Source: Alphaproteobacteria bacterium (GTDB lineage Bacteria > Pseudomonadota > Alphaproteobacteria > Geminicoccales > Geminicoccaceae). Taken from it: DNA of 64,000 nucleotides. Of this stretch, positions 1-64,000 are shown piece by piece. Under the pieces are notes generated by a model, which ran no database searches, was not told the DNA's origin, and worked only from the letters and a program-made list of their open reading frames with translations. The stretch covers positions 1-64,000 of the forward strand of contig JALSGP010000040.1 in assembly GCA_026982705.1 (NCBI GenBank), given 5' to 3'. The translations under genes were made by a program, and so were the position numbers. Within the stretch, counting starts at the first letter, position 1, and each line of letters starts with the position of its first letter.

Positions 1-1215
<1,215 letters not shown>

Positions 1216-2551
1216 TCCCGCGGTCGCCCCGCCGCCGCGGCCGCCCCGTCCACCTCCCGGTTCCCGTCGCCTCCGGAGGATGGTCCGTGCCCCGGAGACG
1301 GGCCGCCACGGTCCCGCGCGGCTCCGATCCGGGCGCAAGGGTCGCTCCCATCGCCCGGGGCTCCGCGTGCGGTCCCCACCGGCACGTCCGGTCCACCGGC
1401 CGGGGGCGGTCCCCGAGACCGTCGGCATGCTCCGGAAGATCCCGCGCGTCACGGACCTTCCCGTCACGCGGTGGACAGGTCCATCCGGACTCCGGGGGCC
1501 GCGCGCCGGACGCCGCACGGATGCCCGCGGGGCCCGTCGATCCCCACGGTCGCCCCCACCCGCTTCCACCCGTCGTGGGGCTGCGGCCCAGTCCGGCGGG
1601 TCACGCTCGCTTCCGCCCACCCGGACCGGGGGCCGGGGGTGCGCGCGAAAGGGCCCCCTTCCGACGATCCGGCGTCCGTCTCCCCACGGACTCCCTCCCG
1701 CCGCGCCTCGCGCGGTCCGTCCTCCGGCCGGCTCCGGGGATCCCACGGGCGCCCCTCGCGCCGACGTCCCGCGACGACCCGCTCTCCCGCACGGGCGAAC
1801 CCATGCCGGCCGGGTCGGCACCGAGCGGATCGGCGAGGCCCGCCCCGCACGGAAGCGGGAACGCGGGGGCGAAGGGGAATCGCGGGACCCGGGGGAGCGC
1901 TCTCCCGCACGGAATTGGAACCGCGCCCGATGGTTTCCCCACCGGAAGCGGAGTCCTTCCGCACGGACGCGGAATTCTCCCGCAGCCCTCGACCGCGTGC
2001 CCGTGGGGACTCCCTTCCGCACGGGAGCGGCACGCCCCCTCCCGCGGATCCGCGCCCCCGAGGGAGGCCCTTTCACACGGGAGGAGGAGCGGCGACTTCC
2101 CACCCATCTCCGCCACGACGCCTTCGTATGGGAGCGGAGGATCGGGCTCCGTGCGGACGATCCCGCACGGGGTCCCCCTTCCCTACGGACGCGGCCCCAT
2201 GCGGATCCGGCCCCCCGTGGCAGCCGGCGCTCGCTTCCTTTCCCGGGGCAACGGGTGATCCCACCCGGGCATTCCGCATCCGCGCCGCGCTCGCGCCCTC
2301 CGCACGGGGCGCGGGGCACTGGCGGTCGCGGCGCGACCGGCCGCCCGCGTCGGAGCTCGCCCCGCACGGGATCGGCCGCGGGGGATCGTCGGCGCGATCC
2401 GGATCCGCACCGCTCCGCCCTGCAGCGGACCGGGACGGCCGCCCGGCGGCCGGTGGTTCCGCCTCGCGACGCCGATGGCGCCGGATCGGGGGATCCCGTG
2501 ACGGTCCCGCCGGCATTCCGCCCCGGCGGCGATCGGCCACCCCGGGATTCC
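1216..2551. other. Geneless GC-rich stretch of 1.34 kb
   Basis: No convincing gene is visible on either strand. The many long open frames overlap one another, are rich in Arg, Pro, Gly and Ser, and share no motif. This is expected where stop codons are rare because of high GC. The second half (about 1683-2369) carries a degenerate array with a CCGCACGG core, listed separately. A window this tightly packed makes a spacer of this length unusual. It could be decayed coding DNA, a structural or protein-binding region, or an untranslated transcript. Confidence 0.6.
1683..2369. repeat. Degenerate interspersed array, core CCGCACGG, mostly 50-66 nt apart
   Basis: Core CGCACGG, or a one- to three-base variant, occurs at 1683, 1742, 1788, 1846, 1906, 1960, 2018, 2074, 2125, 2182, 2248, 2299 and 2363, with an extra copy at 2164. 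Spacings between main copies are about 46-66 nt, most often 56-60. The best copies extend to a consensus close to CYTYCCGCACGGRAGCGG and are partly self-complementary (TCCCG..CGGGA). Spacing is not a multiple of three, so this is not a repetitive protein. Sequence between copies is not conserved. The function is unknown. Confidence 0.55.
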
Positions 2552-2761
2552 CTAGACCCAGAGGCCCGGACGATCGTCCCGCGGCCGGCGCCGGCCGGCG
2601 AGGCGCCGCGCCAGCTTGGCACGGGCGATCCGCTCCAGCTCGTGGCGGGAGACGTGGGCCGGCCCCGTCACCACCACCTCCTCCAGATGGACGGGGTCGA
2701 AGAGGGCCAGCGCCACCACCGGGCCGAGCCGGCGCCATTCCAGGATCAGCCCTTCCGACAT
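2552..2761 (-). CDS. Small conserved-type protein, DUF6898-like
   Basis: A 69-residue protein beginning MSEGLILEWRRLGPVV. It has an N-terminal beta-rich part followed by a helix (HVSRHELERIARAKLARRL) and a basic tail. The pattern (short strand, a VTGPA-type turn, then a helix with ERIA..KL) resembles the small alphaproteobacterial DUF6898 family, which is often mislabelled in databases; this is from memory and not tested. The start is well supported, because GGAGGAAGG lies 3 nt upstream of the ATG at 2759-2761. It is divergent from the HIT gene. The function is unknown. Confidence 0.6.
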   Translation of the reverse strand: MSEGLILEWRRLGPVVALALFDPVHLEEVVVTGPAHVSRHELERIARAKLARRLAGRRRPRDDRPGLWV

Positions 2762-2907
2762 GGTCCTTCCTCCACGACGGTCCCATCCTGCCGCGGGAAG
2801 GTTGAGGAAGGGTTGACGGTCCGGCGGCCGGTGGTGCGGCGCTTGACAGCGGCGCCTCCGTGGCGTTTGTCGGCCTCCGGTGGCGATCCCGGAGGGAGGA
2901 GGCGGGC

Positions 2908-3291
2908 ATGGAGCCGACCTACGACGACGGCAACGTCTTCGCACGGATCCTGCGCGGCGAGATCCCCTGCCGGAAGGTCTACGAGGACGAATGGGCCCTC
3001 GCCTTCCACGACATCAATCCGCGCGCGCCGGTGCACGTGCTGGTCATTCCCAAGGGCAGGTACATCAACATGGCCGACTTCCACCGCCGTGCCAGCGACG
3101 CGGAGATCGCCGGCTTCTTCCGGGCGGTGGGGCGGACGGCGGAACGGCTGGGGCTGGAGGCGCGGGGCTATCGCTTCCTCGCCAACAACGGTCCCGATGC
3201 CAGCCAGGAGGTCCCGCACTTCCACGTGCACATCTTCGGCGGCGCGCCCCTGGGCGCCATGATCGGCCGCGTGCGCGGCGGGACGGAGTGA
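2908..3291 (+). CDS. HIT family nucleotide-binding protein (HinT-like)
   Basis: A 127-residue histidine-triad protein, the usual length for bacterial HinT, which hydrolyses purine nucleoside phosphoramidates. The triad HFHVHIF lies at residues 104-110 (His104, His106, His108), and the N-terminal NVFARILRGEIPC matches the family. The ATG at 2908 follows the strong site GGAGGGAGGAGG at 2891-2902, while an upstream ATG at 2860 only adds a poorly conserved Arg-rich tail. A possible -35 TTGACA is at 2843-2848, but the matching -10 (about 2866) is weak. The next gene, a quinone oxidoreductase, starts 42 nt downstream and could be cotranscribed. Confidence 0.9.
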   Translation: MEPTYDDGNVFARILRGEIPCRKVYEDEWALAFHDINPRAPVHVLVIPKGRYINMADFHRRASDAEIAGFFRAVGRTAERLGLEARGYRFLANNGPDASQEVPHFHVHIFGGAPLGAMIGRVRGGTE

Positions 3292-3333
3292 GAGGGCCGG
3301 CGGCGCCGGTTCGGTGGATCGGGGAGGTGGACC

Positions 3334-4311
3334 ATGGCGAGACGGGTGGTGGTCCGGCGACACGGCGGACCCGAGGTGCTGGAGATCGAGAGCTACGAGC
3401 CGCCGGAGCCGGGGCCGGGCGAGGTGCGGCTGCGTCACACCGCCATCGGTCTCAACTTCATCGACGTCTATTTCCGCACCGGTCTCTATCCTCCGCCGCA
3501 GCTTCCCTTCACCCCCGGCTTCGAGGCCTGCGGCGTGGTGGAGGCGGTGGGCGAAGGGGTGGACTTCCTGCGGCCGGCCCAGCGGGTCGCCTACGGTACC
3601 GGCCCCCTCGGCGCCTATTGCGACGTGCGCACCATGCCGGCGCAGTACCTCGTCCCCATCCCCGACTCCATCCCCGACGAGGTGGCGGCGGCCATGATGC
3701 TCAAGGGCATGACCGCCCGCTATCTGCTGCGCCGCACCTACCCCGTCCGGCCCGGTGATCCCATCCTCTTCCACGCCGCCGCCGGCGGCGTCGGCCTCAT
3801 CGCCTGCCAGTGGGCCAAGCATCTGGGGGCGACCGTCATCGGCACCGTCGGCGGTCCCGAGAAGGCGGAGATCGCCCGCGCCCACGGCTGTGATCATCCC
3901 ATCGACTACACCCGCGAGGACTTCGTCGCCCGGGTGGACGCGATCACCGGCGGCGAGAAGCTGCCGGTGGTCTACGACGGCGTCGGTCGCGCCACCTTCC
4001 TCCGTTCCCTGGACTGTCTGCGTCCCCTCGGGATGATGGTGAGCTTCGGCAACGCCAGCGGGCCGGTGGATCCCTTCGACATCGGGCTCCTGGCCCGCAA
4101 GGGCGCCCTGTTCCTCACCCGTCCCACCCTCTTCGTCTACACCCGCACCCGCGAGCTGCTGCTGGAGCACGCCCGCGACGTGATCGAGGTGGTGGCGGGC
4201 GGGGTGGTGCGGGTGGAGATCGGCCAGCGTTTCCCGCTGGAGCGGGTGGCCGACGCCCACCGCGCGCTGGAGGGGCGACGTACCGTCGGCGCCACGGTGC
4301 TGCTGCCCTGA
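3334..4311 (+). CDS. qor: NADPH:quinone oxidoreductase, zinc-free MDR family
   Basis: A 325-residue medium-chain dehydrogenase/reductase of the quinone oxidoreductase type, which passes electrons from NADPH to quinones. Features seen are IGLNFIDVYFRTGLYP near residues 33-48 (typical of Qor), FTPGFEACGVV, and the nucleotide-binding AAAGGVGLIACQWAKHLGA near 149-167. The zinc-binding cysteines of alcohol dehydrogenases are absent, as expected for this branch. Start ATG follows GGGGAGGTGG at 3321-3330. A GC-rich hairpin downstream may end the hinT-qor unit. Confidence 0.88.
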   Translation: MARRVVVRRHGGPEVLEIESYEPPEPGPGEVRLRHTAIGLNFIDVYFRTGLYPPPQLPFTPGFEACGVVEAVGEGVDFLRPAQRVAYGTGPLGAYCDVRTMPAQYLVPIPDSIPDEVAAAMMLKGMTARYLLRRTYPVRPGDPILFHAAAGGVGLIACQWAKHLGATVIGTVGGPEKAEIARAHGCDHPIDYTREDFVARVDAITGGEKLPVVYDGVGRATFLRSLDCLRPLGMMVSFGNASGPVDPFDIGLLARKGALFLTRPTLFVYTRTRELLLEHARDVIEVVAGGVVRVEIGQRFPLERVADAHRALEGRRTVGATVLLP

Positions 4312-4334
4312 GGCGACGGATCCCCGGAAACGCC

Positions 4335-4360
4335 CGGCCGCGGCGATCCGTCCGCGGCCG
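4335..4360 (+). terminator. GC-rich hairpin after qor
   Basis: Perfect 9-bp inverted repeat CGGCCGCGG / CCGCGGCCG with an 8-nt loop, 24 nt after the qor stop. There is no T tract, so it may act as a weak or factor-assisted terminator or protect the 3' end. Confidence 0.45.
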
Positions 4361-5388
4361 TGTGCCTCCGGGCACCGCCGACCATCGGCCGGGGCGGAGG
4401 CTCCACGTCTCGAAGCGCTGTCCGGGCGTGGCACCATCTCCGCCATCCCCGGCCGCTGCCGGCGCGTGGCCTCGGTGGTGGCGCGGGGATCCATGCCCGG
4501 GTTCCGGCCTGGCGATCCGTCGGCACCCGCGGGCGGCCGTCCGCGGTTCGAAGCGGTGGACGGCACGCAGAAGCGACGTCGGGGAGCCCCTCGGGGTGGG
4601 TCCGCGGCGGCATCCGCCGTCGTCGTCGAGGGTGCGGGCGTCGCCCGTGCCTCGGCACAGCGCGACTCCGTCCCCGGGCGGCTCGCGGCTTCGCCGGGAT
4701 CGCGACGGACGGTGGGGATCGGCGTCGACGGCCACCCCGAGCGCGGCATGTCCCGGACGAGGATGCCCGCCGGCCGGTGGTCCGGCGCGGGCCATCGCGC
4801 GTCGTCCCGTCGATCCCGGCGGATGTGCACCGCGTGGCGAGGGGATCGACGGCGGATCGCGCCGCAGGCGGAACCCGGCAGGTGAGGCGCGGATCCATCC
4901 GCCAACGCGGCCACATCTCCCGGTGTGCATCACACCGCCCGGTCGTGCGTTCGCGCCGGATGCCGGCCCCGCACCATAGGGGTGCATGCGGACGGGCGCC
5001 ACCGGGGACGGCGAGACGGCGGTGCCCGAACCCCCGCGCCCCGTATCGTCGCTCCCGGGCCGTGGACGGGGCCCTGCCGCGCCCACCCGGTCCGGTCGAC
5101 CACCGGGCGTCGCGGGTCCCTCGGAGGCGGCGGCCATCCGGACCGCGAGCCGCCGTTCCCGCGCCCGCTGCGCTGCCACGGGGTCACGTCCTCCGGGTTC
5201 GGGCGATGCCCGTCCTCTGCGGACGTCCGGCACGCCCCCGGTGGACGCGGTCGCGGCCCGGCGGGAACGCCGCGCTCCCCGCGCGCCCGGCGCGACCCCA
5301 CGCCGGGGTGCCGGCGGAGAGCCCCGTGGCCCGCTCCGCCCGGGCCCCGGCGCGACCGCCTCCCCGGACGGCGGCCTGATCGTCCTCC
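4361..5388. other. Geneless GC-rich stretch of about 1 kb between convergent qor and flgH
   Basis: No open frame here shows a family motif, a good ribosome-binding site and sensible composition together. The frames present are Arg/Pro/Gly-rich and overlap on several strands. The only small feature that stands out is a perfect palindrome, CGGTGTG-CAT-CACACCG, at 4921-4937. I see no copy of the CCGCACGG array found at 1.7-2.4 kb. Because both flanking genes end here, no promoter is required. Confidence 0.55.
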
Positions 5389-6255
5389 TCAGTAGGGCAG
5401 GAGGATGTCCAGCACCTGGGCACCCCAGCGGGGCTGCTGGACGTCGGTGATCTGACCGCGGCCGCCGTAGCCCACCCGCAGCTCGGCGATGCGGTCGGAA
5501 CTGACGGTGTTGTCGGGGCGGATGTCCTCCGGCCGCACCACGCCGGCCACCACCACCTCGCGCAGCTCGTAGTTGACCCGCACCTCCTGCCGTCCGCGGA
5601 TCACCAGATTGCCGTTGGGCAGCACCTGAGTGACCACCGCCGCCACGGCGAGCCGGATGGTCTCGGCCCGGTCCACCGCCCCGCTGCCCTCGTGTCCGGC
5701 GCTGGCGGTGAGGTCCACGAGCTTCGCCGGGTCGGGCGATCCCGGCAGCGCCCGCGCCAGCCGCTGCGTCACCCCGAAGAGGGCCGCCATGCCCATGGCG
5801 TCGGCGTTCTTGCGGCTCCGCACCGTGCGGTTCTGGATCTTGGCGCGGTCGGCGATGGTGATCTCGACGGTGACGATGTCGCCGACCCGCCGCGCCCGTT
5901 GGTCCCGGAAGAAGCCGCGCGCCCCTTCCCGCCACAGCGAGGCCGGTCCGGCCCGGATCTGCCGGCGCGGCGCCGGGACCGGCATGCGGACGGGGCCGCG
6001 GGCCACCTCGGTGCGGGGGTCGCGCACCGGCTCCAGCTCCGGCACCTTCCCCACCTGCGCCAGCCGTTCGGGAATGTTGCAGGCGGCCAGCGCCGGCAGC
6101 AGCGCCAGCAACAGGGCCGCCCGCACCCACGGTCCCGGCGCCGGCGGCCTGCTCCGCCCTCCCCAAGCCCCGGGCCGGTCGCGCGGCACCATCCGCACGA
6201 CGCCTCCGGCCCGCGCCCCCACGACCCGGAGGATCCCGCATCCGACCCGGATCAT
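5389..6255 (-). CDS. flgH: Flagellar L-ring protein FlgH
   Basis: Outer-membrane lipoprotein forming the flagellar L-ring. The lipobox LPALAAC puts the lipidated Cys at residue 59 of the 288-residue reading. The body contains SLWREGARGFFRDQRA, RVGDIVTVEI, and the C-terminal IRPDNTVSSDRIAELRVGYGGRG, all FlgH-like. The ATG at 6255 overlaps the flgA stop (ATGA) and follows GGAGG, which favours coupled translation. It implies a long 58-residue leader, and Met22 (about 6192) would give a more usual signal peptide. It is last of four flagellar genes. Confidence 0.92.
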   Translation of the reverse strand: MIRVGCGILRVVGARAGGVVRMVPRDRPGAWGGRSRPPAPGPWVRAALLLALLPALAACNIPERLAQVGKVPELEPVRDPRTEVARGPVRMPVPAPRRQIRAGPASLWREGARGFFRDQRARRVGDIVTVEITIADRAKIQNRTVRSRKNADAMGMAALFGVTQRLARALPGSPDPAKLVDLTASAGHEGSGAVDRAETIRLAVAAVVTQVLPNGNLVIRGRQEVRVNYELREVVVAGVVRPEDIRPDNTVSSDRIAELRVGYGGRGQITDVQQPRWGAQVLDILLPY

Positions 6256-7058
6256 CCGTCGCCTCCCACCGCCACCGCTTCGCGCGGGCCGGTGATGCGG
6301 GCGCGCAGCCCGCGACCGCTGTCGGGATTGATCAGCCGCACCACCTGGCCGAGCCCGCCGTCCTCCAGCGCCCGGGCGGTGAGCAGCAGTTCGAGGGCGC
6401 CGCTGCGGTAGACCACGGTCACGGGATCGCCCCGCCGCACCAGCCGCGGCGGTCCCACGTCGTCGCGCCGAACGGGCCGGCCCGCCGGCAGCCGCCGCCG
6501 GGTCTCCAGCCCCAGCAACGCCCCCACGTCGCGCACCACCTCCGCCGGCAACGTCCGCAACGGTCTCTCGACCACCTCCAGCATCCCGGCCTCCAGCCGT
6601 GTGCCGGCGGGCACCGGCCGCCGCGGCACCGGGACCGGCACCAGCACCCGCAGCTCCCCCACCAGCACCAGGGTCGCCCGGCTGCCGTCCCCGGCCACCG
6701 CCTCCACCACCGCCCGGAACCGACCCCTCGCGGAATCCAGGTCCCAGTCCGCCGGCACGAGACGGATGGGCGTCGCCGAGGGATTGGGGAGCGGCAGCGC
6801 GGGCCGGTGCACCCGCAGTTCCACCCGCCCGTCCCGCGGGGCCGGCGGCAGATCCTCCGCGAACAGCCGCCGCAGATGATCCGCCCCGAAGGGCTCGCCC
6901 GGGGCCAGCACCACCACCGCGGCCCGCACCGGTACCGCCGAGCCCATGGCCAGCAGCAGGAGCAGCAGCCCCGCGAGGAACGCCGCCGATCGTGGGCGTC
7001 GTCCGGTTTCTCTCCCCGGACGGTACCGGAAGCGGAACGTTTCGTGCCACCTGCGCAT
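6252..7058 (-). CDS. flgA: Flagellar P-ring assembly chaperone FlgA
   Basis: Periplasmic chaperone for P-ring assembly, 268 residues. A signal segment (FLAGLLLLLLAMGSAVPVRA) occupies about residues 28-47. The C-terminal half is the SAF-like FlgA domain, with VPVPRRPVPAGTRLEAGML, a DVGALLGLETRRRLPAGRPVR region, and the terminal VRLINPDSGRGLRARI typical of FlgA. The ATG lies 4 nt after the flgG stop. Order flgF-flgG-flgA-flgH is the common alphaproteobacterial one. No flgI was seen in the window. Confidence 0.9.
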   Translation of the reverse strand: MRRWHETFRFRYRPGRETGRRPRSAAFLAGLLLLLLAMGSAVPVRAAVVVLAPGEPFGADHLRRLFAEDLPPAPRDGRVELRVHRPALPLPNPSATPIRLVPADWDLDSARGRFRAVVEAVAGDGSRATLVLVGELRVLVPVPVPRRPVPAGTRLEAGMLEVVERPLRTLPAEVVRDVGALLGLETRRRLPAGRPVRRDDVGPPRLVRRGDPVTVVYRSGALELLLTARALEDGGLGQVVRLINPDSGRGLRARITGPREAVAVGGDG

Positions 7059-7062
7059 GGCA

Positions 7063-7848
7063 TCACCGCATCTGGTTGGTGGCGGCCATCATCTCGTCGG
7101 CGGCACGGATCACCTTGGAGTTCATCTCGTAGGCCCGCTGGGCCGTGATGAGGGCGGTGATCTCCTGCACCGGATTGACGTTGGAGTTCTCCAGAAAGCC
7201 CTGGAGCACGGTGCCGAAACCGTCGCTGCCGGGCGTGCCGAGATCGGCGGGTCCGGATGCCGGCGTCTCCACCAGCAGATTGCCCCCGATCTCCTCCAGC
7301 CCGGCCGGATTGACGAAGCGGGCGAGCTGGAGTTGGCCCAGCGGCTGCAGCTCCACCTGGCCGCGGATCTTGGCGTAGATCCCGCCCTCGGCGTTGATGG
7401 AAATGTCGACGGCGTCGGCGGGCACGGTGATGCCCGGCGAGACGGTGTAGCCGTCGGCGGTGACGATGGTGCCCTCCGGCGAGAGCTGGAAGTTGCCGGA
7501 GCGGGTGTAGGCGATGCGCCCGTCGGGCAGTTCGACCACGAAGAAACCCTCGCCCTGGATGGCGAGATCGAGGGTGTTCTCGGTGTTCACCAGCGGTCCC
7601 TGCTCGTTCACGCGGTAGACGGCCGCCGTCTTGACGCCGAGACCCAGCTGGACACCGGCGGGCACCACCGTGCCGTTCTGGGAGGAGGCGGCGCCGATGC
7701 GGCGTTCGCTCTGGTAGAGCAGGTCCTGGAACTCCGGCCGGTGGCGCTTGTAGCCGGTGGTGGTCATGTTGGCGATGTTGTTGGCGATGACCTCCACATG
7801 GAGCTGCTGGGCCATCATCCCCGTGGCGGCGACGCTCAGCGCACGCAT
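7063..7848 (-). CDS. flgG: Flagellar distal rod protein FlgG
   Basis: A 261-residue distal rod protein, the standard FlgG length. The N-terminus MRALSVAATGMMAQQL followed by VIANNIANMTTTGYKR is the flagellar rod signature, and the C-terminus (VNPVQEITALITAQRAYEMN) is the rod/hook family C-terminal coil. The ATG is preceded by GGGAGACGGAAC. It sits 40 nt after flgF and is almost contiguous with flgA. Confidence 0.96.
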   Translation of the reverse strand: MRALSVAATGMMAQQLHVEVIANNIANMTTTGYKRHRPEFQDLLYQSERRIGAASSQNGTVVPAGVQLGLGVKTAAVYRVNEQGPLVNTENTLDLAIQGEGFFVVELPDGRIAYTRSGNFQLSPEGTIVTADGYTVSPGITVPADAVDISINAEGGIYAKIRGQVELQPLGQLQLARFVNPAGLEEIGGNLLVETPASGPADLGTPGSDGFGTVLQGFLENSNVNPVQEITALITAQRAYEMNSKVIRAADEMMAATNQMR

Positions 7849-7888
7849 GTTCCGTCTCCCCTCGCTTGCGGACGCGACCGCGACATGC

Positions 7889-8608
7889 TCAACTCCGCGC
7901 GAGCGTCCGTTCGGTGGTGCGACGTTCGAGCTCGTAGTGGGTGCCGATGAGCTGCAGCGCCCGCTCGTAGCTGCGCTGCACCTCCATCAGACGGGTGAGC
8001 TCCTGGACCGGACGCACGTTGGACCCCTCGAGCATGCCCTGGACGATCCGGCTCTTCTCCGTCGGCTCCGGGATCTCGTCGGTGCGGAACAGCCCGTCTC
8101 CGGCCCGCCGCAGCACCGCCGGATCGGCGAACACCACCGGACGGATGCGGGCCACGGGCCCCTCCTCGGTGGACACGGTGCCGTCTCCGGCGACGGTGAT
8201 CTCGCCGGCATCCGGCGGGATCTCGATGGGCGCGCCGTTCTCGTCCAGCAGGGCATAGCCCTGCGAGGTGACGATGCGCCCCGTGGGATCGCGTTCGAAG
8301 CGGCCGGCGCGGGTATAGGCGGGCCCGTCCGCCGTCATCACCGTGAACCAGCCGGGCCCGTGGATGGCGAGGTCGAGGGGATTGCCCGTGGACAGCAGCG
8401 GTCCCTCGGCGGGATCGAAGAGGCGGCCCACGTCCTGCACGAAATGGACCCGTTCTCCGTCGCGCCCCCGCCAGGGCACGCTCGCCGCCCGTTCCAGCTC
8501 CGCCTTGAAGCCGGGGGTGTTCATGTTGGCGATGTTGTTGGCGATGACGTCGAGACGGCGGCGCACCGAGAGCGCGCGGGCCAGCGCCAGATAGGCGGTG
8601 TTGTCCAT
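7889..8608 (-). CDS. flgF: Flagellar proximal rod protein FlgF
   Basis: A 239-residue rod protein. The start MDNTAYLALARAL and the signature VIANNIANMNTPGFKA place it in the rod family. The central part (STGNPLDLAIHGPGWFTVMT) and the C-terminal VRPVQELTRLMEVQRSYERA agree with FlgF. The frame extends 13 codons upstream, but ATG at 8608 matches the family and has GGAGA 8 nt before it. It is the first gene of the flgFGAH operon, with a candidate sigma-54 promoter just upstream. Confidence 0.94.
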   Translation of the reverse strand: MDNTAYLALARALSVRRRLDVIANNIANMNTPGFKAELERAASVPWRGRDGERVHFVQDVGRLFDPAEGPLLSTGNPLDLAIHGPGWFTVMTADGPAYTRAGRFERDPTGRIVTSQGYALLDENGAPIEIPPDAGEITVAGDGTVSTEEGPVARIRPVVFADPAVLRRAGDGLFRTDEIPEPTEKSRIVQGMLEGSNVRPVQELTRLMEVQRSYERALQLIGTHYELERRTTERTLARS

Positions 8609-8642
8609 GGACCGTCTCCAACGGCGCGTCCACCCCGGCCCT

Positions 8643-8658
8643 CGCACGATCCGTGCCG
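8643..8658 (-). promoter_or_regulatory. Candidate sigma-54 promoter of flgFGAH
   Basis: On the minus strand, CGGCACGGATCGTGCG has GG (8657-8656) and GC (8645-8644) separated by exactly 10 nt, as in the -24/-12 consensus TGGCAC-N5-TTGC. It lies about 36 nt from the flgF start. Many alphaproteobacteria use sigma-54 for rod and hook genes. The same bases are nearly palindromic (GCAC..GTGC), so chance is possible. Confidence 0.4.
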
Positions 8659-8765
8659 GGGCGGCGGAACGGCGGTGGTGGGACGTCCCGGGCTCCGGAC
8701 CCGGCAGATCCTGCCGTCCGCCGTGCCGCCGCGGCGGACTCTGCCACCCCTTCCTGAACGACCCG

Positions 8766-9503
8766 TTAACGCCGTGTCGCTCCGGCCCGCTTCCGTCGCA
8801 GCAGCACGTCGCGGGCGAGGTTGAGCTGCCGGGCGAGATATTCGCTGCCGCCGTGGTCCGGGTGGATCTTCGCCATCAGCCGGCGATGGGCGGCCCGGAT
8901 GGCCTCCTCGTCGGCGCCGGGCTCGAGGCCGAGGACCGCCCAGGCGGTGGCCTCGTCCATCTCTCCGCCGCCCCCCGCAGGACCGGCCTCCTCCCGGCGG
9001 GCGTGGGCCCGGGTGCGCCAGGCGGGATCGCGCCGGTCGAGATAGGCTTCCAGCAGCGCCACGCTGTCCGGATCGTGGGCGCGGATTTCCGCCAGCAGTT
9101 CCAGCAGGGCGTCGAGATCCAGACGGGAGAGGCGCAGGCCCGCCTTCGTCCCGCGCCGCACGCGTCCGTCCACCCGCCCGCTGGCGTGGTCCAGTTCCAT
9201 CTCCAGCCAGTCGGTGACGGCCCGGCTGACCGCGTCCTCCGCCCCATCCTCCCCTTCGAGGGGATCGGCCGGCCGCCGCGCCCGCCACAGGCTGCGCAGG
9301 GCCACGGCCGCCGCCGCCAGCGCCGCGATGGCGAGGCCCACCCGTCCGGCGTAGACGAGGCCGGCCCCCAGCAGTGATCCGAAGACGGCGACGAAGGTGC
9401 GGATCGCCCGGGCCAGCTCGCTCGCCGGCACGGTGGCGAGCCAGCGCAGGGCGAGGACGGCGAGCACGGCGGCGAGGAGGGCCAGCAGCAGCCAGCCGCT
9501 CAT
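8766..9503 (-). CDS. Membrane-anchored J-domain protein
   Basis: A 245-residue protein with two N-terminal membrane segments (about residues 3-25 and 37-70) and a C-terminal J domain. The J-domain motif HPDHGGS lies near residue 216, preceded by AIRAAHRRLMAKI, and should stimulate an Hsp70 partner at the inner membrane. The middle (WLEMELDHASGRVDGRVRRG) matches the linker of alphaproteobacterial proteins usually annotated as DnaJ-domain proteins. The ATG lies 4 nt after the upstream VWA gene, so the two form a pair. Confidence 0.82.
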   Translation of the reverse strand: MSGWLLLALLAAVLAVLALRWLATVPASELARAIRTFVAVFGSLLGAGLVYAGRVGLAIAALAAAAVALRSLWRARRPADPLEGEDGAEDAVSRAVTDWLEMELDHASGRVDGRVRRGTKAGLRLSRLDLDALLELLAEIRAHDPDSVALLEAYLDRRDPAWRTRAHARREEAGPAGGGGEMDEATAWAVLGLEPGADEEAIRAAHRRLMAKIHPDHGGSEYLARQLNLARDVLLRRKRAGATRR

Positions 9504-9507
9504 GGCC

Positions 9508-10209
9508 TCAGCGCACCTGGCGCGCCAGCAGTCTCACCTGGGGCAGGGCGGAACGGCGGGCCGCCGCCTCGAGCGCCGGCACGCCGCCGGCGGCATAGGC
9601 GGCCACCGCCCGCAGCAGTTCGGCGAGCTCGCGCGGCGCCGAGGAATCGAAGCGGCAGTGGGCGCCGCCCGTGAGCCGGGCGATGTGGCGAAAGGCCCGG
9701 TGCGCCACGGGATCGTCGCCTTCCTGGAAGAGGAAGGCGCGCACCCCCAGGAGTCCCAGCTCGCCGGCGAGGCGGCCGAGCGCGTCCACCTCCTCCTCGC
9801 AGCAGTCGCCCACGAAGACGAGGGCGTGCACCCGCGCCGTCCGCGCCTCGCGGATGGCGTGGCGGAGGACCCGGGCGATCTGGGTCTCGCCGGCACGACA
9901 GCCGACCCCGCTCATCAGCCGCACCAGCCGCGCCGGATCGGCCAGCCAGCGGCTCGCCCGGCATTCGTCGAAGCCGCGGTAGTAGACGAGCTGCACCTCG
10001 AGGCCGCCGAGGCGCGCCGCCTCCAGGAACATCTCGCCGGTCACCCGGGCGGCGCGGTCCCAGGTGGGCTCGCGCGAGGCGGTGGCATCGAGGGCGAAGA
10101 TCACCCGCCCGCGTCCGCCCTCCTCGGCCCGCACCGGCGTGCGCGCGAGCCTCTCGAGGAAGGCCGCGACGTCGCCCCCGGTCCTGCGGGTCACCTCTCG
10201 CCGGCTCAT
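9508..10209 (-). CDS. VWA-domain protein paired with the J-domain gene
   Basis: A 233-residue protein with a von Willebrand A-like fold. FALDATASREPTWD near residues 40-53 looks like a modified metal-site loop (DxTxS), and later segments LVFVGDCCEEEVDALG and GVRAFLFQEGDD match beta-strands of the fold. No signal peptide is seen, so it is likely cytoplasmic. The stop is 4 nt before the J-domain gene. ATG at 10209 has no strong ribosome site, and an in-frame GTG at 10284 would add 25 residues, so the start is uncertain. Function is unknown. Confidence 0.7.
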   Translation of the reverse strand: MSRREVTRRTGGDVAAFLERLARTPVRAEEGGRGRVIFALDATASREPTWDRAARVTGEMFLEAARLGGLEVQLVYYRGFDECRASRWLADPARLVRLMSGVGCRAGETQIARVLRHAIREARTARVHALVFVGDCCEEEVDALGRLAGELGLLGVRAFLFQEGDDPVAHRAFRHIARLTGGAHCRFDSSAPRELAELLRAVAAYAAGGVPALEAAARRSALPQVRLLARQVR

Positions 10210-10305
10210 GATCGGAATCTGGAGCGGCGAGAGCCCGCGGGAAGTGGCCACGATCCCGTCGTTTCCGGCGGAGCGCCTCCGCACTCCGCCGGGGCGCGAT
10301 CATCG

Positions 10306-12282
10306 TCAGCTGCGCAGGCGCTTCGCCTCGGTGATGAGCACCTCCACCACCGCCGGTTCGGCCAGGGTGGTGGTGTCCCCCAGCTCGCGATACTCGCCGG
10401 CCGCGATCTTGCGCAGGATGCGGCGCATGATCTTGCCCGACCGGGTCTTGGGCAGGCCCGGCACGAACTGGATCACGTCCGGCGTGGCGATGGGGCCGAT
10501 GAGCCGGCGCACCTGCTGGCGGAGCTCGTCCACCAGGGCCTCCGAACCCTCCACCCCCTCCTTGAGGATCACGTAGCAGTAGATGCCCTGTCCCTTGATG
10601 TCGTGGGGGAAGCCCACCACCGCCGCCTCGGCCACGGCGCGGTGCTGGACCAGGGCACTCTCGATCTCGGCCGTGCCGAGACGGTGGCCGGAGACGTTGA
10701 TCACGTCGTCCACCCGGCCGGTGATCCAGTAGTAGCCGTCCTCGTCCCGACGGGCACCGTCCCCGGTGAAGTACATCCCCTCGAAGGTGGAGAAGTAGGT
10801 CTGGACGAAACGCTCGTGGTCGCCGAAGACGGTGCGCATCTGGCCGGGCCAGGAGTCCAGCATCACCAGATTGCCCTCGCACGCGCCCTCGAGGATGCGG
10901 CCCTCGCCGTCGACGATGGCGGGCCGGACCCCGAAGAAGGGCCGGGTGGCCGAACCGGGCTTGAGGTCGATGGCGCCGGGCAGCGGCGTGATGAGGATGC
11001 CGCCGGTCTCCGTCTGCCACCAGGTGTCCACGATGGGGCAGCGCTCCTCGCCCACCACCCGGTAGTACCAGCGCCAGGCCTCCGGATTGATGGGTTCGCC
11101 CACCGTGCCCAGCAGCTTCAGGGAGCGGCGCGAGGTGCGCTTCACCCATTCGTCGCCCTCGCGCATGAGGGCGCGGATGGCGGTGGGGGCGGTGTAGAAG
11201 ATGTTGACGCCGTGCTTGTCCACCACCTCCCAGAAGCGCGACCAGGTGGGATAGTTGGGCACGCCCTCGAACATCAGGGTGATGGCGCCGTTGGCGAGGG
11301 GACCGTAGACGATGTAGCTGTGGCCGGTGATCCAGCCTACGTCGGCCGTACACCAGTAGACGTCGCCGTCGTGATAGTCGAAGACGTATCTGTGGGTCAT
11401 GGCGGCGTAGACCATGTAGCCGCCGGTGGTGTGGAGCACGCCCTTGGGCTTGCCCGTGGAGCCGGAGGTGTAGAGGATGAACAGCGGGTCCTCGGCGTTC
11501 ATCCGTTCCGGCTCACAGACCTCCGAGGCCTTCTCCAGCATGGCCCCGAGATCGTGGTCGCGCCCCTCCACCCAGTTCACCTCGGCACCGGTGTACCGCA
11601 GCACCAGCACCTTCACGTCGCCGTCGCACTTCTCGAGGGCGGCGTCGGTGTTGGCCTTGAGGGGGATCCGCCGGCCGCCGCGGATGCCCTCGTCACAGGT
11701 GATCACCAGTCGGGCGCGGGCGTCGTTGATGCGGTCGGCGAGGCTCTCGGCCGAGAAGCCGCCGAAGACCACCGAGTGGATGGCGCCGATGCGGGCACAG
11801 GCCAGCATGGCCACCGCCACCTCGGGGATCATGGGCATGTAAATGGTCACCCGATCCCCCTTGCCGACGCCCATCTCCCGGAGGACGTTGGCGAAGCGGC
11901 ACACCATCCGGTGCAGTTCCCGATAGGTGATGCGGCGGTCCCTGGCGGGATCGTCGCCCTCCCAGATGATGGCCACCTGGTCGCCGCGGGTTTCGAGATG
12001 GCGGTCGACGCAGTTGTAGCAGGCGTTGAGCTCGCCGTCCCAGAACCAGCGGATGTGCACGTCCGGGCGGCGGTAGGAGACGTCCTTGATCCTCGTGGGT
12101 TCGCGGTACCAGTCGATGAAGGTGCGCGCCTGCTCCGCCCAGAAGCCCTCCGGATCCTCGACGGAGCGACGGTACATCTCCTCGTACTTCTCGCGGGTGA
12201 TCCACGCCCGCGCCGCCCACTCCGGCTTGACGGGATAGACCTCGCCGTAGAGGGCGGTGCCACCTTCGCCGGCTTGCGCCAT
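10306..12282 (-). CDS. acs: Acetyl-CoA synthetase
   Basis: AMP-forming acetate-CoA ligase of 658 residues, normal for Acs. It converts acetate, ATP and CoA to acetyl-CoA. Motifs are [12 protein letters not shown] (A3, phosphate-binding), [10 protein letters not shown] (A5), [23 protein letters not shown] (A7/A8, in two parts), and the C-terminal [11 protein letters not shown], whose Lys is the acetylation-controlled catalytic residue. Start ATG at 12282 follows GGGAGGGAAACC. A TRAP/TAXI importer lies 127 bp upstream on the same strand; joint regulation is possible but unproven. Confidence 0.96.
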
Positions 12283-12409
12283 GGTTTCCCTCCCGACTGC
12301 GGCTGCCCTGTTCCCCGTCCGATCCATGACCGAGGCCACGGTCGCGGGGCAAGCGCCTCCGGACGCCTTGTCGCACGGAAGCTGGGGTGTCGCGGCCCCC
12401 GTCGCAAGG

Positions 12410-14257
12410 TCAGACGGCGCGCCGGCGCGGGACGAGCTGCGGCAGCAGCGCCACCGCCAGCAGCAGCGCACCCGCCGCGTCGGTCACCGGGCCCGGCACC
12501 ACCAGCACCAAGGCGGCGGCGCCGAGGGCTCCCCGCTGCCAGAGGGCCAGCGGGGCCCGCAGATGACCGACGAGGGCGGCGGCGAGGCCGACGACTCCGA
12601 CGAAGGCGGTGGTCGCCGCCAGCAGCACCTCCCCCCAGCTCCCCTCCATCAGCAGGGCGGGGCCGTAGACGAACATGAAGGGCACGATGTAGCCCGTGAG
12701 ACCGAGGCGGACGGCGGTGCGCCCCGTCTCCCACAGGCTGGCGCCGGAGAGCCCGTTGGCGGCGTACACGGCGAGGGCCACCGGCGGGGTGATGGAGGAG
12801 AGGACGGCGAAGTAGAGGGCGAAGAGATGGGCGGCCGGCTGGGCGACTCCGAGTTTCACCAGTGCCGGCACCAGCAGCGCCACCTGCATGATGTAGGCGG
12901 GCGAGGTGGGCATCCCCATGCCCAGCACGATCCCCGCCAGCATGGTGAGCAGCAGCGCCACGATCAGGGTGTTCTCGGCGATGGAGAGCACGAGCCCGGT
13001 GAAGTCGATGCCGAGACCGGTCAGGGTGACGACGCCGATGACGATGCCCGCACAGCCGCAGGCCAGGGCCACCGGGACCGTGTTGCGGGCACCGGCGATG
13101 CAGGCGTCCAGAAGATTGGCAAACGTGACGGTATCGCGGGTGGTGGCGCGCAGCAGCGCCACCGGGAACACCGAGACGATACCCGCCAGCGCCGCGAAGG
13201 GGGCGCTCCAGCCGGCCACCAGCATGGCGACGATGACGACGAGGGGAATGGCGAGATGCCCCTCCTCCGCCAGCACCTGTCCGGGCCGCGGCAGTTCCGC
13301 CCGCGGCAGGCCCACGAGACCGCTCCGCCGGGCCTCGAAATGTATGGCGGCGAACAGGGCGACGTAATAGAGCAGGGCCGGCAGCAGGGCCCAGATGGTC
13401 ACCTGCAGATAGGAGACGCCCAGGAACTCGGCCATGATGAAGGCCGCCGCCCCCATGATGGGCGGCATGAGCTGGCCGCCGGTGGAGGCCACCGCCTCCA
13501 CCGCGCCGGCGAAGCCCGCCCGGTAGCCCAGCCGTTTCATCAACGGAATGGTGAAGGCGCCGGTGGTCATGACGTTGGCCACCGCCGAACCGGAGACGGT
13601 GCCGAACATGCCGGAGGTGATGCAGGCCACCTTGGCGGGTCCACCGGTGGTGTGGCCGGTGAGCGCCAACGCCAGGTCCATGAAGAAGCGGCCGGTGCGG
13701 GTGCGCTCCACCATCGCTCCGAAGAGGATGAACAGCATCACATAGGTGGCGGAGACGCTGGTGGGGATGCCGTAGATGCCCTCGGTGGAGACGTAGAGCT
13801 GCTCCATCAGCACCTGCGGCGACACGTCGGCGAAGAGCAGAGCGTAGAGGAGGAAGGCGACGGCGGTGAGGGGCAGGGCCGGCCCCAGGGCGCGGCGGGT
13901 CGCCTCCAGCAGCAGCAGCAGCATGATCAGACCGAAGATCCAGTCCGCCGGCCGCAGGTCGTCGACGTAGATGAAACGGTCGTAGATGTAGTCGAGGCTC
14001 AGGACGGGATAGGCCGAGGCCGCGAAGACGCCCAGTGCGAAGAGCAGGTCCAGCGCTCTCGGCCGCTCCGGCTCCCCGCCGCGGCGGGGATAGAGGAGAA
14101 AGGCCAGCACCAGCGCGAAGCCGAGATGGGCCGCGCGCAGCACCAGCGAATCGGGTGCGCCGAAGAACCCCACCCACAAATGGAAGGCGGTCATCGCCAG
14201 GGCGATCACGGCGATCGCCCCGGCGACGGGCGAGGCGGGCCGCCACGGCGGACGCAC
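12410..14257 (-). CDS. TRAP transporter fused permease (TAXI type)
   Basis: A 615-residue polytopic membrane protein combining the small and large TRAP permease subunits, as in the TIGR02123 family. Signature stretches are [35 protein letters not shown] and [17 protein letters not shown]. It should import a carboxylate-like solute with a cation gradient. The start is GTG at 14257 with GGAGG about 6 nt before it. The TAXI binding protein is immediately upstream (20-nt gap), so both work together. The substrate cannot be read from sequence. Confidence 0.92.
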
Positions 14258-14277
14258 GGACGGCCTCCGCCCCGCCG

Positions 14278-15225
14278 TCAGAGGGCGCCGCGGTCGCGGT
14301 AGAAGCGCTCGGCACCCGGATGCAGCGGCACGCCGATGTCACGGGCCATGCCGGCCGTGTCGAGACCGGCGATGGCCTTGGCCACCGCCGCCAGATCGTC
14401 GAGTGCGCCCGACACCGCCTCGAGGAAGCGGAAGACGAAGTCGGGATCCAGATCGCAGCGGGCGATGATGTGGGTGGCGTAGCCGATGGTGGGCACCGCC
14501 TCCTCCTGTCCCGGATAGGTGCCGGCGGGAATCACCGCGCGCTTGTAGCCCGGATTGAAGCCCTGCATGCGGGCGAGGCCGTCGTCGTCGATGGGGACCA
14601 GCCGGATGGACCGGGCCGAGGCCAGATCCATGATGGCGCCGGCCGGGATGGTGGTGCCCAGGGTGAAGACGTCGGCATTGCCGTCCTTCATGAGCTGGAC
14701 ACTGTCGGTGTAGGAACCGAAGCTCACCCGCGCGAGATCGTCGGAGCCCATGCCGTAGGCCTCGAGCAGATGGCGGGTGATGGCCTCGCCGGTGTTGCCC
14801 TTGGGCTGGGTGGTGAGGGCCTTGCCCCGGATGTCGGCGGGCGTGCGGATGCCCGAGTCCGCCAGGGCCACGATCTGGAAGTACTGGGGATAGAGGGTCG
14901 CCACGTTGCAGACGTTACGGGCGGGGGCGTCGAAGGGGGGCCGCCCCTGGATGGCGTCCACCGTGGAGACGGAGTTGGCGAAGCCCATCTGGGCCTTGCC
15001 CGCCTCCACCGCCTTGACGTTGGCGATGCCGGCACCCGGCAGCACCTGGATGGAGGTGCCGGGGACCGCCGTCTCCACGATGTTCTTGATGGTGCCGCCG
15101 AGCGGATACCAGGAGCCGCCCTGCGGACCCGTCATGAGCCGGAGACTCTGCGCCTGCGCCGCACCCGCACCCAGGGCGGCGACGACGGCGAAGGTACCGA
15201 GCAGTCGTCGGAAGGTCGTGGTCAT
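14278..15225 (-). CDS. TAXI-family TRAP solute-binding protein
   Basis: A 315-residue periplasmic binding protein. The signal peptide (LLGTFAVVAALGAGAAQA) ends near residue 25, followed by LRLMTGPQGGSWYPLGG, which is typical of TAXI proteins. Further matches are GAGIANVKAVEAGKAQMGFA and TTQPKGNTGEAITRHLLEAYG. The ATG at 15225 is preceded by GGGGAGGC. It is the first gene of a two-gene unit with the fused permease. Confidence 0.93.
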   Translation of the reverse strand: MTTTFRRLLGTFAVVAALGAGAAQAQSLRLMTGPQGGSWYPLGGTIKNIVETAVPGTSIQVLPGAGIANVKAVEAGKAQMGFANSVSTVDAIQGRPPFDAPARNVCNVATLYPQYFQIVALADSGIRTPADIRGKALTTQPKGNTGEAITRHLLEAYGMGSDDLARVSFGSYTDSVQLMKDGNADVFTLGTTIPAGAIMDLASARSIRLVPIDDDGLARMQGFNPGYKRAVIPAGTYPGQEEAVPTIGYATHIIARCDLDPDFVFRFLEAVSGALDDLAAVAKAIAGLDTAGMARDIGVPLHPGAERFYRDRGAL

Positions 15226-15363
15226 CGCGATGCCTCCCCTTCGGGATCCTTCCCGATACCGAGAGCAAAGCGGGACGGGAGGGATTTGACAAGCCCGGGC
15301 CCTCCACCCTCGTGACGGCGGACGTTCCGTGCTAGCCTCGCACGGGTCCGAGGGAGGCGCGCG

Positions 15364-16131
15364 ATGCACGATCTGTTCGATCTCGAGGGCACCGTCGCCC
15401 TGGTCACCGGCGGCAACGGCGGCATCGGCCTCGCCATGGCCGAGGCCCTCGCCGCCCACGGCGCGGCCGTGGCCGTGGCCGGCCGCGACGAGACCAAGAA
15501 CGCCCGGGCGGCCGCGGTCCTACGGGGCTACGGGCGTGAGCCGCTGGTGCTGCGGGGCGATCTCGCCGAGCGGGAGGTGCCGGCGCGGCTGGTGGCGGCG
15601 ACGGTGGCCCACTTCGGCCGGCTGGACGTGGTGGTGGCCAACGCCGGCACCAACATCCGCAAGCGTCCCGAGGACTATACCGAGGAGGAGTTCGCCCACG
15701 TCCTCGAGGTCGATCTCGTGAGCGTCCACCGCCTGTGCGTGGCGGCCCGTCCCCATCTGCGGGCGAGCGGGCGGGGACGCATCCTGGTGGTGGGCTCCAT
15801 CATGAGCCACCTCGCCGCACCCTTCAACGCCCCCTACTGCGCCGCCAAGGGCGGGGTGGTGCAGCTGGTGCGGGCCTATGCCACCGCCTGGGCGGCCGAC
15901 GGGATCCGCGCCAATGCCGTGCTGCCGGGCTGGATCGACACCGACCTCACCCGCCACGCCCGGCGCGAGGTTCCCGGGCTGCACGAGAAGGTGATCGCCC
16001 GCACGCCGGTGGGACGGTGGGGCGAGCCGCGCGACCTCGCCGCCGTCACCGTCTTCCTCGCCGGCCCCGGTGCCGACTTCGTCACCGGCGCGGCGATCCC
16101 GGTGGACGGGGGCTATCTGGTGGCCGCCTGA
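15364..16131 (+). CDS. Short-chain dehydrogenase/reductase
   Basis: A classical SDR of 255 residues. TGGNGGIG (15-22) binds the dinucleotide, ANAG is present, and Ser-Tyr-Lys are seen in GSIMSHLAAPFNAPYCAAK. The C-terminal PVDGGYLVA is standard. It resembles gluconate 5-dehydrogenase or 2-deoxygluconate 3-dehydrogenase relatives, but the substrate cannot be assigned. The ATG follows GAGGGAGGCGCGCG. It is divergent from the TAXI gene and convergent with rpsU. Confidence 0.88.
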   Translation: MHDLFDLEGTVALVTGGNGGIGLAMAEALAAHGAAVAVAGRDETKNARAAAVLRGYGREPLVLRGDLAEREVPARLVAATVAHFGRLDVVVANAGTNIRKRPEDYTEEEFAHVLEVDLVSVHRLCVAARPHLRASGRGRILVVGSIMSHLAAPFNAPYCAAKGGVVQLVRAYATAWAADGIRANAVLPGWIDTDLTRHARREVPGLHEKVIARTPVGRWGEPRDLAAVTVFLAGPGADFVTGAAIPVDGGYLVAA

Positions 16132-16142
16132 AAAGGCGAAGA

Positions 16143-16160
16143 GCCCGCGCGGCCGCGGGC
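16143..16160. terminator. Hairpin between convergent SDR and rpsU genes
   Basis: Perfect 7-bp stem GCCCGCG / CGCGGGC with a 4-nt loop. Read on the minus strand, the hairpin is followed by TCTTCGCCTTTT, so it fits an intrinsic terminator for rpsU. Read on the plus strand it lacks a T tract. Confidence 0.6.
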
Positions 16161-16185
16161 CCGACGGTGGGCGGAAAGGCCCGCC

Positions 16186-16392
16186 TCAGAGCTCGTCGCG
16201 CTCCATCTTCTTCTTGAGGAGCTTGCGGTAGCGGCGGATGGCCTCGGCCTTCTCGCGCCGCCGGCGCTCGGAGGGCTTCTCGTAGAAACGCCGCATGCGC
16301 ATCTCGCGGTAGAGCCCCTCGCGCTGCATCTTCTTCTTCAGCGCCCGCAGGGCCTGGTCGATGTTGTTGTCGCGGACCTGGACCTCGATAAT
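16186..16392 (-). CDS. rpsU: Ribosomal protein bS21, apparent AUU start
   Basis: Small-subunit protein S21, 68 residues. After the first two residues the sequence reads [20 protein letters not shown] and later [19 protein letters not shown], a clear match to alphaproteobacterial bS21, ending in MERDEL. No ATG, GTG or TTG lies in frame between position 16500 and the conserved N-terminus. The codons just before it are ATT (16392-16390) and ATC, and GGGAGAG stands 6 nt before ATT. I therefore place the start at ATT. S21 normally binds near the anti-Shine-Dalgarno site; infC is the known case of autoregulation through AUU. Confidence 0.88.
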
Positions 16393-16497
16393 GGCTCGCT
16401 CTCCCGCGCTGGTACGGACACGACACGACCCGTGCCTTCGCCGGCGAAGGCGGCCTGCAGATAGGACGGATTCCGCGCCGCCGCAAGGTCCCGCCCC

Positions 16498-17214
16498 CTA
16501 GCGCCGCCTTCCGTCGGCGGCCGCCTCGGGCGACGGGGTCTTGTGCGGATAGCGGCACAGATCCACCACCGGACAGCGCCGGCACTCGGGCCGCCGCGCC
16601 TTGCAGACGTAGCGGCCGAGCCGGATCAGCCAGTGATGGGCGTGACGCCGGTAGCGCTCGGGGACCACCCGCTCCAGTGCCCGCTCCACCTGCACCGGCG
16701 TTCGTCCCGGTGCCAGACCGGTCCGGTTGGCCACCCGGAAGACGTGGGTGTCGACGGCGATGGTGGGCGCGCCGAAGGCCTGGTTGAGGACCACGGCCGC
16801 GGTCTTGCGCCCCACGCCGGGCAGGCGCTCGAGTTCCTCGCGACTCCGCGGCACCTCGCCGCCGTGCCGCTCCAGCAGCAGCCGCGACAGTTCCACGAGG
16901 TTCCTCGCCTTGTTGCGCCAGAGACCGAGACTGCGGATGTGGCGGGCGATCCCCTCCTCGCCGAGACGCAGGAAGTCCTCGGGCGTGCGGGCGCGGCGGA
17001 AGAGTTCGGCCGTCACCCGGTTGACGCCCCGGTCGGTGGCCTGGGCGGAGAGCACCACCGCCACCAGGAGGGTGAAGGGATCGTGATGATCCAGTTCGGT
17101 GGTGGGCGCGGGATCGTGCTCGGCGAGACGGGCGAAGAAGCGTTCGACTTCTTCGGGGGAGAGGCGCGAGGGCCAGTCGGCGTCCCGGGCCTCGCCCATG
17201 GTCGGGGTCCGCAT
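16498..17214 (-). CDS. nth: Endonuclease III
   Basis: DNA glycosylase/AP lyase that removes oxidised pyrimidines in base excision repair, 238 residues. The helix-hairpin-helix LPGVGRKTA carries catalytic Lys137, and Asp155 is in VDTHVFR. The 4Fe-4S cluster ligands are Cys204, 211, 214 and 220 (C-x6-C-x2-C-x5-C). The ATG at 17214 has GGAGG 6 nt before it. It is divergent from a DUF2244 gene, a pairing common in alphaproteobacteria. Confidence 0.95.
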   Translation of the reverse strand: MRTPTMGEARDADWPSRLSPEEVERFFARLAEHDPAPTTELDHHDPFTLLVAVVLSAQATDRGVNRVTAELFRRARTPEDFLRLGEEGIARHIRSLGLWRNKARNLVELSRLLLERHGGEVPRSREELERLPGVGRKTAAVVLNQAFGAPTIAVDTHVFRVANRTGLAPGRTPVQVERALERVVPERYRRHAHHWLIRLGRYVCKARRPECRRCPVVDLCRYPHKTPSPEAAADGRRR

Positions 17215-17308
17215 CCGCAGCCTCCGGCGGTTGCCGCCGCGCTCCTAGCGGCATATGAAGGAAAGAGAAAGGGCCCCGGATCGAGCCGCCACCGTTCGGA
17301 CAGGGATC

Positions 17309-17782
17309 ATGCGCGCGTTCGAGGCCGTCCTCTATCCCAATCCTCCGCTGGGCCACCGGGGCTTCCTGGTCTTGGCCGCGGCCGTCCTGGCCGTGAGCGT
17401 GGTCATGGCCGTCGTCTTCGCCGGCATGGGCGCCTGGCCGGTGAGCGGTTTCTTCGGGCTCGACGCCGTGGCGCTGCTGGTGGCCTTCCAGATCTCGCGG
17501 CGGGCCGCCCGACGCCACGAACTGGTGCGGGTGGATCCCCGCGACGGCCTGCTGGTGCGGCGGGTGGAGCCGAGCGGGCGCTGCCGCGAGTGGCGCTTCG
17601 AACCCTACTGGGTGCGGGTGGAGCTGGACCGTTCGCGACCGGGTGGCCCCCATCTGGTGCTGGCCTCCCACGGCCGTCGCCTCGCCATCGGTCAGTTCCT
17701 CACCCCCGACGAGCGGGCCGAGTTCGCCGCGGTGCTCGAGGGCGTGCTGGCCCGCTATCGCGGTGCCCCGCTGCCGGCCTGA
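17309..17782 (+). CDS. DUF2244 membrane protein
   Basis: A 157-residue inner-membrane protein with two adjacent hydrophobic segments (about residues 19-38 and 42-60) and a cytoplasmic beta-rich tail. YPNPPLGHRGFLVL and GAWPVSGFFGLDAVAL match the DUF2244 family of alphaproteobacteria. The function is unknown. An in-frame ATG at 17255 would add 18 charged residues; neither start has a strong ribosome site, and I chose the one nearer the family start. Confidence 0.8.
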   Translation: MRAFEAVLYPNPPLGHRGFLVLAAAVLAVSVVMAVVFAGMGAWPVSGFFGLDAVALLVAFQISRRAARRHELVRVDPRDGLLVRRVEPSGRCREWRFEPYWVRVELDRSRPGGPHLVLASHGRRLAIGQFLTPDERAEFAAVLEGVLARYRGAPLPA

Positions 17783-17891
17783 GGCGGTGATCACGATCGC
17801 GTGAGCCCCGCCCCCCGTCCTCGCCGGCCGTCTCCGGACGGGTTATGATGCCGCGATTTCGGCACTCGGGATCATACCGGGGGAGGCAGCG

Positions 17892-18356
17892 ATGGATCGC
17901 CCCGAGGAGTCCGGTGACGATGCGGCGGCTCCGGTCGCCCGTGTCGAGAGTCTGCCCATCTGCAAGCTGCGCATGGTGCCACCGGCGGTGCGCCGGCGGC
18001 TGGGCCGTTTCGGCATCACTCGCTGCGACCGGCTGCTGGAGGCGGTGCGGGAGGCCGGCGGCATTCTCGCCCTGGCCCGTCGCCTGACGGTGGCGCCGGC
18101 GGTGCTGGAGGACCTGGTGGCGCAGGCCGACATGTCCCGCATCGTGGGGATCGGCCATGGCTTCGCCCGTCTCCTGGAAGCCGTCGGCGTGCGGACCACC
18201 CGCGAGCTCGCCGTCATGCGGCCGCGCGATCTGTGGCAGCGACTGGAGCGCTTCAACCGCGACGAGCGGCTGTGCCGGCGCACCCCCAATCTGGACGAAC
18301 TGCGGAGCTGGATCGCCCAGGCGCGCCGTCTCCAGCTCGCGGCCGTGCCGCGCTGA
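17892..18356 (+). CDS. DUF4332-type helix-hairpin-helix protein
   Basis: A 154-residue, mostly helical, basic protein. IVGIGHGFARLLEAVGVRTTRELAVMRPRDL (positions about 85-115) has the repeated GIG..LLEA.GV pattern of DUF4332/HhH modules, and the C-terminal PNLDELRSWIAQARRLQ is also typical. Such modules often bind nucleic acid or mediate helical packing. The ATG follows GGGGGAGGCAGCG. It is convergent with the GST gene, with a 9-nt gap. No specific function is claimed. Confidence 0.68.
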   Translation: MDRPEESGDDAAAPVARVESLPICKLRMVPPAVRRRLGRFGITRCDRLLEAVREAGGILALARRLTVAPAVLEDLVAQADMSRIVGIGHGFARLLEAVGVRTTRELAVMRPRDLWQRLERFNRDERLCRRTPNLDELRSWIAQARRLQLAAVPR

Positions 18357-18365
18357 GGTCCGCCC

Positions 18366-19031
18366 TCAGAAGTCCAGGTCGTCGTAGTGGGGCGCCGGCC
18401 GGATGCCGGTCACCCGGTCCGCCAGCAGCGGCCGGAAACCGGGCCGTGACTTGATCCGGGCGTACCACTCGCGGGCGGCGGGAAAGGCGTCCCACGGCAC
18501 GTCGCCGAGATAGTCCAGCACCGACAGATGCGCGGCGGCGGCGAGGTCGGCCATGGTCAGCCGATCGCCGGCGAGCCAGCGTCGCTGTTCGTAAAGCAGC
18601 GACACATAGGCCAGATGTTCGCGCAGATGGCGGACCCCCGCCCGCAGTCGCTCGGAGGCGGGATGCCCCGCCCGCCGCATGCGCCGCAGCAGTTTCTCGC
18701 CCCACAACAGATCCGTCACCTCACGACGGAACTTGACATCGAACCAGAACACCAGCCGCCGTGTCTCCGCCCGCTCCGCCGGCGTGGTCCCGTAGAGGGT
18801 GAGTTCGGGGAAGGTCTCCTCCAGATACTCGGCGATGGCATTGCTGTCGCAAATGGCGAGACCGTCGTGTTCCAGCACCGGCACCTCCCCCGCCGGATTG
18901 AGGGCGAGCAGACGTTCGTCGCCGCGCCACGGCTCCACCGTCACCGCCTCGAAGGCGAGGCCGCGCTCGGCCAACGCCAGCCGCACCTTGCGGCTGAAGG
19001 GGCAGAGGGGCACATGGTAGAGACGGAACAC
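18366..19031 (-). CDS. Glutathione S-transferase family protein
   Basis: A 221-residue GST-like protein. The N-terminal thioredoxin-like part starts FRLYHVPLCPFSRKVRLAL with a CPFS motif, followed by NPAGEVPVLEHDGLAICDSNAIAEYL (glutathione-binding Val-Pro and Asp-Ser). The C-terminal helical domain includes WLAGDRLTMADLAAAAHLS. The start is one of two adjacent GTG codons (19034 or 19031), and GGGAG 7 nt before the second favours 19031. The frame further upstream is not GST-like. Substrate unknown. Confidence 0.85.
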   Translation of the reverse strand: MFRLYHVPLCPFSRKVRLALAERGLAFEAVTVEPWRGDERLLALNPAGEVPVLEHDGLAICDSNAIAEYLEETFPELTLYGTTPAERAETRRLVFWFDVKFRREVTDLLWGEKLLRRMRRAGHPASERLRAGVRHLREHLAYVSLLYEQRRWLAGDRLTMADLAAAAHLSVLDYLGDVPWDAFPAAREWYARIKSRPGFRPLLADRVTGIRPAPHYDDLDF

Positions 19032-19143
19032 CACCGGTCTCCCGTCGGATGCCCGGTCCCTGCAAAGACGACCGGTGCCGCCGAGGCAAGCGGAATCGAT
19101 CGGCATTGCGGGAATCCGGAGACCGGCCGCGAGGAGGTGGATC

Positions 19144-19791
19144 ATGCGTTTCCGCGATCGCAGCGAGGCGGGCCGGTTGCTGGCGGAGACCCTGAGCGGG
19201 CGGGTGGCGCCGCCCTGTGTGGTGCTGGCGCTGCCGCGGGGCGGCGTGCCGGTGGGGCGGGAGATCGCCCGCGCCCTGGACTGTCCCCTCGATCTCGTGA
19301 TGGTGCGCAAGATCGGCGTCCCCCATCAGCCCGAGCTCGCCGTCGGCGCCGTGGCCAACGGCGAGGCGCCGGTGCTGGTGGTGAACGAGGACGTGCGGCG
19401 GACCGCCGGGATCGACGAATCCTGGCTGGAGCGGACGAAGGCCAGGGAGCTCGGGGAGATCGCCCGCCGGCGCGCCCGCTATCTCGCCGGTCGCGCCCCG
19501 GCCCCGGTGGCGGGACGCACCGCCATCGTGGTGGACGACGGTGTCGCCACCGGTGCCACCACCCGGGCCGCCCTGCGGGCGGTGCGGCGGCGCGGGCCGC
19601 GGCGCCTGATCCTCGCCGTGCCCGTGGCCCCTCCCGAGACCCTTGCGCGTCTGCGTGAAGAGGCGGACGAGGTGGTGTGCCTGCACGCCCCCGAGTGGTT
19701 CGCGGCGGTGGGTCAGTTCTACGACGATTTCCGCCAGATCGACGACGAGGAGGTGGTGGCGGCGCTCGCCGAGGCGCCGCCGGCGGACTAA
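19144..19791 (+). CDS. Phosphoribosyltransferase
   Basis: A 215-residue type I PRTase-fold protein. The PRPP loop VVDDGVATGATT lies near residues 128-139, and VLALPRGGVPVGREIA and VRKIGVPHQPELAVGAV match a family of stand-alone PRTases often linked to stress genes. The substrate base is not known. Start ATG at 19144 follows GAGGAGGTGG. pncB follows after 43 nt, so a link to pyridine nucleotide or base salvage is plausible. Confidence 0.85.
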   Translation: MRFRDRSEAGRLLAETLSGRVAPPCVVLALPRGGVPVGREIARALDCPLDLVMVRKIGVPHQPELAVGAVANGEAPVLVVNEDVRRTAGIDESWLERTKARELGEIARRRARYLAGRAPAPVAGRTAIVVDDGVATGATTRAALRAVRRRGPRRLILAVPVAPPETLARLREEADEVVCLHAPEWFAAVGQFYDDFRQIDDEEVVAALAEAPPAD

Positions 19792-19834
19792 GCTCGCGGC
19801 GCCGGCGTTCCCCGATCACCGCGGGAGAGCTGCG

Positions 19835-21235
19835 ATGACCGACGCGTCCTCGCCGACGGAGCCCTTCTACGGGTTCGACATCTGCCGTACGCCGCTCATG
19901 ACCGACCTCTACGAGCTCAACATGTACGAGGCCTACCTCGAGGCCGGCATGACGGCGGTGGCGAGCTTCGAGTTCTTCGTGCGCACGCTGCCGCCCTGCC
20001 GCAACTTCCTGCTGGCGGCGGGACTCGAACAGGTGGTGCGCTATCTGGAGACGGCACGCTTCGACGCGCGCGAGCTGGCCTGGCTCCGGGAGAGCGGGCG
20101 CTTTCCCGAGTCCACCGTCGAGCGCCTCGCCGCCTGGCGCTTCACCGGGGACGTGGACGCGGTGCCCGAGGGGACGGTGGTGTTCGCCAACGAACCCATC
20201 CTGCGGGTGACGGCGCCGCTGCCGGTGGCCCAGTTCCTGGAGACGCGCATCATCAATCTGCTGCACTTCCAGACGCTGATCGCCAGCAAGGCGGTGCGCA
20301 TGGTGCTGGCGGCGGCGGGGCGCACCCTCGTGGACTTCGGCCTGCGCCGCGCCCACGGCGCCGAGGCGGGACTGCTGGCGGCCCGGGCCGCCTACATCGC
20401 CGGCTTCGCCGGCACCGCCACCGTGCCGGCCGAACCCGTCTTCGGCATCCCCGTCTTCGGCACCATGGCCCACTCCTTCGTCCAGGCCCACGAGCGCGAG
20501 GAGGACGCCTTCCTCGATTTCGCACGGGCGCGGCCGCAGGCGGTGGTGTTCCTCATCGACACCTACGACACCGAGGCCGCCGCCCGCAAGGTGGTGGCAC
20601 TGGCGCCGCGGCTCGCCGCCGAGGGCATCCGCATCCACGGCGTGCGGCTGGACTCCGGAGATCTCGCCGAACACGCCCGCCGCGTCCGGCGCATCCTCGA
20701 CGAGGGCGGCCTCGGGGAGGTGCGCATCCTCGCGAGCGGCGGCATCGACGAACATCTCATCGCCCGTCACGTGGCCGAAGGGGTCCCCATCGACGGCTAC
20801 GGCATCGGCACCAGCCTCACCACCTCCAACGACTGGGCCTCCCTCGACTGCGCCTACAAGCTGGTGGAGTACGACGGCCGCCCCCGCTTCAAGCGTTCCG
20901 AGGGCAAGGCGACGCTCCCCGGCCGCAAGCAGGTGTACCGTCGCCTCGAGGAGGGGCGGATGGTGGAGGACGTGATCGCCCTCGACGGTGAGACGATGGC
21001 GGGCGAGCCGTTGCTGCGGCCGGTGATGCGGGGCGGGCGGCGGGTGGCCGTGCTGCCCTCCCTCGAGGAGGTCCGCGCCCACGCCGCCCGTGAACTCGCC
21101 CGTCTGCCGGACTTCCTGCGTCGTCCGGAGCCCGCCCGCGACGCCTATCCGGTGCGGCTGTCGCCGGGACTCGCCGCCCTGGTGGCGGAGCTGGAGGAGG
21201 AGCACGCGGCGGCCGGCCGCGGGGCCCGCCGGTGA
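19835..21235 (+). CDS. pncB: Nicotinate phosphoribosyltransferase
   Basis: Joins nicotinate and PRPP to give nicotinate mononucleotide in NAD salvage, 466 residues. LMTDLYELNMYEAYL near the N-terminus, DFGLRRAHGAEAG in the centre and DGYGIGTSLTTSNDW are NAPRTase signatures. The ATG at 19835 follows GGGAGAGC; the frame further upstream runs into the preceding gene. Its stop overlaps the next gene (GTGA), so the two are translationally coupled. Confidence 0.93.
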   Translation: MTDASSPTEPFYGFDICRTPLMTDLYELNMYEAYLEAGMTAVASFEFFVRTLPPCRNFLLAAGLEQVVRYLETARFDARELAWLRESGRFPESTVERLAAWRFTGDVDAVPEGTVVFANEPILRVTAPLPVAQFLETRIINLLHFQTLIASKAVRMVLAAAGRTLVDFGLRRAHGAEAGLLAARAAYIAGFAGTATVPAEPVFGIPVFGTMAHSFVQAHEREEDAFLDFARARPQAVVFLIDTYDTEAAARKVVALAPRLAAEGIRIHGVRLDSGDLAEHARRVRRILDEGGLGEVRILASGGIDEHLIARHVAEGVPIDGYGIGTSLTTSNDWASLDCAYKLVEYDGRPRFKRSEGKATLPGRKQVYRRLEEGRMVEDVIALDGETMAGEPLLRPVMRGGRRVAVLPSLEEVRAHAARELARLPDFLRRPEPARDAYPVRLSPGLAALVAELEEEHAAAGRGARR

Positions 21236-22254
21236 TCATGGTGGAGACGGCGGCGAAGCTGGCCTTCCTGTCGTCGCCGGCGGCCTATCCGGACGAGCGG
21301 CCGGCGCGCGTGGAGGTGCGGGAGACCCGCAGCTCCTGGGTGTTCCTCACCGAACGCCGGGCTTGGAAGCTCAAGAAGCCCCTGCGCCTGCCCCATCTCG
21401 ACCTGACGGACCCGGCGGCGCGGCGGGCCGATGCCGAGGCCGAACTCCGTCTCAACCGTCGGCTCGCCGACTGGGTCTATCTCGCCGTGGTGCCGCTGGT
21501 GGTGCGTGACGACGGGCGTCTCGCTCTGGGTGGCCCCGGCACGCCGGTGGACTGGCTCCTGGAGATGGTGCGTCTGGACGCACGGCTGATGCTGGATGCG
21601 GTGCTGCGGGCGGGACCGCCCGATCCCACGGCCTTCCGGCGGACCCTCGCCCATCTCTGCCGTTTCTTCCGGGAGTCGCCACCCGCCGGACGCACGCCCG
21701 AGGCCCATCTGGAGGTGATGACGCGGGAGATCGCCCTCGACGTGCTGGCCCTGGAACGACCGGCCGAGCGCATCGCCCCGCGCCTCGTGGACGCCGCCCT
21801 GTCCGCCCTCTTCCGCGCCTTCGCCATCCAACGCGCGGCGCTGACGGCTCGGGTGCGGGCCGGGCACGTGATCGACGCCCACGGCGACCTCCGTCCCGAA
21901 CACGTCTATCTCGGCGATCCCCCGGCGATCATCGACTGTCTCGAGTTCTCGCGGGAGCTTCGCATCCGCGATGCCGCCGACGAGATCGCCTATCTGGAGC
22001 TCGAATGCGCCCGCCTCGGGCGGCCGGCGGCCGGCGCCTTCGCCGTCGCCACCTACGAGCGCCTCACCGGCGACCGGCCCGGCGCCCCCCTCTATGCCTT
22101 CTACCGTCTGTTCCGGGGAATCCAGCGCGCCCGTCTCGCCGTCTGGCACGCCGCCGATCCCGGACCGTGCGGCGAGGCCCACTGGTACGCCCGTGCCCGC
22201 CGCTATCTGGAGCTGGCCCTGGAGGCGGCCCCCCTCGCCACCGTCTCCGCCTAG
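21232..22254 (+). CDS. Aminoglycoside phosphotransferase-fold kinase-like protein (COG2187 type)
   Basis: A 340-residue protein of the protein-kinase-like APH fold. AHGDLRPEHVYL near residues 219-230 is the catalytic loop, and IIDCLEFSRELRIRDAADE holds the metal-binding Asp. The N-terminal SSWVFLTERRAWKLKKPLR resembles the nucleotide-binding strand of COG2187 proteins. The true substrate is unknown, and drug resistance should not be assumed. The start is GTG 21232 (overlapping the pncB stop) or ATG 21238. Its stop overlaps the plsY stop tail to tail. Confidence 0.75.
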   Translation: MIMVETAAKLAFLSSPAAYPDERPARVEVRETRSSWVFLTERRAWKLKKPLRLPHLDLTDPAARRADAEAELRLNRRLADWVYLAVVPLVVRDDGRLALGGPGTPVDWLLEMVRLDARLMLDAVLRAGPPDPTAFRRTLAHLCRFFRESPPAGRTPEAHLEVMTREIALDVLALERPAERIAPRLVDAALSALFRAFAIQRAALTARVRAGHVIDAHGDLRPEHVYLGDPPAIIDCLEFSRELRIRDAADEIAYLELECARLGRPAAGAFAVATYERLTGDRPGAPLYAFYRLFRGIQRARLAVWHAADPGPCGEAHWYARARRYLELALEAAPLATVSA

Positions 22255-22880
22255 TCCGCCTCCTCCGGCGGATCGCCACCGGGGCGCAGACGCAGTTCAC
22301 GTTCGGTGCCCGTGAGCAGGCGCCGGATGTTGTCGCGATGGCGGACGATCACCACCGTGGCGACGAAGGCATAGGCCAGCGCCTCCACCTCGCGCCCCCA
22401 GGCGAGGGCGAAGAGGGGCGTGGCGAAGGCGGCGGCGAGCGAACCGGCCGAGACATAGCGGGTGATGGCCACCACCACCACGAACACCAGGAGCGCCACC
22501 AGTCCCAGCAGCGGGGTCAGGGCGAAGAGCACGCCGGTGGCCGTCGCCACCCCCTTGCCGCCGCGGAAGCGCAGCCAGACGGGAAAGCAGTGGCCCAGCA
22601 CCGCCGCCACGCCGACCTGGGCGGCGAGGTCCAGCCCCCAGCCCCGCTGGGCCACCCACACCGGCAGCGCGCCCTTGAGGGCATCGGCCAGGAGGGTGGC
22701 GAGGGCGAGGCCGTGGCGGCCGGTGCGCAGCACATTGGTGGCGCCGATGTTCCCGGAGCCGATGCGACGCACGTCGCCGGCGCCGGCCCAGCGGGCGAAC
22801 AGCAGGCCGAAGGGGACGGACCCCGCGAGATAGCCCGCGAGCCAGGCGCCGAGGACGACGCCGGCACTCACACCCGCCAT
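22251..22880 (-). CDS. plsY: Glycerol-3-phosphate acyltransferase PlsY
   Basis: Membrane enzyme transferring acyl groups from acyl phosphate to glycerol 3-phosphate, the first step of phospholipid synthesis. It has 209 residues with several membrane segments. Conserved motifs are GSGNIGATNVLR (motif 1), RGGKGVATATG (motif 2) and HRDNIRRLL (motif 3). The ATG at 22880 has GGAGTGAAG upstream. It is convergent with the kinase-like gene and divergent from the YibQ-type gene. Confidence 0.96.
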   Translation of the reverse strand: MAGVSAGVVLGAWLAGYLAGSVPFGLLFARWAGAGDVRRIGSGNIGATNVLRTGRHGLALATLLADALKGALPVWVAQRGWGLDLAAQVGVAAVLGHCFPVWLRFRGGKGVATATGVLFALTPLLGLVALLVFVVVVAITRYVSAGSLAAAFATPLFALAWGREVEALAYAFVATVVIVRHRDNIRRLLTGTERELRLRPGGDPPEEAD

Positions 22881-23016
22881 TGGTCTTCACTCCGCCGTCC
22901 CCGGGGTTCGCCCGGGGGCTCGCCGGCCCGCTCGGACCCGGACACCTCTCGTCACCCTTGCTCCACCCTCCGGCTGCGCATATGGACCACAGGGCCACAG
23001 GGATGCCAAGCCGCCC

Positions 23017-23976
23017 GTGCCGTCCCGTCTCGTCCTTTTCGTCGCATGGCTGGGGCTCGTCGTCGTCCCCGTTCCGACGCGGCCTCACGCCCACGGTGCG
23101 GCGACCGGTGACCACCTTCCGGTCCAGCTCACCGCCACTCCGGCCTTCCTGCTGCCGCCGGCGCGCCTCGCGGGATCGACCCGCCTCGCCGCACGCCCGC
23201 CGGCGCCATCGCCGGTCGCGACCGACGCGGTGGCGCCGGCACCGCGCCTCGCCCTGCTGCTGGACGACTTCGGTCACGATCCGGCGCTGGTGCGCCGCAC
23301 CCTCGCCCTCGGCGTGCCGGTGGCCCTCGCCTTCCTCCCCTATCCGGCGCGCACGGCCCGAGGACTGGCGCTGGCACGGGAGGCCGGCGCGGAGGTGCTG
23401 CTGCATCTGCCCATGGAGCCGGAAGACCCGGCGGTGGACCCGGGACCGCTGGTGCTGCGGGTGGACATGGACGCGGCGGCGCTCCGCCGCACCGTGGCCG
23501 CCGCCCTCGCCGCCGTGCCGGATGCCGTGGGCGTCAACAACCACATGGGCAGCCGCTTCACCGCCCACCGCCCCGGCATGCGGGTGCTCATGGCGGAGCT
23601 CGCGGCCCGCGGTCTCTTCTTCGTGGACAGCCGCACCACGCCGCATTCGGTGGCCGCGCCCCTCGCCCGCACCTTCCTCGTGCCCTTCGCCGTACGTGAC
23701 GTGTTCGTCGACAACGAGGCGACGGTGGCGGCGGTGCTGGCGCGCCTGGCGGAGGCCGAGGAGACGGCGCGGCGGCTGGGAGCGGCGCTCGCCATCGGCC
23801 ATCCCCGTCCCGCCACCCTCGCCGCCCTCGAACGCTGGATCCCCGAGGCCCGCCGGCGCGGCGTGCGCTTCGTGCGGGTGGCGGACTATCTGGACTGGCA
23901 CTGCCGGGTGCTGCTCAGCCGGCCGCCCGCCGCCTGCGACCGGCGTATTTCGGGGCACCCTCCGCCGCCCGGATGA
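23017..23976 (+). CDS. Divergent polysaccharide deacetylase (YibQ-type), exported
   Basis: A 319-residue protein with an N-terminal signal segment (LVLFVAWLGLVVVPVPT) and the YibQ/DUF610 deacetylase-like domain. LLLDDFGHD, LLHLPMEPED, GVNNHMGSRFTA, FFVDSRTTPHS and AIGHPRP mark the metal and active-site strands. These proteins are thought to act on envelope glycans, but the substrate is unproven. The start is GTG at 23017. The last 62 nt overlap the 3' end of trpE on the other strand. Confidence 0.85.
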   Translation: MPSRLVLFVAWLGLVVVPVPTRPHAHGAATGDHLPVQLTATPAFLLPPARLAGSTRLAARPPAPSPVATDAVAPAPRLALLLDDFGHDPALVRRTLALGVPVALAFLPYPARTARGLALAREAGAEVLLHLPMEPEDPAVDPGPLVLRVDMDAAALRRTVAAALAAVPDAVGVNNHMGSRFTAHRPGMRVLMAELAARGLFFVDSRTTPHSVAAPLARTFLVPFAVRDVFVDNEATVAAVLARLAEAEETARRLGAALAIGHPRPATLAALERWIPEARRRGVRFVRVADYLDWHCRVLLSRPPAACDRRISGHPPPPG

Positions 23977-25456
23977 GGGCGCGGGCCTTGTTGACCGTCT
24001 CCTCGAACTCCCGCTCGGGCACGCTGTCGGCGACGATGCCGGCACCGGCCTGGACATAGAGACGACCGTTCCTCACCAGGGCGGTGCGGATGGCGATGCA
24101 GGTGTCCATGCTGCCGTCGGCGCCGAAATAGCCCACCGCGCCGGCGTAGAAGCCGCGTCGTTCCGGCTCCAGCTCCTCGATGATCTCCATGGCGCGGATC
24201 TTGGGCGCACCGGAGACGGTGCCGGCAGGGAAACCGGCCAGCAGCGCGTCTACCGGCGAGAGGCCGGCTCTGAGTCTCCCCTCCACGGTCGAGACGATGT
24301 GCATGACGTGGGAGTAGTACTCCACCACCATCTTCTCGCTCACCCGCACGCTGCCGATCTCGGCCACCCGGCCCACGTCGTTGCGACCGAGGTCCAGCAG
24401 CATGAGATGCTCGGCCAGCTCCTTGGGATCGTCGAGCAGCTCGCGGGCGAGACGTTCGTCCTCGGCGAGGGTCCCGCCGCGGCGACGGGTGCCGGCGATG
24501 GGGCGGACGGTGACCCGATCGCCGTCCAGCTTGACCAGGATCTCCGGACTGGAGCCCACGAGGGCGAAGCCGTCGAACTCGAGGTGGAACAGATAGGGCG
24601 AGGGGTTGAGCTTGCGCAGCTCGCGGTAGAGGGCGAAGGCCGGCAGGTCGAAGGGGGCCTCGAAGCGCTGGGAGAGCACCACCTGGAAGATGTCGCCGGC
24701 GAAGATGTATTCCTTCGCCCGCCGCACCATCTCGTGGAACCGTTCCGGCGTCACGTTGGCGGTGGGGACGAGCGGGCGCTCCGGCTCCTCGCTGGGATCG
24801 TGGACGAGACTGCGGGTGAAGGCCTCCCGCGCCTCCTCCAGCCGCTCCGCCGCCCGCGCCACCGCCCGGCGGGCGTCCAGCCCCGCCGCCGCCGTCTCCT
24901 CCGGCCAGACGGGCGTGACCAGGGTGGCGATGCCCAGCTGATTGTCGAACACCACCACCACCGTGGGGCGCACGAAGACGGCGTCGGGGATGCCGAGCAC
25001 GTCGGGCTTGCGGTCCGGCAGCCGCTCCACCAGCCGCACCATGTCGTAGCCGAGATAGCCGAAGAGGCCGGCGGCCATGGGCGGCAGGCCCGGCGGCCGC
25101 GCCACCCGCACCCCCGCCACCAGCGTCCGCAGCGAGTCGAGGGGATGGCCGGGAACCGGCTCGAAGGCGTCGAGATTGCGCAGGACGCGGCGGTTGATCT
25201 CGGCCCGCCCGCCGCGACAGCGCCACACCAGATCCGGCCGCAGGCCGATGATGGAATAGCGGTCGCGCACCGGTCCGCGGGTGGTGCGCATGGCCTCCCG
25301 CGGCACGCTCTCCAGCAGGAAACGGTAGGGCTCGCGCTCGCCCAGTTTGAGGAAGGCGGAGACCGGCGTCTCAAGATCGGCCACGAGGGAGGTCCACAGG
25401 AGCTGCGGACGCCCCGCCTCCAGCTCGGCCACCACCCGGCGGCGATCCGGCTCCAT
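23915..25456 (-). CDS. trpE: Anthranilate synthase component I
   Basis: Converts chorismate, with ammonia from the TrpG subunit, to anthranilate; 513 residues. The N-terminal FLLES region is the usual tryptophan feedback site. Catalytic-core motifs include IAGTRRRGGT, LGRNDVGRVAEIGSV, VVEYYSHVMHIVSTV and GAPKIRAMEIIEELE. It follows ppiD by 4 nt, a common alphaproteobacterial arrangement. No trpG is seen in the window and no leader peptide is visible upstream. The 3' end overlaps the YibQ-type gene. Confidence 0.96.
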   Translation of the reverse strand: MEPDRRRVVAELEAGRPQLLWTSLVADLETPVSAFLKLGEREPYRFLLESVPREAMRTTRGPVRDRYSIIGLRPDLVWRCRGGRAEINRRVLRNLDAFEPVPGHPLDSLRTLVAGVRVARPPGLPPMAAGLFGYLGYDMVRLVERLPDRKPDVLGIPDAVFVRPTVVVVFDNQLGIATLVTPVWPEETAAAGLDARRAVARAAERLEEAREAFTRSLVHDPSEEPERPLVPTANVTPERFHEMVRRAKEYIFAGDIFQVVLSQRFEAPFDLPAFALYRELRKLNPSPYLFHLEFDGFALVGSSPEILVKLDGDRVTVRPIAGTRRRGGTLAEDERLARELLDDPKELAEHLMLLDLGRNDVGRVAEIGSVRVSEKMVVEYYSHVMHIVSTVEGRLRAGLSPVDALLAGFPAGTVSGAPKIRAMEIIEELEPERRGFYAGAVGYFGADGSMDTCIAIRTALVRNGRLYVQAGAGIVADSVPEREFEETVNKARALIRAAEGAPKYAGRRRRAAG

Positions 25457-25460
25457 GGCT

Positions 25461-27344
25461 CTACGTCCCGCCGGTCTGCAGGAACTGCGCCAGCAGCCGG
25501 TTGTCCACCTCCACCGGATAGCGGGTGCGCAGCCAGGCGTCGAGCTGGATCAGCGCCTCGTCCTGCCAGCTCCGCCGGATCTCCTCTTCGAGACCGGCGA
25601 GGCTCTCCGGTTCCGGCGGCGGGATGCGGTCGCCCACCCGCACCACCGCCGCCCCGTCGGCGGTGAGGACGGGTTCGGCCACCAGCGTCCCGGGCGGGTT
25701 CGCGAAGATGGCCCTCGCCACCTCCGGCGCCAGATCGTGGCGGGCGGGATCGTCGTCGCGGGCGATGCGCGGGACCGTCACGAAGCGCACGCCCGGGATC
25801 TCGCGGGCGAGGTCCACCAGCGACTCGCCTTTCCGGGCACGGGCGATCAGGGCCTTCGCCAGCTTCTCCGCCGCCTCGCGCCGGCGCTCGATGCGCCAGA
25901 CCGCCTCGAGGCGCGGCCGTGCCTCCTCGAAGGTCATGGGCCGCTGGGGTTCGATGCGGTCGACGCGGAAGGCGAAGTAGAGGCCGTCCGCCTCCTCGAC
26001 GATGGGCGCCTCCTTCTCCGCCGCGCCGAAGATCTTCTCCAGCACCTCCGGCGGCAGGTCCACCGGCGGGCGACCGCCTTCGGGCGTACGCCCGCTGCGG
26101 TCCAGGGTGAGGGTGTGGAGGCGGAGGCCGAACTTCTCGGCCGCCTTCTCGAGAGCGGTGCCGGCGGCGAGCTCGTCGTCGAAGGCGGTGGCGAGTCGCG
26201 GCAACTGCCCGGCCGCCTCACGGGCGCGCAGCTCCTTCTCCAGCTCCCCGCGCTTCTCGGCGAAGCTCGCCGTCCGCGCCGGGATCACCTCCACCACCCG
26301 CACCAGGTGGAAGCCCAGCGGGCTCTCGACGGGCCCCACCAGCTCGCCCGCGGCCGCCGCGAAGATGGGCTCGGCCAAGGCGGGCGGCAGCGCATCCCGC
26401 GTGACGGTGCCGAGATCCACGAGACGGACGCCACGATCGGCCAGGGCCTCGGCCACCGCCCCGGGTTCGTCGCCGACCTCGAGCCGTCGCCGCGCCTCTT
26501 CCGCCGTCTCCCGGTCCGGGGCCAGGAGCTGGACCACCCGCCGCCGTTCCGGCTCGGTGAATTCCTCCCGGTGTTCCTCGTAGGCGGCGCGCAGATCCTC
26601 CTCGGACACGGCGATCTCGCCGAGGATGTCCTCGATGGAGAGCAGGGCGAGGGTGACGGTGCGGTATTCCGGCCGCAGGAAGCGGTCGCGGTTCTCCTCC
26701 CAGAACGTCCGCAGCGTCGCCTCGTCCGGATCCTCGATGCGGATGGCGGCCGACGGAATCCGCAGCACCTCCGCCCGTCGCGCCTCGTTGCGATGGTCCC
26801 ACAGCCGCCGCGCCAGTGTCGCGGAGGTTCCCACCGGCCGGGTCAGGGCCCGTACCAGCCGCTCGCGGACGATGTCGGCGCGCACCTCGGCCACGAAGCT
26901 GCGCTCGTCGAGGCCGAGACTGCGCAGCACCAGCTTCAGCCGTTCCGGATCGTAGCGGCCGTCCGACTGGAAGGCGGGTTCGCCCTGGATGCGGGCACGG
27001 ACCTCCGCGTCGGAGGCGCCGATGCCGAGATCGTCGGCCCAGGCCAGCAGCAGCTCGACGGTGATCAGCCGTTCCAGAGCCCGCTGCAGCACCACGGCGG
27101 CGAGGGGATGATCCCGGCCCACCGCCTGGCCGGTCTCCTCGGAGAAACGCTGCAGCTCCCGCTCGAAGGCGCGCTCCAGCGTCCGCACGCCGATCTCGCG
27201 CTCGCCCACCCGGGCGACGGCACCGCCGGTCCGGGGCGCGCGGAGGATGTCGCCGATGCCCCAGATGGCGAAGCTCACCACCAGAACGGTGAGAAAGCCC
27301 TTGACGACCCAGGAGGACGCCTTGCTGCGCAGCGCATCCAGCAT
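25461..27344 (-). CDS. ppiD: Peptidyl-prolyl isomerase PpiD (SurA-N domain)
   Basis: A 627-residue periplasmic folding factor anchored by one N-terminal membrane helix (GFLTVLVVSFAIWGIGDIL, residues 16-34). The SurA-type N-domain follows, then a parvulin-like domain around residues 265-370 (AGELVGPVESPLGFHLVRV), then a second C-terminal folding region. The N-terminus MLDALRSKASSW is typical. It is transcribed with trpE and is divergent from amt. Confidence 0.9.
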   Translation of the reverse strand: MLDALRSKASSWVVKGFLTVLVVSFAIWGIGDILRAPRTGGAVARVGEREIGVRTLERAFERELQRFSEETGQAVGRDHPLAAVVLQRALERLITVELLLAWADDLGIGASDAEVRARIQGEPAFQSDGRYDPERLKLVLRSLGLDERSFVAEVRADIVRERLVRALTRPVGTSATLARRLWDHRNEARRAEVLRIPSAAIRIEDPDEATLRTFWEENRDRFLRPEYRTVTLALLSIEDILGEIAVSEEDLRAAYEEHREEFTEPERRRVVQLLAPDRETAEEARRRLEVGDEPGAVAEALADRGVRLVDLGTVTRDALPPALAEPIFAAAAGELVGPVESPLGFHLVRVVEVIPARTASFAEKRGELEKELRAREAAGQLPRLATAFDDELAAGTALEKAAEKFGLRLHTLTLDRSGRTPEGGRPPVDLPPEVLEKIFGAAEKEAPIVEEADGLYFAFRVDRIEPQRPMTFEEARPRLEAVWRIERRREAAEKLAKALIARARKGESLVDLAREIPGVRFVTVPRIARDDDPARHDLAPEVARAIFANPPGTLVAEPVLTADGAAVVRVGDRIPPPEPESLAGLEEEIRRSWQDEALIQLDAWLRTRYPVEVDNRLLAQFLQTGGT

Positions 27345-27423
27345 CTCGCTCGCCCGCCGCTAGGTGGCGCCGCCCGCGCGGCGCTCGCGCGGACGATAGT
27401 GGTGGGGCCGCGGCGAGACAAGG

Positions 27424-27493
27424 CGCACCGTCGGGGTCCTCCGGTGCGTCTGCCCACGAAATGGGCAGATGTCTGCCGCATCGGCAGGCAGAC
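27424..27493. promoter_or_regulatory. Dyad-symmetric elements upstream of amt
   Basis: Two perfect inverted repeats lie side by side: CTGCCCA-N5-TGGGCAG at 27450-27468 and GTCTGCC-N9-GGCAGAC at 27471-27493. A looser one, GCGCACC-N13-GGTGCGT, is at 27423-27449. They sit about 35-105 nt upstream of the sigma-54 element, where enhancer-binding proteins such as NtrC act. The half-sites only loosely resemble the NtrC consensus TGCACC-N5-GGTGCA, so the regulator is a guess. Confidence 0.45.
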
Positions 27494-27527
27494 GGTGCGC
27501 ACACCCCTCTCCTTCCCGTCGCCACGG

Positions 27528-27545
27528 TCGGCATCCTTCTTGCTT
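27528..27545 (+). promoter_or_regulatory. Sigma-54 promoter of amt
   Basis: GTCGGCATCCTTCTTGCTT-like element in which GG (27530-27531) and GC (27542-27543) are separated by exactly 10 nt, close to TGGCAC-N5-TTGC. The expected start of transcription is near 27555, leaving a 5' leader of about 60 nt before the amt ATG. Ammonium transporter genes are classic sigma-54/NtrC targets, which supports the call. Confidence 0.65.
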
Positions 27546-27615
27546 CGTGCCCCGTGCGCCCGGTCCCGCGGCCGGGTGCGGGAGACACGTGTCTTCGAGC
27601 GAGGGAGCCCGTGAG

Positions 27616-28902
27616 ATGAGACAGTCGCGTCCTCTGGGCGCGGCGGCCTTCGCCGTCGTCGCCCTCGTCGCCGCGCCGGCGGCCGCCGCCCGGCCGGATT
27701 CCGGCGATACCGCCTGGATCCTCACCTCGAGCGCCCTGGTGCTGTTCATGACCCTGCCCGGTCTCGCCCTCTTCTATGGCGGCCTGGTGCAGGCCCGTCA
27801 TTTCCTTTCGGTGCTGATGCAATGCCTCGGCATCGCCGCCGTCGCCTCGGTGCTGTGGCTGCTGGTGGGCCACGCCCTGGCCTTCGGCGGGGAAGGGATG
27901 CTGCTGGGCGGGCTCGACCGGGTACTGCTGGTCGGACTCGCGCGCGACGAACTGCGCGGGACCGTTCCCGAGGCGGCCTTCTTCGTCTTCCAGACCACCT
28001 TCGCCGTCATCACGCCGGCGCTGGTGATCGGCGCCTACGTGGAGCGCATCCGCTTCGCCGCCGTACTCCTGTGGAGCGCCCTGTGGCTGCTGCTGGTCTA
28101 TGCGCCGGTGGCCCACTGGATCTGGGGCGGCGGCTTCCTCGCCCACCTCGGCACCCTCGATTTCGCCGGCGGCCTCGTGGTCCATGCCACCGCCGGCGCC
28201 GCCGCCCTCGCCGTCGCCCGGGTGCTGGGCCCGCGGCAGGGCTTCCCGCGCCATCTCGCCCTGCCCCACAGCCCCGGTCTCACCCTGGCCGGTGCCGGCA
28301 TGCTGTGGGTGGGCTGGTTCGGCTTCAACGGCGGCAGCGCCCTCGCCGCCGGCGGCGATGCCGCCATGGCCATCCTGGTCACTCACATGGCCGCCGCGAC
28401 CGCAGCCCTCGTGTGGATGGCGCTGGAGTGGACCCGGCACGGCAAGCCGTCACTGGTGGGCGCCGCCACCGGCGTCATCGCCGGCCTCGCCACCATCACC
28501 CCCGCCTCCGGCTACGTGGGCCCGCTGGGCGGGCTCGTCCTCGGCGTGCTCGCGGCGGTGCTGTGCTATCCCGCCATCGGCTTCGTGAAGTCGCGCCTCG
28601 GCATCGACGACGCCCTCGACGTGATGGCGGTCCACGGTGTCGGCGGCATGACGGGAAGCCTCCTCCTCGCCGTGCTGATGGCCGAGGGACTGGGCGGCGT
28701 GGGCTACGGCGGCGACGGTGGCCTCCTCGCCCAGCTCGGCGCCCAGATCGCCGGCATTGTCGTGACCTTCGGCTGGTCGCTGGCGGTGAGCTGGCTGCTG
28801 GCGCTGCTGTGCCGGGCGACGGTGGGGCTCCGGGTGGAACGCGAGGCCGAGACGGAGGGCCTCGACTACGCCGAACACGGCGAGAGCGCCTACAACTGGT
28901 GA
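27616..28902 (+). CDS. amt: Ammonium transporter
   Basis: Amt/Rh-family channel of 428 residues that conducts ammonium. A signal-like segment (AAFAVVALVAAPAAA) is followed by about 11 membrane helices. DFAGGLVVHATAG and DVMAVHGVGGMTG supply the twin histidines, and GWFGFNGGSAL is a family signature. Start ATG at 27616 follows GAGGGAG about 6 nt upstream. No glnK/glnB gene is adjacent, although amt is often paired with one. A sigma-54-type promoter lies upstream. Confidence 0.95.
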   Translation: MRQSRPLGAAAFAVVALVAAPAAAARPDSGDTAWILTSSALVLFMTLPGLALFYGGLVQARHFLSVLMQCLGIAAVASVLWLLVGHALAFGGEGMLLGGLDRVLLVGLARDELRGTVPEAAFFVFQTTFAVITPALVIGAYVERIRFAAVLLWSALWLLLVYAPVAHWIWGGGFLAHLGTLDFAGGLVVHATAGAAALAVARVLGPRQGFPRHLALPHSPGLTLAGAGMLWVGWFGFNGGSALAAGGDAAMAILVTHMAAATAALVWMALEWTRHGKPSLVGAATGVIAGLATITPASGYVGPLGGLVLGVLAAVLCYPAIGFVKSRLGIDDALDVMAVHGVGGMTGSLLLAVLMAEGLGGVGYGGDGGLLAQLGAQIAGIVVTFGWSLAVSWLLALLCRATVGLRVEREAETEGLDYAEHGESAYNW

Positions 28903-28907
28903 GCGGC

Positions 28908-28938
28908 CCGGCGGGCCGGCCGCCGGCCGGCCCGCCGG
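28908..28938. terminator. Strong hairpin between convergent amt and fdsA
   Basis: Perfect 13-bp stem CCGGCGGGCCGGC / GCCGGCCCGCCGG with a 5-nt loop, placed between two convergent genes. There is no T tract on either side. It may serve both directions. Confidence 0.6.
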
Positions 28939-28978
28939 AACCCTTCCGGGGCCGGTGTCGCCACCGGCCCCCATGTCC

Positions 28979-31743
28979 CTATTCGGCCGCCGCCACCGTC
29001 ACCGGCTCCACCCGACAGGCGCAGAACTTGAACTCCGGGATCTTGCCCCAGGGATCGAGCTGGGGGTTGGTGAGGAGATTGGCCGCCGCCTCGTGATAGG
29101 CGAAGGGCATGAACACCACCCCCTCCGGCACCGCCCGGTCGGCGCGGACGGTGCAGACGACGCTGCCGCGGCGGGTGACGACCCGCACGAAGTCCCCCGC
29201 CCCGAGCCCCCGCCGCGCCAGCTCCCGCGGGTGCATGGCGCAGAAGGCGGCGGGCTCCAGGGCCTCCAGCACCGACGCGTGTCTGGTCATGGCGCCGGTG
29301 TGCCAGTGCTCCAGCACGCGGCCGGTGGTGAGCACCAGGGGATAGGTCTCGTCCGGCACCTCCGCCGGCGGCTGCACCTCCGTCGGCACCAGCCGCGCCC
29401 GTCCGTCGGGCGTGGGGAAGCGGTCGCCGAACACCACCGCCTGCCCCGGATGATCCGGTGCCGGACAGGGATAGGTGACGGCGTGCTCGCGCTCCAGCCG
29501 CGACCAGTCGATATGGTCCAGCGAGCGCATCACCCGCTGCATCTCGGCATAGACGTCCTCGGGACCGCGGTAGTCCCAGCCGGCACCGAGACGCCGCGCC
29601 AGTTCGAGAATGATCCACAGGTCCTCGCGCGCCTCTCCCGGCGGCGGGACCGCCGGACGTCCCATCTGCACCTGACGGTTGGTGTTGGTGACGGTGCCGC
29701 GCTTCTCCGGCCAGGCGGTGGCCGGCAGGACGACGTCGGCGAAGAAGGCCGTCTCGGTGAGAAAGATGTCCTGGACCACCAGCCACTCGAGCCGGGCCAG
29801 GGCCTCGCGGGCGTGGGCGGCGTCCGGATCCGACATGGCCGGATTCTCGCCCATGATGTACATGCCCTTGATGCGCCCGGCGCGGGCGGCATCCATGATC
29901 TCCACCACCGTGAGCCCGGGCTCCGGATCGAGCCGCGCTCCCCAGACCTCCTCCAGGAAGCGGCGATAGGCGTCGTCGCGGGTGGGGTGGTAGTCGGGGA
30001 AGACCATGGGGATGAGTCCCACGTCGGAGGCGCCCTGCACGTTGTTCTGTCCGCGCAGGGGATGGAGGCCGGTGCCGGGCCGCCCCACATGGCCGCAGAG
30101 GGTGGCGAGGGCGATGAGGCAGCGGGCGTTGTCGGTGCCGTGGACATGCTGGGAGATGCCCATGCCCCAGAAGATCATGGCCCGCTCGGCGGTGGCGAAG
30201 GCCCGCGCCACCTCCCGCAGGGTGGCCGCCGACACCCCGCACACCTTCTCCATCTCCTCCGGCGGGAACTTCGCCACATGGGCGGCGAGCTCGGCGAAGT
30301 TCTCCACCCGCGCCTGCACGAACTGCGCGTCGTAGAGGCCTTCGGTGACGATCACGTGCAGGAGGGCGTTGAGGAGCGCCACGTCGGTGCCGGGTCGGAA
30401 CTGCAGGAACCAGGTGGCGTGGCGGGCGAGCGCGGTGGCCCGGGGATCGGCCACCACCAGCCGCGTGCCGGACTTCGCGGCCTGCTTGAAGAAGGTGGCC
30501 GCAACCGGGTGATTCTCCGTCGGATTCGCCCCGATGACGAAGACGAGATCCGCGTTGAGGGCCTCGGTGAAGGGAGCGGTCACGGCACCGCTGCCGATCC
30601 CCTCCATCAGCGCCGCCACCGAGGAGGCGTGGCAGAGGCGGGTGCAATGGTCGATGCTGTTGTGGCCGAAGACGGTGCGCACCAGCTTCTGGACCAGATA
30701 GGCCTCCTCGTTGGTGCCCTTGGCCGAGCCGAAGGCGGCGAGCGCCCGGCCGCCGTCCCGCTCGAGGATGCGGCGCAGGCCCCGCGCGGCGAGATCCAGC
30801 GCCTCCTCCCAGCTCGCCTCGCGGAAATGCGTCCAGGGGTTCTCGTGGTCCACCACGTCGTCGGGCCGCTTGGGGACGCCCTCCCGTCGCACCAGCGGCC
30901 GGGTGAGACGGTGGGGATGGTGGACGTAGTCGAAGCCGAAGCGGCCCTTGACGCAGAGCCGGTTGAGGTTGGCCGGCCCGGGCGCGCCGGTGACGTAGCG
31001 GATGCGTCCGTCCTTCACGTGATAGGTGAGCTGGCATCCCACGCCGCAATAGGGGCACACGCTGCGCACCGCGGCGTCCTCGCGGCGATCCGCCCGGCCG
31101 CGTTCGTCGACGATGGAGGCGGGCAGCAGGGCACCGGTGGGGCAGGCCTGGACGCACTCGCCGCAGGCGACGCAGGTGGACTCGCCCATGGGATCGTCCA
31201 TGTCGAAGACGATCTTCGCGCCGGCGCCGCGATGGGCCATGCCAATCACGTCGTTGACCTGCACCTCGCGGCAGGCGCGCACGCAGAGGGTGCAATGGAT
31301 GCAGGCATCCAGCTGCACCACCATGGCGGGATGGGAGCGATCCGGCGCCGGCGCGCCGTCGCGGGCGGGAAAACGGCTGGTGGTGACGCCGAGGCGCTCG
31401 GCCCATCGCCAGAAGCGGGAGGTGGGATCGTGGGCCGCCTCCCCCTTCGGCTGATCGGCCACCAGCAGCTCGAACACCAGCTCGCGGGCGCGGCGGGCCC
31501 GTTCGCTCGCCGTGCGCACCACCATGCCCGGCGTCGGCCGGCGGATGCAGGAGGCGGCGAGGGTGCGCTCGCCCTCGATCTCCACCATGCAGGCGCGGCA
31601 GTTGCCGTCGGCCCGGTAACCCGGCTCCGGCAGCCAGCAGAGATGGGGGATCTCGACGCCCTCGCGGCGGGCCACCTGCCAGATGGTCTCACCGGGCCGC
31701 GCCTCCACCTCGCGGCCGTCGAGGACGAAACGGACGGTCTCGC

Positions 31744-31747
<4 letters not shown>
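28979..31747 (-). CDS. fdsA: NAD-type formate dehydrogenase, large molybdenum subunit
   Basis: A 922-residue soluble catalytic subunit. An N-terminal 2Fe-2S domain (Cys37, Cys50, Cys53, Cys67) and a His/Cys segment are followed by a two-cluster ferredoxin region (ACIHCTLCVRACREV; TCVACGECVQACPTG), then the 4Fe-4S/bis-MGD domain (SVCPYCGVGCQL). The active-site Mo ligand is Cys, not Sec, in DHCTRLCHASS. No Tat signal is present, so it should act in the cytoplasm. The start overlaps the stop of the diaphorase subunit gene by 4 nt (ATGA). Together they should oxidise formate to CO2 with NAD+, or work in reverse. Confidence 0.92.
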
Positions 31748-33444
<1,697 letters not shown>

Positions 33445-33471
33445 GCGTTCAGCTCTCCCTGTCGCGCGCCC

Positions 33472-33500
33472 GCTCTAGCCCGTCCCCGGGCCGGCGCCAA
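33472..33500 (-). promoter_or_regulatory. Candidate promoter of fdsB-fdsA
   Basis: On the minus strand TTGGCG and TAGAGC are separated by exactly 17 nt in the 80-bp gap between the preceding operon and fdsB. The match to the sigma-70 consensus is moderate. It would let the soluble enzyme be expressed apart from the membrane-bound one. Confidence 0.35.
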
Positions 33501-33524
33501 GCGGGCGGATGGGCGCAGCCGCTC

Positions 33525-33824
33525 TCATTCGTGGGCGCCGGTGCCGGGCACGGCCCCGCGCACCGCCACCTCCTCCGGATCCAGCCGCACCGACGACGGG
33601 ACCGGCGTGCGCGTCCGCTGGACCAGGGGCGGGATCACCTCCGGCGGCCGCGGCGACAGTTCGCCCCATACCGGCGGCAGTTCGGTGGAATCCAGCCGCA
33701 CCGCCTCCGCCACGCTGTGGGCGGTGGCCGCGCTCAGATCGTCGCGCAGGAGGCCGTCCACCACCAGCCGCGCCGCCACGAAGATCACCACCACCGCCAC
33801 CAGGGCCGCGAGAAAGGCCTTCAT
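33525..33824 (-). CDS. Small single-helix membrane protein in the formate cluster
   Basis: A 99-residue protein with one N-terminal hydrophobic helix (FLAALVAVVVIFVAARLVV, residues 4-22) and a Pro-rich periplasmic or cytoplasmic tail (ELPPVWGELSPRPPEV, PPLVQRTRTPVP). No family is recognised. The start overlaps the stop of the WD40-cytochrome c gene by 4 nt, so coupled expression is likely. It may anchor or contact the cytochrome; this is inference from position only. Confidence 0.65.
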   Translation of the reverse strand: MKAFLAALVAVVVIFVAARLVVDGLLRDDLSAATAHSVAEAVRLDSTELPPVWGELSPRPPEVIPPLVQRTRTPVPSSVRLDPEEVAVRGAVPGTGAHE

Positions 33825-35143
33825 CTCGGGCGTCCCTCCGCTCGGGTCGCGGCTCGCTCCCGCTCGGTGACACGGGCGAGCCAGGCGACCAGTTCCCGCA
33901 CCGCGCGCCGGTCCTCGATCCGCTGCACGGGCATCTTGGTGCCCGGCAGATAGCGGTCGGGACCGATGGCGAAGAGTTCGTAGAGGGTCTCCTCCGTCCA
34001 CACCACCCGCGCCCGCCGCAGGGCCTCGCTGTAGGGATAGCCCTCGAGGGTGCCGACCCGGCGCCCGAGCAGGCCCCAGAAGGTGGGGCCCGACTTGTTC
34101 TCGTCGTCGGGTGTGAGGGAATGGCAGAGACGGCACTTTCCGAACAGCGCCGGGGCGCCGGTCGCGGCGGCGATGCGGTCGGTCTCGGTGACCCAGGTCT
34201 CCCCCGGGCCGGCGAGCCGACGTCCCTCCGCCACGTCGAACACGCGGATGGCGCCGTCGGCGGCGCCGACGAAGAGGCGACGGCCATCGGATGCGAAGGC
34301 GAGGGCCCAGACCTGCCCCCCGGCCACCTCGAGCACCCGCTCCACCCGTCGTTCCGGCACCGACCAGATCTGCACGGTGCCGCGGGCGCCGCCGGCGGCC
34401 AGCCGGCGACCGTCGCGATCCACGGCGAGGCTCGTGACCGGCCTGCGCTCGCCGGCGAGGCGCGCCACTTCGCGGCCGTCGCGCATCGAGCGGATCCTGA
34501 CGGTACCGTCGATGCCGGCCAGGTAGAGCCGCGCCCCCCGACGCACCAGTCGCGTCGCCGGGAAGCCGGTCTCGCCCACCCGCCAGAGCATGCGACCGTC
34601 GTCGAGACGCCAGGCGGTGACGGCGCCGGCGGAGTCGGCGGCGACGAGCCGCCCGTCGTCGGTGAAGGCGACGCCGGTGTAGCGCAGCGGCGGCCGTCCG
34701 AGCGTGCGCACCGGCTCCGCCTCGGGCAGGCGCCAGACCACCACCCGTCCGTCCCAGCCGGCGGTGGCGGCGAAGTGTCCGTCGGCGGAGACGGCGATCG
34801 CCACCGCCTTGGCATCGTGGCCGCGGCGATAGGCGAGGAGGCGGCCTTCGGCCGCATCCCACACGGCGAGATGGCCGTCGTCGCCGGTGGACACCAGGAG
34901 CCGGCCGTCGGAGGTGGCGGCCACGGCGTTGACCGGTCCGCGATGACCCATGAGGCGCCGGCGGACGATGCCCGCGTCCGGATCCCACACCACGAGACTG
35001 TAGTCGAAACCGGCGCTGACCAGGATCCCCTCGCCCGCCCGCAGGTCCTTCACCGGCCCGCCATGGCCCACGAAGGGTGGAGTCGCCTCCACCGGCGTGA
35101 CGGCGACGGACCCCAGCAGCAGGAGAAGAAGGCGGAGCCACAT
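33821..35143 (-). CDS. Secreted WD40 beta-propeller fused to a mitochondrial-type cytochrome c
   Basis: A 440-residue exported protein. The signal peptide (LRLLLLLLGSVAVTPVEA) ends near residue 20. Seven WD-like blades follow (ends at VVWD, AVWD, VVWR, TAWR, RIRS, QIWS, RVFD; residues about 25-305), then a class I cytochrome c domain with CRLCH (heme Cys337, Cys340, His341), GPTFWGLLGRRVG and PGTKMP with axial Met404. It sits inside the formate dehydrogenase gene set, so it may accept electrons from FdhC or scaffold the complex in the periplasm. Both domains are familiar; the pairing in this context is unusual. Confidence 0.88.
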   Translation of the reverse strand: MWLRLLLLLLGSVAVTPVEATPPFVGHGGPVKDLRAGEGILVSAGFDYSLVVWDPDAGIVRRRLMGHRGPVNAVAATSDGRLLVSTGDDGHLAVWDAAEGRLLAYRRGHDAKAVAIAVSADGHFAATAGWDGRVVVWRLPEAEPVRTLGRPPLRYTGVAFTDDGRLVAADSAGAVTAWRLDDGRMLWRVGETGFPATRLVRRGARLYLAGIDGTVRIRSMRDGREVARLAGERRPVTSLAVDRDGRRLAAGGARGTVQIWSVPERRVERVLEVAGGQVWALAFASDGRRLFVGAADGAIRVFDVAEGRRLAGPGETWVTETDRIAAATGAPALFGKCRLCHSLTPDDENKSGPTFWGLLGRRVGTLEGYPYSEALRRARVVWTEETLYELFAIGPDRYLPGTKMPVQRIEDRRAVRELVAWLARVTERERAATRAEGRPR

Positions 35144-35154
35144 GGCGGCGCTCC

Positions 35155-35517
35155 CTAGCGCGGGGCGGGGCCCTCGAAGGTCCATCTGCGGACCTCCACG
35201 CCGGGTTCGCGGCCACCGCCCGCCCGCGGCGGCGGCAGATCGTAGCCCTCGCTGCGGTGGACCAGCCGCGGCACCGGCTCGCCGCTCTCCGCGTCCAGCC
35301 ACAGCTCGCCCACCTGGAAGGCGGCATTGCCGTTCCCCTCCGGGAACATGACGGTCACCACGTAGAGCCGGCGACCGTCCATCTCCGCCTCCCGCACGGC
35401 CAGCACCTCCACGCCGAAATCCCGCTCCAGACGCCGCGTGACCTCGGCCGGGCTCAGGGCCAGGGCCGGCCCCGCCCACCACGCCAAGAGCGCCAGCAGC
35501 AGGAGCCCCGAGCGCAT
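35155..35517 (-). CDS. Small exported protein of unknown function in the formate cluster
   Basis: A 120-residue protein with a signal peptide (LLLLALLAWWAGPALA, cleavage near residue 21). The mature part begins with a helix (SPAEVTRRLERDFGVEVL), followed by beta-rich sequence (GRRLYVVTVMFPEG; FQVGELWLDAESGEPVPRL), somewhat like PepSY-type folds, but this is not certain. No cofactor motif is seen. It lies 4 nt after fdhC and 11 nt before the WD40-cytochrome c gene, so it should share their periplasmic role. Confidence 0.65.
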   Translation of the reverse strand: MRSGLLLLALLAWWAGPALALSPAEVTRRLERDFGVEVLAVREAEMDGRRLYVVTVMFPEGNGNAAFQVGELWLDAESGEPVPRLVHRSEGYDLPPPRAGGGREPGVEVRRWTFEGPAPR

Positions 35518-35521
35518 GCCC

Positions 35522-36649
35522 CTACTCCGCCGGCTGGGGGAGGGCGCCGCGGCGCTCCAGGGCCTCGACCCACAGTCCGTGGTGCTCGCGGGCCCACTCC
35601 AGATCCACCTCGCCCTCCCACATGGCGTCGAAGGCGCCCTCCATGCCCAGCGTGCCGATGTAGATGTGGGCGAGGATGACGCCGATCATGAAGATCCCCA
35701 CGATGCCGTGCCAGAGGGTGGCGAGCTGCTGTTCGGCCAGTGGCGTGAGGCCGGTGGGAAGATCGGTGCCGAACCAGTCGTTGAGGAAACGGAAGGTTCC
35801 GTCGAAAAAGCGGAACTCGTACGGGAAGAGGAGCTGGAGGCCGGACAGCGAGAGGGACAGTCCGCCGAGGATCACCACCCAGAAGATGAGCTTCTGACCG
35901 GCGTTGAACTTGCCCGCGGGAGGATGGCCGCCACCGAACAGGCCGCCACCCCGCAGCAGCCACACCAGATCGGCGCGGGTGGGCAGGTTGAACCAGACCC
36001 ACTGCACGAACATCAGCGCCAGGCCCAAGATGAAGCCGAAGGCGAGATAGTTGTGGGCCAGCTTTCCCCACATGGCGATGGGCGCGAAGGTCTCCTTGCC
36101 GAGGATCGGCATCAGCAGATCACGGCCGTAGACGATGTTGAGACCCGAGAGACCGAGGACGACGAAACAGACCGCGGTGAGCCAGTGGGTGAAACGTTCG
36201 AGGAAGGAGAAGCGTTCGATGCGGATGCCGGTGGGCGGCCGGTCGAGCCGGATGCGTCCCCGCAGGACGTAGAAGATGGCGAGACCCGCCACCACGAAGG
36301 CCAGATACCAGCCGGCATAGGCCTTGTAGGGACCGTTGCGGAAGTTGCGCCAGACCTCGCCTTCCGACTGGATGGCGAGGCCGGCCAGTTCGTCGGGCAG
36401 CGGCACGTACCCCGCTTCGCCCCGGCGGATCTGGCGCCACATGTCGGTGCGGGCCGGCTGGGGCAGGATGGTGACCGGCAGCGGCGTCTCGTCGCCTGCG
36501 GGTTCCACCGCCGCCCCGGGTGGCCGGACCGGCTCCGGCGGTGTCGTGGGGGGTTGAGCGGTCACCACCATGAGCGGAATGCCGTAGAAGGCCCCCAGCA
36601 GCCCCAAGAGGGCGAGGATCCGGCGGATCCGGGCCACCCGTCGAGTCAT
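35522..36649 (-). CDS. fdhC: Formate dehydrogenase cytochrome b subunit FdhC
   Basis: A 375-residue membrane subunit that should carry electrons from FdhB to the quinone pool. An N-terminal hydrophobic segment (LALLGLLGAFYGIPLMVV) and a roughly 80-residue exported stretch precede the four-helix cytochrome b core. Heme-ligand histidines are seen in RFTHWLTAVCFVV, KLAHNYLAFGF, TLWHGIVGIFM and VILAHIYIGTLG, ending GMEGAFDAMWEGEVD, a FdhC-type tail. The ATG at 36649 follows GAGGGAGGTCG. It belongs to the membrane-bound formate dehydrogenase operon. Confidence 0.93.
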   Translation of the reverse strand: MTRRVARIRRILALLGLLGAFYGIPLMVVTAQPPTTPPEPVRPPGAAVEPAGDETPLPVTILPQPARTDMWRQIRRGEAGYVPLPDELAGLAIQSEGEVWRNFRNGPYKAYAGWYLAFVVAGLAIFYVLRGRIRLDRPPTGIRIERFSFLERFTHWLTAVCFVVLGLSGLNIVYGRDLLMPILGKETFAPIAMWGKLAHNYLAFGFILGLALMFVQWVWFNLPTRADLVWLLRGGGLFGGGHPPAGKFNAGQKLIFWVVILGGLSLSLSGLQLLFPYEFRFFDGTFRFLNDWFGTDLPTGLTPLAEQQLATLWHGIVGIFMIGVILAHIYIGTLGMEGAFDAMWEGEVDLEWAREHHGLWVEALERRGALPQPAE

Positions 36650-36669
36650 CGACCTCCCTCCCGCACGGC

Positions 36670-36918
36670 TCACCAGGACTCGATCCGACGGGCACGCTGG
36701 CGCGTGCGCTCGATCACCTCCTCCGACGGCCCCTTCTCGATGGCGAGGGGATAGGTTCCCTTCTCGAGATCGAGCGGGCGCGGCGTGAGCGGCCGGTCCT
36801 TGAAGCCCCAGGCCGCCCACAGCAGCAGGATCAGGATCATCAGGGCCAGGAACACGCGCACGCCCGGCGGCGGCCCGACCGGAAGGCGCCGTTCCCGCTC
36901 CTGGGTGGTGCCGGTCAT
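36670..36918 (-). CDS. Small single-helix protein between fdhB and fdhC
   Basis: An 82-residue protein with one membrane helix (VFLALMILILLLWAAWGF, residues 22-39). The N-terminus is charged, and the tail contains PRPLDLEKGTYPLAIEKG then a basic helix. No family is recognised. Its position between fdhB and fdhC suggests an accessory or assembly part of the membrane-bound enzyme. The 118-bp gap to fdhB holds no obvious gene. Confidence 0.6.
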   Translation of the reverse strand: MTGTTQERERRLPVGPPPGVRVFLALMILILLLWAAWGFKDRPLTPRPLDLEKGTYPLAIEKGPSEEVIERTRQRARRIESW

Positions 36919-37036
36919 GCCCGTCTACTCCCGAAGCATCGCACCGGAAGGGAAGGCGGCGAGGCCACCCCCGCCGCCTCCCAGCCGGACTCGGGCCGGG
37001 ACGGGCCCGGGCCGCCCCTCCCGGACCCGTCGCGAT

Positions 37037-37633
37037 TCAGATGCCGCCCTTGAGCCCGTAGGCGGTGCCCCAGCCCCACGCACCGGAGCCGAAGCCACGG
37101 GCCACCACGCGTTCGCGGTAGATGTCGGCGATGACATCGCCGTCGCCCGCCAGCAGTGCCTTGGTGGCGCACATCTCCGCGCACAGCGGCAGCTTGCCCT
37201 CGGCGATGCGGTTGCGGCCGTACTTGACGAATTCGGCCTCGCTGCCGTCGGGTTCGGGCCCGCCGGCGCAGAAGGTGCACTTGTCCATCTTGCCCCGGGT
37301 CCCGAGATTGCCCGCCTGCGGATACTGCGGCGCCCCGAAGGGACAGGCGTAGAAGCAGTAGCCGCAGCCGATGCAGAGGTCCTTGTTCCAGAGGACGATC
37401 CCCTCCTCGGTGGTGTAGAAACAGTCCACCGGGCACACGGCCACGCACGGTGCGTCCGAGCAGTGCATGCAGGCGATGGAGATGGACCGTTCCCCCGGAC
37501 TGCCGTCGTTGATGGTGACCACGCGGCGCCGGTTGATGCCCCAGGGGACCAGATGCTCGTTCTTGCAGGCGGTGACGCAGGCGTTGCACTCGATGCAGCG
37601 CTCGGCGTCGCAGAGGAACTTCATGCGTGCCAT
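37037..37633 (-). CDS. fdhB: Formate dehydrogenase iron-sulfur subunit FdhB
   Basis: A 198-residue electron-transfer subunit with four Cys groups expected to bind four 4Fe-4S clusters: CIECNACVTACKNEH, CMHCSDAPCVAVCP, CIGCGYCFYACPFG, and the CTFC/CAEMC set. It should pass electrons from FdhA to FdhC. It has no Tat signal of its own and would be co-exported with FdhA. GGAGGTGAACC stands just before the ATG at 37633, 11 nt after fdhA. Confidence 0.94.
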   Translation of the reverse strand: MARMKFLCDAERCIECNACVTACKNEHLVPWGINRRRVVTINDGSPGERSISIACMHCSDAPCVAVCPVDCFYTTEEGIVLWNKDLCIGCGYCFYACPFGAPQYPQAGNLGTRGKMDKCTFCAGGPEPDGSEAEFVKYGRNRIAEGKLPLCAEMCATKALLAGDGDVIADIYRERVVARGFGSGAWGWGTAYGLKGGI

Positions 37634-37644
37634 GGTTCACCTCC

Positions 37645-40533
37645 TCACGCCGGCACGATCCGGCACAGCGTGGCCTTGGTTTCCTGCATCTGGGTGACGG
37701 AGTCGTAGCCGTAGGTCTGGGCGGTGTTGCAGGCCTCGCCGAGCACGTAGGGATCGGCCCCCTCCGGATACTTGTGGCGCAGGTCCTTGCCCATGAACCA
37801 ACCGCCGAAGTGGAAGGGCATGAAGGCCACGCCCCGTCCCACGCGCTCGGTGACCATGGCCATCACCAGCACCTTGCCGCCCTCGGGGCCCTCGACCCAC
37901 ACCATCTGCCCGTCGCGGATGCCGAGCGAATTGGCATCGAACGGATTGATCTCCACGAACATGTGCTGCTGCAGCTCGGCCAGCCACGGGTTGGAGCGGG
38001 TCTCGTCGCCGCCGCCCTCGTACTCCACCAGACGTCCCGAGGTGAGGATGATCGGGAAGTCCTTGGAGAAGTCCTTCTCCTGGATGGAGCGGTAGAGGGT
38101 CGGCAGACGATAGAACTTCCGATCCTCGTAGGTGGGATACTTCGCCACCAGATCCCGCCGCGGGGTGTAGAGAGGCTCCCGGTGCAGCGGGATCGGATCG
38201 GGGAAGTTCCACACGTAGCAGCGCGCCTTGGCGTTGCCGAAGGGGGCGCAGCCGTGCTTGAGGGCGACCCGCTGGATGCCGCCGGAGAGGTCGGTCTTCC
38301 AGTTGGTCTTGGGCCCGGCGATGGCCTCGATGGTCCGCCGCTCCTCCTCGGTGAGATCCTTGTCCCAGCCGAGCTGCGTCAGGAGCTCCATGGTGAACTC
38401 GGGATAGCCGTCCCGGATCTCCGAGCCCACCGAGTAGCTGCCCTCGGCCAGCAGGTTCTCGCCCTCGTACTCGACACCGAAGCGCGCCCGGAAGGTGAGA
38501 CCGCCCTCCATCACGTGCTTGCTGGTGTCGTAGAGGATCGGCGTGCCCGGATGCTTGAGCTCGGGCTTGCCCCAGCACGGCCACGGCAGACCGTAGTATT
38601 CGCCGTCGACCTCCGTGCCCTTGGCCCGGAGCGTGGTCTTGTCGAAGGCGTACTGATACTTCATGTGGAGCTTCAGCCGTTCCGGCGACTGGCCGGTGTA
38701 GCCGATGGTCCACATGCCGCGATTGAACTCGCGGGTGATGTCCTCGATCAGCGGCTCGGTGCCGTTGACCTGGATGTGCTTGAACAGGTTCTCGGAGAAG
38801 CCCGGGATCCCTTCGTCGAGCTTCTTGGCGAGGAGATACATGATCTCATGGTCGGGCTTGGACTCGAAGAGCGGATCCACGACCTTCTCACGCCACTGGA
38901 GGGAGCGGTTCGAGGCCGTGACCGAGCCGTAGGTCTCGAACTGGGTCGCCGCCGGCAGCAGGTAGACCCCGTCGGTACGGTCGTGCAGCACCGCCGTCAT
39001 GGTGGGATAGGGGTCCACCACGACGAGGAGATCCAGCATCTCCATCGCCTTCTTCATGTCCGGCAAGCGGGTCTGGGAGTTGGGCGCGTGACCCCAGAAG
39101 ATCATCGCCCGCACCCGGTCCGGCTGGTCCATGTTGGCCGGATCCTCCAGCACGCCGTCGAACCAGCGCGAGACGGGAATGCCCTTGGACTCCATGAGCT
39201 CCTTGGAATGGAAGTTGCCGAGGAGCCACTCGTAGTCCACGTCCCAGACCCGGGCCCAGTGCTTCCACGCGCCCTCGGACAGACCGTAGTAGCCGGGCAG
39301 CGTGTGGCTGAGCACGCCCAGATCCGTGGCCCCCTGCACGTTGTCGTGGCCGCGGAAGATGTTGGCGCCACCGCCCGACACGCCGATGTTGCCCAGCGCC
39401 AGCATCAGGATGCAGTAGGCACGGGTGTTGTTGTTGCCATTGTGGTGCTGGGTGCCGCCCATGCACCAGACCACCGTGCCGGGCCGGTTCATGGCCAGCA
39501 GCCGCGCCACCCGCTTCACCTGGGCCGGCGGCACGCCGGTGACGTCCTCCACCACCTCGGGGGTCCACTTGCGCACTTCCTCGCGCACCCGGTCCATGCC
39601 CCACACGCGGCGGCGGATGTACTCCTTGTCCTCCCAGCCGTTCTCGAAGATGTGCCAGAGGATGCCCCAGATCAGCGCCACGTCGGTGCCCGGGCGGAAG
39701 CGCACGTACTCGTCGGCGTGGGCCGCCGTGCGCGTGAAGCGCGGGTCACAGACGATCAGCGGCGCGTTGTTGATCTCCTTGGCCTTGAGGATGTGGAGCA
39801 TCGCCACCGGATGCGCCTCGGCCGGATTGGAGCCGATGAGGATCATGCACCGGGCCCGGTGGATGTCGTTGTAGGAGTTGGTCATCGCACCGTAGCCCCA
39901 GGTGTTCGCCACACCGGCCACCGTGGTGGAATGGCAGATGCGCGCCTGGTGGTCGACGTTGTTGGTGCCCCAGAAGGCGGCGAACTTGCGGAAGAGATAG
40001 GCCTGCTCGTTGTTGTGCTTGGCCGAGCCGAGCCAGTAGACGGAATCGGGCCCGGACTCCTGGCGGATCTTCAGGATCTGGTTGCCGATCTCGTCGATGG
40101 CCTGCTCCCAGGAGATCCGCTTCCAGCGCCCGCCCTCGAGCTTCATGGGATACTTGAGCCGCCGCTCGCCGATGGCGTGCTCGCGCACCGACGCCCCCTT
40201 GGCGCAGTGGGCCCCCAGGTTGAACGGGCTCTCGTAGCCCGGCTCCTGGCCGATCCACACGCCCTTCTGGACCTCGGCGATGACGGTGCAGCCCACGGAA
40301 CAGTGGGTGCAGACGCTCTTCTTGATCTCCACCTCGGCCGCCCGGCCCACCGCCTGCGCGGAGGCCTTCTCCACCATGCCGGCCGAGACCGTCCCCAGCG
40401 CACCGACGCCGGCCGCGGCGAGACCCGTGTTGCGCAGGAAGGTCCGGCGGTCGAGCGCCTCGCGACCGAGACCGGCCACCACCGCCGCCATGGGCGAGCG
40501 ACCGGGAGCGCGTGCCGTCCGCTTCTTCAGCAT
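37645..40533 (-). CDS. fdhA: Tat-exported formate dehydrogenase catalytic subunit FdhA
   Basis: A 962-residue molybdenum or tungsten bis-MGD enzyme oxidising formate in the periplasm. The twin-arginine signal RRTFLRNTG has Arg29-Arg30. A 4Fe-4S motif (VCTHCSVGCTV) follows, and the metal ligand is Cys in DHQARICHSTTV, so no selenocysteine is needed. Other family stretches are GSNPAEAHPVAM, GGTQHHNGNNNTRAYC and IFRGHDNVQGATDLG. The ATG at 40533 has a good site (GAGGAGGGAGACGG). It follows fdhX by 25 nt. Its best functional relatives are the FdhABC enzymes of epsilon- and gammaproteobacteria. Confidence 0.95.
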   Translation of the reverse strand: MLKKRTARAPGRSPMAAVVAGLGREALDRRTFLRNTGLAAAGVGALGTVSAGMVEKASAQAVGRAAEVEIKKSVCTHCSVGCTVIAEVQKGVWIGQEPGYESPFNLGAHCAKGASVREHAIGERRLKYPMKLEGGRWKRISWEQAIDEIGNQILKIRQESGPDSVYWLGSAKHNNEQAYLFRKFAAFWGTNNVDHQARICHSTTVAGVANTWGYGAMTNSYNDIHRARCMILIGSNPAEAHPVAMLHILKAKEINNAPLIVCDPRFTRTAAHADEYVRFRPGTDVALIWGILWHIFENGWEDKEYIRRRVWGMDRVREEVRKWTPEVVEDVTGVPPAQVKRVARLLAMNRPGTVVWCMGGTQHHNGNNNTRAYCILMLALGNIGVSGGGANIFRGHDNVQGATDLGVLSHTLPGYYGLSEGAWKHWARVWDVDYEWLLGNFHSKELMESKGIPVSRWFDGVLEDPANMDQPDRVRAMIFWGHAPNSQTRLPDMKKAMEMLDLLVVVDPYPTMTAVLHDRTDGVYLLPAATQFETYGSVTASNRSLQWREKVVDPLFESKPDHEIMYLLAKKLDEGIPGFSENLFKHIQVNGTEPLIEDITREFNRGMWTIGYTGQSPERLKLHMKYQYAFDKTTLRAKGTEVDGEYYGLPWPCWGKPELKHPGTPILYDTSKHVMEGGLTFRARFGVEYEGENLLAEGSYSVGSEIRDGYPEFTMELLTQLGWDKDLTEEERRTIEAIAGPKTNWKTDLSGGIQRVALKHGCAPFGNAKARCYVWNFPDPIPLHREPLYTPRRDLVAKYPTYEDRKFYRLPTLYRSIQEKDFSKDFPIILTSGRLVEYEGGGDETRSNPWLAELQQHMFVEINPFDANSLGIRDGQMVWVEGPEGGKVLVMAMVTERVGRGVAFMPFHFGGWFMGKDLRHKYPEGADPYVLGEACNTAQTYGYDSVTQMQETKATLCRIVPA

Positions 40534-40558
40534 CGTCCGTCTCCCTCCTCGACCCGCG

Positions 40559-40756
40559 TCAGAAGCGCGCGAGCTGGTAATAGGTCCGCACCTGTTCGCT
40601 CTCGCGATAGCCGCCCCGCCGCGGCACCGCCGCCGTCGCGGCCTCGGCCCGCTCACCGCCCACCACGGCGGCGGAGGCGGCGGCCACCGTCCCGAGCCCG
40701 GCGAGCCTCAGGAAATCCCGCCGCCCCCGACGGATGTCACTGCCTTCGCGCTTCAT
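40559..40756 (-). CDS. FdhX, small Tat-target protein of formate dehydrogenase clusters
   Basis: A 65-residue protein with a twin-arginine segment GRRDFLRLAGLGTVAAASA. It fits the short formate dehydrogenase region Tat-target family (TIGR02811), found just upstream of fdhA in many genomes. GGAGGGAGCAGCG precedes the ATG at 40756. The role is unknown; a part in assembly or Tat targeting of FdhA is assumed from its position. Confidence 0.85.
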   Translation of the reverse strand: MKREGSDIRRGRRDFLRLAGLGTVAAASAAVVGGERAEAATAAVPRRGGYRESEQVRTYYQLARF

Positions 40757-40784
40757 CGCTGCTCCCTCCTGCCGACCTCGCGTC

Positions 40785-41429
40785 TCAGGCGTGACCCACG
40801 GCGCGTCCGTCGAGACCGAAGGCCACCCGTTCCACCTCGACGAAGAGACCACCCACCCGCCCGAGCCGGGCGTAGACCCGGGCCGTGCGGGCACGTTCCA
40901 GATCGTGGAAGAACCGCCCCATCCAGGGCTCCACATGGCGGGCGAAGAAGCTGCGCTGCGTACGCAGCGTGCCGTCGCCGAAGCGACCCTCCACCAGCCC
41001 GGCCATCACCTCCAGCACGCTCGCCACGTGATCCTCCGGCTCGTGATTGTCCGGACGCCGGGCGACGCCGAGGCGCTCCAGATCCGCCCTCAGATCGGCG
41101 AGCGGCTTCTCGTAGACGAAACCCGTGAGATAGTAGGACGCGTAGGGCACGAGCTCGCCCCGCCCCAGCCCCACGAAGAGCTCGTGATACTCACGGTCCA
41201 CCGCATCCGGATCGGCCTCGCGGGCCGCCGCCGCCAGCTCCCCGAGCGCCTCGCCGAGCGGCCCCGGACCGCCCAGCTCCGCCGTGCGGGCCAGGAGGCC
41301 GAGATCCGCCGGCCGCGCCAGCCACGCCGCCAGCAGCCGGTAGAGCCCCGCGCGCGCCGCCTCCTCTTCCGCGAGCCATGCGGGCTCACCTGGCCTCTCG
41401 TCCCCCATGCGGAGTTCGGCGCCTCGCAC
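40785..41429 (-). CDS. TorD/DmsD-family chaperone for formate dehydrogenase
   Basis: A 214-residue all-helical cytoplasmic protein. EYHELFVGLGRGELVPYASYYLTG and PDNHEPEDHVASVLEVMAGL are TorD-family signatures. Such chaperones hold a specific Tat enzyme until its cofactor is inserted; here FdhA is the likely client, since the genes are adjacent. The GTG at 41429 has GGGAGGGTGAGGC before it, stronger than the internal ATG at 41408. A promoter lies just upstream. Confidence 0.9.
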   Translation of the reverse strand: MRGAELRMGDERPGEPAWLAEEEAARAGLYRLLAAWLARPADLGLLARTAELGGPGPLGEALGELAAAAREADPDAVDREYHELFVGLGRGELVPYASYYLTGFVYEKPLADLRADLERLGVARRPDNHEPEDHVASVLEVMAGLVEGRFGDGTLRTQRSFFARHVEPWMGRFFHDLERARTARVYARLGRVGGLFVEVERVAFGLDGRAVGHA

Positions 41430-41454
41430 GCCTCACCCTCCCTGAACCGCGCGC

Positions 41455-41483
41455 ATTCTAAACCTGCATCGAAAATCGATCAA
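41455..41483 (-). promoter_or_regulatory. Promoter of the torD-like/fdhXABC operon
   Basis: On the minus strand TTGATC and TAGAAT are separated by exactly 17 nt in an AT-rich gap, a good sigma-70-type match. Transcription should start near 41448, close to the GTG at 41429. The -35 side overlaps the small palindrome ATCGA-AAA-TCGAT. A second TAGAATG copy is 36 nt upstream. Confidence 0.6.
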
Positions 41484-41493
41484 GCGGCACATT

Positions 41494-42030
41494 CTACACC
41501 TTTTCCGAGGAATTTTCCGCGCCACGCTCCGACGCCGCCGGCCTCGACGCCGCTTCCGCCGTCTCCTGCCCGTCCCCCTCCGGGGAGCGCGGCGCGCCCG
41601 CTCCGTCTCTGTCCCCGACCGCCACCTCGGCCTCCTCCAGTTTCCGCCAGAAGCCCCGGCCGGCCTCGTAGACGGTGCGCAGACCCGCCACCACCGTGGC
41701 GGCGTCGGTGAAGTCCTCGCAATAGTCGTCCAGCATGTCCACGCTGCGGATGACGGGGTTGCACCGCCACAGCCGTCGCAGCGCCCGCCGCTTGAATTCC
41801 TCGGGCACGCCCTCGCGCAGATAGACGCGGAAATCGGCATCGGGCCCCAGCGTCTCCGGATCCGGCAGGTCCGCCGGATCCAGCGCGGGCATCTCCGCGT
41901 CCCGGGCCTCCGCCGGCGACGTCGTCGCCGCCTTCGCCTCCGCCGCCGGCGCCTCCGTCCGCCCCCGCTCCGCCTCGCGCTTGCGACGCGACCAGCGGGC
42001 GAGGAAGCTCTCGGGAGTCTCCCGGTTCAT
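41494..42030 (-). CDS. DUF3306 protein
   Basis: A 178-residue soluble protein. FLARWSRRKREAERG at the N-terminus and the middle DFRVYLREGVPEEFKRRALRRLWRCNPVIRSVDMLDDYCEDF fit the DUF3306 family, which occurs only next to formate dehydrogenase genes; the terminal part is acidic and low in complexity. It likely helps enzyme maturation, but no activity is known. The start overlaps the DUF3305 stop by 4 nt (ATGA). Confidence 0.82.
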   Translation of the reverse strand: MNRETPESFLARWSRRKREAERGRTEAPAAEAKAATTSPAEARDAEMPALDPADLPDPETLGPDADFRVYLREGVPEEFKRRALRRLWRCNPVIRSVDMLDDYCEDFTDAATVVAGLRTVYEAGRGFWRKLEEAEVAVGDRDGAGAPRSPEGDGQETAEAASRPAASERGAENSSEKV

Positions 42031-42572
42031 ACCCCGTCCTCCCCCGCACCCAGAGGCACGAACGTGCTGGCCTCGCCCGGCCCCCGATCGCGGCCCCGGC
42101 GCCGGCGCTTGTAGAAGGGCCGGTCCACGTGCCAGCGATCCACGAAGGCCTTGACGAAGGCGATCACCGGCTCGGGCATGGGGACCGCGTCCACCCGGTC
42201 CTCGGCGGTCTCGCTGTGGGCCTGGGCATCCCAGGGCGAGGCGCTCACCAGCGCCGGCCGCCACCCCCAGGGCTCCGCCTCCGCCTCGCGCAGCACCACG
42301 TAGACCGCGGGCCGCGTCGCCGAGAGATTGTACTTGTAGGCCTCGGTCTCGTCGCGGAACAGCTCCAGGGGGAGGGTGCCGCCGTGGACCCGCTCGAAGT
42401 CCTCGCCCACCACCATACGGTGGCCCACCGGCAGCTCCGGGGGCTCCGGCACCACCGCCACCGCGGCGACGCGCCAGCGCTGCCAGGGATGGTCGATGCG
42501 GCGGCGCTCCAGCACCACCCCGAGACGCAGGGCGGCGTAGCCCGGACGTTCCCCTCCCTGGATCCGCGTCAT
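42027..42572 (-). CDS. DUF3305 protein
   Basis: A 181-residue soluble protein with LGVVLERRRIDHPWQRWRVAAV near residue 17 and LFRDETEAYKYNLSATRPAVYVVLR, typical of the DUF3305 family. A DRWHVDRPFYKRRRR motif ends the core. Homologues flank formate dehydrogenase operons with DUF3306 and a 4Fe-4S protein, so a maturation or electron-supply role is probable. It is the first gene of the minus-strand cluster and is divergent from the 4Fe-4S gene. Confidence 0.82.
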   Translation of the reverse strand: MTRIQGGERPGYAALRLGVVLERRRIDHPWQRWRVAAVAVVPEPPELPVGHRMVVGEDFERVHGGTLPLELFRDETEAYKYNLSATRPAVYVVLREAEAEPWGWRPALVSASPWDAQAHSETAEDRVDAVPMPEPVIAFVKAFVDRWHVDRPFYKRRRRGRDRGPGEASTFVPLGAGEDGV

Positions 42573-42576
42573 GCCC

Positions 42577-42602
42577 GTTTCACCTTGCCGGTCGCGTGAA
42601 AC
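42577..42602. promoter_or_regulatory. Inverted repeat in the divergent formate-cluster promoter region
   Basis: Perfect repeat GTTTCAC-N12-GTGAAAC in the 83-bp gap between the DUF3305 gene and the 4Fe-4S gene. Overlapping possible promoters are TTTACA-N17-CTAGCA (minus) and TTGCCG-N17-AGACAC or nearby TAGACA (plus). It could be an operator controlling both directions. The regulator is unknown. Confidence 0.45.
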
Positions 42603-42655
42603 ATGCTAGACACGTTCCGCCCGCGCTGTAAAGGGGTAAAGAGGAGGCAACTTCC

Positions 42656-44749
42656 GTGAAGCTCGCCGGCCGCCGCTGTCTCCTGTGCACCTGCGACGAC
42701 ACCCTGCCGCTGGACGTCCCGGCGCTGGCCCGCGTCCTCGGCGCGGAGGAAGCGGATCGGCCCTTCCGCCAGCTCTGCCGCCTCCAGGTCGAGTCCTTCC
42801 GGCGGGCGCTGGCGGCGGGCGAGCCGCTGCTGGTGGCCTGCGAACAGGAGGCGCCGCTGTTCCGCGCCCTGGCCGAGCAGCGGGAGCCGGCGCCGAGGGA
42901 CGAGGGAGAGACGGGGGCGGAGGCGGGTGGTCCCGATCTCCTCTTCGTGGACCTGCGCGACCGTGCCGGCTGGTCGGCGGAGGGCGCGCGGGCCCTGCCC
43001 AAGATGGCGGCCCTGCTGGCGGAGGCGCTGGTGGAGGAGACGCCGCCCCCCGCCGTCACCCTCGAATCGGCGGGCCGCGTGCTGGTCTACGGGCACGACG
43101 AGGCCGCCCTCGAGGCGGCCCGGCGGCTGAGCGGCCGGCTCGAGCCCATGGTGCTGCTCACCGGCCGCGAGGCGGTGATCCCGCCGCGCACCGTCGAGGT
43201 GCCGATCCACCGCGGTCGCATCCGCCGCGCCCGGGGGCACCTCGGCGCCTTCGTCCTCGAGGTGGAGGGGTTCGCCACCGCCCTGCCCTCCTCGCGGGAA
43301 GTGCTGCGCTTCGGCGAGGCGGAGGCGGCGCGCACGCTGGAGGTGGATCTGATCCTGGACCTCACCGGCGAGACCCCGCTCTTCCCCGCTCACCACAGGC
43401 GCGACGGCTACGCGCGCCCCGATCCGCGCGATCCGGCGGCGGTGGAGCGGGCACTCTTCCGTCTCGCCGATCTCGCCGGCGACTTCGAGAAGCCGCGCTA
43501 CGTGACGGTGACGCCGGAGCGCTGTGCCCACGCCCGCAACCGCATCACCGGCTGTACCCGCTGCCTCGACGTCTGCCCCACCGGAGCCATCACCCCGGAC
43601 GGCGATCACGTGGCGGTGGACCCCCACGTCTGCGCCGGCTGCGGCAGTTGCAGCGGCGTCTGTCCCACCGGCGCCGTCGCCTATGCCCTGCCGGCGCCCG
43701 CTACCCTGGCGGAGCGGTTGCGCACGCTGCTCCTCACCTACCGCCGTGCCGGCGGTGAGGATCCGGTGGTGCTCTTCCACGCCGACCGCCACGGCGGCGA
43801 GCTCCTCACCGCCCTGGCCCGCCTCGGTCCCGGCCTGCCGGCGCGGGTGCTGCCCTTGCGTCTCGCCGAAGTGGGCCAGATCGGCATCGACCATCTCCTC
43901 GCCGCCTTCGCCTGGGGCGCGGCGGCGGTGCGGGTGCTGGCGCCGCCGGCGGAGCGGGAGGAGCTCGCCGGTCTCGAACGTCATCTCGAGCTCGCGCGCA
44001 CCGTCCTCGAGGCGCTCGGGCTCGGGGCCGACCGCGCCCTCCTCCTCTTCGAGGACGACCCGGAGGCGCTCTCGGCCCGGCTCGCCGACCTGCCCGCCGG
44101 CGGCGTGCCCGCCGCCGACTTCCGGCCGCTGGCCGGTCGCCGCGATCTGGTCTTCATGAGTCTCGAGCATCTGGCGGCGCACGCGCCGACTCCGGTGGAG
44201 ACGGTGCCGCTGCAGCGGGGCGCGCCCTTCGGCACCATCCACATCGACACCGAGGGCTGCACCCTCTGCCTGTCCTGCGTCGGCTGCTGCCCCGCCGGCG
44301 CCCTGTTCGACAATCCGGACAAGCCCCAGGTGCGCTTCCTCGAGCGCAACTGCATCCAGTGCGGCCTCTGCGCCCGTACCTGTCCCGAGAAGGTGATCCG
44401 TCTCGAACCGCGACTGGACCTCACGCCGGCCGCCCGCGAACCGCGCATCCTCAACGAGGAAGAACCCTTCCTCTGCCGCCGCTGCGGCAAGCCCATCGGC
44501 GCGCCCAGCATGATCCGCAAGATCAAGGGCATGCTGCTGGGGCGACACTGGATGTACGAGAGCGAGGAGGAGATCGCGGTGGTGGAGATGTGCGACGACT
44601 GCCGCGTGATCACCGAGTTCGAGCGCAGCCGCGGACAGGTGCTGGGCCTGCGCGAGCGGCCCCGGCCGCGGACCACCGAGGACTATCTGCGGGAACGCGA
44701 GGCGGCGGCGCGGACCCGGCCGGACGGAAAGGAGGGGGGCGAGGGCTGA
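42656..44749 (+). CDS. Multi-cluster 4Fe-4S protein of the formate dehydrogenase module
   Basis: A 697-residue cytoplasmic protein with an N-terminal CLLCTC motif, a nucleotide-binding-like middle, two ferredoxin repeats near residues 301-345 (CTRCLDVCPTG; CAGCGSCSGVCPTG), a further pair near residues 535-585 (CTLCLSCVGCCPAG; CIQCGLCARTCPEK), and a C-terminal CRRCGKP..CDDC zinc-like site. It is the large iron-sulfur protein that accompanies DUF3305/DUF3306 in proteobacterial formate dehydrogenase loci. The start is GTG with GAGGAGGC upstream. It may feed electrons to enzyme maturation. Confidence 0.85.
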   Translation: MKLAGRRCLLCTCDDTLPLDVPALARVLGAEEADRPFRQLCRLQVESFRRALAAGEPLLVACEQEAPLFRALAEQREPAPRDEGETGAEAGGPDLLFVDLRDRAGWSAEGARALPKMAALLAEALVEETPPPAVTLESAGRVLVYGHDEAALEAARRLSGRLEPMVLLTGREAVIPPRTVEVPIHRGRIRRARGHLGAFVLEVEGFATALPSSREVLRFGEAEAARTLEVDLILDLTGETPLFPAHHRRDGYARPDPRDPAAVERALFRLADLAGDFEKPRYVTVTPERCAHARNRITGCTRCLDVCPTGAITPDGDHVAVDPHVCAGCGSCSGVCPTGAVAYALPAPATLAERLRTLLLTYRRAGGEDPVVLFHADRHGGELLTALARLGPGLPARVLPLRLAEVGQIGIDHLLAAFAWGAAAVRVLAPPAEREELAGLERHLELARTVLEALGLGADRALLLFEDDPEALSARLADLPAGGVPAADFRPLAGRRDLVFMSLEHLAAHAPTPVETVPLQRGAPFGTIHIDTEGCTLCLSCVGCCPAGALFDNPDKPQVRFLERNCIQCGLCARTCPEKVIRLEPRLDLTPAAREPRILNEEEPFLCRRCGKPIGAPSMIRKIKGMLLGRHWMYESEEEIAVVEMCDDCRVITEFERSRGQVLGLRERPRPRTTEDYLREREAAARTRPDGKEGGEG

Positions 44750-44764
44750 GGGCCTCTCCCGCGT

Positions 44765-45211
44765 TCAGGCGCTGCCGGCGGCGACCTCGGCGCCGGCGAA
44801 GGCGCGGGCGATGGCGCGGATGCGCTCCACCATGGCCCAGAGCCCGTTCTGACGCCCGGGGGTGAGCAGCCGGCCGAGGCCGATGCGTGCGAACACCTCG
44901 GGCGGCGTCGTCAGGATCTCCTCCGGGGTCCGTCCCGAATAGAGGCGCAGCAGCAGGGCGATGAGCCCGCGCACGATGAGGGCGTCGGAATCGGCGCGCA
45001 GGGTGAGGCGACGGGTGGCGGGATCGAACTCCGCCACCATCCACACGTTGCTCTGACAGCCCCGCACCCGGTTGGCCTCGGTCTTCGCCGCCTCCTCGAG
45101 GGGCGGGAGATCGCGGCCCAGCTCCAGCAGATATTCGAGCTTGTCGCGAGGCTGGTCGAAGAGGGCGAACTCCTCGACGATGGCCTCCTCTTCGGCGCGG
45201 ATCTCGGACAT
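44765..45211 (-). CDS. sufE: Cysteine desulfuration protein SufE
   Basis: A 148-residue sulfur-acceptor protein for iron-sulfur cluster assembly. Cys52 in the motif GCQSNVW takes the persulfide, and the surrounding sequence VRGCQSNVWM and LRADSDALIVRGLIALLL are typical. GAGGAGGGGCC stands before the ATG at 45211. No sufS/sufB is visible, so it is isolated here. Its nearness to the formate island may simply reflect position. Confidence 0.93.
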   Translation of the reverse strand: MSEIRAEEEAIVEEFALFDQPRDKLEYLLELGRDLPPLEEAAKTEANRVRGCQSNVWMVAEFDPATRRLTLRADSDALIVRGLIALLLRLYSGRTPEEILTTPPEVFARIGLGRLLTPGRQNGLWAMVERIRAIARAFAGAEVAAGSA

Positions 45212-45345
45212 GCCGCTGGCCCCTCCTCATCGGGCCATATGCCTCCGCGGTGTCGGTGGTCAACCGCACGCCGCCGGAGCCGCCGGCACCCGCCGGCGCC
45301 GTCCCGGCCGGCCGTGCCACCGCGGAGGTCTCCGACGCCGATCCC

Positions 45346-48036
<2,691 letters not shown>

Positions 48037-48125
48037 GACGGTTTCTCCCTCGGGGATCCGGGTGGGGACTTCGCCGGCGCCATAGCGCCTTTTTCGGAGG
48101 CGCACAAAGGGTCTGCGACGGGCCG

Positions 48126-48899
48126 TCAGCCGGCGGGCGAAGCGGGCGCGGGGCTCGGGCTCCCGGCCGCCGGCCGCGCCTCGACGGCACTCCGTCGCGC
48201 CCACAGGGTGTGGATGCGCCGCTCCGCCAGCCGCGTCTGGATGGCCAACAGCCACACCGTGACGAAGTAGAGCTTGAACACCGCCACCATCACCAGGAGC
48301 GGCCACAGCATCTCCGGGGCGATGGTGGGGCCGTCCAGCCGCAGCACGCTGGCCGGCTGATGGAGGGTGTTCCACCACTCCACCGAGAACTTGATGATGG
48401 GCAGGTCCACCGCCCCCACCAGCGCGAGGATGGCGGCGGCGCGGCCCCCGCGCTGGGGATCGTCGAAGGCGTCGTGGAGGGCGATGTAGCCGAGATAGAG
48501 GAAGAAGAGGATCAGCACCGAGGTGAGACGGGCGTCCCACACCCACCAGGTGCCCCACATGGGCTTGCCCCAGATGGCGCCGGTGACCAGGGCCACGAAG
48601 GTGAAGGCGGCGCCGATGGGGGCGGCGGCGCGGCCCGCCACCTCGGCCAGGGGATGGCGCCAGACCAGCGCCACCACCGCGCTCACGACGATCACCGCAT
48701 AGACGAAGGTGGCGAGCCAGGCGGCCGGCACGTGCACGTACATGATGCGGGCGGCGTCGCCCTGCTGGTAGTCGGGCGGCGCCACCACCAGCGCCCACAC
48801 CAGCCCCACGGGCAGGAGCAGCAGCATGGCCGCGAGGGTCCAAGGCCAGACGCGGTCGGCGAGCCGCCGGAAGCGGCGTGGATTGGCGAGCCGGTGCAC
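48126..48899 (-). CDS. ccmC: Heme exporter CcmC
   Basis: A 257-residue membrane protein that binds heme and passes it to CcmE for cytochrome c maturation. The tryptophan-rich loop WGTWWVWDARLTS and the flanking heme-ligand histidines (MYVHVPAAWLA; VEWWNTLHQP) are diagnostic. GTG at 48899 has GAGGAGGGAACG before it. Other ccm genes are not in the window. This gene supports the presence of c-type cytochromes such as the WD40 fusion. Confidence 0.94.
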   Translation of the reverse strand: MHRLANPRRFRRLADRVWPWTLAAMLLLLPVGLVWALVVAPPDYQQGDAARIMYVHVPAAWLATFVYAVIVVSAVVALVWRHPLAEVAGRAAAPIGAAFTFVALVTGAIWGKPMWGTWWVWDARLTSVLILFFLYLGYIALHDAFDDPQRGGRAAAILALVGAVDLPIIKFSVEWWNTLHQPASVLRLDGPTIAPEMLWPLLVMVAVFKLYFVTVWLLAIQTRLAERRIHTLWARRSAVEARPAAGSPSPAPASPAG

Positions 48900-48928
48900 C
48901 GTTCCCTCCTCCTCGGCTCCCCGCCAAG

Positions 48929-49692
48929 CTAGCGCGCGGCGGCGTCCAGTCCACGAGACCGGCGGTCGCGGTCTCCGTCCGCCGCCTCTTCCTCCACCGA
49001 AACCCGCGCCCCGTGGCGGGTGCAGGAGGGGAGCAGCAGGGCGACCACCGCCGGCACCGCCCGCGTCGGCGGCGGGGCGGCCTCCGGCGGCTCGCCCGGA
49101 TAGGCGTCGCGCCGGTAGCGGGTGGCGAGCGGGCCGGGATCGACGAGATTGACCCTGAGCGGCGTGCGCCGCACCTCGGCGGCATAGGCCAGCACCAGGG
49201 CCTCCAGCGCCGCCTTGGTGGCCGCCACGTGACCCCAGTAGGCGCGCGGGGCGCGGGCGACGGCACAGGTGGCGAAGACGGCGCGGCCGGCATCGGAGCG
49301 GCGCAGCAGCGGGTCGAGGGTGCGGATCAGCCGGGCGGCGGCCACGGTGTTGACGGCCAGCAGCCGCGCGAACCAGTCCGGGTCGCCGTGGGCCACCGGC
49401 GTCAGCCGCTCGAGGCGGGCGGCGGTGAACAGCAGCCCGTCGAGACGGCCGAAGCGGGCGTAGAGGGAGGGCCCCAACCGGTCGACGGCCTCGCCGTCGA
49501 GGAGATCCAGCGCCAGCAGGGTGGCCCGGCCGCCGGCGGCGCGCACCCGGTCGTCCACCTCCTCGAGGGCGCCGGCGGTGCGGCCCAGCAGCACGGGATG
49601 GGCGCCGAGGCGGGCGAGCTCGGGGGCGACGGCGGCGCCGAGGCCGTGGCCGGCGCCGGCCACCAGCACCACCCGTCCCGCCAGCGGCCGGC

Positions 49693-49696
<4 letters not shown>
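48929..49696 (-). CDS. SDR-family protein with degenerate catalytic site
   Basis: A 255-residue SDR-fold protein next to purF, a conserved alphaproteobacterial position. The dinucleotide motif AGAGHGLG is intact and a Lys (161) is present. However, the usual catalytic Tyr four residues before it is Val157, and the Ser 13 residues before that is Cys144. Tyr153 lies one turn away. The mate sequence in YciK-like relatives reads W-G-x-Y-A-x-S-K. The product may be a binding protein, or have altered chemistry. The stop-start overlap with purF (ATGA) shows coupling. Confidence 0.8.
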
Positions 49697-51146
<1,450 letters not shown>

Positions 51147-51150
<4 letters not shown>

Positions 51151-51763
51151 CGCCTCTCCTCCCCCGGCAGGCCCCGCACCAGCTCGTCGAGGGCGCGGTT
51201 GGCGTCGGGCGCATAGCCCTCGCGCAGCCGCCGCGCCCGCCGTACGGAATCGCGGGCGGCCTCGCGGCCACGCTCCAGCGTGCCCGGCGGCAGCAGGCCG
51301 GCGAGCCAGCGCGCCCCCGCTTCCACATAGGGTCGGCTGGCCGCCCGTTCGATCCATCCCGGCGGGCGGCCGCCGTCCAGCACCACCAGCAGCGCCAGAT
51401 AGGCCACCGCCAGCAGGAAGCCGCCCCGCACCAGCCCGTAGATCAGCCCGAAGAGGCGATCGAGGGCGGCGAAGGCGCTGTGCTCCACCCGCCGGGCGAC
51501 GAGCCCCGCCAGCACCCGCAGCACCACCAGCGGCACCACGAAGACCACCGCGAAGGTGGCGAGATCGGTGAGGAGCGGATGGCCGATGGCCTCGGCCAGG
51601 GTCGGGCGCAGCGGCGCGAAGCCGTACCAGGCGACGGCCGCCGCCCCCAGCCAGACCAAGAGCGAGAGGATCTCGCGCACCGCGCCCCGCGCCAGTGCCA
51701 CCACCACCGACAGCAGCAGCACCACGGCGACGATCACGTCGAAGGCGGTGAAGGCGGCATCGT

Positions 51764-51767
<4 letters not shown>
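51147..51767 (-). CDS. cvpA: CvpA family membrane protein
   Basis: A 206-residue protein with four membrane helices (VIVAVVLLLSVVVALARG first) and a basic C-terminal tail. The sequence FDVIVAVVLLLSVVVALARG is the CvpA signature. The family is tied to envelope stress resistance and colicin V export. GTG at 51767 overlaps the radA stop (GTGA). It lies between radA and purF as usual. Confidence 0.9.
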
Positions 51768-53143
<1,376 letters not shown>

Positions 53144-53148
53144 CGCCC

Positions 53149-53949
53149 TCACTCCGCAGCCTCGGCCGCGGCGTCCGCCGCCTCCAGGACGGCGATGGGC
53201 CCCTCGGTGCGGCCGTGCACGAACTGGTCCACCACCGGATGGCCGCTCGCCCACACGCGCTCGACCGGCCCCTCCCAGATGATCCTCCCCTCGTGCAGCA
53301 TGGCAACCCGGTCGGCGATGCGGCGCACGCTCTCCATGTCGTGGGTGATGGAGACGGCGGTGGCGCCGAGATCCCGCACCGTGCGCCGCACCAGATCGTT
53401 GATGACGTTGGCCATCACCGGATCGAGGCCGGTGGTGGGCTCGTCGAAGAAGAGGATCTCGGGCGACGTGGCGATGGCACGGGCGAGGCCCACGCGCTTC
53501 TTCATGCCGCCGGAGAGCTCGGCCGGACGGAGATCGGCCACCTCCGGTCCGAGGCCGACGCGGGCCAGGGTGCGCACCGCCAGCGCCCGCGCCTCGCGTC
53601 GCCGCAGCCGGCCGCGGGCCAGGAGCCCGAAGGCCACGTTCTCCCACACCGGCAGGCTGTCGAAGAGGGCAGCGCCCTGGAACAGCATGCCGCAGCGCAG
53701 GCGGATGCCCTCGAGGGTGGCCTCGTCGGCGCCCACCACCTCCTCGCCGGCCACCCGGATCGAGCCGGCATCGGCCTCCAGAAGACCGAGGATGCACTTG
53801 AGCAGCACCGACTTGCCGGTGCCGGAGCCGCCGATGACCACGAGCGAGGTGCCGGCCGGCACGTCGAGGTCGACGCCGCGCAGGACGTGGTGGTCGCCGA
53901 AGCGCTTGTGGAGGCCGCGGATGCGGATGGCGGGCGGGGGTGGGGTCAT
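53149..53949 (-). CDS. ABC transporter ATPase, MlaF-like
   Basis: A 266-residue ATPase of the phospholipid-transport type. Walker A is GGSGTGKSVLL, the signature is LSGGMKKRVGLARA, Walker B is EILFFDEPTTGLDP, and the switch His is in SITHDMESV. The neighbouring permease is MlaE-like, so the pair should drive lipid movement between membranes (Mla/Ttg2). No MlaD, MlaC or MlaB gene was found nearby. The start lies 3 nt from the permease stop. Confidence 0.9.
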   Translation of the reverse strand: MTPPPPAIRIRGLHKRFGDHHVLRGVDLDVPAGTSLVVIGGSGTGKSVLLKCILGLLEADAGSIRVAGEEVVGADEATLEGIRLRCGMLFQGAALFDSLPVWENVAFGLLARGRLRRREARALAVRTLARVGLGPEVADLRPAELSGGMKKRVGLARAIATSPEILFFDEPTTGLDPVMANVINDLVRRTVRDLGATAVSITHDMESVRRIADRVAMLHEGRIIWEGPVERVWASGHPVVDQFVHGRTEGPIAVLEAADAAAEAAE

Positions 53950-53952
53950 GAC

Positions 53953-54726
53953 TCACCGGCTGAAGAAGATCTCGGTCAGCACGTAGTCGGTGGTGAGGAT
54001 GAGGATGGAGGAGGCCACCACCGCCCGGGTGGTGGCGAGGCCCACGCCGCGGGCGCCGCCCTCGGCCCGGTAGCCCTGATGGCAGCTCACGAGCGCCACC
54101 ACGAGACCGAAGCAGGCGGCCTTGACCAGGCCCGAGACCACGTCCTCCGCCCGGAGATGCTCGAGGGTGCGGTCGATGTAAGCCACCGGACCGAAGCCCA
54201 GCTTGGAGACGGCGACGAGCCAGCCGCCCAGCACACCGACGACGTCGGCCACCAGCACCAGCGCCGGCAGCGTCACCACCGCCGCCAGGAGGCGCGGAAA
54301 GACGAGATAGCGCAGGGGGTCGGTGGCGAGGGTGCGGAGGGCGTCGATCTGCTCGCTCACCCGCATGGTGCCGAGTTCGGCGGCCATGGCCGCCCCCACC
54401 CGTCCCGCCACCATGAGGCCGGCCAGCACCGGCCCGAGTTCGCGGGTCATGGACAGCACCACGATGGTGGGCACCGCCTCCGGCGCCTCGAAGCGCGTGA
54501 AGCCGGTGTAGCTCTGCAGCGCCAGCACCATGCCGGTGAAGAGGGCGGTGAGGCCCACCACCGGCAGCGACAGATAGCCAATCTCCACCATCTGCCGCAG
54601 GATCTCGCGCGGATACCACGGCCCCCGCAGGCCGCGCAGAATCGCCCGCAGGCCGAAATGGATCACCGCACCGGCGGCGCGGCAGACGACGAGGGTGGCC
54701 CGGCCCACCTGCGCGAGGGGATTCAC
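53953..54726 (-). CDS. ABC transporter permease, MlaE-like
   Basis: A 257-residue inner-membrane permease of the MlaE/YrbE family, with about five membrane helices. Typical segments are GLTALFTGMVLALQSYTGF, TRELGPVLAGLMVAGRVGAA and ELGTMRVSEQIDALRT. The start is GTG at 54726, overlapping the alr stop. In alphaproteobacteria this permease/ATPase pair commonly lies between alr and radA. Confidence 0.9.
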   Translation of the reverse strand: MNPLAQVGRATLVVCRAAGAVIHFGLRAILRGLRGPWYPREILRQMVEIGYLSLPVVGLTALFTGMVLALQSYTGFTRFEAPEAVPTIVVLSMTRELGPVLAGLMVAGRVGAAMAAELGTMRVSEQIDALRTLATDPLRYLVFPRLLAAVVTLPALVLVADVVGVLGGWLVAVSKLGFGPVAYIDRTLEHLRAEDVVSGLVKAACFGLVVALVSCHQGYRAEGGARGVGLATTRAVVASSILILTTDYVLTEIFFSR

Positions 54727-55838
54727 GCGGCGCCTCCCCGGTAGTGACGGACGAAGCGGCGGCCGAGGCGGGTGAGGATCTCGTAGCCGATGGTGCCGGC
54801 GGCGGCGGCGAGGCGGTCGACGCCCTCGGGGCCGTAGACGATCTCCACCTCGCATCCCGGCGCCACCGTTCCCTCGGGCAGGGCGGAGACGTCGAGGCCC
54901 AGGAGATCCATGGACACCCGGCCGGCGAAGGGCACCTCGATGCCGGCGATGCGGGCACGGCCGCGACCGGAGGCGGCGCGCGGCAGACCGTCGGCGTAGC
55001 CCACCGGGACGGTGGCGATGCGGGCTCCCGCCGGGGCCTCGAAGGTGGCGCCGTAGCCCACGGTGGCGGGGGCATCGAGGGTGAAGACGCGCAGCACCGG
55101 CGCCACCAGCCGCACCACCGGCCGCACGGGATTGGGCCGGCCCGGCACGGGGTTGACGCCGTAGAGGGCGACACCGGGCCGCACCAGCTCGAACCGGTAG
55201 TCGGGGCCGAGGAAGATGCCGGAGGAGGCGGCGAGGCTGCGCCGCACCCGGCCGGCGAAACGGCGGCTCGCCGCCGCGAAGCGGGCGCGCTGGGCCGCGT
55301 TCAGGGGATGGTCGGGCTCGTCGGCGCAGGCGAGATGGCTCATCACCAGCACCGGCTCGAGGCCGGCGAGATCCTCCTCCTCCACGGCGGCGAACTCGGC
55401 CGGCGTGAAGCCGAGGCGGGTCATGCCGGTGTCCAGGTGCAGCGCGGCCGGCAGGCGGCGGCCCCGGGCGGCGGCGTAGCGGCGCCAGAGGGCCAGCTCG
55501 CCCGGCTGGTTGAGCACGGGGACCAGCCGGTGGGCCTTGAGTTCCGCCTCCTCGCCGCGGCCGACGCCGTCGAGGACCAGGATTTCCGCATCCGGCAGGT
55601 GCGCACGCAGCCTCGCGCCTTCCTCCAGCCGCGCCACGAAGAAGGTGCGGCAGCCCGCCTGCCGGAGGGTGCGGGCCACCGGGGCGAGGCCGAGACCGTA
55701 GGCGTCGGCCTTCACCACCGCGGCGCAGGCGGCGGGCCGCGCCCGCGCGGCGAGGAGCCGCCAGTTGTGGGCGACGGCATCCAGGTCGATCTCGAGGCGG
55801 GCGCGCGCCGGCCCGCGCACCGCGGGCTCAGGGCACAT
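54723..55838 (-). CDS. alr: Alanine racemase
   Basis: PLP enzyme supplying D-alanine for peptidoglycan, 371 residues. Lys43 in VVKADAYGLG binds PLP, and the catalytic Tyr is in VGYGATF. Other matches are LHLDTGMTRLGF and the C-terminal GRVSMDLLGLDVS. The start overlaps the end of dnaB by 11 nt, and the ribosome site is weak, so the exact start is uncertain. It links dnaB and the mla pair. Confidence 0.93.
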   Translation of the reverse strand: MCPEPAVRGPARARLEIDLDAVAHNWRLLAARARPAACAAVVKADAYGLGLAPVARTLRQAGCRTFFVARLEEGARLRAHLPDAEILVLDGVGRGEEAELKAHRLVPVLNQPGELALWRRYAAARGRRLPAALHLDTGMTRLGFTPAEFAAVEEEDLAGLEPVLVMSHLACADEPDHPLNAAQRARFAAASRRFAGRVRRSLAASSGIFLGPDYRFELVRPGVALYGVNPVPGRPNPVRPVVRLVAPVLRVFTLDAPATVGYGATFEAPAGARIATVPVGYADGLPRAASGRGRARIAGIEVPFAGRVSMDLLGLDVSALPEGTVAPGCEVEIVYGPEGVDRLAAAAGTIGYEILTRLGRRFVRHYRGGAA

Positions 55839-57324
55839 CGGGATAGGTCGCCGTCTCGAGATTGCGGAAGCGGCCGAAATTGGCGTCGAATTGGAGGTGG
55901 ACCACGCCGATGGGGCCGTTGCGCTGCTTGGCGATGATCACCTCGGCGCGGTTGTGGCACTCCTCCAGCCGCTGCTTCCAGCGCTCGTAGCGCTCCCGGA
56001 AGCGCTCCTCGCTCTCGCCGTCCCGCGGCTTGGGCTCGGCACGGGAGACGTAGTACTCGTCGCGGTAGACGAACATCACCACGTCGGCGTCCTGCTCGAT
56101 GCTGCCACTCTCGCGCAGGTCGGCGAGCTGTGGACGTTTGTCCTCGCGACTCTCCACGGCGCGCGAGAGCTGGGAGAGGGCCAGCACCGGCACCTCCAGC
56201 TCCTTGGCGATGGCCTTGAGACCCTGGGTGATCTCGCTCACCTCCTGCACCCGGTTGGCCTGGGCGTAGGTGCCGGTCCCGCGCATGAGCTGGAGATAGT
56301 CGACGACGATCAGGGAGAGGCCGTGGGTGCGCTTGAGGCGGCGGGCGCGCGAGCGCAGGGCCGCCACCGAGAGGGCCGGCGTGTCGTCGATGAAGAGGGG
56401 CCGTTCGGCCAGCTCGCGGGTGGCCTGGACGATGCGCTGGAAGTCCTCCTCCGAGAGGCGGCCGCGGCGCAGCTCGTCGGTGGGGATGCGGGCCTCGGCG
56501 GAGAGGAGACGGGTGGCGAGCTGCTCCGCCGACATCTCGAGGGAGAAGACCGCCACCACGTGGCGCGGGTGCCGGAGCCCCTCGGCCGCCGGATCCGCCA
56601 CGGGGGCGGCGGCGGCGTTGGCGGCGATGGTGAGGGCCAGGGCCGTCTTGCCCATGCTGGGACGGCCGGCGAGGACCACGAGATCGGCGCGCTGCAGCCC
56701 GCCCAGCTTCTCGTCGAGTCCCACGAGGCCGGTGGGCACGCCGGTGACGTGGCCGGTCTTGTGGTAGGCGGAATGGATGAGGCGGACGGCGCTCTCCAGC
56801 ACCTCGGGGAAAGCGCGGAAGTCGCCGCGGGTCTCGCCCCGCTGGGCCAGCTCGAACAGCTTCTGCTCCGCCTTCTCCACCTGCTCGAGACCGCTGTCGG
56901 TGGCCTCGGGATCGAAGGCGTCGTGGACGATCTCCTCGCCGATCTCGACGAGGCGCCGGCGGATGGCGAGATCGTGCACCACCCGCGCGTAGTCCACCAC
57001 GTTGACGATCATCTCGCCGGCCCGGGCGATGCGCTCGAGATAGGCGCCGCCGTCCAGCTCCGCGAGGGCGGGATCGGAGTCGAACAGGTGGTAGAGGGTG
57101 GTGTAGTCGGCGAGCTGCCCCTTCTGGATGGTCTCGGCGCAGACCTCGAAGATGCGGCGGTGGACCGGCTCGTAGAAGTCCTCCGCCTTCAGCAGATCGG
57201 CGATGCGGTGATAGAGCTCGTTGTTGACGAGGATGGCGCCGAGCACGGCGAGCTCCGCCCGCAGATTGTGCGGCAGGGTGCGCATGGGGGTGGCGGGCGC
57301 GGTGTCGGCGGCGATCTCGTTCAT
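55828..57324 (-). CDS. dnaB: Replicative DNA helicase DnaB
   Basis: Hexameric helicase opening DNA at the replication fork, 498 residues. The N-terminal domain carries PHNLRAELAVLGAILVNNE, Walker A is AGRPSMGKTAL, and SLIVVDYLQLM and ALSQLSRAVESREDKRPQL are DnaB motifs. The ATG at 57324 has only a weak site. A possible -10 (TAGATA, minus strand) lies just upstream. It is the first gene of the conserved dnaB-alr-radA-purF block. Confidence 0.97.
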   Translation of the reverse strand: MNEIAADTAPATPMRTLPHNLRAELAVLGAILVNNELYHRIADLLKAEDFYEPVHRRIFEVCAETIQKGQLADYTTLYHLFDSDPALAELDGGAYLERIARAGEMIVNVVDYARVVHDLAIRRRLVEIGEEIVHDAFDPEATDSGLEQVEKAEQKLFELAQRGETRGDFRAFPEVLESAVRLIHSAYHKTGHVTGVPTGLVGLDEKLGGLQRADLVVLAGRPSMGKTALALTIAANAAAAPVADPAAEGLRHPRHVVAVFSLEMSAEQLATRLLSAEARIPTDELRRGRLSEEDFQRIVQATRELAERPLFIDDTPALSVAALRSRARRLKRTHGLSLIVVDYLQLMRGTGTYAQANRVQEVSEITQGLKAIAKELEVPVLALSQLSRAVESREDKRPQLADLRESGSIEQDADVVMFVYRDEYYVSRAEPKPRDGESEERFRERYERWKQRLEECHNRAEVIIAKQRNGPIGVVHLQFDANFGRFRNLETATYPDVP

Positions 57325-57445
57325 GACGGCGGGACGGGCTCCGCGGACACCCCCTTATCTAGGCGCGGCCCCGGCCGGAACGAGGGCGGAGCGGCACCAC
57401 ACGGGTACCGCCCCACTTCCCCGGTCCAGCCAATGTCGCGCGTGT

Positions 57446-59674
57446 TCAGACGTAGACGGCGGTGACACTCCCGTCGCCCACGAGCTGACCGAAGTCTAGC
57501 CAGCCCTTCCAGGACAGCCGTGCAAGATCGATGTCACTCGCACCGTCGCCGTCGAGATCGACGCCGATGTCGAGATGCGATCCACGGCGGGTGGCGACAA
57601 GCCAGTTGACCGCCGCACGGCCGTCGTCGAGGGAGCCATCCAGTTCGACGCGCACGGTGTCGACGGCCGGATCGAAGTCGCGGATCTCGTCGAGAATGGT
57701 GCCCCCGACGACGAAGGTATCGGCCCCGGCCCCGCCCCACATGCGGTCGGCGCCGGCGCCGCCGTCGAGGAGGTCGTCGCCACTTCCACCGTAAAGGAGG
57801 TCGTCACCCTCGTCGCCGGCGAGGAAATCGTCGCCGTCGTGACCGCCCAGCACGTCGGCGCCGGCACCACCGTGAAGTTCGTCGTCACCGGTCTTGCCCC
57901 AGAGCCGGTCGTGCCCGAAGCCGCCCCACAGCCGGTCGTCGCCGTCCTCGCCCCCGAGGACGTCGTCACCATCGCCGCCGTAGAGCCGGTCGTTGCCGGT
58001 TCCCGCCCAGAGGCGATCGTTGCCGGCATCGCCCCAGAGGTCGTCGTCGCCCTCGTGACCGATGAGCACGTCGTTGCCGTCGCCGCCGTAGAGCACATCG
58101 TCGTCGGCACCGCCCCAAAGACGATCCGCCCCGGCGTCACCCCAGAGCACGTCGTTCCCGTCGTGACCGCCGATCATGTCGTCGCCATCGCCACCATGGA
58201 TCTCGTCGTCGCCCGCCTTGCCCCACAGACGGTCGTTGCCGCCGTCGCCCCGCAGCAGATCGTTTCCGGTGCCGCCACCCAGGAGGTCGTCACCATCACC
58301 GCCGTGGAGCTCGTCGTCGCCGGCATCGCCCCAGAGCCGGTCGCGGCCGGTACCGCCCCAGAGACGGTCGTTGCCGTCGTGGCCGGAAAGGACGTCGTCG
58401 CCGTCACCGCCGTACAGGAGGTCGTTGCCGGCATTCGCCCACAAGCGATCGTTGCCGGCGTCGCCCGACATGACGTCGTCGCCGGGACCGCCACCCAGGA
58501 GGTCGTCACCATCACCGCCGTGGATCTCGTCGTCGCCCGCCTTGCCCCATAGACGGTCATCACCGCCGTCACCGGCGAGAAGGTCGTTGCCGTCATTGCC
58601 GACCAGCATGTCGTTGCCGGGGCCGCCGTGCAACTGGTCGTTGCCGGGACCGCCCCAGATGCAGTCGTCGCCACCATCGCCCCAGAGCACGTCGGTGCCG
58701 TCGTGACCGCCCATCATATCGTCACCGTCGCCGCCGTAGAGGACATCGTTGCCGGCGTTTCCCCATATGCGGTCGTTGCCGGCGTCGCCCCACATGACGT
58801 CATCGCCGTCACCACCGCCCATGAGATCGTCGCCGTCGCCGCCATGCAGCTCGTCGTTGCCACCGTCACCCCAGATCTGGTCGCGCCCGGCATCACCCCA
58901 GACCATGTCGCGGCCGTCGTGGCCGACCACGAGATCATCACCGCTTCCGCCGTGGAGCTCGTCGTCACCGACACCTCCCCACAGTCGATCATCACCAGCG
59001 TCGCCCCAGAGCACGTCATTGCCATCGTGACCGCCCAGCATGTCATTGCCGTCACCGCCGTGGATCTCGTCGTCGCCACCCTTGCCCCAGAGGCGATCGC
59101 TGCCAGCACCACCCACCATCCGGTCCATCACCTCGGATCCGACCAGGAGATCGTCGCCGGCCGTGCCCTCGACCCAACTGCGCCCGTACCAGAACCAGTT
59201 GAGCCACGCGGTGACGTCGGCGACCCGCGCGTTGAAATTGCCGTCCTCGTTCAGGAAACGTCCATGATGGATCTCAAAGCCGAGATGATAGATCCCGTCC
59301 GCCACGGTGTCGACGAAGTTGCGACCATTGAACAGCGTCCCGGTCGCTCCGTCGTTCTGGACGAAATGGAATCCGGTCTCGATCCCGCGCTCGTCGTCAC
59401 CGTGAAATGCCATCCACTGCCCGAGACGTGCCGGATCATTGCGGATCCAGGCATTGAGCGTCAGGATCTCGGAGATTTCGATGCGATCGTCAGCCGTGGC
59501 GCCGATGGCCATAAGCCCCTGAACGATCAGCCGGTTGAGCTCGTCCGCGGCGGTGGCTCCGGCGATGATCTCGCTCCGCGGAATCCTGGCGTTCAGACCG
59601 GGATCGGTGAGGATGCGGGTGACGATCGCATCGAGGCCGGTTCCCGTAGACGGAATCCCGTTCGCCATCTCCAT
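57446..59674 (-). CDS. RTX (hemolysin-type) calcium-binding repeat protein
   Basis: A 742-residue acidic protein. Residues 1-165 form a domain seen at the start of other proteobacterial RTX proteins ([35 protein letters not shown]). Residues 193-624 are exactly twelve 36-residue units made of four RTX nonapeptides, followed by a short RTX end and the C-terminal [25 protein letters not shown] segment. Calcium folding after type I secretion is expected, but no T1SS genes are in the window and no enzyme domain is visible. The ATG at 59674 follows GGAGGAGC; ATG at 59668 is an alternative. It breaks the otherwise housekeeping context. Confidence 0.92.
57803..59098 (-). repeat. Twelve tandem 108-bp units encoding RTX repeats
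   Basis: Covers residues 193-624 of the RTX protein. Each unit is four nonapeptides, 36 residues. Every one of the twelve units has Trp at position 4 and GG at positions 14-15; position 13 is His in eight and Tyr in four. The pattern begins D-[RQC]-[LI]-W. Units are not identical, so they are old duplications kept in register, and strand slippage between them is possible. Confidence 0.9.
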
Positions 59675-59853
59675 GCTCCTCCACGCTACATGCCCGTGTT
59701 CGTCCTGTCGACGTATGCTCGGGCCTCACATTCCGGCCGGAGGCATCGAACGCGACCACGGAAGGTGACCGCCTGTTCCGTAACCACGATCGATGCTCCG
59801 AGGCTGGCACCCCGCTCGAGTCACCATGCTGTCGGTAATTCGTAAAAAAACCG

Positions 59854-60699
59854 TCAACAGGGGCCCGGTCCACCCGCCGTCAGATCCTCCGGGAACGCCG
59901 GAGGCAGGCGGCCGCCGAGGCGGACGGGACGGACGTCGACGGCACGGCCCCGGGCGTCGTCGGTGACGATCAGCACCGCGCAGAAGGTGGCCTCGCCCCG
60001 GGCCGGCTCGAGGCGCGGCCCCGGTACGCTGGAGCGGAAGCGCGCCACCGCCCCCGTCTTCTCCATGCCGATGACGCTGTCGTAGTCGCCGGTCATCCCC
60101 ACGTCGGTGACGTAGGCGCTGCCGCCGGGGAGCACCGTGGCGTCGGCGGTGGGCACGTGGGTGTGGGTCCCCACCACCGCGCTCACCCGGCCGTCGAGGA
60201 AGTGGCCGAGGGCCATCTTCTCGCTGGTGGCCTCGGCGTGGACGTCCACCACCGAGGCCGTCACGGCGGCGCCCAGGGGATGGGCGGCCAGCACCTCGTC
60301 GAGGGCGCGGAAGGGATCGTCGAGGAATCCCCCCATGAACAGCCGCCCCATCACCTGCGCCACCAGCACCCGCCGACCGCGCCCGTCGGTGAGGAGGTGG
60401 AGGCCCCGTCCCGGCGTTCCCGGCTGCATGTTGAGGGGACGGAGGATGCGGGGCTCACGGTCGATGTGGAAGAGCAGCTCCCGCTGGTCCCAGACGTGGT
60501 TGCCGGTGGTGAGCACGTCGGCGCCGGCCTCGAACATCCGGGCGGCGATGGCGGGGGTGAGGCCGAAGCCGCCGGCGGCGTTCTCGGCGTTGACCACGGC
60601 GAGGTCGACGGCGAGGCGCCGCCGCACCTCGGGCAGATGACGGAACAGGGCGGCGCGGCCGCTGCGACCGACCACGTCGCCCACGAACAGGATGCGCAA
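59854..60699 (-). CDS. YmdB-type metallophosphoesterase (TIGR00282)
   Basis: A 281-residue calcineurin-like phosphodiesterase. RILFVGDVVG, NAENAAGG, TTGNHVWDQRE and VGTHTHVPTAD hold the metal-binding Asp, Asn and His residues and match YmdB, which hydrolyses cyclic nucleotides in Bacillus. The start is TTG at 60699 with GGGAGAG upstream; no ATG/GTG is nearer the family start. Downstream of the stop, the coding strand has GGTTTTTTT, the only long T run I noticed, which may help termination. Confidence 0.88.
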   Translation of the reverse strand: MRILFVGDVVGRSGRAALFRHLPEVRRRLAVDLAVVNAENAAGGFGLTPAIAARMFEAGADVLTTGNHVWDQRELLFHIDREPRILRPLNMQPGTPGRGLHLLTDGRGRRVLVAQVMGRLFMGGFLDDPFRALDEVLAAHPLGAAVTASVVDVHAEATSEKMALGHFLDGRVSAVVGTHTHVPTADATVLPGGSAYVTDVGMTGDYDSVIGMEKTGAVARFRSSVPGPRLEPARGEATFCAVLIVTDDARGRAVDVRPVRLGGRLPPAFPEDLTAGGPGPC

Positions 60700-60768
60700 G
60701 GCAGGCTCTCCCGGCGGGGCACTCCCCCTTCTAGGCGGCCCGCGGGCGGGCGCAAGCGGGCGGGGTGC

Positions 60769-60798
60769 TTGATGTCGCCGCCACGGGCGGCATATTCG
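60769..60798 (+). promoter_or_regulatory. Promoter of tRNA-Ala
   Basis: TTGATG at 60769-60774 and CATATT or TATTCG near 60791-60798 give spacing of 16-18 nt. The tRNA begins about 10 nt after the -10, as expected for a sigma-70-type tRNA promoter. Confidence 0.5.
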
Positions 60799-60806
60799 CG
60801 CCCGGC

Positions 60807-60883
60807 GGGGCCGTAGCTCAGCTGGGAAGAGCGCCTGCCTTGCACGCAGGAGGTCGGCGGTTCGAATCCGCTCGGCTCCACCA
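60807..60883 (+). tRNA. tRNA-Ala (anticodon UGC)
   Basis: 77 nt folding as a full cloverleaf. The acceptor stem GGGGCCG pairs with CGGCTCC and includes the G3-U70 pair that marks alanine tRNAs. The anticodon loop CTTGCAC gives UGC, the T loop is TTCGAAT, and the terminal CCA is encoded. It stands alone, not next to an rRNA operon. Confidence 0.96.
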
Positions 60884-61140
60884 GTCCGGATCCCGATGGC
60901 CCGCTCACCGCGATGACCTCCGGTCACGGCCGGATGCCGGCGAGATTGCCGGCACTGTCCGGACCGCGCCGACGACGCCGGGGCTTCCTCGCCCACGCGG
61001 CGATGCCTCGTGCGCCCCCGTCCGCGACGCGGAGACGAGGCAGCCGCCTTCCCCGCCGTCCGTCCCCGGTCCACCGCACCGCCCCATTGACCCCGCGGAG
61101 GGCTCCGCCCACCCTCCGGTGGGAAGGCGTGGGGGGAAGG

Positions 61141-61998
61141 GTGCGCAACGTCCTCGTCCACCTGGAGCCGGGACCCGGACTCGAATCGGTGCTCGCCTGC
61201 GCCCTCGCCGTGGCGCGCCGTTTCGGCAGCCACCTGGAGGGTCTGCACCTGCGGGCGGGCCGGCCCGACATCGTCGCCGCCGGCGCCGACGGCTTCGTCG
61301 CCGCCGCTCCCGAACTGGTGAGCGCCTTCGAGCGGGAGGCGGCGGCCCGCGCGGAGGCCGCCCGCACCGCCTTCACCGCCTTCTGTCGGCGCCACGGCAT
61401 TCCCCTCGACGAACCGCGACCGCCGGGAGAGATCTGGGCGCGCTTCCGGGTCGAACCCGCCTCCGTCGCGGGGGCCCTGGCGGCCCGGGCACGGGTGTTC
61501 GATCTGGTGGTGGTGGCGCGACCGCGGACCGACGCCCCCGGCGCCGCTCTCGCCGTCCTGGAGGCGGCGCTCTTCGAGAGCGGCCGTCCGCTGCTGGTGG
61601 CCCCGCCCGCACCGCCCACCGGCCCGCTCGGCGAGACGGTGGTGATCGCCTGGAACGGCAGCACCGAGACGGCACGCGCCGTCGCCTTCGCCATGCCCCT
61701 GCTGGCGCGGGCGCGACGGGTGGTGGTGCTGGCCGTCCCCGAGGGCATGGTCCCGGGCCCCGACGGCGAGGCCCTGGCCGAAGCCCTCCACCGTCACGGG
61801 CTCGTGGTGGAACACCGGCCGCGGGCGGCGGAGGGGCGGCCGGTGGGCGCGGCGATCCTGGCCGAGACCCACGCCCTCGGCGGCGATCTGCTGATCAAGG
61901 GCGCCTACACCCACAGCCGCCTGCGGCAGATGATCTTCGGCGGTGCCACCAGCCATCTGCTGCAGCACGCCGACCTGCCCATGCTCATGGCCAACTGA
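61141..61998 (+). CDS. Universal stress protein, tandem UspA domains
   Basis: A 285-residue protein with two UspA-like halves. The first starts RNVLVHLEPG, the second begins near residue 162 (ETVVIAWNGSTETARAV) and has a G-x2-G-x9-GS/T-type end (GAYTHSRLRQMIFGGATSHLL). GTG at 61141 lies directly after a GGGGGGAAGG stretch; the upstream extension is Arg/Pro-rich and not conserved. It probably binds nucleotide and acts in stress survival. The 257 bp between the tRNA and this gene hold nothing else that I recognise. Confidence 0.85.
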   Translation: MRNVLVHLEPGPGLESVLACALAVARRFGSHLEGLHLRAGRPDIVAAGADGFVAAAPELVSAFEREAAARAEAARTAFTAFCRRHGIPLDEPRPPGEIWARFRVEPASVAGALAARARVFDLVVVARPRTDAPGAALAVLEAALFESGRPLLVAPPAPPTGPLGETVVIAWNGSTETARAVAFAMPLLARARRVVVLAVPEGMVPGPDGEALAEALHRHGLVVEHRPRAAEGRPVGAAILAETHALGGDLLIKGAYTHSRLRQMIFGGATSHLLQHADLPMLMAN

Positions 61999-62017
61999 GA
62001 GGTGAGGGAAGATCGTC

Positions 62018-62476
62018 GTGGACCTCGAGGCCGTCGCCGGTGCCCTCCATCTCCTCGCCGCCGTCCTGTGGGTGGGCGGCATGGCCTTCGCCCACACGGT
62101 GCTGCGCCCGGCCGCCCTGCCGCTGGATCCGCCGGTCCGCCTCGGTCTCTGGCGGCGGGTGATGGGGCGCTTCCTGCCGCTGGCCGGTCTCTCCGTCGCG
62201 GTCCTGCTGGCGAGCGGCCATCTGCTGGTGGCGCTCCGCTTCGGCGGCTTCGCCACGGCGCCCCTCTACGTCCACGCCATGACCGGCATCGGCTGGGTGA
62301 TGGCGCTGGTCTACGCGGTGCTGGTGACGGGCCCGGCCCGCCGGTTCTTCGCGGCGGTGGACGGCGGCGCCGGGGAGACGGCGGCCGCCGCCCTCGCCCG
62401 CATGCGCCGGCTGGTGGCGACCAATCTGGTCCTCGGCCTCCTGCTGGTGGCCCTCGCCGGGGCCCGGTTCGGTTGA
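62018..62476 (+). CDS. CopD-like integral membrane protein
   Basis: A 152-residue protein with four membrane helices. GALHLLAAVLWVGGMAFAHTVLRP at the N-terminus and ALYVHAMTGIGWVMALVYAVLVTGP-type sequence in the middle resemble the CopD/DUF2269 group, in which His residues may bind copper or heme. The GTG at 62018 has GAGGTGAGGG upstream. It follows the stress protein by 19 nt and may be cotranscribed. Exact function unknown. Confidence 0.7.
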   Translation: MDLEAVAGALHLLAAVLWVGGMAFAHTVLRPAALPLDPPVRLGLWRRVMGRFLPLAGLSVAVLLASGHLLVALRFGGFATAPLYVHAMTGIGWVMALVYAVLVTGPARRFFAAVDGGAGETAAAALARMRRLVATNLVLGLLLVALAGARFG

Positions 62477-62630
62477 GCCGAATTCCGGCGCCATCGATCC
62501 GGCGGTGCCATCTCCAGGAGCCGCCGACTGATCGGACCAAGGACTTCGTTCCGCCGCGACGCCCGGCTCGTCCCTCCGAGATTCCGACGTCCTCCCCTTG
62601 TCCGCACCACGTGTCCAGGCGCCGACGCCG

Positions 62631-62684
62631 TTGACGCGAGGGTTTTAGGAATATAGTCTCTCTCCCGACGCCATCGGGAGAGAG
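62631..62684 (+). promoter_or_regulatory. Promoter and perfect inverted repeat at the S8 protease start
   Basis: TTGACG (62631-62636) and TATAGT (62652-62657) are 15 nt apart, a short-spaced sigma-70-like pair. Right after, CTCTCTCCCGA and TCGGGAGAGAG form a perfect 11-bp repeat with a 5-nt centre (62658-62684). The right arm contains the ribosome site GGGAGAG, and the ATG follows 2 nt later. It may be a repressor operator or, if the transcript begins early enough, an RNA hairpin hiding the ribosome site. Confidence 0.6.
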
Positions 62685-62686
62685 CC

Positions 62687-63643
62687 ATGCCGGATGCCAC
62701 GCGCCACGACGATCCGCCGGTCGCCCTGCCCGCCTTCCACGTCCATCGGGTGGTCGCCCGGCCGCGGAACCGGCACCTCCGCGCCCTCGAGGAGCGGCTG
62801 GGCTGGGCCGGCAAGCGGCTGCGCCTGCCGCTGGTGTGGCGGCTCACCGAGGGCGAGGGGGTGAAGGTGGCGGTGCTGGATACCGGAATCGACCGCGATC
62901 ATCCGGATCTGGCGGAGGCCGTCGAGGAGGTTCGCGACTTCACCGGCGAGGGCGTCGAGGACGGCAACGGTCACGGCACCCACGTGGCCGGCATCGTCGC
63001 CGCCCGCCGCAACGGCCGCGGCTTCGCCGGCGTGGCGCCCCGCTGCCGGCTGCTGGTGGGCAAGGTGCTGCGCGATGCCGGCGGCGGCACCCACGCCTGG
63101 ATCGCCGCCGGCATCGACTGGGCGGTGGAGCGCGGTGCCGACATCATTTCCATGTCCCTGGGCAGCGCCCACGACAGCCCCGAGCTCTTCGGCGCCGTCC
63201 ACCGGGCGCTGGCCGCCGGTCGCATCCTCATCTGCGCCGCCGGCAACGACGGGGCCCTCTTCGCCAACGGCATCGGCTATCCCGGCCGCTACGGCAGCGT
63301 CATCACCGTCGCCGCCCACGACCGCAACGGCAATCCCGCGGGCTTCTCCTCCCGCGGCGGCGAGATCGACGTGATGGCCCCGGGCGAGCGCATCTGGTCC
63401 ACCTGGAAGGACGGCGGCTATGCCGAGCTCTCCGGGACCTCCATGGCCACCCCCTTCGTCGCCGGCCTCGCCGCCCTCGTCCTCGCCAAACACCGCAAGC
63501 CCGGCTATCATCGCACGCCCGTACGCAACTGCGAGGAGATGCGGGCCCATCTGCTGCGCCTCGCCGCCCATCCCGGCCACCACGACGAGGCGCGCGGCTA
63601 TGGCCCGCTGCTACCGTTCCGCATGATCGGCGAGCCGGCCTGA
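62687..63643 (+). CDS. Subtilisin-like serine protease (S8), no export signal
   Basis: A 318-residue S8 peptidase. The catalytic triad is Asp65 (VLDTGID), His96 (GHGTHVAG) and Ser252 (GTSMATPFVAG), with oxyanion Asn187 (AAGNDG). No signal peptide or long propeptide is present, so it resembles intracellular serine proteases, although the short N-terminus (about 55 residues) may act as an inhibitory part. The ATG is at a perfect inverted repeat. Its last 33 nt overlap the cupredoxin gene on the other strand. Confidence 0.92.
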   Translation: MPDATRHDDPPVALPAFHVHRVVARPRNRHLRALEERLGWAGKRLRLPLVWRLTEGEGVKVAVLDTGIDRDHPDLAEAVEEVRDFTGEGVEDGNGHGTHVAGIVAARRNGRGFAGVAPRCRLLVGKVLRDAGGGTHAWIAAGIDWAVERGADIISMSLGSAHDSPELFGAVHRALAAGRILICAAGNDGALFANGIGYPGRYGSVITVAAHDRNGNPAGFSSRGGEIDVMAPGERIWSTWKDGGYAELSGTSMATPFVAGLAALVLAKHRKPGYHRTPVRNCEEMRAHLLRLAAHPGHHDEARGYGPLLPFRMIGEPA

Positions 63644-64000
63644 GCGCAGGTCCGCCACCGGCACCTCCGGCACACAGCCGCCGTCCCGGGCGAGACAGTC
63701 GAGGGTGCGGAAGAGACGCGCGAACACGACCCGCGCCGCCGGCGGATGGCGGATCGCCCGCGCCCGGGCGAGCTGCGCCGGATCCGGCTCGCCCACCACC
63801 AGCAGCCCCACCATGCCCAGACCGTAATGGGCCGAACACTTGAAGCCGTAGACGCCGGGGACGGTGGGTCGCAGCACCAGCGGCCGGCCCATGCCACCGG
63901 CGAAGGGCTCGACCCCCTCCGGCAGCATCCCGGGGATCGCGCGCACGCCGTGGATGTGGCTGTCGGCCACGAAGCGGACGGTGGTCCCCGGCGTCACCCA
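63611..64000 (-). CDS. Pseudoazurin-like cupredoxin with a C-terminal extension (partial)
   Basis: The end of a blue copper protein; the start lies beyond the window. Copper ligands can be read as His in HGVRAIPGMLPEGVEPF and Cys, His, Met in CSAHYGLGM, the pseudoazurin pattern. About 50 residues follow the copper domain (RARAIRHPPAARVVFARLF..), more than in typical pseudoazurin, without a known motif. It should be a periplasmic electron carrier. The stop overlaps the protease gene by 33 nt, tail to tail. Confidence 0.82.
   Translation of the reverse strand, partial: WVTPGTTVRFVADSHIHGVRAIPGMLPEGVEPFAGGMGRPLVLRPTVPGVYGFKCSAHYGLGMVGLLVVGEPDPAQLARARAIRHPPAARVVFARLFRTLDCLARDGGCVPEVPVADLRSGRLADHAER

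Follow-up and report, generated by a model that had tools for sequence, protein, structure and literature searches.

What does a palindrome do when it lies between a promoter-like sequence and the start codon of a chromosomal protease gene, and does it act as DNA or as RNA? The question is raised by positions 62658–62684 of a 64-kb stretch of DNA (64,000 nucleotides, here called the window), in which the putative −10 box of a subtilase gene is followed by two complementary arms, the second of which carries the ribosome site (SD). The features needed for the argument are the following.

62018–62476, + strand: CopD-family gene, upstream of the subtilase on the same strand, 210 nt before its ATG; a possible source of read-through
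62631–62636, + strand: putative −35, TTGACG, read from the sequence; TTGAC[AG] also occurs in HR39 and in the three g13 orthologs
62652–62657, + strand: putative −10, TATAGT, 15 nt past the −35
62658–62668, + strand: left arm, in which 62662–62665 (5–8 nt past the −10) pairs with the SD core
62663–62667, + strand: expected transcription-start zone, 6–10 nt past the −10, inferred from sigma-70 geometry; it overlaps the anti-SD
62669–62673, + strand: loop, CGCCA
62674–62684, + strand: right arm, bearing the SD
62677–62680, + strand: SD core GGAG, 6 nt from the ATG
62687–63643, + strand: S8 subtilase of 318 aa (PF00082), with no evident signal peptide by eye

The stretch 62658–62684 reads CTCTCTCCCGA-CGCCA-TCGGGAGAGAG, with CTCTCTCCCGA as the left arm and TCGGGAGAGAG as the right arm; the 11-bp arms are fully complementary (11/11, 100%) and are separated by a 5-nt loop. 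An earlier note on this DNA had described a perfect 27-bp inverted repeat, of which the perfect 11-bp arm pair was borne out, whereas the 27 bp are made up of 11+5+11 and not of 27 paired bases. Its placement of the arm pair directly after a TATAGT −10 and over the ribosome site was confirmed, as the left arm begins at the nucleotide following TATAGT and the right arm, which contains GGAG, stops 2 nt short of the ATG at 62687. The gene is also an S8 protease as had been proposed (Peptidase_S8, PF00082, E 1.9e-58). Residues 45–308 match PDB 2wv7 and 2x8j (E 8e-50 to 9e-50), which we take to be Bacillus intracellular subtilisins; secreted subtilisins, however, have scores that equal or exceed these (E to 2e-58, residues 55–282). 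A simple promoter scan that required a spacer of 16–18 nt did not list the −10 at 62652–62657, whose spacing is 15 nt.

By its letters alone, the dyad is unremarkable and not beyond chance in DNA of 72% GC. Perfect arms of at least 11 bp with loops of 3–10 nt were found twice in the window, compared with about 1.25 per 64 kb in eight Markov sequences, and the palindrome therefore needs other support. The longest dyad in the window for loops of 3–10 nt lies elsewhere, at 28908–28938, with perfect 14-bp arms and a 3-nt loop. A recurrence of the palindrome near other genes, which the earlier note had thought worth seeking, was not found: allowing up to 3 mismatches, the 27-mer had no second match either within the window or across the draft genome (48 contigs, 2,655,386 bases). 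The place of the palindrome is less ordinary. The SD of the window gene was the most paired among 137 leaders taken from ~404 kb of its genome, and shuffled folds as good as the native one made up 0/300 at 40 nt, 1.3% at 50 nt and 10/200 at 66 nt, an outcome that varies with the stretch chosen.

The weight of the argument lies with the orthologous leaders. Close orthologs, defined by E≤1e-100 among 31 genomes of the family, were present in 8 genomes from three genera: the window's own, that of HR39 (G003, its leader counted as L003), and six in two other genera (g6 and g13); L004 and L009 belong to one genus. Identity to the window protein is 67–82% in the seven other orthologs. With the cut-off set at E≤1e-60, the order (31 genomes) contributed just L010 (53%). 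The class was sampled with 385 genomes, family members among them, and with no more than 5 candidates scored per genome; hits came solely from the window's genome and from G008. Common to the leaders are a −35 of the TTG type (GTG in L008), a −10 that is TA-rich and an SD of the form GGAG(G) or GAGG, but the arm sequences differ. Most of the eight contain a hairpin of differing sequence at the same place, with the right arm on or beside the SD. A clear SD-covering pairing was predicted in the window leader, in L004 and L009 (AUCUUUGCCGU with ACGGCGAGGA(a)U) and in L007 (ACCUUGUGAA with UUCGCGAGGU, followed by GCC/GGC). In HR39 part of GGAGGA is predicted to be paired, in L006 CCU is predicted to pair with AGG across a bulge, in L005 the predicted SD pairing is weak, and in L008 most of the pairing is absent. 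The L008 subtilase (genome G008) has a frame that ends 15 codons after the conserved ATG, with the protein resuming in another frame, which reflects gene decay or else an error in the sequencing; its leader pairing is mostly gone. Further leaders tested were L033–L035, drawn from 51 loci, and L010 and L011 from remoter family members. The leaders of L011, L033, L034 and L035 showed no significant half-to-half pairing, and a start with an SD was looked for in L010 and was not found.

To compare leaders without alignment, every left half was paired with every right half, and the native set was ranked against permutations. With promoter-anchored cuts in the eight leaders, the native set was the best of 40,320 permutations, ahead of all the other 40,319; it was again the best, at 1/5040, without the window and at 1/720 without the window and L008, where the anchored cuts rest on −10 boxes and both were picked with the structures in view. 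Besides the full set, the test was applied to sets from which the window, L008 and L009 had been left out. When the cuts were fixed at 30–60 nt, permutations that equalled or beat the native set made up a fraction of 0.0006–0.026 (0.06–2.6%) for all eight leaders and 0.002–0.20 for the seven without the window (0.20 at 30 nt and 0.0018 at 50 nt). Random sets of seven control leaders reached 0.01 in 0.5–1.25% of 400 draws (0.75% at the 50-nt cut). The swap test is thus calibrated for unrelated leaders, and the orthologs within g6 and within g13 are mutually related.

Shuffling of the left arm separated the leaders individually. Per 1000 shuffles, the number at least as good as the native arm was 0 for the window and L007, 1 for L004 and L009, 9 for HR39, 66 for L006, 275 for L005 and 694 for L008. 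By this measure 5/8 orthologs (4/7 without the window) had p≤0.01 on anchored segments, compared with 3/259 controls on fixed 30-nt segments. Among ordinary leaders, tested with 300 shuffles each on fixed segments, 1/136 and 2/123 had p≤0.01 at 30 nt, and 0–1 and 2–3 did so over the three lengths tried. The controls came only from ~404 kb of the window's genome (G000) and 390 kb of G008, with none from g13 or HR39; they were called with a crude in-house gene finder, were required to have an SD and 60 nt clear of other predicted genes, and excluded the window gene. A paired SD is no rarity among leaders of these GC-rich genomes, as the SD was unpaired with a probability below 0.1 in 25/260 sampled leaders, the window gene counted. 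In 50-nt folds, the number of the 259 controls at least as SD-paired was 0 for the window, 3 for L007, 8 for L004, 15 for L008, 27 for HR39, 56 for L009 (7 at 60 nt), 71 for L006 and 97 for L005.

The position of the arms relative to the promoters suggests how such a hairpin might work. In the window leader, the bases that pair with the SD core are 5–8 nt past the chosen −10, and in L004, L006, L007 and L009 they are within ~6 nt past it; in HR39 the main arm starts 6 nt past the −10, in L005 the SD partner overlaps the −10, and L008 shows no clear partner. Transcription from sigma-70 promoters usually starts ~6–9 nt past the −10, so that the anti-SD would be wholly or partly cut from a gene's own message. 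The anti-SD sits at or just before the expected transcription start, and a message from the own promoter, beginning an estimated ~6–10 nt past the −10, would start inside or behind the anti-SD, given promoters called by eye. Such a message would retain only a short 5' stem, with much of its SD left accessible, whereas transcripts running in from the upstream gene would bear the whole left arm and have their SD closed. The protease would then be produced only when its own promoter fires, and transcription starting inside the left arm, which the earlier note had listed as part of a contrary result, is what this model would lead one to expect.

The predicted folds of upstream-started messages, whose 5' end was set 12 nt ahead of the last base of the −10, were compared with those of messages begun 6–10 nt past the −10. 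The predicted probability that the SD is unpaired was 0.000 for the upstream-started message of the window (also with 110 nt of upstream sequence) versus 0.27–0.53 for the own-start messages, 0.002 versus 0.34–0.89 in L004, 0.002 versus 0.31–0.40 in L007, and 0.002 (0.23 with 110 nt of upstream sequence) versus 0.62–0.77 in L009. In L006, it was 0.26 versus 0.11 for a start 6 nt past the −10 and 0.46–0.67 from 7 nt onward. The corresponding predictions were 0.10 versus 0.03–0.23 in HR39, 0.38 versus 0.55 in L005 and 0.11 versus 0.02–0.06 in L008. The predicted switch is therefore clear in four leaders (window, L004, L007 and L009), mixed in L006, weak in HR39 and absent in L005 and L008.

We also examined the genes from which read-through could come. 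The upstream same-strand gene has an OmpA-type tail in 7/7 relatives, assigned by Pfam for HR39 only and by likeness of the tail for the others. Its stop lies 53–81 nt before the subtilase ATG in 6/7 relatives; the distance in L006, a hand count based on the reading frame, is ~76 nt. In HR39 and L009, the stop codon of the upstream gene overlaps the putative −35, and read-through is therefore hard to avoid. In the window, a simple scan of 61000–64000 found no terminator-like sites. The gene upstream there is of the CopD family, and the HR39 OmpA-type protein matched the window's genome in its OmpA part only (best E 4.7e-14, 34% identity); the promoter and hairpin thus accompany the protease even where the OmpA-type neighbour is missing. 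Two other genes were seen on the minus strand of the window. A cupredoxin-like gene at 63611–64000 is convergent with the subtilase, with a similar sequence, by eye, beside the L007 subtilase, and a long protein with GGxGxD-type calcium-binding repeats is encoded at 57446–59674, for which several RTX-type NCBIfam models matched below their cut-offs.

Our best explanation, in which we place middling confidence, is that the palindrome encodes an RNA hairpin by which subtilase translation is silenced in read-through messages. That the structure acts at the RNA level is held more firmly than that it acts on read-through. The earlier note had offered a strong operator or an RNA switch; the RNA half is supported, as most orthologs keep a hairpin written in other letters and the window SD is paired, whereas the operator half is not. 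A dimeric repressor binding a DNA operator just past the −10 would suit a perfect dyad in the right position, and within 3 mismatches the 21-bp core occurred at 22 places in the genome, its own included, versus 4 for a reversed control, although that control lacks the CG steps of the core and the excess may be compositional. Besides its own site, the core had one place with one mismatch and 20 with three; the one-mismatch place, the only near-match whose context was inspected, falls within coding sequence that looks by eye like an aminotransferase gene. Operators keep their sequence, and most leaders here keep position and pairing, with no common half-site by eye, which disfavours an operator; the differing arm sequences, together with native halves that fit each other best, favour structure in the RNA over a DNA operator common to the orthologs. 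As the 27-mer is also single in the draft genome, the operator of a regulon was rejected, and we consider a repressor site highly improbable.

Among explanations at the RNA level, the whole hairpin could be present in the gene's own message, with translation held low or opened by heat or by a protein partner. The window SD is indeed predicted to be fully paired for starts at or before the left arm (including 1 nt past the −10), yet the required start would fall only 1–2 nt from the −10. No aptamer-sized domain was seen, and a search with Rfam covariance models gave no credible match (best 18.5 bits, on the minus strand, against a gathering score of 62). Gradual opening between 37 and 75 °C was predicted for L005 (SD unpaired 0.41 to 0.69), L006 (0.28 to 0.56) and HR39 (0.12 to 0.28), but the window stem is too stable, with the SD unpaired 0.00 at 25–75 °C and 0.05 at 95 °C, and an RNA thermometer in the window was rejected on this melting profile. 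We judge the whole-hairpin explanation unlikely. A 5'-end stem-loop that shields the message from decay, with incidental overlap of the SD, agrees with the prediction that messages begun 7 nt past the −10 still open with a stem in the window, HR39, L004, L009 and L007; the SD-covering pairs, however, fall outside that stem and yet occur in the window, L004, L009 and L007. This makes protection as the sole role rather improbable, and the residual 5' stem of an own-promoter message may also protect it. That hairpins simply arise by chance in GC-rich leaders is a shade harder to credit: the dyads expected per 64 kb, the 25/260 strongly paired leaders, the value of 0.20 at fixed 30-nt cuts without the window and the small sample of 8 orthologs in 3 genera speak for chance, while the anchored result of 1/5040 without the window and the value of 0.0018 at the 50-nt cut, where 0.75% of control sets of seven reached 0.01, speak against it.

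Silencing of read-through messages, if true, would impose a "protein only from own promoter" rule on a protease lying right behind an OmpA-type gene, and the leader would tell the ribosome which promoter had made the message. RNA coverage would then also mislead as a measure of expression for such genes. It is possible, though doubtful, that a chromosomal gene family is insulated in this way, with the start region kept complementary to the SD, only own transcripts translated, and the arrangement kept in the window's genome, which lacks the OmpA-type neighbour there. If other cellular genes followed the same rule, it would be a general insulator.

Related arrangements are known from several systems. 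In the transposase genes of IS10/Tn10 and IS200, read-through messages have their ribosome site masked by an inverted repeat; unlike these, the 27-mer of the window is single in its genome, and nothing suggests the end of a mobile element. RNA thermometers of the ROSE and fourU types carry the SD in the 3' arm of a hairpin, as the window leader does, but its stem is perfect and very stable, with no melting predicted up to 75 °C. Elsewhere in the window's genome, the minus strand at ~5466–5524 of contig C30 (L109) carries an inverted repeat that runs out into a series of Ts and is terminator-like by eye. A second pairing overlaps it and takes in the SD of the predicted gene that follows (TTG start); the two are mutually exclusive, in the manner of an attenuator.

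The closest parallels are found in phages. The T4 lysozyme gene e has a late promoter beside an SD-hiding hairpin, and longer read-through messages fold the SD away (PMC3014915, PMC2988022). In the window leader, longer read-through messages are likewise predicted to hide the SD; unlike gene e, the gene behind it is chromosomal and codes for a protease, and its putative promoter is of the sigma-70 type. For I-TevI, I-TevII, I-TevIII, segB and mobE of T4-like phages, PMC2988022 describes a promoter sited such that the gene's own message cannot form the inhibitory structure. Genes of the I-TevI type are homing endonucleases timed by phage promoters, whereas the window gene is a chromosomal protease. 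The kind of SD-hiding promoter hairpin is thus already known from T4 lysozyme and I-TevI, and a cellular case would probably be new; if true, the logic documented in T4-like phages would also guard a chromosomal protease from its neighbour's transcription.
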